DNA of 39,090 nucleotides from Pseudacidovorax intermedius. Its GTDB lineage: Bacteria > Pseudomonadota > Gammaproteobacteria > Burkholderiales > Burkholderiaceae_C. The position numbers were made by a program, and so were the translations under genes. A model generated the notes under the pieces. It did not search any database, was not told where the DNA came from, and saw only the letters and a program-made list of their open reading frames with translations. Within the stretch, counting starts at the first letter, position 1. Every line of letters begins with the position of its first letter. The stretch lies in NCBI RefSeq assembly GCF_001476815.1, contig NZ_LDSL01000129.1:1-39090 (forward strand), read 5' to 3'. Shown in pieces: positions 1-39,090 of this stretch.

Positions 1-43
1 GAGGGGTGCTGCGCGCGTGCGGCCGGGGCGCAGGAGGGGGCAG

Positions 44-74
44 GTTCGGCTTGCGCCTGTCGAAGCGCCCGGGC
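44..74 (-). repeat. REP-like dispersed repeat, copy 1
   Basis: On the minus strand this reads cttcgacaggcgcaagccgaac, flanked by C/G-rich bases, and closely matches the element at 7111-7141 in the opposite orientation. The core is an imperfect dyad (CAGGC..GCCTG in the better copy). It lies in the otherwise featureless 143 bases downstream of yggX. Intergenic elements of this cttcgacaggctcag type are common in proteobacterial genomes; that both copies here belong to one family is my inference. Confidence 0.5.
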
Positions 75-143
75 CGGGCCGCACGCAGGCGGGCCGCTCG
101 GCGGCGGTGGCGCCAGGCGCCGCCGCCGTGCGGACGGTGGATC

Positions 144-419
144 TCAGGCCGCCGGCGGCGGCACGTAGCCCTGGGCGGCGTCGGCGCCGTCGCCGAAGAA
201 ATGCTTCTCCATCTGGCGCGCCAGGTACTGGCGGGCGCGGGCATCGGCCAGGTTCAGGCGGTTCTCGTTGACCAGCATGGTCTGGTGCTTGAGCCAGGCC
301 GCCCAGGCTTCCTTGCTGACGTTCTCCCAGATGCGCTTGCCGAGTTCGCCGGGATAGGGCGGGAAGTCGAGGCCTTCGGCTTCCTTGCCGAGCTTGATGC
401 ATTGAACCATGCGTGCCAT
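144..419 (-). CDS. yggX: Fe(2+)-trafficking / oxidative damage protection protein YggX
   Basis: The 91-residue product is a full-length YggX-family protein. The start MARMVQC and the block [18 protein letters not shown], followed by [18 protein letters not shown], are the family hallmarks; Cys7 matches the conserved N-terminal cysteine. Family members are small cytosolic proteins thought to take part in iron trafficking and to protect Fe-S clusters from superoxide. The gene is monocistronic here and divergent from the sulfate-binding protein gene, separated by about 155 bases. An in-frame ATG three codons later is an alternative start. The identification is firm; the exact biochemical role is debated for the whole family. 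Confidence 0.95.
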
Positions 420-575
420 GGGGGGCTTTCTTGTGTAGCGGTGAGAGGGAGGTTGCGGCGCGAGCGGCCGGCTTAGCTGATTTCGCTATTTAGAACTGAG
501 AACTCCGTCGTTCCCCTTTCCTTATGCGATATCCAGAATTCAAGCCATCGACCTTATGCACAACAAGGCATGAAC
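420..575. promoter_or_regulatory. Divergent promoter region yggX / sulfate-binding protein
   Basis: This stretch contains a locally AT-richer island (about 475-560, with gctatttagaactgag and ccttatgcgatatcc) in a roughly 70% GC neighbourhood, as expected for a divergent promoter. A CysB site would be reasonable for the sulfate gene but I see no convincing match. AAGG at 565-568 is the likely ribosome binding site for the ATG at 576. Confidence 0.4.
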
Positions 576-1595
576 ATGAATCTCCGCCGTGACTTTATCA
601 AGCTTTCCCTCGTCGCCGGCGCGGCGGCCGCCTTGTCCCTGCCGGCCTGGGCGCAGACCGTGACGCTGCTCAACGTGTCCTACGACCCCACGCGCGAGCT
701 GTACGTGGACTACAACAAGGCCTTCGCCAAGTACTGGAAGGGCAAGACCGGCCAGGACGTGGTGGTCAAGCAGTCGCACGGCGGCTCGGGCAAGCAGGCG
801 CGCTCGATCATCGACGGCATCGACGCGGACGTCGCCACCCTGGCACTCGGCGGCGACATCGACGCGCTGGTGCAGCACGGCGGCCTGGTCAAGGCCGACT
901 GGCAGAAGCGCCTGCCGCACAACTCGGCGCCCTACAACTCCACCATCGTGTTCCTGGTGAAGAAGGGCAACCCCAAGGGCCTGAAGGACTGGGACGACCT
1001 GGTCAAGCCCGGCGTGCAGGTGATCACGCCCAACCCCAAGACCTCCGGCGGCGCCCGCTGGAACTACCTGGCCGCCTGGGAATTCGCCAAGCGCAAGTAC
1101 GGCGGCGATGCCAAGGCCAAGGAATACATTGGCAAGCTGTTCGCCAACGTCCCGGTGCTGGACACGGGCGCGCGCGGCTCGACCATCACCTTCGTGCAGC
1201 GCGGCGTGGGCGACGTGCTGCTGGCCTGGGAGAACGAGGCCTTCCTGGCGGTGAAGGAATTCGGGCCCGACAAGTTCGACATCGTCGTGCCCTCCGTCTC
1301 CATCCTGGCCGAGCCCACGGTGGCCGTGGTCGACAAGGTGGTGGACCGCAAGGGCACCCGCGCCGTGGCCGAGGAATACCTCAAATACCTGTATTCGGAC
1401 GAAGGCCAGGACATCGCCGGCCGCAACTACTACCGCCCCACGGGCGACAAGGCCAAGGCCAAGTACGCCGACCAGTTCCCCAAGCTCACGCTGTTCACCA
1501 TCGACGACGCCTTCGGCGGCTGGGCGAAGGCCGACAAGGCGCACTTTGCCGACGGCGGCAGCTTCGACCAGATCTACACCAACAAGCCGAAGTGA
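576..1595 (+). CDS. Sulfate/thiosulfate ABC transporter periplasmic binding protein, Tat-type signal
   Basis: This is a Sbp/CysP-family sulfate-binding protein of about 339 residues. Family blocks include [13 protein letters not shown] near the mature N terminus, the [11 protein letters not shown] ligand loop, [11 protein letters not shown], and [14 protein letters not shown]. The leader starts [27 protein letters not shown]-like, with an RR-x-F-x-K twin-arginine motif, a hydrophobic stretch and an AWA cleavage site, so export through Tat is likely. An ATG at 570 lies only one base from the AAGG ribosome binding site, so 576 is preferred. No permease or ATPase genes are adjacent; a paralogue at 11553 heads the permease operon, so this one is an orphan binding protein. 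Confidence 0.9.
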
Positions 1596-1677
1596 GCGGC
1601 GCGGCCGGCGCGCGCGGTGGCGGTGCTGCCGCTGCCGCACCGCGCAAGCCGACTCACCGAAGCGAAGGGAGCGACCC

Positions 1678-1866
1678 ATGCCACCCATCCTCACCGACGC
1701 CCTGCCGCCGCCCCGCAGCCTGCGCGGCTGGCGCCGCCGCGTGGCCGATCTGGCCCTGAGCATCATGCTGGTGGCCACGCTGGCCGTGGCCGGCGCCGCG
1801 CTGGCCGAACGCGATGACGCCGGGCCGGCGGCCGCCGCGCCGGCCGGCGCGGTCCGCACCGGCTGA
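1678..1866 (+). CDS. Small single-span membrane protein, function unknown
   Basis: A possible 62-residue protein starts at an ATG preceded by AAGGGA at a good distance. It has a basic N-terminal region (RGWRRRVADL) followed by one hydrophobic segment (about residues 25-43) and a short Ala/Pro-rich tail. It lies 82 bases after the sulfate-binding protein gene and ahead of the serine acetyltransferase gene, on the same strand, so could be co-transcribed. I do not recognise a family. The ribosome binding site and the transmembrane pattern are the only support; in GC-rich DNA such a frame can arise by chance. Confidence 0.4.
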   Translation: MPPILTDALPPPRSLRGWRRRVADLALSIMLVATLAVAGAALAERDDAGPAAAAPAGAVRTG

Positions 1867-2019
1867 TCGCGGACGCTCTGCCACGCCCGCCGCCCGGCCG
1901 CCGCCGCGGCGCACGATTCACCCACCGCGCCAGGGACAAGGCAGCCCGCCGCCCGCTCGCGCAGAATAGGCGCCCCGCCCGCGCACCGCGGGCCCGTGCC
2001 CGACTGCCGAGCGAAGCCC

Positions 2020-2937
2020 ATGTCCGCCTTTCCCATCGAAGAAATCGTCTCGTCCCTGCGCCAGGTGCGCAACGACTGGCGTCATGCGCAGCAGCGCGTG
2101 GCCGGCGGCGAGCGCCAGCTGCCCTCGCGCAGCGTGGTGAACGAGGTGGTCGAAGACCTCGTCGGCGCGCTCTTCCCCATGCGCCTGGGGCCGTCGCACC
2201 TGCGCGAGGAGGGCGAGGACTTCTACGTCGCCCACACCATCGACCAGGCCCTGCGCCAGCTGCAGGACCAGGCCGTGCAGGAGCTGCGCCACGTGCGGCG
2301 GCTCGACGCCATTTCCCCCGCCGAGCTGCAGGCCGACGCGCAGCAGCGGGTGCGCGAATTCGCGCTGCAACTGCCCGCCATCCGCGCGCTGCTGGACACC
2401 GACGTCATGGCCGCCTACCAGGGCGACCCGGCCGCGCAGAGCGTGGACGAGGTGCTGCTGTGCTACCCGGGCGTGACGGCCATGATCCACCACCGCATCG
2501 CCCATCCGCTGTACCGGCTGGGCCTGCCGCTGCTGGCGCGCATGGTGGCCGAGCGCGCCCATGCGCAGACCGGCATCGACATCCATCCCGGCGCGACCAT
2601 CGGCGCCGGCTTCTTCATGGACCACGGCACCGGCATCGTGATCGGCGAGACGGCCGTGATCGGCCAGCGCGTGCGCCTGTACCAGCAGGTGACGCTGGGC
2701 GCCAAGCGCTTCCCGACGGACGAGAACGGCCATCCGCAGAAGGGCCTGCCGCGCCATCCCATCGTGGAGGACGACGTGGTGGTCTATGCCGGCGCCACCA
2801 TCCTGGGCCGCGTGACCATCGGCAAGGGCGCCACGGTGGGCGGCAATGTCTGGGTGACGGACGACGTGGCGCCCGGCGCGGCCGTGACGCAGGCCAGCCT
2901 GCAGAAGAACCGCGGCGCGCGCCCGGGCGACTGCTGA
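2020..2937 (+). CDS. Serine O-acetyltransferase, EpsC type
   Basis: The 305-residue product has a helical N-terminal domain (about 1-180) and a C-terminal left-handed beta-helix of hexapeptide repeats (about 185-300). It would transfer acetyl from acetyl-CoA to L-serine, giving O-acetylserine, the carbon acceptor for cysteine synthesis. The catalytic block DHGTGIVIGET begins at Asp201-His202, and TLGAKRFP..HPIVEDDVVVYAGATILG is typical of the EpsC-like long form. I chose the ATG at 2020; a GTG at 1996 would add eight poorly conserved residues. Its position near a sulfate-binding protein gene fits assimilation of sulfate into cysteine. Naming as EpsC or CysE would need phylogeny. Confidence 0.92.
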   Translation: MSAFPIEEIVSSLRQVRNDWRHAQQRVAGGERQLPSRSVVNEVVEDLVGALFPMRLGPSHLREEGEDFYVAHTIDQALRQLQDQAVQELRHVRRLDAISPAELQADAQQRVREFALQLPAIRALLDTDVMAAYQGDPAAQSVDEVLLCYPGVTAMIHHRIAHPLYRLGLPLLARMVAERAHAQTGIDIHPGATIGAGFFMDHGTGIVIGETAVIGQRVRLYQQVTLGAKRFPTDENGHPQKGLPRHPIVEDDVVVYAGATILGRVTIGKGATVGGNVWVTDDVAPGAAVTQASLQKNRGARPGDC

Positions 2938-3070
2938 GCGACTGCGGGCGCTCTGGCGGGAAGGCGTTGCCCGGCGAAGGGCCGGTGCGGCAATGGCTGA
3001 CAGACTGGGCGGCGACCCGCCGCCAGCATCAGGGCTTTGTCCGTTCGAACCCGCAACCGGATCACCCTTC

Positions 3071-3628
3071 ATGAGCCAATACCGCATCGCCGTCCTGGTC
3101 GGCAGCATTCGCCAGGATTCCCTCAACCGCAAGCTGGCCCTGGCGCTGGCCGCGCTGGCGCCGGAGGGCTTCACCTTCGAGCACCTGCGCATCGACAACC
3201 TGCCGCTCTACAACCAGGACCTGGACGGCAAGCAGCCGGCCGAGGTGCAGCAGCTCAAGACCGAAATCGCGCGGGCGCAGGGCCTGCTGTTCGTCACGCC
3301 CGAATACAACCGCTCGATTCCCGGCGTCCTGAAGAACGCGCTGGACCATGGCTCGCGGCCCTACGGCCAGAATGCCTGGGGCGGCAAGCCGGCGGGCGTG
3401 ATCGGCATCTCGCCGGGCGCCATCGGCACGGCGCTGGCGCAGCAGCACCTGCGCAACGTGCTGGCCTACCTGGACGTGCCCACGCTGGGCCAGCCCGAGG
3501 CCTTCATCCAGAACAAGGACGACCTGTTCGACGACAAGGGCCACATCGGCAACGAGGGCAGCCGCAAGTTCCTGCAGACCTGGGTGGACAAGTACGTGGC
3601 CTGGGTGAAGCAGCACGCGAGCGTGTGA
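3071..3628 (+). CDS. NAD(P)H-dependent FMN reductase (ChrR/YieF-like flavoprotein)
   Basis: The 185-residue flavodoxin-fold protein carries the FMN phosphate-binding loop GSIRQDSLNRKLA near residue 10 and the family motif TPEYNRSIPGVLKNALDH near residue 80. Relatives (ChrR/YieF) reduce quinones, chromate or free FMN with NAD(P)H in the cytosol and are associated with oxidative stress defence. The ATG at 3071 gives the usual short N terminus; upstream in-frame codons add unrelated sequence. It is followed convergently by metR with only 24 bases between. A role in supplying FMNH2 for sulfonate use is possible, but no monooxygenase gene is nearby. Confidence 0.88.
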   Translation: MSQYRIAVLVGSIRQDSLNRKLALALAALAPEGFTFEHLRIDNLPLYNQDLDGKQPAEVQQLKTEIARAQGLLFVTPEYNRSIPGVLKNALDHGSRPYGQNAWGGKPAGVIGISPGAIGTALAQQHLRNVLAYLDVPTLGQPEAFIQNKDDLFDDKGHIGNEGSRKFLQTWVDKYVAWVKQHASV

Positions 3629-3652
3629 AGGCGCTGCGCGCAGCCGGGCAAC

Positions 3653-4579
3653 TCACAGCAGCGCGATCCCCGGCAGCCGCTTGAAGCAGCTGTCGCGCGT
3701 GATGCGCACGAAGTCCGACAGCCAGGCCTGCGCCGACACCCCCGGCCGGCAGGCCATGTGCAGCTCGCCGCGCAGGCCCTGCGGACCGATGGGCCGTGCG
3801 CTCACGTAGCCCCGGTCCAGGTAGCTCTGTACTGCCCACCAGGGCAGGGCGGCGATGCCCCGGCCGCTGGCCACCAGCTGCAGCATCGCGACCGTCAGTT
3901 CGGTGGTGCGGCGCTGCCGGGGCTGCAGGCCGGCGGGCACCAGCACCTGGCGCAGCACGTCCAGCATGTCGTCCGGCACCGGGTAGGTGATCAGTGTCTG
4001 CTCGGCGAAATCCTCGGCCGTGAGGAACGGCTTTTGAGCCAGGGCGTGGCCATTGGCCATCAGCGCGACGATCTCGAAGCGGAATAGCGCATGGTGGTCC
4101 ACCGGCTCGGCGGCGTCCTGCTCGGACACGATGGCGACTTCCGCCTTGTCCTGCAGCAGGAGTGCCACGGGGTCGGGATGGAAGCCCGAGACGATGTCCA
4201 GCTCGATTTCTGGCCAGGCCTGGCGGAAGTTGTCCATGGCCGGCATCAGCCAGTCGAAGCAGGTGTGGCATTCGACCGCGATGCGCAACTGGCCGCTGCC
4301 GCCGCCCGACAGCCGCGCCACGTCGCGGTCGGCCGCCTCCATCTGCGGCAGCACCGTGTCCGCCAGGGCCAGCAGGCGCAGGCCGCTGGCGGTGAACTGG
4401 GGTGGCAGCGACTTGCGCTCGAACAGGGCGCAGCCGTAGTGCGCCTCCAGCGCCTTGAGCTGGTGCGAGAGCGCCGACTGGGTCAGGTTGAGCAACTGCG
4501 CCGCGCGCACCAGGCTGCCGGTGTCGCGCAGCGCGGCAAGCGTGCGCAGATGGCGGATGTCGAGGATGGGCTGCATCAT
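3653..4579 (-). CDS. metR: LysR-family regulator of methionine synthesis, MetR
   Basis: The 308-residue product begins with a winged helix-turn-helix (DIRHLRTLAALRDTGSLVRAAQ, then LTQSALSHQLKALE) and continues with a LysR substrate-binding domain. The sequence around SALSHQLKALEAHYGCALFERKS is characteristic of MetR, which uses homocysteine as co-inducer. The gene is divergent from metE, 70 bases apart, the classical metR-metE arrangement. A perfect TGAA-N5-TTCA site overlaps its own start codon, so negative autoregulation is likely. Two adjacent ATG codons (4579 and 4576) are possible starts. Confidence 0.93.
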   Translation of the reverse strand: MMQPILDIRHLRTLAALRDTGSLVRAAQLLNLTQSALSHQLKALEAHYGCALFERKSLPPQFTASGLRLLALADTVLPQMEAADRDVARLSGGGSGQLRIAVECHTCFDWLMPAMDNFRQAWPEIELDIVSGFHPDPVALLLQDKAEVAIVSEQDAAEPVDHHALFRFEIVALMANGHALAQKPFLTAEDFAEQTLITYPVPDDMLDVLRQVLVPAGLQPRQRRTTELTVAMLQLVASGRGIAALPWWAVQSYLDRGYVSARPIGPQGLRGELHMACRPGVSAQAWLSDFVRITRDSCFKRLPGIALL

Positions 4580-4591
4580 GAAAATGATTCA
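4579..4591. promoter_or_regulatory. MetR binding box
   Basis: The sequence tgaaaatgattca is a perfect match to the known MetR consensus TGAA-N5-TTCA. It touches the metR start codon and lies 58 bases upstream of metE. A second half-site (tgaa at 4616-4619) inside ttcgtttgaatca lies nearer metE and could be a weaker second box. Confidence 0.8.
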
Positions 4592-4649
4592 AGCGATGGC
4601 GCAAAAAGTTTCGTTTGAATCATAGAGGGCGCGCCGGGATGATCCGGCC

Positions 4650-7037
4650 ATGACTCGCACACACATCCTGGGATTCCCGCGCATCGGCGCGCAACGAGAA
4701 CTGAAATTCGCCCTCGAGGCCCACTGGCGCGGCGACACCGATGCCGCGGCGCTGGAAGCCGTCGGCGCCGGGCTGCGCGCCCGCCACTGGGCCTTGCAAC
4801 GCGAGGCCGGGCTGGACTTCGTCACCGTCGGCGACTTCGCCTTCTACGACCAAGTGCTCAACCACATCCAGCTGCTGGGCTGCGAGCCCGCCCGCTTCGG
4901 CTTCGGCACCGGACAGACGGACCTGGCGCGCGCCTTCGCGATGGCTCGCGGCGTGGCGCCTGCCGCGGCGCCCACCTGCTGCGGCCATGCCGGCGCGGCC
5001 GCGGCGCCTGCTGCTGCCGCCCCGCATGCGCTGGAAATGACCAAGTGGTTCGACACCAACTACCACTACCTCGTGCCCGAGTTCGGCCCGGCCACCGCCT
5101 TCGACCATGCATCGAGCGCCCGGCTGTTCGACGAGGTGGCCGAGGCCCAGGCGCTGGGCCATCCGGTCAAGGCCGTGCTGCTCGGGCCGCTGAGCTTCCT
5201 ATGGCTGGGCAAGGAAAAACAGGCCGGTTTCGACCGCCTGTCGCTGCTCGACGCACTGCTGCCGGTGTACGAACGGGTGCTGGGCCGCCTCAAGGCCCAA
5301 GGCGTGGAATGGGTGCAGATCGACGAGCCCATCCTGGGCCTCGACCTGCCCGAGCCCTGGCGCCAGAGCTTCGAGCGCAGCTACTGGCAACTGGCCCGCA
5401 ACGCGCCCCGGCTGCTGCTGGCCACCTACTTCTCGCCGCTGGCGGAAAACCTGCGGCTAGCCTGCCAGCTGCCCGTCGCCGGCCTGCACGTGGACGCGGT
5501 GCGCGCGCCGGAGGAACTGACCGGCGTGGCCGACTGGCTGCCGGCGCACAAGGTTCTGTCGGTCGGCATCGTCGATGGCCGCAACATCTGGCGCACCGAC
5601 CTGGATGACGCGCTCGCACGCCTGCGGCCGGTGGCCGGCAAGCACCGGGGCGAGCTGTGGCTGGCACCGTCGTGTTCACTGCTGCACGTGCCCTTCGGTT
5701 TGCAGGCTGAGCCGCAGCTGGACGCCGAACTGCGCAGCTGGCTGGCCTTCGCCTGCGAGAAGCTGGGCGAAGTGCAACTGCTGCGCCGTGCACTCGCCGG
5801 CGATGCATCCGCCGGGCCGGCCCTGGCCGAGGCGCGTGCGGCTATCGCCAGCCGCCGGGCCAGCCCGCGCGTGCGCCGGCCCGAGGTGGCGCAGCGGCTG
5901 GCCCGCCGGATGGCCGGCGACGACCGCCGGGCCGCGCCCTTCGCGCATCGGCAAGCGGCCCAGCAGCGCCGCTTCGCGTTGCCGCCCCTGCCCACCACCA
6001 CCATCGGCTCCTTCCCGCAGACCGCCGCCATCCGCGCCCAGCGGGCGGCCCACCGCCGCGGCGCACTGCCGGCCGAGGCCTATGCCCGGGCCATGCGCGA
6101 GGAAATCGACCGCGTGGTGAAGGCGCAGGAGGCGCTCGGCCTGGACGTGCTGGTACACGGCGAGCCCGAGCGCAATGACATGGTCGAGTATTTCGGCGAG
6201 CAGCTCGACGGCTATGCCTTCACCGCCAACGGCTGGGTGCAGTCCTACGGCTCGCGCTGCGTCAAGCCGCCGCTCATCTACGGCGACGTGGCGCGGCCCA
6301 CGGCCATGACGGTCGAATGGACAGCCTATGCGCAGCGCCTGACGCCGCTGCCGATGAAAGGCATGCTCACCGGCCCGGTCACCATGCTGCAGTGGGCTTT
6401 CGTGCGCGACGACCAGCCGCGCCAGCAGACCTGCGAGCAGATCGCGTGGGCGCTGCGCGACGAGGTGCTGGACCTGGAGCGGGCCGGCATCGGCATGATC
6501 CAGATCGACGAGCCGGCGCTGCGCGAGGGCCTGCCGCTGCGCCGCGCCGGCTGGAAGGCCTACCTGGACTGGGCCGGGCGCGCCTTCCGGCTGTGCGCCT
6601 CGGGCGTGCGCGACGACACGCAGATCCACACGCACATGTGCTACGCGGAGTTCAACGACATCCTGCCGGAGATCGCGGCGCTGGACGCCGACGTTATCAC
6701 CATCGAGACCAGCCGCTCCGACATGGAACTGCTGCGCGGCTTCGGCGGCGAGCGCGGGCTGCGCTACCCCAACGAGATCGGTCCCGGCGTGTACGACATC
6801 CATTCGCCGCGCGTGCCGCCGGTGGCGGAGATGGTGCGTCTGCTGCGCAAGGCCGCGGCCGTGGTGCCGGCCGGCCATCTCTGGGTGAACCCCGACTGCG
6901 GCCTCAAGACCCGCGGCTGGGCCGAGACCGAGGCCGCACTCGCCAACATGGTGGCGGCCGCGCGGCAGATGCGCGAGGAACTGGGGCTGGGGCGGCAGGC
7001 GCAGGCCGCCGTGGCGACAGAGACGGCCGAGCTTTGA
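4650..7037 (+). CDS. metE: Cobalamin-independent methionine synthase MetE
   Basis: The 795-residue protein has the two-barrel MetE architecture: an N-terminal domain starting [20 protein letters not shown], and a catalytic C-terminal domain from about residue 445 ([12 protein letters not shown]). It transfers the methyl of 5-methyltetrahydropteroyltri-L-glutamate to homocysteine. Zinc ligands are visible as His662, Cys664, Glu686 and Cys750 (in [18 protein letters not shown] and [11 protein letters not shown]). It is somewhat longer than E. coli MetE; part of the excess is an Ala-rich insertion at about residues 102-127 containing Cys110-Cys111-Gly-His113, just before the conserved [12 protein letters not shown]. 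MetR probably regulates it; there is no riboswitch in the 70-base leader. Confidence 0.97.
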
Positions 7038-7110
7038 TGCGGCTGGCCGGCGACTCAAACGCGGAACGCTGCCGTGCGGGCCGGGCCTGGCGCCGCGTCC
7101 ACTGGATCGC

Positions 7111-7141
7111 GCCCCGGCTTCGACAGGCTCAGCCTGAACGG
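7111..7141 (+). repeat. REP-like dispersed repeat, copy 2
   Basis: The core cttcgacaggctcagcctga contains the dyad CAGGC-TCA-GCCTG and is the same element as at 44-74, inverted. It lies in the 175-base gap between the convergent metE and azoR genes, typical of REP elements, and may act as a transcript-end structure. Confidence 0.55.
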
Positions 7142-7212
7142 CTCTCTTGATCCTCCGGCTGCAAGGTGCCGCGCGGGCCCGTCGTCCGCGGGCCGCGGGC
7201 ACGGCGCTGCAT

Positions 7213-7836
7213 TCAGGCGGCGGCGGTCGCCTCCGCCGCGGCGGGAATCGAAGCGCGGGCCGCCTCCAGCGCCGCGGCGCGGGCCGCTTCGCCCATCGCC
7301 AGGCCTTCGGCGCGCACAAAGCGCACGTCGGTGATGCCGAAGAAGCCGAAGATCACCTTCAGGTAGCTCTCCTGGTGCTCGGCGGCCTGGCCGGCCTCGC
7401 TGGTCGAGTACATGCCGCCGCGGGTGGACACCACGATCACGGTCTTGCCGGTGGCCAGGCCCTGCGGGCCCTTCTCGGTGTACTTGAAGGTGCGGCCGGG
7501 CTGAGCCAGGCGGTCGATCCAGGCCTTGAGCTGGCTGGGGATCGAGAAGTTGTACAGCGGCGCGCCCACGACCACCACGTCGGCGGCCAGGAACTGGCGC
7601 ACCAGGCGCTCAGAGACGGCGTTCTCCTGCTTCTGTGCGTCGGTGGTCGCCTCGGCCCCCACCTTCACGCCCAGCGCGTCGGCGCCGAAATGGCCGGGTG
7701 CGTCGGCGGCCACGTCCAGGTAATCCACCTCGGTGCCGGGATGGGCGGCCACCCAGTCGCGGACCACTTCGGCCGTCAGCTGGCGGGACACGGAATTGGC
7801 GCCGAGGACGCTGGAATCGACTTGCAGCAGTTTCAT
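7213..7836 (-). CDS. azoR: FMN-dependent NADH:quinone/azo oxidoreductase, AzoR
   Basis: The 207-residue flavodoxin-like protein matches the AzoR family: N-terminal [20 protein letters not shown] (FMN phosphate loop), [19 protein letters not shown] near the middle, and [10 protein letters not shown] for the flavin ring. Family enzymes reduce quinones and azo compounds with NADH by a two-electron ping-pong mechanism and protect against thiol and quinone stress. AGGAGTGAAGAAC directly precedes the ATG at 7836. It is divergent from a LysR-type gene that probably controls it, an arrangement common for AzoR and MdaB-like reductases. Confidence 0.93.
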
Positions 7837-7933
7837 GTTCTTCACTCCTGAGTGAGAGGGCCCGACATGGGCCGACGATGGGGCGAAGTCTAAAACTGGG
7901 ACAACGGGGCGATAAGCGGCCAAAATCGCGACC

Positions 7934-7956
7934 ATTCGTTCTTTGGATGGAACAAT
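7934..7956. promoter_or_regulatory. Inverted repeat overlapping the LysR start, candidate operator
   Basis: attcgttc-N8-gaacaat forms a near-perfect dyad (GTTC/GAAC with ATT/AAT flanks) between the divergent azoR and LysR genes, ending on the LysR start codon at 7955. Placement fits autoregulation plus control of azoR. No experimental consensus is known to me for this regulator. Confidence 0.45.
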
Positions 7957-8872
7957 GAGCCCGACCCAGGACCTCAACGACCTCGTCTTTTTCGCTGAAG
8001 TGGTGGAGCGCGGCGGCTTCAGCGCCGCCAGCCGCGCGCTGGACGTGCCCAAGTCGCGCCTGTCGCGCCGCATCGCGCAGCTGGAGGCCTCGCTGGGGGT
8101 GCAGCTGCTTCAGCGCAGCACCCGTCGCCTGTCGCTCACACCGGCGGGCGAGGTCTACCTGCGCCATTGCGTCGCCGTGCGCGAGGCGGCCGAGGCTGGC
8201 GCCGCCGAGGTGGCCCAGGTGCGCAAGGAGCCGCGCGGGCTGGTGCGCCTGAGCTGCCCCACCACGCTGGCGCAGAGCAACGTCGGCCCGGCCCTGCCGA
8301 CCTTCTTCCACCGGTATCCGGGCGTGCAGATCGAGATGCGGGTGATGAACCGGCCGGTGGACCCGGTGGAGGAGGGCGTGGACATCGCCCTGCGCGTGCG
8401 CAGCGAGGTGGAGAACAGCGCCACGCTGGCCTCGCGGGTCTTCGACTGCAGCCGCCTGCTGCTGGTCGGCACGCCGGAACTGCTGGCCCGCCACGGCCCC
8501 ATCACCCATCCCGAGGCGCTGGGGCCGGTGGATTGCGTCGCCATGTCCGCCGCCGATGCGCGCGCCGGCACGCTGCTCGAGGGCCCGGGCGGCGCGACCC
8601 ACCTGCTGCTGCAGACGCCGCGCTACCTGGCCAACGATCTGCTGACGCTGCGCTTCGCGGTGGCGCAGGGCGTGGGCATCGGCTTCCTGCCCGACTACCT
8701 GTGCCGCGAGGCGATGCATTCGGGCGCGCTGGTCAAGGTGTTGCCCGATTGGCAGCCGCCGCCGGGCATCGTGCACGCCATGTTCACGCCGCGCCGGGCG
8801 CTGGTGCCGGCGGTGCGGGCGGTGCTGGACTTTCTGAGCGAGGTGCTGGGCACGGGCGAGCCGCCGGCCTGA
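7955..8872 (+). CDS. LysR-family transcriptional regulator, probable regulator of azoR
   Basis: The 305-residue protein has an N-terminal winged helix-turn-helix ([23 protein letters not shown] then [25 protein letters not shown]) and a C-terminal LysR effector domain, close to the large CrgA/AaeR-like LTTR subgroup that commonly sits beside quinone reductases. ATG at 7955 is preferred over a TTG four codons earlier. Divergent orientation with the AzoR-family gene predicts that it senses quinone- or azo-like electrophiles, but that is inference from context. Confidence 0.9.
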
Positions 8873-8900
8873 GCCGCGGCCGCTGTCGGCCGGCGATCTC

Positions 8901-9428
8901 TCAGGGGCGCTGCAGGCCCTCGTGCGCATAGAAGCGCGCCAGCTCGCGTCGCGTCGCCAGCCGCACCTTGGGCAGCGCCAGTTCGTCGAACATCGTCTGG
9001 TAGCGCTGCCGGTTGCGCGGCGAGGTGACCGCGATGTGGCGCAGCATGACCCACTTGACGCTGTCCTGGCCGCCGTCCAGCGCGCCCAGCCGGCCGGTCT
9101 CGAACCAGCAGCGGCGCACGTAGCGCCACAGGCTCAGCGCCGTGCTCGTCTCCAGCAGGATGAAGCCGGTGGCGCGGGCGAGCCGCTGGGGCAGGCACTG
9201 CGAATAGTTGCCGTCCATCACCCAGCGCTCGGCGCGGATCGCGTCGTCGTGCAGGGCGACGAATTCGGACCGCGGCCGGGGCTGCCAGTCCGTCCCCGGC
9301 AGGTGATAGAGCTGGTCGAGGTGCACGGCCGTCAGCCCCCGCGCCCGGCCGATGGCCACCGCGAGCGTGGACTTGCCGCTGTTGGAGGGGCCCATGATGC
9401 AGATGCGGGGGCCGAGGTCGGTCAGCAT
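8901..9428 (-). CDS. P-loop nucleotide kinase-like protein (FlaR / topology-modulation type)
   Basis: The 175-residue product begins close to a Walker A motif, GPSNSGKST at residues 13-21, followed by HLDQLYHLPGTDWQPRP and later WVMDGNYS. This layout is typical of the adenylate-kinase-like P-loop proteins often labelled DNA topology modulation protein FlaR. The true substrate of this group is not established. The start at 9428 overlaps the upstream DUF2268-like gene by 7 bases, so the two are translationally coupled. Longer upstream in-frame extensions read through that gene and are rejected. Confidence 0.75.
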   Translation of the reverse strand: MLTDLGPRICIMGPSNSGKSTLAVAIGRARGLTAVHLDQLYHLPGTDWQPRPRSEFVALHDDAIRAERWVMDGNYSQCLPQRLARATGFILLETSTALSLWRYVRRCWFETGRLGALDGGQDSVKWVMLRHIAVTSPRNRQRYQTMFDELALPKVRLATRRELARFYAHEGLQRP

Positions 9429-10102
9429 GCATGCGCCGTCGACGTGTCCGGCGGTGTCGACCCATCCTCGCCGGGCTGCCAGAACGCCGTTGCCGGCACA
9501 TCGACGGCTGCTCCCGCGGTGCAGCCCGTTTTTTTCATCCAACTGTCCACTTGGGCATAGCCGAGCGAATAGCCGCAATGGCGCGGGATACCGGCGCGCG
9601 GGTTGCCGAAAAACCAGGACGCGTGGTCGTAGCTCGGGGAATGCAGATGAGGCAGCGCTCTTTGCAGCCACTCGTCGAGTTGCGTGTCGCTCAATGCGGT
9701 GGCATAGGCTGGAAGTCGGCCGGTGACTTGGCGCTCGAACGCACATGCCAAGCCCTCGGAAACCAGGGCCTGGGCCAGCGTTTCGCCGTAGCCGACCGTT
9801 CGATCACGCATGCAGTGATGGACTTCGTGGGCCAGCAATGCAGGAATCGCTTGTGCGTGCTGGCTCGCGAAGTACCGGTTGCTGACGTCGAGCTTCAAAT
9901 GCAGAAGGTGGCCGCTCTCTGCGAAGCCGTTGACGCCCAGTTCGGGAATGCTCTGGGTCGACGGATAGACGATCACATCGAGGTCGGACAGGTCGAAATG
10001 GTCGCTGAGTTCGGCAAGGCTGTCGTGAATCAGCGGCTCAATTTGCATCCTCCAAGGGTCGAGGACGCGGCCGGCGTCCAGAAGATGAATGCGCAGGGAC
10101 AT
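9422..10102 (-). CDS. DUF2268-like putative zinc metalloprotease
   Basis: The 226-residue protein contains the gluzincin motif HEVHH at residues 92-96 (His92, Glu93, His96), with Glu117 in VSEGLACAFE as a plausible third zinc ligand. The arrangement, and the block around AIPALLAHEVHHCMRD, fits DUF2268 proteins, predicted Zn-dependent proteases related to YjaZ. No signal peptide or membrane span is seen, so it is probably cytosolic. Base composition is clearly lower in GC than its neighbours (about 57% in a sampled 60-base line), suggesting later acquisition. It is the first gene of a two-gene unit with the P-loop protein. Confidence 0.75.
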   Translation of the reverse strand: MSLRIHLLDAGRVLDPWRMQIEPLIHDSLAELSDHFDLSDLDVIVYPSTQSIPELGVNGFAESGHLLHLKLDVSNRYFASQHAQAIPALLAHEVHHCMRDRTVGYGETLAQALVSEGLACAFERQVTGRLPAYATALSDTQLDEWLQRALPHLHSPSYDHASWFFGNPRAGIPRHCGYSLGYAQVDSWMKKTGCTAGAAVDVPATAFWQPGEDGSTPPDTSTAHAC

Positions 10103-10206
10103 GCGGTGCTACCTCCAGTCGGGGCGGGCGACTGTAATCGTGCGCCCCGCCTGCTTCCTGACCACCTCTCCTGCCTGGCCAACGTCGTCCTGCACTTTAT
10201 GTCCGC

Positions 10207-10243
10207 TTATGCATAACCAAACAAGGAGATATTCGTTTGTTAT
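10207..10243. promoter_or_regulatory. Overlapping palindromes upstream of peroxiredoxin gene
   Basis: ttatgcataa (10207-10216) is a perfect 10-base palindrome, and ataaccaaac (10213-10222) pairs with gtttgttat (10235-10243) as a near-perfect dyad. This AT-rich block lies in the divergent region between the DUF2268-like gene and the peroxiredoxin gene and probably holds the promoter and an operator. It does not match the OxyR consensus convincingly. Confidence 0.45.
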
Positions 10244-10270
10244 CCGAAGCCGCATGCCCAGAATCGGCGC

Positions 10271-10303
10271 TCCCATCCCATCCCATCGCATCCCATCCCA
10301 TCC
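10271..10303 (+). repeat. TCCCA pentanucleotide tandem repeat
   Basis: Six consecutive 5-base units, five TCCCA and one TCGCA, run from 10271 to 10300 and are followed by a degenerate tccatcc. The tract ends 10 bases before GAGGAG, the ribosome binding site of the peroxiredoxin gene. It lies outside any coding frame, in the predicted 5' leader or promoter of that gene. Confidence 0.85.
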
Positions 10304-10322
10304 ATCCTCAGAGGAGACCGCC

Positions 10323-10964
10323 ATGGCCACGCTGCGACTCGGTGACACCGCCCCCGACTTCACCCAGGATTCCTCCGAGGGCGCCCTGCATTTCTACGAC
10401 TGGGCGGGCGATTCCTGGGTGGTGCTGTTCTCGCACCCCGCCGACTTCACGCCGGTGTGCACCACCGAGCTGGGCAAGACGGCGGCCCTGGGCGGCGAAT
10501 TCGCCAAGCGCGGCGTCAAGCCCATCGCCATCAGCGTCGACCCGGCCGACAAGCACAAGGAATGGATCGGCGACATCAACGAGACGCAGAACACCACCGT
10601 CAATTTCCCGATCCTGGCCGACGCCGATCGCAAGGTGGCCGAGTTGTACGACCTGATCCACCCGAATGCGTCGGCCACCGCCACGGTGCGCAGCGTGTTC
10701 ATCATCGACCCGAAGAAGGTGGTGCGCGCCACCATCACCTACCCGGCGAGCACGGGCCGCAACTTCGACGAGATCCTGCGCGTGATCGACTCGCTGCAGC
10801 TCACCGACAGCCACAAGGTGGCCACGCCCGCCAACTGGAAGGACGGCGACGACGTGGTGATCGTGCCCAGCATCCAGGACCCGGAAGAGCTGAAGGCCCG
10901 CTTCCCCAAGGGCTGGAACGCCGTGCGCCCCTACCTGCGCGTGACGCCGCAGCCCAACAAGTGA
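10323..10964 (+). CDS. 1-Cys peroxiredoxin (Prx6 type)
   Basis: The 213-residue protein carries the peroxiredoxin active site Pro39-x3-Thr43-x2-Cys46 in SHPADFTPVCTTE; Cys46 is the only cysteine, so this is a true 1-Cys enzyme. The long C-terminal part (PANWKDGDDVVIVPSIQDPEELKARFP) is the Prx6-family dimerisation extension. It reduces H2O2 and alkyl peroxides in the cytosol using an external thiol. GAGGAG precedes the ATG at 10323. The next gene starts only 13 bases after the stop, so this gene probably heads the sulfate-transport operon. Confidence 0.95.
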   Translation: MATLRLGDTAPDFTQDSSEGALHFYDWAGDSWVVLFSHPADFTPVCTTELGKTAALGGEFAKRGVKPIAISVDPADKHKEWIGDINETQNTTVNFPILADADRKVAELYDLIHPNASATATVRSVFIIDPKKVVRATITYPASTGRNFDEILRVIDSLQLTDSHKVATPANWKDGDDVVIVPSIQDPEELKARFPKGWNAVRPYLRVTPQPNK

Positions 10965-10977
10965 GCCGCCCGCGGCC

Positions 10978-11556
10978 ATGACGCAGCGCATCATCATCGT
11001 GCCGGGCTGGCGCGACTCCGGCCCCGGCCACTGGCAGAGCTTGTGGGCGGAGCGCCTGCAGGACGCCGAGCGCGTGGTGCAGGACGACTGGGTCTCGCCC
11101 CGGCGCGAGGCTTGGGTCGGCACGCTGGAGCGGCTGATCCTGTCGCGGCCCGAACCGGTGGTGATCGCCGCCCACAGCCTGGGCTGCATCGCGACCAGCC
11201 ACCTGGGCGCGGAGGCCGCCGCCCACGTGCGGGGCGCGCTGCTGGTGGCCCCGGCCGACCCGGAGCGCCGCGCGGCACTGGTCGACTTCGCGCCGGTGCC
11301 CTATGCGCGCCTGCCCTACCGCAGCATCGTCGTGGCCAGCACCACCGACCCCTTCTGCCCCGTGCGCCTGGCCGGCGCCTATGCCCGGGCCTGGGGCAGC
11401 GAATTCGTCCGCATCCAGAATGCGGGCCACATCAATGTGGATTCGGGCCACGGCGACTGGCCGCTGGGCCTCGCGCTGCTCGAATCCCTCACCGATGCCC
11501 CCAGCCGTCTGACGGCGGGGGACCGGTCTTCCGTGCCACACTCCGCGACCTTATGA
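10978..11556 (+). CDS. RBBP9/YdeN-family alpha/beta hydrolase
   Basis: The 192-residue protein is a small serine hydrolase of the RBBP9/YdeN family: VPGWRDSGPGHWQSLW near the N terminus, nucleophile Ser67 in AAHSLGC, Asp124 in TTDPFCP and His151 in NAGHINVDSGHG, a complete triad. Natural substrates of bacterial members are unknown. Its stop codon overlaps the start of the sulfate-binding protein gene as ATGA, so it is translationally coupled to sulfate uptake; hydrolases of this family are often seen beside sulfate-binding protein genes in related bacteria as far as I recall. A role in sulfur metabolism is only inference. Confidence 0.88.
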   Translation: MTQRIIIVPGWRDSGPGHWQSLWAERLQDAERVVQDDWVSPRREAWVGTLERLILSRPEPVVIAAHSLGCIATSHLGAEAAAHVRGALLVAPADPERRAALVDFAPVPYARLPYRSIVVASTTDPFCPVRLAGAYARAWGSEFVRIQNAGHINVDSGHGDWPLGLALLESLTDAPSRLTAGDRSSVPHSATL

Positions 11557-12563
11557 ATTCCAAGATCAAGACCTTCGCCGCGGCCCTGACGGTGGCCGCC
11601 TCGGCCTTCGCCGGCAATGCCTTCGCCCAGAACCAGCTGCTGAACGCGTCGTACGACGTGGCGCGCGAGTTCTACAAGGACTACAACGCCGCTTTTGCCG
11701 CCCACTACAAGAAGACCACCGGCAAGGACGTCAAGATCGACCAGTCGCACGGCGGCTCCAGCGCCCAGGCCCGCGCGGTGGCCGACGGCCTCGACGCGGA
11801 TGTCGTGACGATGAACACCAGCACGGACATCGACTTCCTGGCCGACAAGGGCGTGGTGGCGAAGGACTGGACCAAGAAATTCCCCGACAACGCCTCGCCC
11901 ACCACCTCGACCATGCTGTTCCTGGTGCGCAACGGCAATCCCAAGGGCATCAAGGACTGGGACGACCTGATCAAGCCCGGCGTGCAGGTGGTGGTGGTCA
12001 ACCCCAAGACCGGCGGCAACGGCCGCTATGCCTATCTGGCCGCCTGGGGCTACGTGAAGAAGAAGGGCGGCACCGACGCCCAGGCCGCGGAATTCGTCGG
12101 CAAGCTGTTCAAGAACGTGCCGGTGCTGGCGCGCGGCGGCCGCGATGCCACCACGGCCTTCCTGCAGCGCAACATCGGCGACGTGCTGATCACCTTCGAA
12201 TCGGAAGTGGTCTCCATCGACCGCGACTTCGGCACCGGCAAGGTCGACGCCGTCTATCCGAGCATCAGCATTCTGGCCGAGAACCCGGTGGCGGTGGTCG
12301 AGCGCACGGTGGCCAAGAAGGGCACCGGCGAGCTGGCCAAGGCCTACCTGGACTGGCTGTACTCCGACGAGGCGCAGGAGATCGCCGCCAAGCATGCGCT
12401 GCGGCCCCGTTCGCAGGCCGTGCTGAAGAAGAACGCCGCGACCTTCAAGCCGCTGCAGCTGTTCACGGTGCAGGAACTCTTCGGAAGCCTGGGCGAGGCG
12501 CAGAAGGTGCACTTCAACGACGGCGGCCAGTTCGACAAGCTCTACACCCCCGGCGCGCGCTGA
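11553..12563 (+). CDS. Sulfate/thiosulfate ABC transporter periplasmic binding protein, Sec-type signal
   Basis: The 336-residue protein is a Sbp/CysP-family paralogue of the protein at 576-1595. It has a classical Sec leader ([17 protein letters not shown], cleaved near AFA-QN) with no twin arginine. Matching blocks include [57 protein letters not shown] and [14 protein letters not shown]. The ATG at 11553 overlaps the hydrolase stop codon and the permease gene cysT starts four bases after its stop. It delivers periplasmic sulfate to CysTWA. Confidence 0.95.
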
Positions 12564-12567
12564 TCCC

Positions 12568-13455
12568 ATGGCTGGTGTGACTTCGCCGGCGCTGCCGACC
12601 CCGGCAGCGCCGGTCTCTCGTTCGAGGGCCGGCGGCGCCAAGCGGGTGCTGCCGGGCTTCCATCTGACGCTCGGGTACACGATCTTCTATCTGTGCCTGA
12701 TCGTGCTGATTCCGCTCAGCACGCTGGTCTTCAGGACCTTCACCATGAGCTGGGAGCAGTTCTGGGTGGCGGTCAGCGCGCCGCGCGTGCTGGCCTCGTA
12801 CCGGCTGACCTTCGGCGCCTCCTTCCTGGCGGCGCTGGTCAACCTGTTCACCGGCCTGCTGGTGGCCTGGGTGCTGGTGCGCTACAAGTTTCCGGGCAAG
12901 AAGATCGTCGACGCGCTGGTGGACCTGCCCTTTGCGCTGCCCACCGCCGTGGCCGGCATCTCGCTCACGGCGCTGCTGGCCGGCAACGGCTGGATCGGCC
13001 AGTACCTGGAGCCACTGGGCATCAAGCTGGCATTCACGCCGGCCGGCGTGGTGATCGCGCTGATCTTCATCGGGCTGCCCTTCGTCGTGCGCACGGTGCA
13101 GCCGGTGCTGGAAGACACCGAGAAGGAACTGGAAGAAGCCGCCACATCGCTGGGCGCCACGCGCTGGCAGACCTTCCGGCTGGTGATCCTGCCGTCGATC
13201 ACGCCGGCGCTGCTCACCGGCTTCGCCATGGCCTTCGCCCGTGCCATCGGCGAGTACGGCTCCGTCATCTTCATTGCCGGCAACATGCCCATGATTTCCG
13301 AGATCACGCCGCTCATCATCATCGGCAAGCTGGAGCAGTACGACTACCAGGGCGCCACCGCCGTGGCGCTGGTGATGCTGGTCTTCTCCTTCCTGATGCT
13401 GCTGGTCATCAACGCGCTGCAGGCCTGGCAGCGCAAGCGGGGGGCGTCGGCATGA
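12568..13455 (+). CDS. cysT: Sulfate ABC transporter permease CysT (CysU)
   Basis: The 295-residue membrane protein has about six transmembrane segments and the ABC-permease EAA loop ([29 protein letters not shown]) near residue 200 that docks on the ATPase. [27 protein letters not shown] and [13 protein letters not shown] are typical of CysT. Its stop overlaps the cysW start as ATGA. With CysW it forms the inner-membrane channel for sulfate and thiosulfate. Confidence 0.95.
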
Positions 13456-14357
13456 GCGGTACGACAGGTATGCGCGCCGGCAGCGGCCGCGTGCGCGCGG
13501 GCACCACCGAATCGCCCGCCGTGCGCTGGACGCTGATCGCGCTGGCGCTCATCTTCATGTTCTTCTTCCTCGTGCTGCCGCTGGCCGCCGTGGCCACCGA
13601 GGCGCTGCGCAAGGGCTGGGGCGCCTACGTCGAGGCGCTGAAGGAGCCGGACGCCTGGTCCGCCATCGAGCTGACTCTGATCGTGGCGGCCATTTCGGTG
13701 CCGCTGAACCTGGTGTTCGGCGTGGCGGCGGCCTGGGCCATCGCCAAGTACGAGTTCAAGGGCAAGGCCTTTCTCACGACGCTGGTGGACCTGCCTTTCG
13801 CCGTCTCGCCCGTGGTGGCCGGCCTGATCTACGTGCTGGTGTTCGGCGCGCAGGGCTGGCTGGGACCCTGGCTGGCTGAGCACAACATCAAGATCATCTT
13901 CGCCGTGCCCGGCATCGTGCTGGCGACCGTGTTCGTGACCTTTCCCTTCATCGCGCGGGAGCTGATTCCGCTGATGCAGGCGCAGGGTACCGAGGAGGAG
14001 CAGGCCGCCATCGTGCTGGGCGCGAGCGGCTGGCAGACCTTCTGGCACGTGACGCTGCCCAACATCAAGTGGGGTCTGCTGTACGGCGTGATCCTCTGCA
14101 ACGCGCGGGCCATGGGCGAGTTCGGCGCGGTGTCGGTGGTGTCGGGCCACATCCGCGGCCAGACCAACACCATGCCGCTGCACGTGGAGGTGCTCTACAA
14201 CGAGTACCAGTCCGTCGCCGCCTTCGCCGTCGCCTCGCTGCTGGCGGTGCTGGCGCTGGTCACGCTGGTGATCAAGACGGTGGCCGAGTGGCGCCACGAG
14301 CGCGAGATGAAGGCCCTGTCCGAATTGCCGCCGGAGCGCCCGGCGCCTGCCGCCTGA
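13452..14357 (+). CDS. cysW: Sulfate ABC transporter permease CysW
   Basis: The 301-residue protein is the second permease half, with about six membrane spans. [20 protein letters not shown], the EAA-like loop [25 protein letters not shown], and [23 protein letters not shown] are CysW signatures. The N-terminal 25 residues (Arg/Gly/Thr-rich) are cytosolic and poorly conserved. The start at 13452 is set by the 4-base overlap with cysT. A 65-base gap separates it from cysA. Confidence 0.95.
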
Positions 14358-14422
14358 CGCATGCCATCCGAGTCGCCCCGTGGGTGTGCAGGGCGCCAGA
14401 ACAGACCAAGAGTTAGCCAATC

Positions 14423-15529
14423 ATGAGCATCGAAATCCGCAACGTCAGCAAGCGCTTCGGCGACTTCCACGCGCTGCGCGACGTCAGCCTGAACATCGAT
14501 TCGGGCGAGCTGTTCGCGCTGCTGGGCCCCTCGGGCTGCGGCAAGACCACGCTGCTGCGCATCATCGCGGGCCTGGAAACCGCCGACACCGGCAGCATCC
14601 TGTTCAGCGGCGAGGACACCACCGACGTGCACGTGCGCGAGCGTCAGGTGGGCTTCGTCTTCCAGCACTACGCGCTGTTCCGGCACATGACGGTGTTCGA
14701 GAACGTCGCCTTCGGCCTGCGCATCAAGCCGCGCAGCGAGCGGCCCAGCGATGCCCAGATCAAGGCCAAGGTGCTGGATCTGCTCAAGCTGGTGCAACTG
14801 GACTGGCTGGCCGACCGCTACCCGGCCCAGCTTTCGGGCGGCCAGCGCCAGCGCATCGCCCTGGCGCGCGCGCTGGCGGTGGAGCCCAAGGTGCTGCTGC
14901 TGGACGAACCCTTCGGCGCGCTGGATGCCAAGGTGCGCAAGGAGCTGCGCCGCTGGCTGCGCCGGCTTCACGACGAGCTGCACGTCACCTCCATCTTCGT
15001 GACCCACGACCAGGAAGAGGCGCTGGAAGTGGCCGACCGCGTGGTGCTGATGAACAGCGGCCACATCGAGCAGGTCGGCTCACCGCAGGACGTGTGGGAC
15101 CATCCGGCCAGCCCCTTCGTCTACGGCTTCCTCGGCGACGTCAACCTGTTCCACGGCCGTGCGCACGAGGGCGAGGTCGAGCTGCAGCAGGGCATGCGCT
15201 TCACCGCGACCGAGGCGGACCGTGCGCAGGATGCCAAGGCGCTGGCCTATGTGCGACCGCACGACTTCGACATCGTCCGCTACGCGGCCGGCCAGCCGCA
15301 ACCCCACGGCATCGTCGCGCGCCTGACGCGCGCCATCGTGGTCGGCCCGATCGCGCGCATGGAACTCGAACCGGTGGAAACGAATCCGGATAATCCGGGC
15401 GCCGGAACGGTGATCGAGGTGCAGATTCCTGCCCAGCAGTTCCGCGAGTTGGGTCTGCGCGAGGGCGACACGGTGGTCGCGAGCCCCCGCCGGGCCCGCA
15501 TCTTCGTCGACCAAGGATCAGGGATTTGA
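14423..15529 (+). CDS. cysA: Sulfate ABC transporter ATPase CysA
   Basis: The 368-residue ATPase contains Walker [10 protein letters not shown] (35-43), the signature LSGGQRQR (from 137), Walker B LLLDEP (Asp161-Glu162) and the switch His in [15 protein letters not shown]. The C-terminal third (from about 240) is the CysA/TOBE-like regulatory domain. It energises CysT/CysW. Its TGA overlaps a TTG that is the only plausible start for dsbB. Unlike many relatives, no cysB-type regulator gene follows. Confidence 0.96.
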
Positions 15530-16020
15530 ACCAACTATTCGGCGCGCCCCGGCGCATTCACGGGCTCATCGCCGCGGCCTGCGTGGCCATGCTGGCCTTC
15601 GGCATGTATCTGCAGCACGTGGTGGGGCTTGAGCCGTGCCCCATGTGCATCGTGCAGCGCTATGCACTCATTCTGGTCGGGGTGTTCTCTGCGCTCGCGG
15701 CGGCCACGGGCGGCCATGGCCTGCGCAAGTTCTGGGGCTTCGTGGCCCTGGTCTTCTCGGTCGGCGGTGCCTTCACCGCGGCGCGGCAGAGCTGGCTGCA
15801 GTGGCATCCGCCCGAGTTCGCGAGCTGCGGCCGCGACATCTACGGGATGATCGAGACCTTCCCGCTGCAGCGCGTGGTGCCCATGATCTTCCGCGGCAGC
15901 GGCGATTGCTCGCAGATCGACTGGACCTTCCTGGGCCTGTCGATCGCCAACTGGTCCTTCCTCTGCTTCACGGCCTTCGGACTCGTGCTGCTGGTGCTGC
16001 TGTTCCAGCGGCGCCGCTGA
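15526..16020 (+). CDS. dsbB: Disulfide bond formation protein DsbB
   Basis: The 164-residue inner-membrane protein has four predicted spans and both catalytic cysteine pairs: Cys38-Pro-Met-Cys41 in the first periplasmic loop and Cys101/Cys128 in the second. It reoxidises DsbA and passes electrons to quinone (Arg45 follows the first pair as in DsbB). The start is a TTG at 15526 overlapping the cysA stop (TTGA); the next ATG would remove most of the first span. No dsbA is adjacent. It closes the peroxiredoxin-sulfate operon and is followed by a terminator. Confidence 0.93.
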
Positions 16021-16039
16021 GCGCTTTTATTCTTCCCCG

Positions 16040-16070
16040 GCCCGCACGCGACCAGGTGCGGGCTTTTTTT
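16040..16070 (+). terminator. Intrinsic terminator after dsbB
   Basis: gcccgcac (16040-16047) pairs perfectly with gtgcgggc (16056-16063) around an 8-base loop and is followed by seven T. This is a textbook Rho-independent terminator ending the operon that starts at 10323. Confidence 0.93.
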
Positions 16071-16242
16071 GTGGGCGCGCATGGCAATGCCACGTGCCGC
16101 GCGCCCACCAGGTGGATGGCCGGGCCCCCACCTGCGGTTTGTCCTCATCTCTTTAGAGAGGCACAGCCAGCGAAACGACAGGAAATGTCGCTAAAGTGAC
16201 CGGGCCGGCGAGAACGCCGGGACAACCAAGGAAAGTACGAGC

Positions 16243-16980
16243 ATGAGCAAGAAAGTCGCTTACGTTACCGGAGGCATGGGAGGCATCGGCACCGCGATCT
16301 GCCGCCGCCTGCATCAGGACGGTTTCACGGTCATCGCCGGCTGCGGGCCGACCCGTGACTACGGCAAGTGGCTTGCAGAACAGAAGGCCGAGGGTTTCGA
16401 CTTCCACGCCTCGGTGGGCAACGTGGGCAACTGGGACTCGACGGTCGAGGCCTTCTCCGACGCGAAGGCCAAGCACGGCAGCATCGACGTGCTGGTGAAC
16501 AACGCCGGCATCACCCGCGACCGCATGTTCGTGAAGATGACGCCCGACGACTGGAACGCGGTCATCGAGACCAACCTCAACAGCATGTTCAACGTCACCA
16601 AGCAGGTGGTGGGCGACATGGTCGAGAAGGGCTGGGGCCGCATCATCAACATCAGCTCGGTCAATGGCGCCAAGGGCCAGGCCGGCCAGACCAACTACTC
16701 GGCCGCCAAGGCCGGCATGCACGGCTTCACCATGGCCCTGGCGCAGGAGCTGGCGACCAAGGGCGTGACGGTCAACACCGTGAGCCCGGGCTACATCGGC
16801 ACCGACATGGTCAAGGCCATCCGCCAGGAAGTGCTGGACAAGATCGTCGGCACCATCCCCGTCAAGCGCCTGGGCGAACCGAGCGAAATCGCCTCGATCA
16901 TCTCCTGGCTGGCATCCAGCGAAGGCGGCTATTCCACCGGCGCCGATTTCCCGGTCAACGGCGGCCTGCACATGCACTGA
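16243..16980 (+). CDS. phaB: Acetoacetyl-CoA reductase PhaB
   Basis: The 245-residue short-chain dehydrogenase has the NADP(H)-binding TGGMGGIG (9-16), NNAG (86-89) and catalytic Ser139, Tyr152 and Lys156. It reduces acetoacetyl-CoA to (R)-3-hydroxybutyryl-CoA, the PHB monomer. The C-terminal GGYSTGADFPVNGGLHMH is typical of betaproteobacterial PhaB. AAGGAAAG lies 9 bases before the ATG. It is a single-gene unit between two terminators; phaC and phaA are not in the window, but a PHA depolymerase gene is at 34663-36165. Confidence 0.96.
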   Translation: MSKKVAYVTGGMGGIGTAICRRLHQDGFTVIAGCGPTRDYGKWLAEQKAEGFDFHASVGNVGNWDSTVEAFSDAKAKHGSIDVLVNNAGITRDRMFVKMTPDDWNAVIETNLNSMFNVTKQVVGDMVEKGWGRIINISSVNGAKGQAGQTNYSAAKAGMHGFTMALAQELATKGVTVNTVSPGYIGTDMVKAIRQEVLDKIVGTIPVKRLGEPSEIASIISWLASSEGGYSTGADFPVNGGLHMH

Positions 16981-17028
16981 CGCGCACCTGCGCGACCGCG
17001 GCGGCCGGCCTGCGCCGGGCGCCTGTCC

Positions 17029-17053
17029 AAAAGCCCGCCTCGCGCGGGCTTTT
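17029..17053 (+). terminator. Intrinsic terminator after phaB
   Basis: aaaagcccgc (17029-17038) and gcgggctttt (17044-17053) form a perfect 10-bp stem with a 5-base loop and a T run on the plus strand. The matching A run could also let it work on the minus strand. Confidence 0.92.
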
Positions 17054-17116
17054 CGCTGATGCGCGGCGCATGTCCCGCCGATGCGGCCGGTGGCACGGCT
17101 CCTGCAAAATGGGCCG

Positions 17117-18832
17117 ATGCACCATGGCGCCTCCCTCATCAGCACGATCGCCGCCGCCCTGGGGCTGGCCCTCGCCCTCGGCTTCATCGCGGCGCGGCTC
17201 AAGCTGCCGGCGCTGGTGGGCTACCTGCTGGCGGGGGTACTGATCGGGCCCTTCACGCCGGGCTTCGTCGCCGACGCGGACATCGCCGCCCAACTGGCGG
17301 AGATCGGCGTCATGCTGCTGATGTTCGGCGTCGGCCTGCACTTCTCGCTGGACGATCTGCTGCAGGTGCGGCGCATCGCGCTGCCGGGGGCGCTGGTGCA
17401 GATCGCCGCCGCCACCTGCATGGGCGGACTGCTGGCGCTGTGGTGGGGCTGGAGCCTGGGCGCGGCGCTGGTGTTCGGCCTCGCGCTGTCGGTGGCCAGC
17501 ACGGTGGTGCTGCTGCGGGCGCTGGAAAGCCTGGGCATCCTGGACACCCACACCGGCCGCATCGCCGTCGGCTGGCTGGTGGTCGAAGACCTGGCCATGG
17601 TGCTCGTGCTGGTGCTGCTGCCGCCGCTGGCGCAGGTCCTTGGCGGCCGTGCCGAGGCCGGCTCGGACGGATCCATGGCCTCGCTGGGCCGCACGCTCGG
17701 CATGACGCTGCTGCAGGTCGGCGGCTTCGTGGCGCTGATGCTGGTGGTCGGCCGCCGGCTGTTTCCCTGGCTGCTGTGGCAGGTCACGCGCACGGGCTCG
17801 CGCGAACTGTTCACCCTGTGCGTCGTGGCGGCGGCGGTGAGCATCGCCTTCGCCTCGGCGTCGCTGTTCGGCGTGTCGTTCGCGCTCGGGGCGTTCTTTG
17901 CCGGCATGGTGATGCGGGAGTCGGAATTCAGCCATCGCGCGGCCGAGGAATCGCTGCCCCTGCGCGACGCCTTCGCCGTGCTGTTCTTCGTGTCAGTGGG
18001 CATGCTGTTCGACCCGACGGTGCTCGTCACCCGGCCGCTGCAGGTGCTGGCGGTGGTAATGGTGATCGTGGTGGGCAAGTCGGTGGCGGCCTGCCTGCTG
18101 GTGCTGGCCTTCCGCTACCCGCTGGCGACGGCGCTGACGGTGAGTGCGAGCCTGGCGCAGATCGGCGAGTTCTCGTTCATCCTGCTGGCGCTGGGCCTGC
18201 GCCTGGAACTGCTGCCGCCCGAGGCGCAGAGCCTGGTGCTGGCGGGCGCCCTGGTGTCGATTGCGACCAATCCGCTGTGGTTCGGCGCGATCCAGCCGAT
18301 CCTGAACTGGCTGCGGCTGCATTCGTCGCTGGCGCGGCGGCTGGAGGCGCGCGACGATCCGCTGGCCGAACTTCCGGCGACGACGGCGGCGCGCTATCTC
18401 TCCAGGCAGGTGGTGCTGGTCGGCTATGGCCGCGTGGGGCGCCGCATCGCGACGCAGCTTCGTACGCACGACATCCCCTTCGTCGTCGCGGACCAGAACC
18501 GCGAACTGGTCGAGCGTCTGCGGGAAGAGGGCGGGGCGGCCGTCTGGGGCGATGCGGCCGAGCCGTCCGTGCTGATCCAGGCGCACATCGCGCGGGCGCG
18601 CGTGCTGGTGGTGGCCATCGCCGACCCGCTGAACGTGCGGCAGATGATCGAGACGGCCCGCACGCTCAACCCCGAGGTGGAAGTCGTGCTCCGCAGCCAC
18701 AACGAGGACGAGGCGCAGCTGTTGCGCCAGGAGCTTGCCGCGACCGTGTACCTGGGCGAGCACGAACTGGCCCAGGCCATGGCGGTGGACGTGGTCCGGC
18801 GCGCGGTTCCGGTCCCGGCCGCCGCTTCCTAG
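17117..18832 (+). CDS. Monovalent cation:proton antiporter, KefB/YbaL type (CPA2)
   Basis: The 571-residue protein has a long multi-span exchanger domain (about 1-380, ending in ATNPLWFGAIQPI) followed by a TrkA-N/RCK nucleotide-binding domain from about residue 430 (LVGYGRVGRRIATQL, then DAAEPSVLIQAHIARARVLVVAI). LAEIGVMLLMFGVGLHFSLDDLL is the KefB/YbaL hallmark. Such proteins exchange K+ or Na+ for H+ and are gated by NAD(H) or glutathione adducts. I chose the ATG at 17117. It ends four bases from a convergent gene. No KefF/KefG ancillary gene is adjacent, so YbaL-like is the better label. Confidence 0.9.
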   Translation: MHHGASLISTIAAALGLALALGFIAARLKLPALVGYLLAGVLIGPFTPGFVADADIAAQLAEIGVMLLMFGVGLHFSLDDLLQVRRIALPGALVQIAAATCMGGLLALWWGWSLGAALVFGLALSVASTVVLLRALESLGILDTHTGRIAVGWLVVEDLAMVLVLVLLPPLAQVLGGRAEAGSDGSMASLGRTLGMTLLQVGGFVALMLVVGRRLFPWLLWQVTRTGSRELFTLCVVAAAVSIAFASASLFGVSFALGAFFAGMVMRESEFSHRAAEESLPLRDAFAVLFFVSVGMLFDPTVLVTRPLQVLAVVMVIVVGKSVAACLLVLAFRYPLATALTVSASLAQIGEFSFILLALGLRLELLPPEAQSLVLAGALVSIATNPLWFGAIQPILNWLRLHSSLARRLEARDDPLAELPATTAARYLSRQVVLVGYGRVGRRIATQLRTHDIPFVVADQNRELVERLREEGGAAVWGDAAEPSVLIQAHIARARVLVVAIADPLNVRQMIETARTLNPEVEVVLRSHNEDEAQLLRQELAATVYLGEHELAQAMAVDVVRRAVPVPAAAS

Positions 18833-18835
18833 TGC

Positions 18836-19240
18836 CTACAGGTCTTCGATCACCAGGGCGCGGTAACGCTGCCCCATCACGAAGGGCGTTCCGTCCAGTC
18901 CGGCGCGCAGGGCCTCGACGGCCTCGTCGTCGTCGGTGCGCACCAGGAGGCCCGCATGGCCTTCGCGGGCCAGCTTGATGTAGGCCCGCACCGTGGCGCC
19001 CTCCGTGCCGGGCGAGGGCAGCGGGTTGTCGGCATCGCTGGCGGTGGGTCCGATCTGGTCGATGATGGCCTGCGGCGTCACGAAGGCGATGTCCGCGCCG
19101 GGCACTCCAGCCTCCGACAGCTTTGCTGCGGCGTCGCGCGCCGCCGACTCGTCCGCGAACATCAACATCGTGTGGCCGGTCGGATAGAAGGTCTTGCCGA
19201 GGGTGGACAGCATCTCGGGCGTCAAGGCAAAAGGCGTCAT
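18836..19240 (-). CDS. Conserved-looking hypothetical protein, 134 residues
   Basis: A soluble, acidic 134-residue protein with alternating helix/strand character (FYPTGHTMLMFADESAARDAAAKL; GHAGLLVRTDDDEAVEALRAGL), which suggests two ferredoxin-like or general-stress-protein-like repeats. I do not recognise a family with confidence. CCAGGAGACGCCC precedes the ATG at 19240, a strong ribosome binding site that fixes the start; longer upstream frames lack support. It is divergent from the membrane-protein gene at 19436. Confidence 0.7.
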   Translation of the reverse strand: MTPFALTPEMLSTLGKTFYPTGHTMLMFADESAARDAAAKLSEAGVPGADIAFVTPQAIIDQIGPTASDADNPLPSPGTEGATVRAYIKLAREGHAGLLVRTDDDEAVEALRAGLDGTPFVMGQRYRALVIEDL

Positions 19241-19435
19241 GGGCGTCTCCTGGGTCGAAGGAGGCCGGAGCGCGGCCTCGCCGACGAAAGGTAGACGTGT
19301 GGCGCCGAACCGTTGTAGGAACGCGGCCTGCAAGGGAGCCCGAGATTGTCAACTAACTCACATTTTTGTTAAATTTGTGTCGAGTTGTTCGAACGCGATG
19401 CGCTTTTCGCACGTTCGTCCGCCTACCATCGTGGC
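19241..19435. promoter_or_regulatory. Divergent AT-rich promoter region
   Basis: Within 195 non-coding bases, 19347-19395 is strikingly AT-rich. It contains cacattt (19361-19367) and aaatttgtg (19371-19379), which can pair as an imperfect dyad. It probably carries promoters for both flanking genes; no regulator site is recognised. Confidence 0.4.
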
Positions 19436-20029
19436 ATGAGGAACGGTGTTGCCCTGCGTTTGATCACTTTCGTCGTTGCGAGCGCGCTGCTTGCAGGCGC
19501 CGGTGCGGCGCTGTGGTTCATGCCGCCGCAGACCTCGGCGGAATGGGCGGCATGGGTTCAGGCAGCCGGCGTCTGCGCGGCGCTCGGGCTGGCGTTGCGG
19601 CTGCAGTACATGGCGAGCCGGCAGGCCTCGCGGCAGGCCGACCGCGTGGCCACGCTGTTCGCCGCCAACATGCACTGGGTGTTCCGCGAGCTCAGCGACG
19701 CCTGCATCAAGCGCGCGTGGGCCGACTTTGCCGTCCACCGCCGGGTGCTGCAGGAGGTGCTGGCCCAGGGTCGCGAAGTGAGCCTGCAGCAACTCGACGG
19801 TTCGGGCCTCGCCATGGTGACCAGCCTGCGCGCCATGGGCGTGGAAGGGCTGGAGATGGTCGCCACGCATACCCCGCAGGGCGACTGGCACCACCTGCAC
19901 CGCTATTTCGAGAAGCGCCTGCCCAGCATCGCCGGCTGGCTGGCGCTGTACGGCCACCCTCCGGAAAGCAGCGGGCCGACCGACTACCAGGGCCTGCGCA
20001 CCTCCTTCGGGCAGTTCGAGTCGCGGTAG
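19436..20029 (+). CDS. Hypothetical two-span membrane protein
   Basis: The 197-residue protein has two N-terminal hydrophobic segments (about 6-26 and 35-52) followed by a roughly 140-residue, mainly helical cytosolic domain with Trp-rich features (HWVFRELSDACIKRAWADF; GDWHHLHRYFEKRLPSIAGWLALYG). No known motif is recognised. ATG at 19436 is the start giving an intact first span. It ends 18 bases from the convergent transporter gene. Confidence 0.65.
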   Translation: MRNGVALRLITFVVASALLAGAGAALWFMPPQTSAEWAAWVQAAGVCAALGLALRLQYMASRQASRQADRVATLFAANMHWVFRELSDACIKRAWADFAVHRRVLQEVLAQGREVSLQQLDGSGLAMVTSLRAMGVEGLEMVATHTPQGDWHHLHRYFEKRLPSIAGWLALYGHPPESSGPTDYQGLRTSFGQFESR

Positions 20030-20047
20030 GCGCCGCCTTTTGCGCCC

Positions 20048-21574
20048 TCAGTGCGGAATCTCGGCGGGCGTGGCCGGGCTGGCCGGCGGCTTGCGGATCA
20101 GCAGGAGCAGCGGGATTGCCACGACGGTCAGGACCATCATGACCCAGAAGTCGTCGAGGTACGCGACCATGGTCGCCTGCCGCGTCACTTCGGCGTTGAG
20201 CACGGCAAGACCGGCCTGGCTGCCGATGTCCAGACCCGGCGGCAGGCCGGCCAGACCCTGGTTGCCGGGGCCCACCAGCGCCGACAGGTTGGCATGGGCG
20301 CGGCCGGCGCCCTCGGTCAGCAGCGTCTGCACGACCGAGATGCCGACGCTGCTGCCGATGTTGCGCACCAGGCTGAAGATCGGCGTGCCCTCGTGCCGCA
20401 GACGGGCGGGCAGGGTGGCGAAGGTGGCAGTGGACAGCGGCACGAAGGTGAAGCCGATGCCCAGGCCCTGGATGAAGCCCGACGCGACGATGAGGTGGCT
20501 GTCCATCTCCGGCGTGAAGCGCGTCATCTGCCACAGGGAGAAGGCGGTCATGCCGAAGCCCACCGCCATGATGGCGCGCACGTCGACGCGCTGCACCAGC
20601 CGCCCGACCACCAGCATGGCGATCATGGTGCCCACGCCGCGCGGCGCGGTGACCACGCCGGTGTAGACCACCGGATAGCCCATCAGGCCCTGCAGGAAGT
20701 TGGGCAGCAGCGAGGTGGTGGCGAACAGGATGACGCCGACCACGAAGGCGAACAGCTGGCCGGTGACGAAGTTGCGGTCCTTGAGCAGCTCGCGGTTGAG
20801 GAAGCTCACGCCCTGCACCGTCCAGGTGTGGGCCACGAAGAAGGCCATGGCGACGGCCGCGCCGGCGGCCTCCAGGCGGATCTCCCAGGAATCGAACCAG
20901 TCGAGCTGCTCGCCGCGGTCCAGGAACAGTTGCAGCAGCCCGATGCCGATGCTGAGCGTGGCGAAGCCGAAGAGATCGAGCCGCTCGGCCTTCGGCCGGC
21001 TTTCCGGCAGGAAGCGGGCGATGCCCCAGAAGGCGAGCAGCCCGACCGGCAGGTTGATGAAGAAGACCCAGCGCCAGTCGAAGTGGTCGGTCAGCCAGCC
21101 GCCCAGCAGCGGGCCCAGGATGGGGCCGACCATGATGCCCGCGCCCCAGATCGCCATGGCCTGGCCCACCTTCTCGCGCGGGTTGATGTCCAGCAGCACG
21201 GCCTGCGACAACGGCACCAGCGCGGCGCCGAACAGGCCCTGCAGCAGCCGGGCGCCGACGATCTGGGTCAGCGAGCCGGCCAGCCCGCACAGCGCCGAGG
21301 CCGCGGTGAAGCCCACCACCGACACCAGAAAAACGCGCCGGCGGCCCCACTGCCCGCAGAACCAGCCGGTGAGCGGCAGGGCGATGGCCGCGGCGACGAT
21401 GTAGGAGGTCAGCACCCAGGTGATCTGGTCCTGCGAGGCCTGCAGGCTGCCCTGCATGTGGGGCAGGGCGACGTTGGCGATGGTCGTGTCCAGCGCCTGC
21501 ATGATCGTCGCCAGCATGATGGAGACGGTGATCAGGCCGTGGTGCCGCACGGGATTCCGGGGCGTGGGCGTCAT
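20048..21574 (-). CDS. DHA2-family MFS drug exporter, EmrB type
   Basis: The 508-residue protein has the 14-span DHA2 layout. Motif D1 (QALDTTIANVALP, near residue 26), motif A (GWFCGQWGRRRVF) and antiporter motif C (GAGIMVGPILGPLLGGWL) are present. EmrB proteins export hydrophobic drugs and uncouplers using the proton gradient, normally with an EmrA adaptor and outer-membrane channel. No emrA or channel gene is adjacent. It overlaps the upstream MarR-family gene by four bases (ATGA), so repressor and pump are co-translated. Confidence 0.92.
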   Translation of the reverse strand: MTPTPRNPVRHHGLITVSIMLATIMQALDTTIANVALPHMQGSLQASQDQITWVLTSYIVAAAIALPLTGWFCGQWGRRRVFLVSVVGFTAASALCGLAGSLTQIVGARLLQGLFGAALVPLSQAVLLDINPREKVGQAMAIWGAGIMVGPILGPLLGGWLTDHFDWRWVFFINLPVGLLAFWGIARFLPESRPKAERLDLFGFATLSIGIGLLQLFLDRGEQLDWFDSWEIRLEAAGAAVAMAFFVAHTWTVQGVSFLNRELLKDRNFVTGQLFAFVVGVILFATTSLLPNFLQGLMGYPVVYTGVVTAPRGVGTMIAMLVVGRLVQRVDVRAIMAVGFGMTAFSLWQMTRFTPEMDSHLIVASGFIQGLGIGFTFVPLSTATFATLPARLRHEGTPIFSLVRNIGSSVGISVVQTLLTEGAGRAHANLSALVGPGNQGLAGLPPGLDIGSQAGLAVLNAEVTRQATMVAYLDDFWVMMVLTVVAIPLLLLIRKPPASPATPAEIPH

Positions 21575-22095
21575 GGGGCGTGCTCCCCGGCAGCGGCTGC
21601 GGCGCCATCCTCGTCCGCCGGTGCCGGCGGGCCGCCGTCCGGTTGCCAGGCGAGCAGCCCTTCGCGCGCCTTGGCCAGCAGCGTGACGAGCTGCGCCTGC
21701 TCGCCGGCGCTGAGGGTGACGAGGCCGTGCGCCAGCACTTCGTCGCTGATCGCCAAGGCCTGGTCCATGGCCTCGAGCGCGCGCGGCGTGGCATGGATCA
21801 GCTTGACGCGGCGGTCACTGGGCGAGGGCGCGCGCCGGATCCACCCGCCGGCCTCCATGCGGTCGCACAGCGTGGCCACGGCCATGGCGCTGGTCTCCAG
21901 CCGTTGCGCCAGGGCGGCCTGCGACAGCGGCGCGCTGGGCCCGGCCTGCTCGGGATGCGCCAGCGCCCAAAGCAGCCGGCATTGCGCCAGAGACAGCCCC
22001 ATGCGCTCGCGGGCCAGCCGGTCGAAGTGCCCGGCATGCAGCTTGGCCACCTGGTTGACGAGAAAACTGAAGCGTTTGGACGGGTCGAATTTCAT
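21571..22095 (-). CDS. MarR-family transcriptional regulator
   Basis: The 174-residue winged-helix protein shows the MarR pattern: dimer helices, GLSLAQCRLLWALA, the recognition region LAQRLETSAMAVATLCDRMEAGGWIRR, and the wing with PSDRRVKLIHATPRA. It likely represses itself and the coupled EmrB gene until a phenolic or drug ligand binds. The start at 22095 matches the beginning of homology (MKFDPSKRFSF); an upstream in-frame extension is rejected. The C-terminal about 20 residues are Ala/Pro/Glu-rich. Confidence 0.9.
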   Translation of the reverse strand: MKFDPSKRFSFLVNQVAKLHAGHFDRLARERMGLSLAQCRLLWALAHPEQAGPSAPLSQAALAQRLETSAMAVATLCDRMEAGGWIRRAPSPSDRRVKLIHATPRALEAMDQALAISDEVLAHGLVTLSAGEQAQLVTLLAKAREGLLAWQPDGGPPAPADEDGAAAAAGEHAP

Positions 22096-22323
22096 AAACC
22101 ACTTTATCGTAAGCCTATTTATTAAATTCACCTGACCATGATGGCCGCCGCCTCTCGGGGGACAGGACCGGGTGCGCATCGGGAGGACCTGGGAAAATGC
22201 GGTACTTGTCCGCCTGCGCGACTTCTGCGCAGCCGGCTTTCGTGTTCCTTTCCTGCGGAACGGCGGCCAACCCGGCTGCCGTTTGCCGGCCTATCTGCTC
22301 GACCGGCGTCTCCGCCAAGCCTC
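22096..22323. promoter_or_regulatory. Divergent region between MarR gene and dusA
   Basis: The first 40 bases next to the MarR gene are AT-rich (actttatcgtaagcctatttattaaatt) and probably hold its promoter and operator. The rest is GC-rich leader before dusA with no recognisable gene or site. Confidence 0.4.
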
Positions 22324-23337
22324 ATGAACGACAAGGACCTTTCCGAACCCTCGCCGGCATCGCTGCCCGTCGGCCGCCTTTCCGTGGCGCCGATGCTCGA
22401 CTGGACTGACAGGGGCTGCCGCTACTTCCATCGCCTGCTCAGCCGCCACGCCCTGCTGTACACCGAGATGGTCAACACTGGCGCGATCCTGCACGGCGAT
22501 GCGGCGCGGCACTTGCGCTTCGACGATTTCGAGCATCCCGTCGCGTTGCAGCTGGGCGGCAGCGAGCCGGCCGACCTGGCGGCCAGCGCGCGGCTGGGCG
22601 AGCAGTGGGGCTACGACGAGATCAACCTCAACTGCGGCTGCCCCAGCGAGCGGGTTCAGCGCGGTGCCTTCGGCGCCTGCCTGATGGCGGAGCCGACGCT
22701 GGTGGCCGATAGCGTGAAGGCGATGCTCGACGTGGTGAGCGTGCCTGTGACGGTCAAGCACCGCATCGGCATCGACCGGGTCGAAAGCTATGACTTCGTG
22801 CGCGACTTCGTGGGCACCGTCGCCGACGCCGGCTGCCGTCACTTCATCGTGCATGCGCGCAATGCCTGGTTGAAGGGCCTCAGCCCCAAGCAGAACCGCG
22901 AGATCCCGCCGCTGCGCTACGAGCTGGTCCACCGGCTCAAGCACGACTTTCCGCAGCTGTTCATCGCCATCAATGGCGGCATCCAGACCGATGAGCAGGT
23001 GCATGCGCAGCTGCGCCTGCTCGATGGCGTGATGGTGGGCCGCGAGGCGTACCACAACCCCTGGTGGCTTTCCCAGTGGGACAGCGCCTTCTTCGGCGAT
23101 GCGCCGCGTGCGCTGACGCGCGAGGACGTGGAAGCGCAGATGTGCGACTACATGCGGCGCGAGAAGCAGGCGCATGGCACGTCCTGGCAGTCGATCGCGC
23201 GGCACATGCTGGGCCTGCGCAACGGCCTGCCGGGGGCGCGCCGCTGGCGGCAGGTGTGGAGCGACCATCGGCTGCGCGAGCTCGGTCCGCACGAGGTCAT
23301 GGCCCGGGCGCATGCGTCCGCCACGGCCGAGGTCTGA
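22324..23337 (+). CDS. dusA: tRNA-dihydrouridine(20/20a) synthase DusA
   Basis: The 337-residue flavoenzyme has the Dus TIM barrel (about 15-255) and helical tRNA-binding tail. LSVAPMLDWTDRGCRYFHR near the N terminus and NCGCPSERVQRGAFGACLM (GCP cysteine Cys106) are DusA signatures. It reduces uridines in the tRNA D-loop using FMN and NADPH. ATG at 22324 is used; the frame is open upstream but that part shows no homology. It is monocistronic and convergent with the GntR gene. Confidence 0.95.
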   Translation: MNDKDLSEPSPASLPVGRLSVAPMLDWTDRGCRYFHRLLSRHALLYTEMVNTGAILHGDAARHLRFDDFEHPVALQLGGSEPADLAASARLGEQWGYDEINLNCGCPSERVQRGAFGACLMAEPTLVADSVKAMLDVVSVPVTVKHRIGIDRVESYDFVRDFVGTVADAGCRHFIVHARNAWLKGLSPKQNREIPPLRYELVHRLKHDFPQLFIAINGGIQTDEQVHAQLRLLDGVMVGREAYHNPWWLSQWDSAFFGDAPRALTREDVEAQMCDYMRREKQAHGTSWQSIARHMLGLRNGLPGARRWRQVWSDHRLRELGPHEVMARAHASATAEV

Positions 23338-23415
23338 CGCGGGGAGGGTGCCGGCCTTGCTGTCGTGCTGGAAGCAGGTGGCTGATGCCGCGCCGCGCCG
23401 CTCTATGGCGTCAGG

Positions 23416-23437
23416 AAAAGCGGCGCACGCCGCGCTT
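23416..23437 (-). terminator. Possible intrinsic terminator of the GntR gene
   Basis: On the minus strand aagc..ggc-gtgc-gcc..gctttt forms a stem with a two-base bulge followed by four T, directly after the GntR-family stop codon. The stem is imperfect, so support is modest. Confidence 0.35.
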
Positions 23438-24084
23438 CAGGAGGCCGCTTCCAGCCCGTTCGCGAAATGCTCGCGCATGCGCGTCTCGGCCGCCTGGGCG
23501 TCGCGCGTTTCAATGGCGGCTACTAGGGCGCGGTGCTCCGCCAGCGATTCTTCGATGCGGCCCGCCTTCAGCAGCGAGTTGTGACGGTTGAGCTTCATCA
23601 CCTTGCGCAGGTCGGCCACCATCTGGTCGCGCCAGCGGTTGTCGGCAATGGCCAGCAGCCGCATGTGGAAGCGTTCGTTGACGGCGAAGAAGTGCTCACG
23701 GTCCACCTGGCCGGGGCGTGCGGCTGCTTCCAGCTCCTCGTGCAGCGCGCGCAATTCGGCGATCTGGGCGTCGGTCGCGCGGGTCGCCACCACGCCGGCG
23801 GCGTCGCTCTCCAGCAGGGAAAGCAGGTGGTACACGTCCGCCAAGTCGCGGTCGGACACCTCGGTCACATAGGCGCCGCGGCGCAGCTTCATCGTCACCA
23901 AACCCTCGGCGGCCAAGACCTTCAGTGCCTCGCGCAGCGGCGTGCGGCTGATGCCCAGCTCTTCCGCGATGCGTAGCTCGTCGATCCAGCTGCCCGGCTC
24001 CAGTTCGCGGCGGAAGATGCGCTGGCGCAGCAGCTCCGCCACCTCTTCATAGAGCGCGCGCGGGGTGAGGGTCAGGGCAGACAT
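23437..24084 (-). CDS. GntR-family (FadR/FCD) regulator, probable regulator of the methylmalonyl-CoA locus
   Basis: The 214-residue protein has a GntR winged helix (about 5-75: ALYEEVAELLRQRIFRRELEPG, SRTPLREALKVLAAEGLV) and a C-terminal FCD domain. The FCD metal/ligand residues are visible as Asp in LLESDAAG and His in NERFHMRLL, AEHRAL and MREHFAN. FCD regulators bind small organic acids. Divergence from the methylmalonyl-CoA mutase gene predicts that it controls propionyl-CoA catabolism, with an organic acid or acyl-CoA-derived inducer; this is inference. Start at 24084 is chosen over one ten codons upstream. Confidence 0.88.
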   Translation of the reverse strand: MSALTLTPRALYEEVAELLRQRIFRRELEPGSWIDELRIAEELGISRTPLREALKVLAAEGLVTMKLRRGAYVTEVSDRDLADVYHLLSLLESDAAGVVATRATDAQIAELRALHEELEAAARPGQVDREHFFAVNERFHMRLLAIADNRWRDQMVADLRKVMKLNRHNSLLKAGRIEESLAEHRALVAAIETRDAQAAETRMREHFANGLEAAS

Positions 24085-24111
24085 GGCCGCGACTGTATCG
24101 CACAAGAGGCC

Positions 24112-24137
24112 CATAATTCATAATTGAATTCATAATT
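24112..24137. promoter_or_regulatory. Tandem AATTCATAATT repeats, candidate GntR operator
   Basis: Two perfect 11-base direct repeats, aattcataatt at 24115-24125 and 24127-24137, start 12 bases apart, with a third catAATT at 24112-24118. They lie between the divergent GntR gene and the mutase gene in an otherwise GC-rich context. Spacing near one helical turn suits side-by-side binding. The block also looks like a -10 region. Confidence 0.6.
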
Positions 24138-24223
24138 ACAGACGGCTAGACTTGCGGGATTCCCCGGGGTCGGCCAGCATGGCCGCACGGCCGGCACCAG
24201 AGGTCAAGCGAGAGAGACGAAGC

Positions 24224-26377
24224 ATGGCGGATTCCGAATTCAAGCCCTCCACCCTCGAAGACTGGGCGCGCGCCGCGGCCAGGTCGGCCCCCGGCGGCGA
24301 CGTCTCGGCGCTGAACTGGGTGACGCCGGACGGCATCACCGTCAAGCCGCTCTACACGGCGGCCGACCTGCAGGGCTTGCGCTACAGCGACACGCTTCCG
24401 GGCTTCGAGCCCTACATTCGCGGCCCGCAGGCCACGATGTACGCCGTGCGGCCCTGGACCATCCGCCAGTACGCGGGCTTCTCCACGGCCGAGGAATCGA
24501 ACGCCTTCTACCGCAAGGCGTTGGCCGCGGGCGGGCAGGGCGTCTCGGTCGCCTTCGACCTGGCCACCCACCGCGGCTACGACAGCGACCATCCGCGCGT
24601 GACCGGCGACGTGGGCAAGGCGGGCGTGGCCATCGATTCGGTGGAGGACATGAAGATCCTGTTCGACGGCATCCCGCTGGACAAGGTCAGCGTGTCGATG
24701 ACCATGAACGGCGCCGTGCTGCCCGTGCTGGCCGGCTACGTGGTGGCGGCGGAAGAGCAGGGCGTGGCGCAGAACCAGCTCAGCGGGACCATCCAGAACG
24801 ACATCCTCAAGGAGTTCATGGTCCGCAACACCTACATCTACCCGCCCGAGCCGAGCATGCGGATCATCGGCGACATCATCGAGTACACGGCGAAGCACAT
24901 GCCGAAGTTCAACTCGATCTCGATCTCCGGCTACCACATGCAGGAGGCCGGCGCGAACCAGGCGCTGGAGCTGGCCTTCACCCTGGCCGACGGCAAGGAA
25001 TACGTGAAGACCGCCATCGCCAAGGGCATGGACGTGGACGACTTCGCCGGGCGCCTGAGCTTCTTCTGGGCCATCGGCATGAACTTCTACCTGGAAGTGG
25101 CCAAGATGCGGGCCGCCCGCCTGCTTTGGTGCCGGATCATGAAGGGCTTCAACGCCAAGAACCCCAAGAGCCTGATGCTGCGCACGCACTGCCAGACCTC
25201 GGGCTGGTCGCTCACCGAGCAGGACCCGTACAACAACGTCGTGCGCACCACCATCGAGGCCATGGCCGCGGTGTTCGGCGGCACCCAGTCGCTGCACACT
25301 AACGCGCTGGACGAGGCGATTGCACTGCCCACCGAGTTCAGCGCCCGCATCGCCCGCAACACCCAGCTCATCATCCAGGAAGAGACGCACATCACCAGCG
25401 TCATCGATCCCTGGGCCGGCAGCTACATGATGGAGAAGCTCACCCAGGACATGGCCGATGCCGCCTGGGCCATCATCGAAGAGGTCGAGGTCATGGGCGG
25501 CATGACGAAGGCCGTGGACAGCGGCTGGGCCAAGCTCAAGATCGAGGCCGCCGCGGCCGAGAAGCAGGCCCGCATCGACTCCGGCCGCGACGTCATCGTG
25601 GGCGTCAACAAGTACAAGCTAAAGAACGAGGACCCGGTCGAGATCCTCGCCATCGACAACATGAAGGTGCGCGACCAGCAGGTGGCGCGGCTGCAGAAGA
25701 TCCGCGCCGCGCGCGACGGCGCGAAGGTGCAGGCGGCGCTCGATGCGCTCACCTCGGCCGCCGAAAAGAACGAGGGCAACCTGCTCGACCTGAGCATCCA
25801 GGCCATCCGCCTGCGCGCCACCGTGGGCGAGGTGTCGGACGCGCTGGAAAAGGCCTTCGGCCGCCACCGCGCCGACACGCAGAAGGTGACGGGCGTCTAC
25901 GCCGCCGCCTACGACTCGGCCGAGGGCTGGGAGGCGCTCAAGAAGGAGATCGACGCCTTCGCCGAGGACCAGGGCCGCCGCCCGCGCGTGATGATCTCCA
26001 AACTGGGCCAGGACGGCCACGACCGCGGCGCCAAGGTCGTGGCCACGGCCTTCGCCGACCTGGGCTTCGACGTGGACATGGGCCCGCTCTTCCAGACCCC
26101 CGAGGAATGCGCCCGCCAGGCCATTGAGAACGACGTGCATGCCGTGGGCGTGAGCACCCTGGCGGCCGGCCACAAGACGCTGGTGCCGGCCATCATCGAA
26201 GAGCTCAAGAAGCAGGGCGCCGACGACATCATCGTGTTCGTCGGCGGCGTGATCCCGCGGCAGGACTACGAGTTCCTGTACGAGGCGGGCGTGAAGGGCA
26301 TCTATGGGCCGGGCACTCCGATTCCGGCCAGCGCGAAGGATGTGCTGGAGCAGATCCGGGCGGCTGTCGCTGCCTGA
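24224..26377 (+). CDS. scpA: Methylmalonyl-CoA mutase, single-chain AdoCbl-dependent
   Basis: The 717-residue enzyme converts (R)-methylmalonyl-CoA to succinyl-CoA. The N-terminal TIM barrel contains [27 protein letters not shown]-type substrate residues and [18 protein letters not shown]. The C-terminal B12-binding domain carries the D-x-H-x-x-G motif ([10 protein letters not shown]), where His599 is the lower axial cobalt ligand. The length matches E. coli ScpA (about 714). ATG at 24224 follows GAGAGACGAAG; an open frame upstream is not conserved. MeaB follows 11 bases after the stop. The same window holds a probable cobalamin riboswitch at 37166. Confidence 0.97.
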
Positions 26378-26388
26378 TCGTTGTCTGC

Positions 26389-27491
26389 ATGGGAGTGCCT
26401 TTCAGGGTCTCGGTCGAGGCCATCGGCGGTCCGTCTGGCTTGGCCCAGCGCCGCGCCGTGGCCAAGGCCATCACCTTGCTGGAGTCGACCCGCGCCGACC
26501 ACCGCGCCCAGGCCGACGAATTGCTCACCGCGTTGCTGCCGCATACCGGCAAGAGCTTCCGCCTCGGCATCTCCGGCGTGCCGGGCGTGGGCAAGTCCAC
26601 CTTCATCGAGGCGCTGGGCCTGTACCTGATCGACCAGGGCCACCGCGTGGCGGTGCTCACCATCGACCCGTCGTCCACCGTCTCCGGCGGCTCCATCCTG
26701 GGCGACAAGACGCGCATGGAGCGCCTCTCGGTGCACGAGCAGGCGTACATCCGCCCGAGCCCCTCGTCGGGCACGCTGGGCGGCGTGGCCGAGAAGACGC
26801 GCGAGGCCATGCTGGTCTGCGAGGCGGCGGGCTACGACGTGGTGATCGTCGAGACCGTCGGCGTGGGCCAGAGCGAGACGGCCGTGGCCGGCATGACCGA
26901 CATGTTCGTGCTGCTGCAGCTGCCCAACGCCGGCGACGATCTGCAGGCCATCAAGAAGGGCGTGATGGAGATCGCCGACCTGGTGGTCATCAACAAGGCC
27001 GACATCGACCCCGACGCCGCCACGCGCGCCCAGGCGCAGATCACCTCGGCCCTGCGGCTCTTCGGCCACCATGGCAATCCGCAGCATGCGCAGGCCATGC
27101 ACGACGCACACGGCGGTGCCGAGGTGCGGCACTGGCTGCCGCGCGTGATGCAGCTCAGTGCGCTGACCGGCGCCGGCGTGGACCGCTTCTGGGCCGCTGT
27201 GAGCGACTTTCGCCACCTGCAGACGGCCAACGGCCGCCTGGCTGCGCGGCGCGAGAAACAGGCGCTGGCCTGGATGTGGGAACGCATCGAGGCCGGCCTG
27301 CGCCACGCCTTCCGCCAGCATCCGCAGGTGCGCGAGCAGCTCGCCGGCCTCTCCGCCGAGGTGGCGGCCGGCCGCGTGGCCGCGTCCACCGCCGCACGCC
27401 AACTCCTCGCTCTGGCGGCGCAAGGCGCCCAAACCGCATCCGGGACGGCGATCGACGCGCCGCCCCCCACATCCCCAACCGACAGGACACC

Positions 27492-27495
<4 letters not shown>
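26389..27495 (+). CDS. meaB: Methylmalonyl-CoA mutase GTPase chaperone MeaB
   Basis: The 368-residue G3E-type GTPase has Walker [10 protein letters not shown] (63-71), [19 protein letters not shown] (base/Mg loop), [10 protein letters not shown] and the NKAD specificity motif. MeaB loads and protects AdoCbl on the mutase and ejects inactivated cofactor. The C-terminal about 40 residues (Ala/Pro/Thr-rich) are longer than needed for the dimerisation arm. Its stop overlaps the start of the carboxylase gene as ATGA, so mutase, chaperone and carboxylase are co-translated. Confidence 0.96.
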
Positions 27496-29024
<1,529 letters not shown>

Positions 29025-29049
29025 GCGCCGTGCAGTCAAGGAGCACCCC

Positions 29050-29667
29050 ATGACCCTGAGTCTCTACTACCACCCGTACTCGCGCGCCGCGGGCACGCTT
29101 TGGGCACTGGAAGAATCCGGCGTCGACCATGACCTGAAGGTGATCGACATCATGAAGGGCGAGCAGAAGGGCCCCGAGCTGATGGCGAAGAACCCCATGG
29201 GCAAGCTGCCCACGCTGGTGGACGGCGACGTCGTCGTCACCGAGGCGGCCGCCATCGCGCTCTACCTGGCCGACCGCTACGCACCCGGGCTGGCGCCGGC
29301 GCTGGACGATCCGCAGCGTGGCACCTACCTGCGCTGGTCGCTGTTTGCACCCAGCGTGATCGAGCCTGCCGTCATGGCCCGGCATTCCGGCTGGGCCGTC
29401 AGGGAGGTGTCCGCAGGCTGGGGCAGCTTCGATGCCATGCTCGCCACGGCGGAGAGCGCCATCGCAGGCAAGGCATTCGTCCTGGGCGACCGTTTCTCCA
29501 TGGCCGACGTGGTGTTCGGCGGCACGCTGCGCTTCATGCTCGGCTTCAAGCAGATCGAGCCCACGCCGGTGTTCGCCGACTATGTGGCCCGCCTCGATGC
29601 CCGCCCGGCCTGCCAGCGTGCCGATGCGAGGAACGCCGCCATGCGCAAGGAACTGGGGCTGCAGTGA
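29050..29667 (+). CDS. Glutathione S-transferase family protein inside the PCC operon
   Basis: The 205-residue protein has an N-terminal thioredoxin-fold domain (TLSLYYHPYSRAAGTLWALEE, with Ser11 as possible active residue, and MGKLPTLVDGDVVVTEAAAIALYLADRY) and an all-helical C-terminal domain (FVLGDRFSMADVVFGGTLRF). It lies 25 bases after the beta-subunit gene and 37 before the alpha-subunit gene on the same strand, so is almost certainly co-transcribed. Its substrate is unknown; removal of reactive acyl-CoA by-products such as acrylyl- or methacrylyl-type compounds is speculative. Confidence 0.9.
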   Translation: MTLSLYYHPYSRAAGTLWALEESGVDHDLKVIDIMKGEQKGPELMAKNPMGKLPTLVDGDVVVTEAAAIALYLADRYAPGLAPALDDPQRGTYLRWSLFAPSVIEPAVMARHSGWAVREVSAGWGSFDAMLATAESAIAGKAFVLGDRFSMADVVFGGTLRFMLGFKQIEPTPVFADYVARLDARPACQRADARNAAMRKELGLQ

Positions 29668-29704
29668 GCGGCGACCCGTCCACACACCAGACATCGGAGC
29701 AGAC

Positions 29705-31759
29705 GTGTTCAAGAAGATCCTGATTGCCAACCGCGGCGAAATCGCCTGCCGCGTCATCAAGACCGCCCGCAAGATGGGCATCCAGACGGTGGCCGTGTAC
29801 TCGGACGCGGACCGCGACGCCCGCCATGTCGAGCTGGCGGACGAGGCCGTGCACATCGGCGCCGCGCCCTCGCGCGAGTCCTACCTGATGGCGGACCGCA
29901 TCATCGAGGCCTGCAGGAAGACGGGCGCCGAGGCGGTGCACCCGGGCTACGGCTTCCTGTCGGAGAACGAGGCCTTCGCCCGGCGCGTGGAAGAGGAGGG
30001 CATCGTCTTCATCGGGCCCAAGCACCATTCCATCGCGGCCATGGGCGACAAGATCGCCTCCAAGAAGCTGGCGAACGAGGCCAAGGTCAACACCATCCCC
30101 GGCTACAACGAGGCCATCGACACGCCCGAGCAGGCCGTGGAGATCGCCAAGGGCATCGGCTACCCGGTGATGATCAAGGCCAGTGCCGGCGGCGGCGGCA
30201 AGGGGCTGCGCGTCGCCTTCAACGACAAGGAGGCGCTGGAAGGCTTCACGGCCTGCCGCAACGAGGCGCGCAACTCCTTCGGCGACGACCGCATCTTCAT
30301 CGAGAAGTTCGTCGAGCAGCCGCGCCACATCGAGATCCAGGTGCTGGGCGACAGCCAGGGCCACGTCATCTACCTCAACGAGCGCGAGTGCTCCATCCAG
30401 CGCCGCCATCAGAAGGTGATCGAGGAGGCGCCGTCGCCCTTCATCAGCGAGGCCACGCGCAAGGCCATGGGCGAGCAGGCGGTGGCGCTGGCCAAGGCGG
30501 TGAACTACCAGTCGGCCGGCACGGTGGAGTTCGTGGTGGGCAAGGACCAGGACTTCTACTTCCTGGAGATGAACACCCGCCTGCAGGTGGAGCATCCGGT
30601 CACCGAGTGCATCACCGGGCTGGACCTCGTGGAGCTGATGATCCGCATCGCGGCCGGCGAACCACTGCCGCTGACGCAGGCCGACGTGAAGCGCGACGGC
30701 TGGGCCATGGAATGCCGCATCAACGCGGAAGACCCGTTCCGCAACTTCCTGCCGTCGACGGGCCGGCTGGTGAAGTTCCAGCCACCGGCCGAGTCGCTGT
30801 CGGCCGCCGAGCCGAATGCACCCGATGCCTACGGCGTGCGCGTGGACACGGGCGTGTACGAGGGGGGCGAGATCCCCATGTACTACGACTCGATGATCGC
30901 CAAGCTCATCGTGCACGGGCGCGATCGGGCGCATGCCATCGCACTGATGCGCGAGGCCCTCAACGGCTTCGCGATCCGTGGCATCCACAGCAACATCCCT
31001 TTCCAGGCGGCGCTGCTGGCGCATCCGAAATTCGTCAGCGGGGACTTCAACACCGGCTTCATTGCCGAGCATTACGGCCAGGGCTTCCGCGCCGAGGACG
31101 TGCCGCACGACGATCCCGACTTCCTGGTCGCCCTGGCCGCCTATGCGCACCGCCGCTACCGCGCACGGGCCTCCGGCATCAGCGGCCAGCTCGCGGGCCA
31201 TGGCGTGAAGGTGGGCGAGCAGTTCGTGGTCGTCACGCTGGCGGCGGACGGCGCGCATCGCCACACGCCAGTGAGCGTCACCGACTTCCAGGGCGCCACC
31301 GGTGCGAGCGCCGTGCAGGTCGGCGGCCGCAGCTACCAGCTCGAAAGCCGCTCGCCGCTGGGCGGCATCCGGGTCGAGGGCCGCGTCGACGGCCAGCCCT
31401 TCACCGCCCAGGTGGAGCGCGGCGCCGGCAAGAACCCGCTGGCCCTTCGCGTGCAGCACAACGGCACGCAGATCGAGGCCATGGTGCTGTCGCCGCTGGG
31501 CGCGCGGCTGCAGGCGCTGATGCCCTACAAGGCGCCGCCGGACATGAGCAAGTTCCTGCTCTCGCCCATGCCCGGGCTGCTGGTGGACGTCGCCGTCAAG
31601 GAAGGCCAGCAGGTGCAGGCCGGTGAGAAGCTCGCCGTCATCGAGGCCATGAAGATGGAGAACGTGCTCTTCGCGGCGCAGGACGGCGTGGTGGGCAAGA
31701 TCGCGGCCGCCAAGGGCGAATCGCTGGCGGTGGACCAGGTGATCCTGGAATTCAACTGA
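29705..31759 (+). CDS. pccA: Propionyl-CoA carboxylase alpha subunit (biotin carboxylase + BCCP)
   Basis: The 684-residue protein contains the biotin carboxylase N-domain (FKKILIANRGEIACRVIKTA), the ATP-grasp loop (KASAGGGGKGLRV), the active-site region (ECSIQRRHQKVIEEAPSP, MNTRLQVEHPVTE), a linker domain, and a C-terminal biotinyl domain. The biotinylated lysine is Lys650 in EAMKMEN, 34 residues from the end. The start is a GTG at 29705 with GGAG five bases upstream; the long open frame before it overlaps the GST gene. It carboxylates biotin using ATP and bicarbonate for the beta subunit. bioB follows immediately. Confidence 0.97.
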   Translation: MFKKILIANRGEIACRVIKTARKMGIQTVAVYSDADRDARHVELADEAVHIGAAPSRESYLMADRIIEACRKTGAEAVHPGYGFLSENEAFARRVEEEGIVFIGPKHHSIAAMGDKIASKKLANEAKVNTIPGYNEAIDTPEQAVEIAKGIGYPVMIKASAGGGGKGLRVAFNDKEALEGFTACRNEARNSFGDDRIFIEKFVEQPRHIEIQVLGDSQGHVIYLNERECSIQRRHQKVIEEAPSPFISEATRKAMGEQAVALAKAVNYQSAGTVEFVVGKDQDFYFLEMNTRLQVEHPVTECITGLDLVELMIRIAAGEPLPLTQADVKRDGWAMECRINAEDPFRNFLPSTGRLVKFQPPAESLSAAEPNAPDAYGVRVDTGVYEGGEIPMYYDSMIAKLIVHGRDRAHAIALMREALNGFAIRGIHSNIPFQAALLAHPKFVSGDFNTGFIAEHYGQGFRAEDVPHDDPDFLVALAAYAHRRYRARASGISGQLAGHGVKVGEQFVVVTLAADGAHRHTPVSVTDFQGATGASAVQVGGRSYQLESRSPLGGIRVEGRVDGQPFTAQVERGAGKNPLALRVQHNGTQIEAMVLSPLGARLQALMPYKAPPDMSKFLLSPMPGLLVDVAVKEGQQVQAGEKLAVIEAMKMENVLFAAQDGVVGKIAAAKGESLAVDQVILEFN

Positions 31760-31783
31760 GTGCAGCTGGCTACGATCGCGCCT

Positions 31784-32812
31784 ATGGACACGACCCTCGA
31801 ACATCCCGTGGTTCTGCACCGTGCCGCGCCCGCGGCCGACGCTGGCAGCGCCCCGCGCTGGCGTGTCGAAGCGGTGCAGGCCCTGCTGGACCTGCCCTTC
31901 AACGACCTGCTGTTCCGCGCCCAGACCGTGCACCGCGGGCACTGGCCGGCCGGCGACGTCGAGCTGGCGACGCTGCTGTCGGTCAAAACCGGGGGCTGCC
32001 CGGAGAACTGCGGCTACTGCCCGCAGTCCGCGGAGTTCGACACCGGCGTCAAGGCGCAGAAGCTGATGAGCGTGGACGAGGTCACCGCCGCGGCCCAGGC
32101 CGCCAAGGATGCCGGTGCCACCCGCTTCTGCATGGGCGCCGCTTGGCGCGCGCCCAAGGACCGCGACATCGAGAAGGTGGCCGAACTGGTGCAGGCCGTG
32201 AAGGGCCTGGGCCTGCAGTCCTGCGCCACGCTGGGCATGCTGCAGGCGCACCAGGCCCGGGCCCTGCGCGACGCCGGCCTGGACTACTACAACCACAACC
32301 TCGACACCGCGCCCGAGTATTACGGGGACGTCGTCGACACCCGCAGCTACCAGGACCGCCTGGACACCCTGGCCCATGTGCGCGCCGCCGGCATCAGCGT
32401 GTGCTGCGGCGGCATCGTGGGCATGGGCGAGGCGCCGGTGCACCGCGCCGGCCTGCTGGCGCAACTGGCCAACCTCGATCCCTATCCCGAGTCGGTGCCC
32501 ATCAACAGCCTGGTGCGCGTGCCGGGCACGCCGCTGGCCGACAGCGCGCCCATCGATCCGCTGGACTTCGTGCGCGTGATCGCCGTCGCCCGCATCCTGA
32601 TGCCCCGGGCCCGCGTACGCCTGTCGGCCGGCCGCCAGCAACTGGGCGAGGCCGTGCAGGCGCTGTGTTTCCTGGCCGGCGCCAATTCCATCTTCTACGG
32701 CGACAAGCTGTTGGTCACCGGCAATCCCGACGTGGAAGCCGACCGGCAACTGCTCGCCAAGCTGGGGCTGCGCGGCCGCGACGTGGCCGCCGGTGAAGGA
32801 GCTGGCGCGTGA
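31784..32812 (+). CDS. bioB: Biotin synthase BioB
   Basis: The 342-residue radical SAM enzyme has the CxxxCxxC cluster motif at Cys72, Cys76 and Cys79 ([13 protein letters not shown]). Other conserved blocks are [26 protein letters not shown] and [10 protein letters not shown], which carry the [2Fe-2S] and substrate residues. It inserts sulfur into dethiobiotin. ATG at 31784 is preferred; a GTG directly after the pccA stop is possible. The rest of the biotin pathway is absent here: bioB sits instead behind the biotin-dependent carboxylase, tying cofactor supply to demand. The next gene overlaps it by four bases (GTGA). Confidence 0.97.
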
Positions 32813-33297
32813 GCACCGAGCGTCCGTTCAAGGTGCTGGGCATCCAGCAGATCGCCATCGGCGGTGCGGACAAGCAACGGCTGGCCACGCTGTGGGTCGA
32901 CATGCTGGGGCTGGAAGTGACCGGCACCTTCAGGAGCGAGCGCGAGAACGTCGACGAGGACATCTGCGCCATCGGCAGCGGGCCGTTCAAGGTCGAGGTC
33001 GACCTGATGCAGCCGCTCGACCCCGACAGCAAGCCGGCCGTGCACGCCACGCCGCTCAACCACGTCGGCCTGTGGATCGACGACCTGCCGAGCGCCGTCG
33101 AATGGCTGACGGCGCAGGGCGTGCGCTTCGCGCCGGGCGGCATCCGCCGTGGTGCGGCCGGCTTCGACATCTGCTTCCTGCATCCCAAGGGCAACGAGGA
33201 ATTCCCGATCTCGGGCGAAGGCGTGCTGATCGAGCTGGTGCAGGCCCCGCCCGAAGTGGTGAAGGCCTTCGCCGCACTGGCCGCCGGCGGCCAATGA
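32809..33297 (+). CDS. VOC-family protein, candidate methylmalonyl-CoA epimerase
   Basis: The 162-residue protein has two beta-alpha-beta-beta-beta VOC modules (about 8-70 and 80-146). The C-terminal block [15 protein letters not shown] resembles that of methylmalonyl-CoA epimerases (FLHPK..GGVLVELxQ), and [24 protein letters not shown] resembles their second-module start. By that alignment metal ligands would be Gln14 (usually His), Glu63, His85 and Glu142. It starts with GTG overlapping the bioB stop and ends an operon that otherwise encodes every other step from propionyl-CoA to succinyl-CoA. The VOC assignment is firm; epimerase activity is inference from similarity plus context. Confidence 0.72.
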
Positions 33298-33309
33298 GGC
33301 CACCCTGGC

Positions 33310-33330
33310 GCCCCGGCATCGCGCCGGGGC
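33310..33330. terminator. GC-rich hairpin between convergent genes
   Basis: gccccggc (33310-33317) and gccggggc (33323-33330) form a perfect 8-bp stem with a 5-base loop, in the 47 bases between the VOC gene and the convergent LysE-type gene. There is no T tract, so it may be a bidirectional weak or Rho-assisted terminator. Confidence 0.45.
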
Positions 33331-33344
33331 CCGTGCAGGCATGA

Positions 33345-33980
33345 TCAGGCGCTCGGCCGCCGCCAGAAGGCCAGCGCGCCCGCCAGCAGCCACATGCCCA
33401 GTCCGCAGCCGCGGTTGAGCCACTGCAGGCTGCGCCGGGACAGCCAGCGCACCGCCTGCGTGCCGGCGGCCGCGTAGGCCAGCATGAGCACCGTGTCGAT
33501 GCCGAGGAAGATCGCGCCCAGCAGCAGGTACTGCGGACCCTGCGGCGCCTGCACGTCGACGAACTGCGGCAGGAAGGCGGCGAAGAACAGCAGCGCCTTG
33601 GGGTTGGACAGCGCCACGGCCAGGCTGCGGGCAAAGGCCACGATGCCCTGTGCCGCGCCCTGCGGCGGCGGCGCCAGCGCCTCGCGCAGGTCGGGTGCCG
33701 GCGCGCGCCACAGCTTGAAGCCCAGCCACGCCAGGTAGAGCACGCCGCCCACCCGCAGCGCGTCGAACAGCCACGGTGAGGCCGCCAGCAGCGAACCCAG
33801 ACCCAGTGCGACCACGGCGATGACCGTGGCACTGCCCACCACCGCGCCGGCGATGCCCCAGACCGCCCGGCGCAGCCCGCCGGCGATGCCGTTGGACAGT
33901 GCCAGGAGCATGGTCGGGCCGGGCGAGGCGGCCACGGCCAGGGAGGTGATGGTGTAGAGGACCAGGGTCTGCGTGTTCAT
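33345..33980 (-). CDS. LysE/RhtB-family amino acid exporter
   Basis: The 211-residue protein has about six membrane spans. ASPGPTMLLALSNGIAGGLRRAVWGIAGAVVG at the N terminus and LSNPKALLFFAAFLPQF in the middle are family signatures. Members export amino acids such as homoserine, threonine or leucine. The gene starts 15 bases after the RnfB-like gene and is probably the last gene of the phaZ-ferredoxin-exporter unit. Substrate cannot be read from sequence. Confidence 0.9.
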   Translation of the reverse strand: MNTQTLVLYTITSLAVAASPGPTMLLALSNGIAGGLRRAVWGIAGAVVGSATVIAVVALGLGSLLAASPWLFDALRVGGVLYLAWLGFKLWRAPAPDLREALAPPPQGAAQGIVAFARSLAVALSNPKALLFFAAFLPQFVDVQAPQGPQYLLLGAIFLGIDTVLMLAYAAAGTQAVRWLSRRSLQWLNRGCGLGMWLLAGALAFWRRPSA

Positions 33981-33995
33981 GGGGGATGAACCGGG

Positions 33996-34670
33996 TCAGG
34001 TGCCGGAGGCCGGCGGGCGTGCCGCGCGGGCACGGGCGAGGGCGGCTTCGACGATGCGGCGCTTGCGTTCGGCGCCGTCGTCGGCGGCGATGGCCGGATC
34101 CGGCGCAGCCACGGCTTCGGCCACGGCAGGCGCCGGGCGATCGGCCTGCGCGGCCAGGCGCCGGCGCCGCGCGTCGTAGCGGCGGCGTGCCCGGTCCGCC
34201 TGCTCGGCCGACCAGGCCGCCCAGCCGCTGCGGCCGGGCGTGACCGGCTCCAGGCCGATGCAGTCCACCGGGCACACCGGCACGCACAGCTCGCAGCCGG
34301 TGCAATGGTCCTCGATGACCGTGTGCATGCGCTTGTGGAAGCCCAGGATGGCGTCCGTGGGGCAGACCTCCAGGCAGCGGGTACAGCCGATGCACCAGGC
34401 CTCGTCGATCACGGCCAGCGTCCGCGGCCCTTCGCTGCCGCAGCCGGGGTCCAGCGGCCGGCGCGGGCGGGCGGTGATGGCGGCGAGGCGCGCGATGCCT
34501 TCGTCGCCACCCGGCGGGCAGCGGTCGATCTCCGCGTCGCCGAGGGCGATGGCCTGCGCATAGGCCGCGCAGTCCGGGTAGCCGCAGCGGGTGCACTGCG
34601 TCTGCGGCAGTGCGTCGAGCAGCTGCGCGGCCAGCGCCGCGGCTTCGGGCCGGGTGAGGGCCTCAGCCAC
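33996..34670 (-). CDS. RnfB-like ferredoxin with three Fe-S motifs
   Basis: The roughly 224-residue cytosolic protein has an Fe-S domain (TQCTRCGYPDCAAYAQAI..EIDRCPPGG) followed by two [4Fe-4S] ferredoxin motifs (CIGCTRCLEVCP and CTGCELCVPVCP) and an Ala/Arg-rich helical tail. It resembles RnfB but lacks the N-terminal membrane helix, and no other rnf genes are nearby; burkholderial genomes often annotate such stand-alone genes as rnfB. I chose a GTG at 34670 overlapping the phaZ stop by 8 bases; an ATG at 34709 would add 13 Arg/Pro-rich residues. The electron partner is unknown. Confidence 0.82.
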   Translation of the reverse strand: MAEALTRPEAAALAAQLLDALPQTQCTRCGYPDCAAYAQAIALGDAEIDRCPPGGDEGIARLAAITARPRRPLDPGCGSEGPRTLAVIDEAWCIGCTRCLEVCPTDAILGFHKRMHTVIEDHCTGCELCVPVCPVDCIGLEPVTPGRSGWAAWSAEQADRARRRYDARRRRLAAQADRPAPAVAEAVAAPDPAIAADDGAERKRRIVEAALARARAARPPASGT

Positions 34671-36165
34671 CCGCGGCGGTCTTGCGCGCGGGCCGCTTGC
34701 GGGCCGCAACCGTACGGGTCGTCGCCGGGGCCGGCGCGGCGGCAGCCACGGCGGCCGGCGCGGGGCGCGTCGTCTTGCGGGCCGTCTTTCGCGGTGCGGC
34801 CGGGGCGGCGGCGCTCACGGCAGGCGCGGCGTGGGCCGGCGCGCTGCTCTGCTTGGGCGGCACCGCATCCTCGGCTGCCAGCGGCGCGTCGTCCCGCTTC
34901 TGCGGCTGGTCGTGGGCGGCGATGAAGGCGCGCACCTTCGGGTACACCATGTCGCGCCAGCGTCGGCCGCTGAAGATGCCGTAGTGCCCGGCACCGGCCA
35001 CTTCGTAGTGTTCACGGTTGCCGGCCGGAATCTGCACGCAGAGGTCGTGCGCCGCGCGCGTCTGGCCGGAGCCGGAGATGTCGTCCAGCTCGCCTTCCAC
35101 CGTCAGCAGCGCGGTCTGGCGGATGTCCTGCGGGCGCACGCGCTCCGGCATGCCGTCGTCGGCGCGCACATCCCAGGTTCCGTTGACCAGGTGGAATTCC
35201 TGGAACACGGCGCGGATGGTTTCCAGGTAGTAGTCCGCGTCCATGTCGAGCACGGCGTTGTACTCGTCGTAGAACTTGCGGTGGGCTTCGGCGCTGGCGT
35301 CGTCGCCCTTCATCAGGTCCTTGAAATAGTCGTAGTGGCTCTTGGCATGGCGGTCGGGGTTCATCGCCACGAAGCCGGTGTGCTGCAGGAAGCCCGGATA
35401 CACGCGGCGGCCTTCACCCGGGAAGCCCTGCGGCACGCGGTAGATCACGTTGTTCTCGAACCACTCGTAGCTCTTGTTCATCGCCAGGTTGTTCACGGCG
35501 GTGGGCGAGCGGCGGGCGTCGATGGGGCCGCCCATCATCGTCATGGACAGCGGCGTCGTCTCGCCGCGGCTGGCCATCAGCGAGATGGCGGCCAGCACCG
35601 GCACCGTGGGCTGGCATACGCTCATCACGTGGCAGTTGCCGTATTCGGCCTGCAGGTGGCGGATGAAGTCCTCGACGTAATGGATGTAGTCGTCCAGGTG
35701 GAATTCGCCGTCCGACAGGGGCACGGTGCGCGCATTCTTCCAGTCGGTGATGTAGACCTTGTGGCCCTGGAGCATGGTGCGCACGGTGTCGCGCAGCAGC
35801 GTGGCGTAATGGCCGGACAGTGGCGCCACGATGAGCACCACCGGCTGCTGCTTGAGCGCGGTCAGCACCTTCGGATCGTCGGTGTAGCGCTTGAAGCGGC
35901 GCAGTTGGCAGAAGGGCTTGTCGAGCTCGACGATTTCGTGGATGACGACGTCTGCGCCGTCGACCTGCACCGACTGGATGTCGAACTCGGGCTTCACGTA
36001 GTCCTTGCCGAGCCGGTAGATCAGGTCGTAGCCGGCCGCCACCCGCTGGGCCATCGGCAGCTGGCTGAACATCGAGCCGTTGCCGTAGAGCTTGGACATC
36101 GCCAGGGCGAAGTCCGAAAAAGGCTCCATAAGCGAGCGCTGGGCTTCATAGAGTTGGTACAGCAT
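34663..36165 (-). CDS. phaZ: Intracellular PHA depolymerase (PhaZ1 type) with basic Ala/Lys/Arg tail
   Basis: The 500-residue protein starts MLYQLYEAQRSLMEPF, typical of the intracellular PhaZ of Cupriavidus-type bacteria. It has a Cys nucleophile instead of Ser: Cys184 in MSVCQPTVP, with Asp361 or Asp362 (EGELDDI) and His394 (GAGHYGIFSG) completing the triad. It degrades stored polyhydroxybutyrate in the granule. The catalytic domain ends near residue 420; residues 425-500 form an added low-complexity tail ending in KTARKTTRP and ARKRPARKT blocks, resembling histone-H1-like or PhaF-type tails. The open frame continues far upstream but this ATG begins the homology. Confidence 0.93.
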   Translation of the reverse strand: MLYQLYEAQRSLMEPFSDFALAMSKLYGNGSMFSQLPMAQRVAAGYDLIYRLGKDYVKPEFDIQSVQVDGADVVIHEIVELDKPFCQLRRFKRYTDDPKVLTALKQQPVVLIVAPLSGHYATLLRDTVRTMLQGHKVYITDWKNARTVPLSDGEFHLDDYIHYVEDFIRHLQAEYGNCHVMSVCQPTVPVLAAISLMASRGETTPLSMTMMGGPIDARRSPTAVNNLAMNKSYEWFENNVIYRVPQGFPGEGRRVYPGFLQHTGFVAMNPDRHAKSHYDYFKDLMKGDDASAEAHRKFYDEYNAVLDMDADYYLETIRAVFQEFHLVNGTWDVRADDGMPERVRPQDIRQTALLTVEGELDDISGSGQTRAAHDLCVQIPAGNREHYEVAGAGHYGIFSGRRWRDMVYPKVRAFIAAHDQPQKRDDAPLAAEDAVPPKQSSAPAHAAPAVSAAAPAAPRKTARKTTRPAPAAVAAAAPAPATTRTVAARKRPARKTAAGG

Positions 36166-36266
36166 GGGGCGTTTCGGATGTAAGAACTGCGTTGCAATAT
36201 AGCAGCGGCCCCTGACGCGCAGGCGTCGGGAGCGCGGCGCGGCCTGGGCCGGGACGGCTCCCGGGC
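36166..36266 (-). promoter_or_regulatory. Probable phaZ promoter region
   Basis: Between the YitT-family gene and phaZ, the minus strand reads gctgctatattgcaacgcag about 20 bases upstream of the phaZ start. It contains a TATATT -10-like block and a ttgcaacgca motif vaguely like PhaR sites (TTGC..GCAA). Both are weak matches. Confidence 0.3.
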
Positions 36267-36905
36267 CTAGCTGCCGACATAGCGGCCCGGCCGGTGGTTG
36301 ATCCAGAGGAAGCCGCCCATCACCATCGCACCCAGGACGGACCAGCCGACCCTGGCCGGCGGCACCACGGCCAGCGCCGCCAGCAGCACGCTGCAGTCGA
36401 TGGCCAGTTGCACCTTGCCGGCGCGCCAGCCGCGGCGCTCCTGCAGGTAGAGCGCGACCACGGTGGCGCCACCCAGGCTGGCCCGGTGGCGGGCCAGGAA
36501 CAGGCAGCCGGTGCCGAGCATCAGGCCGCCGAACACGGCCGCGAAGGCCGGATGCAGCGCCTGGATGGTGACGAAGCGCGGGGCCGTCTCGGTCAGCACG
36601 GACAGCAGCGCAATGGCGGCGAAGGTCTTGATGGTGAATTCGCCGCCCATCTGCTTCCAGGCGAAGCCGTAGAAGGGCAGGTTGAGCAGGAAGAAGCACA
36701 GGCCCATGCCGACGCCCGTGGTGTAGTGCAGCAGGAAGGCCGCCCCGGCCGTGCCGCCGGTCAGCAGGCCGGCCTGCCCGAACAGCACCAGAGCCATGGC
36801 GACGAACAGCGTGCCCGCGCACAAGGCCTGGATGTCTTCGAGGCGGCTGTGGCGAAGGGAGGGTGTCGATACGGCCATGGTGCGGGCGGGAGCGGGGGCG
36901 TCCAT
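36267..36905 (-). CDS. YitT-family (DUF161) membrane protein
   Basis: The 212-residue protein has about five hydrophobic segments; AGTLFVAMALVLFGQAGLLTGGTAGAAFLLHY and GLCFFLLNLPFYGFAWKQMGGEFTIKTF are characteristic of the YitT/DUF161 family, and GGLMLGTGCLFLARHRASLGGATVVALYLQ matches its second repeat. Function is unknown for the family. The N terminus could alternatively start at 36878, ten codons later. It is transcribed toward phaZ with a 101-base gap, so may be independent. Confidence 0.85.
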   Translation of the reverse strand: MDAPAPARTMAVSTPSLRHSRLEDIQALCAGTLFVAMALVLFGQAGLLTGGTAGAAFLLHYTTGVGMGLCFFLLNLPFYGFAWKQMGGEFTIKTFAAIALLSVLTETAPRFVTIQALHPAFAAVFGGLMLGTGCLFLARHRASLGGATVVALYLQERRGWRAGKVQLAIDCSVLLAALAVVPPARVGWSVLGAMVMGGFLWINHRPGRYVGS

Positions 36906-37165
36906 GGGCGGATGCTACGCAATAAGCAAGCCAAATCCGCGTTTCGCCGATGCGGCGCCGCGCCGCGCAATGCGGGAAAACGCTGGTGGCGCAGCGGATG
37001 TCGGGCGTTAGGGGGCGTTCCGTATTGCGGCTGCTGGTCGTACGGCCCGTCGATGTCTTTGCAACGTGCCGCCAGCCCTCTTTCGTGATGTCGCTTTTAT
37101 GAAACAGCCCTTGACAGACAAGACCTTCATGGCGCTGCGAATCCGCGCCGCATGTCGCGCAACTC
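36906..37165. other. Non-coding region upstream of the riboswitch
   Basis: About 260 bases hold no credible gene. A perfect TTGACA lies at 37111-37116 and could be the -35 of the promoter driving the riboswitch transcript, but the region 15-19 bases downstream (catggcgctg) is a poor -10. The promoter of the divergent YitT-family gene should lie near 36910-36960. Confidence 0.35.
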
Positions 37166-37290
37166 GCTGCTGACACGCGAAGGCGATGCAGGCGTCGCGG
37201 TGGCGCGCGGAATCTCCCGAGGATTCACAAGTCGGGTGAGGCCCCGCAACCGTCGCCCGTAAGCCGTAAAACGCCCGGTCTGCCAAACAT
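37166..37290 (+). promoter_or_regulatory. Cobalamin riboswitch
   Basis: The conserved core is visible in order: GGAA (37209-37212), a P5-like stem CCCGA (37216-37220)/TCGGG (37232-37236) with the cacaag loop, the highly conserved gaggccccgcaaccgtc block (37238-37254), then the B12-box-like cgcccggtctgcc (37272-37284). ggcgt (37191-37195) can pair with acgcc (37271-37275) to enclose the core. The B12 box is slightly shorter than the E. coli btuB form. A ribosome binding site follows 8 bases later, as in riboswitches that block translation when AdoCbl is bound. Confidence 0.75.
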
Positions 37291-37307
37291 CCAGGAGTTC
37301 GTCCGCC

Positions 37308-37520
37308 ATGCAGCAGCTTTCCATCGCCACCGCCCCCTTGAGCACACCGCCGGCGGACCCGGCTGAAATGCCGGTGCAACCGGACCGCAGCGTGCCGCCG
37401 ATCCCCGGGCAGCAGCCGCCGTCGCCTGTTCTGCCCGCCATGCGCGCCAAGCTGGCGATGCACATGCGCGCGCATCGCGACTTCATGCTGGCAGCGTCGT
37501 TCCGTTGGCGCACCGTCTGA
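37308..37520 (+). CDS. Unrecognised 70-residue Pro-rich protein under the cobalamin riboswitch
   Basis: AGGAG (37293-37297) lies ten bases before the ATG, immediately after the riboswitch, making this the only gene the switch can directly control. The protein is Pro-rich over residues 10-43 (about one in three Pro), has no membrane span or signal peptide, and ends in a basic amphipathic helix-like part with a Met/His-rich cluster MHMRAHRDFM (51-60). It does not resemble CbtB, BtuB or any cobalamin enzyme I know. It could be a novel B12/cobalt-related protein, a leader peptide, or the remnant of a lost transporter gene. Confidence 0.6.
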   Translation: MQQLSIATAPLSTPPADPAEMPVQPDRSVPPIPGQQPPSPVLPAMRAKLAMHMRAHRDFMLAASFRWRTV

Positions 37521-37777
37521 CGGCGATGGCCCACGCACCGTTGGCCAATCCGCGTCGCTCCTCCTGAACGAGCGCAGTCGGCGGGCAACTTTGCCACCGG
37601 GACGCGGCTGCAGGCATAACCAGCCCGTGCTTTCGACGCGCCTCGTCTCTAAACCGGGCCTCTGACCGACAAGTTCGGCCAGCGCCTCGCATTACCATCG
37701 ACCTTCCGTTGCCGTCCCCACAGGGCGGCTTTCGTTGTCGGCACGCCGCCGATGTTGAACACGAGGGAAGGTTTTCC
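37521..37777. other. Non-coding region before the YqjD-like gene
   Basis: About 257 bases with no credible gene on either strand. A ttgcca-N17-gcataa pair (37591-37619) is a possible promoter for the YqjD-like gene. I see no terminator hairpin for the riboswitch-controlled gene. Confidence 0.3.
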
Positions 37778-38089
37778 ATGTCCGTTTCTAAGAATCTCGA
37801 AGACGCCGCCAATGCCGTGGTGGAGGATCTCGCCAGCGATGTGCGCGGTGTGCTGTCCAACAAGGACCTCGAAGGCGTTCCCCAACTCAAAGCGCTGAAG
37901 CAGCGCGTGGAAACCAAGCTGGCCATCGCCCGCGAACTGGCGGCGGAAAAGAGCAAGGTCGCCGCGAAGAAGGCCAAGGAAGCCGCACAGACTGCCAACG
38001 CCTACGCGCATGACGAACCCTGGCAGATCGCTGGCGCGGCCCTCGCCGTCGGCGTGCTCGTCGGCCTGCTGATCGGCAATCGCCGTTGA
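37778..38089 (+). CDS. DUF883 (ElaB/YqjD-type) membrane-anchored protein
   Basis: The 103-residue protein has a long charged helical body (about 1-80, KSKVAAKKAKEAAQTANAY) and a C-terminal membrane span ending in GVLVGLLIGNRR, the hallmark of the ElaB/YgaM/YqjD family. YqjD of E. coli is a stationary-phase inner-membrane protein that binds ribosomes through its N-terminal part. GAGGGAAGG precedes the ATG at 37778. It is followed 49 bases later by a YqjE-like gene, the conserved family pairing. Confidence 0.92.
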   Translation: MSVSKNLEDAANAVVEDLASDVRGVLSNKDLEGVPQLKALKQRVETKLAIARELAAEKSKVAAKKAKEAAQTANAYAHDEPWQIAGAALAVGVLVGLLIGNRR

Positions 38090-38138
38090 GCGCGCACATC
38101 GTTGCGATGACCGATGCCGTGGCGTCCCGGAGGACGGC

Positions 38139-38825
38139 ATGAACCGCGCGCTCGATCTGCTGGGGGTGGGCCGGCGGGTGCGCCGATGGAAGGCCGCCGG
38201 CGCCGAAGCCGCGCTGGGCGTCCACGACAGGGCCCAGCTGGCCGGCGTGGCTTGGCGGGAAGCCCGGAGCCCGCTCGCGCAGTCCGTCGCGCTGGGTGTC
38301 GCACTTGCCCTTGTGAGCGTGGTGGCGGCCCTGGCGCTGTCGGCGGCCGTCATCGTCCACGCCTGGGATGGGCCCATGCGCGTGCGTGCCGCTTGGGCCG
38401 TGGCGCTCACGTGGGGGGTGGTCTGGGCAGTGCTCTGCACCGTTCTGCTGGCGCGCCTGCGCCAGACCCGTCTTGCCGTCGCGCCGCTGCAGGAGGCGCT
38501 TCATCGCGACCTCCACGGCAACGGCGACACGACCGTCCCGCCGCCTGACGCACAGCAATTGGCGCTGCAGCGCGAGGAGATCCTGGCCCGGATCGCCGAG
38601 CAGCGCGAACGCCGCGCCCTGGTCCGTGCGCATCGCGAAGCCGCCCGGGAGGCCGCTGCGGCGCGTCCGCCCGTCCAGCCGCTGTCCGCGAAGGCCGTGC
38701 AGCTGGCCAAGGCGCATCCCGTGGCCGCGGGCGCCGCGGCGGCCGCCGTGGTGGCCGTCATCGGCCCGCGCCGCGTGCTGCGGTGGACCGGCTGGCTGCT
38801 GCCGATCCTCCTGAAACTGCGTTGA
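38139..38825 (+). CDS. YqjE-like holin-family protein fused to a YqjK-like tail
   Basis: The 228-residue protein has two membrane spans (about 45-73 and 82-106) in a YqjE/phage-holin-III-6-like domain (LAGVAWREARSPLAQSVALG). A charged helical stretch (130-185, QREEILARIAEQRERRALVRAHR) leads to a C-terminal part (AHPVAAGAAAAAVVAVIGPRRVLRWTGWLL) that resembles the separate YqjK-like protein found after YqjE elsewhere. CGGAGGACGGC precedes the ATG. Together with the upstream gene it is an envelope/stress module of poorly defined function. The fusion reading is my inference. Confidence 0.75.
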   Translation: MNRALDLLGVGRRVRRWKAAGAEAALGVHDRAQLAGVAWREARSPLAQSVALGVALALVSVVAALALSAAVIVHAWDGPMRVRAAWAVALTWGVVWAVLCTVLLARLRQTRLAVAPLQEALHRDLHGNGDTTVPPPDAQQLALQREEILARIAEQRERRALVRAHREAAREAAAARPPVQPLSAKAVQLAKAHPVAAGAAAAAVVAVIGPRRVLRWTGWLLPILLKLR

Positions 38826-38836
38826 GCGGAAAGCGA

Positions 38837-38856
38837 CGGCCGGCCTTGTCCGGCCG
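38837..38856. terminator. GC hairpin between convergent genes
   Basis: cggccgg (38837-38843) pairs with ccggccg (38850-38856) around a 6-base loop in the 47-base gap between the convergent YqjE-like gene and pyrD. There is no T tract, so terminator function is uncertain. Confidence 0.4.
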
Positions 38857-38872
38857 CCGCGCCCGCGCGCTG

Positions 38873-39090
38873 TCAGCGCCCGCTGAGTGCCCGGGCAGCC
38901 TCACCGATCAGCGCCGGGCCGCGGTAGATCAGGCCGGAGTAGACCTGCACCACATCCGCTCCCGCCGCGATCTTGGCCAGCGCATCCTCCCCGCTCAGGA
39001 TGCCGCCGACCCCGACGATCGGAAAACCCGGCCCCAGCGCCGCGCGCAGTTGCCGGATCACCCTGTTACTGGCCTCGCGCACCGGTGCGC
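38873..39090 (-). CDS. pyrD: Dihydroorotate dehydrogenase (quinone), PyrD, C-terminal part
   Basis: Only the last 72 or so codons are inside the window; the gene runs off the right edge. [52 protein letters not shown] are the conserved FMN-phosphate-binding end of class 2 dihydroorotate dehydrogenases, which oxidise dihydroorotate to orotate at the inner membrane with ubiquinone. A GTG at 39082 is an internal valine, not a start. Confidence 0.92.

Follow-up and report, generated by a model that had tools for sequence, protein, structure and literature searches.

Known systems and the locus

Cobalamin riboswitches act on genes for B12 transport, B12 synthesis or B12-independent isozymes. Another recognised kind of bacterial element is the small protein that is restricted to one lineage and whose function is unknown. 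The DNA analysed here, 39,090 nucleotides from contig C34 of Pseudacidovorax intermedius genome G000, hereafter the window, has been compared with both, since a sequence-only reading had placed a cobalamin riboswitch upstream of a 70-residue protein near its end. Likeness to the class described by Rfam model RF00174 amounts to a few short strings in 37166-37297 that are ordered as in the aptamer core, but the stretch differs from that class in having no covariance-model match, in lacking two core strings, in not being conserved and in having no recognised B12 gene downstream. With lineage-restricted small proteins the locus shares a short product, a ribosome-binding site of its own, purifying selection and a narrow distribution, whereas the family itself, recognisable by the pattern PV.PDR ... 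FM.AA.FRWR, is distinct, and the window protein has no match in the models searched.

We consider it very probable (about 93%) that the locus holds a real, genus-restricted gene for a protein of about 70 residues, with its own Shine-Dalgarno sequence, and no cobalamin riboswitch. No cobalamin RNA is detectable, and the frame is conserved under purifying selection. The features of the locus are as follows.

36267-36905, minus strand: YitT-family membrane protein gene, the divergent upstream neighbour (PF02588, E 3e-30)
37104-37180, plus strand: moderately conserved non-coding stretch, a possible promoter or operator of the small gene (from identity in six loci)
37166-37290, plus strand: stretch claimed as a cobalamin aptamer, unsupported as an RNA element by covariance, profile, folding and conservation tests
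37289-37310, plus strand: ribosome-binding site (AGGAG, 37293-37297) and start codon region (from conservation)
37308-37520, plus strand: gene of 70 codons for a small, Pro-rich, C-terminally basic protein (from frame, homologues and dN/dS)
37711-37729, plus strand: hairpin resembling a terminator, in the gap that separates the small gene from the DUF883 gene (from a pattern scan)
37778-38089, plus strand: DUF883 (ElaB/YqjD-like) gene, the downstream neighbour (Pfam DUF883_C, E 5e-9, above its cut-off)

The small gene can be read directly from the sequence as an ATG frame whose start codon lies ten bases 3' of AGGAG. Of its neighbours, the YitT gene has matches at E<=1e-20 in 12 of the 15 Pseudacidovorax genomes and the DUF883 gene is matched in all 15; the latter also resembles the ElaB model (E 6e-9, under that model's cut-off). 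The gene after it has a weak, below cut-off match to Phage_holin_3_6 (E 0.0056), and the two together (37778-38825) resemble a pair of the ElaB/YqjD-YqjE type. Further upstream, 34663-36051 on the minus strand encodes a PHB depolymerase C-terminal domain (PF06850, E 2.5e-89).

Tests for a cobalamin riboswitch

The strings on which the riboswitch claim was based are present, as are the ribosome-binding site and the small Pro-rich frame: GGAA lies at 37209-37212, the GAGGCCCCGCAACCGTC block at 37238-37254 and CCAGGAG at 37291-37297. That these strings form a cobalamin aptamer is not borne out, and what had been called a B12-box-like 3' end overlaps the Shine-Dalgarno region of the small gene. 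Searching the whole window with Rfam at gathering thresholds gave no matches, and relaxing the threshold to E<=10 on 36900-37600 produced no cobalamin match, the single match being to a microRNA family on the opposite strand (E 1.9). A count over the 5.5 Mb genome gives two copies of the pattern CCCGCAACYGTC, the one here included, and one copy of a reversed control pattern. Among three core strings taken from the consensus of RF00174 matches (GCCACTG, GGGAAGG and CCGCAACNGT), only the last is found in 37100-37310; the genome's own riboswitch, described below, has all three. Folding offers no more: for 37166-37307 (142 nt) the z-score is +0.63, and 146 of 200 shuffles do equally well or better, and for 37206-37265 (60 nt) it is -0.23, with 70 of 200. 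Neither Pfam nor NCBIfam matches the 70-residue protein, so there is no recognised B12-related gene downstream of the claimed aptamer; PHROGs has no match for the protein either.

Conservation was compared over six aligned loci, the window and five relatives that keep the gene, as mean identities in which gaps count as differences. Between the window and the relatives identity is 26% in the claimed core (37190-37280), a comparison that would not reveal an RNA present in the window's strain alone, as against 72% in the gene; behind the gene (37521-37690) it is 31%. Among the five relatives themselves identity over the core columns is 58%, compared with 64% in the spacer behind the gene and 87% in the gene. 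A cmscan of the five relatives' loci at E<=1 returned no cobalamin match.

The cobalamin riboswitch that this genome has elsewhere serves as a control. Searched at E<=10, RF00174 finds three places in the whole genome, none of which is 37166-37290; the best (G000:C59:27781-28106, equivalent to L006:1501-1826) scores 28.2 bits against a cut-off of 31.5, and the other two are at chance level (12.4 bits). The C59 riboswitch carries CCCCCGCAACGGT; it differs from the window stretch in having GCCACTG, GGGAAGG and AGCCCGGATACCGGCC and in preceding a TonB-dependent receptor gene, recognised by its Plug (E 6e-29) and barrel (E 8e-15) domains. Every one of the 15 Pseudacidovorax genomes has an RF00174 match at E<=1, and in 14 it is above the cut-off, the exception being the window's own genome; for the five close relatives the top scores are 31.7-38.9 bits, and G010 has a second, weak match of 13.9 bits. 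Lying under the Rfam cut-off, the C59 riboswitch could be overlooked by routine annotation. Near it, L006:477-657 (minus strand) shows a sub-threshold 6S RNA match (26 bits, cut-off 46.4, E 0.014).

We also used a sequence profile of nine Pseudacidovorax riboswitches, none from the window's genome (nine of the ten whose loci were available; L044, which is longer, was omitted). This genus profile finds the C59 riboswitch in pieces of 113.9 and 58.5 bits. On 37050-37320 it gives nothing even at E<=100, its best match anywhere in the window has 4.7 bits (E 0.95), and in L079-L083 and L088, loci from the genomes with diverged copies described below, there is nothing better than E 1.

One may still consider a cobalamin riboswitch that Rfam misses because it has diverged or belongs to a new class, and that would repress the small gene under ample B12. 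Such an RNA could be read into GGAA, a short CCCGA/TCGGG inverted repeat, CCCCGCAACCGT and CCAGGAG, which come in the right order, and the CCCGA/TCGGG hairpin is part of the 142-nt minimum-energy fold, if not of the 60-nt one. Yet neither the relaxed Rfam search nor the genus-specific profile recognises it, GCCACTG and GGGAAGG are missing, there is no excess folding, and the five relatives have kept the gene without conserving the core, their loci giving no cobalamin match either; we regard this explanation as extremely unlikely. The claims of a riboswitch and of B12 control are not supported, there being no conservation of the RNA stretch where the gene is kept and no covariance-model match, an outcome that the sequence-only reading had itself named as refuting it. 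The likeness to a riboswitch appears to be due to chance. What is removed is a false claim of B12 regulation, a case that shows how, where GC content is high, a few short strings of the core may deceive, and the locus opens no B12 question.

Selection on the small gene

A protein search finds close copies of the small gene in six of the 15 Pseudacidovorax genomes, namely the window's own and five relatives at 64-68% identity, and the named public records with close copies (4 of 4) are all Pseudacidovorax. The ribosome-binding region is kept along with the gene: AGGAGT is present at all six aligned loci, with a mean identity of 68% between the window and the relatives and 88% among the latter. 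Pairwise comparison of the six loci (15 pairs) gives dN/dS of 0.016-0.368, with five of the 15 dS values above 1 and close to saturation; pairs that include the window give 0.10-0.37 and the ten pairs among the relatives 0.016-0.154. Variable sites fall mostly at third codon positions (19/17/49 of 70 for the three positions). The sequence-only reading had proposed that the protein is a real, B12-repressed product, and it is the first half of this that survives: judged by sequence evolution, the small protein is a supported candidate for a real product, with B12 repression set aside.

A diverged sister group

Seven further genomes have diverged copies (G002, G007, G009, G012 and G013, as well as G014 and G005), which brings the total with the small gene to 13 of 15 (six close, seven diverged); in these seven the copy lies before an FAD oxidoreductase gene. 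In the first five, which we call the sister genomes, some 12.5-12.8 kb separate the YitT gene from the DUF883 gene, compared with 0.87 kb in the window. There, a 73-codon frame that matches the window protein directly precedes a gene for an FAD oxidoreductase (Pfam DAO, E 1e-61, tested in G002), and the DUF883 gene lies behind that. When L079 (G002:C37:48000-61800) is set against window positions 36267-38089, the sister group has some 12 kb extra between the YitT and DUF883 genes, in which genes resembling uvrB, iscS, hscA and dnaQ can be recognised by eye. G002 and G005 have a tRNA-Val gene upstream of their copy; the window's locus has none. The difference of about 12 kb is a rearrangement within the genus through which the small gene was retained. 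At E<=1e-30, in a search run without a positive control, the FAD oxidoreductase gene was not found in four of four genomes of the window's group.

The membership of the sister copies rests on their position, on locus-level tblastn and on shuffle and profile tests. In whole-genome searches with the window protein only the copy in G002 was found among them, and weakly (E 0.0036), and the six-row profile A1 at E<=0.01 missed G009, G012 and G013 (15 candidates scored per genome). Locus-level tblastn gave E 4e-11 to 2e-9, values that refer to one 13-kb locus with the low-complexity filter and composition correction off and so flatter a Pro-rich protein. When the five close copies (A5) were aligned locally with three diverged ones, the scores were 99-127; shuffles went no higher than 75, and in each of the 15 pairs none of 2000 shuffles reached the real score. 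All six diverged copies that were compared with a close-copy profile matched it (E 8e-11 to 3e-6, calculated for six sequences), and hhalign of close versus diverged copies gave a probability of 97.9. The five sister copies are under selection as well, with dN/dS of 0.019-0.227 and variable sites distributed 10/6/49 of 73 over the codon positions.

These two groups bear on the suggestion that the frame is a leader peptide or the relic of a lost transporter, with no function as a protein. It is indeed short and Pro-rich; that the window protein matches nothing in Pfam, NCBIfam or PHROGs can be read for or against this suggestion. Against this, purifying selection acts in both groups, so that the frame is conserved as a protein; the gene is kept although its neighbourhood differs, being followed by an FAD oxidoreductase gene in one group and by the DUF883 gene in the other; and a relic would not be expected to retain the FMxAAxFRWR block. 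We therefore disfavour this explanation as highly improbable.

The same comparison speaks to another possibility, that the small protein and the DUF883 (ElaB/YqjD-like) protein are functional partners, co-expressed in the window's group, where the two genes are adjacent and codirectional in six of six genomes. However, in the sister group the FAD oxidoreductase gene lies between them, in the window they are separated by a 257-base gap with the terminator-like hairpin, and the DUF883 gene is present in 15 of 15 genomes and the small gene in 13, all of which makes a partnership improbable.

In the remaining two of the 15 genomes no convincing homologue was seen, either at the expected place or in the window-protein search for G003, and neither among the matches listed at the expected place nor in that search for G004. 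The small gene thus appears dispensable in the genus.

Range beyond the genus

Profile A2, run against 399 genomes of the family at E<=0.001, had matches in six, five of them in the genus and all already in the profile. The sixth (G236) was judged a chance match, having an in-frame stop and overlapping, by eye, a BamA-like gene in another frame. Profile A5, run against 399 genomes of the order, matched three, the window's own and two weak ones (G699 and G723, 24.3 bits); probing the loci of these two with four family proteins (tblastn, E<=0.01) brought up nothing. The 399 genomes were in each case a sample of a larger group, and about 14 candidates were scored per genome. There were also 13 weak matches to profile A1 (E 0.001-0.01), and none of those genomes is among the matches to A2, the better profile, at E<=0.001. 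A plasmid search gave no match, none of 61 pattern stretches in viral contigs was confirmed, and the single match in the PDB (E 0.11) was taken as chance. As far as sampled, the family would thus be restricted to Pseudacidovorax, though distant members elsewhere could be missed because the close-copy profile alone missed some sister copies. A small family under clear selection and in one genus, as sampled, makes a modest test case for the origin and persistence of narrow-range small genes.

Features and possible role of the protein

Across 11 aligned members 20 columns are invariant, including (window numbering) P22, V23, P25, D26 and R27, which belong to a conserved front motif PV.PDR, and F59, M60, A62, A63, F65, R66, W67 and R68, which make up a conserved C-terminal block FM.AA.FRWR. 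There are 13 prolines among the first 45 residues of the window protein, and the last 28 residues carry a net charge of +5 (+6 in a sister copy). The helical hydrophobic moment is moderate, at best 0.37 in the window protein and 0.52 in sister copy L079. The window protein matches no family in Pfam, NCBIfam or PHROGs, and sister members have sub-threshold matches only (DUF1580, E 0.048; phrog_164, E 0.11).

The sequence-only reading had noted a cluster of Met and His at residues 51-60 and had listed a cobalt- or corrinoid-binding protein among its candidates. The cluster exists in the window protein, but Met and His are not conserved throughout: the close group shares M53, H56 and M60, and over the 11 members M60 alone is invariant. 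A metal site and a cobalt role are without support, since only one Met or His residue of the cluster is invariant; nothing found ties the small protein to B12 or cobalt.

Going by sequence features, one might picture the Pro-rich front half as a flexible tail that bears a short linear motif, while the basic last 28 residues would form an amphipathic helix docking on an acidic surface, such as a membrane face or a partner protein. The small protein would then act as a small adaptor or modulator and be neither an enzyme nor a metal carrier. This combination of a flexible tail and a basic docking helix is put forward tentatively, as a possible mechanism that may well prove wrong. A broader scenario, which we hold to be rather unlikely as a whole, is that this undescribed, Pseudacidovorax-only family of about 70 residues docks by its C-terminal helix on a membrane or partner and recruits a factor by its Pro-rich tail, and that it may have arisen within the genus and reached the DUF883 stress gene via loss of the FAD oxidoreductase gene.

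Other non-coding stretches

Upstream of the small gene, 37110-37180 has a mean identity of 58% between the window and the five relatives and 75% among the latter, above its surroundings, and may include a promoter or operator; no sigma-70-like site was found in 36900-37800. A frame of 21 codons in this stretch (about 37110-37172), with start-like and stop codons in the six loci, was rejected as a second small gene, its variable sites (14/10/11 of 21) having no codon-position bias. The terminator-like hairpin at 37711-37729 was the one found where 0.9 are expected, which is insignificant alone; in some relatives its stem letters change on both sides, by eye in the alignment. The 87 bases 5' of the DUF883 gene (37691-37777) have 90% identity among the five relatives and 68% between these and the window.
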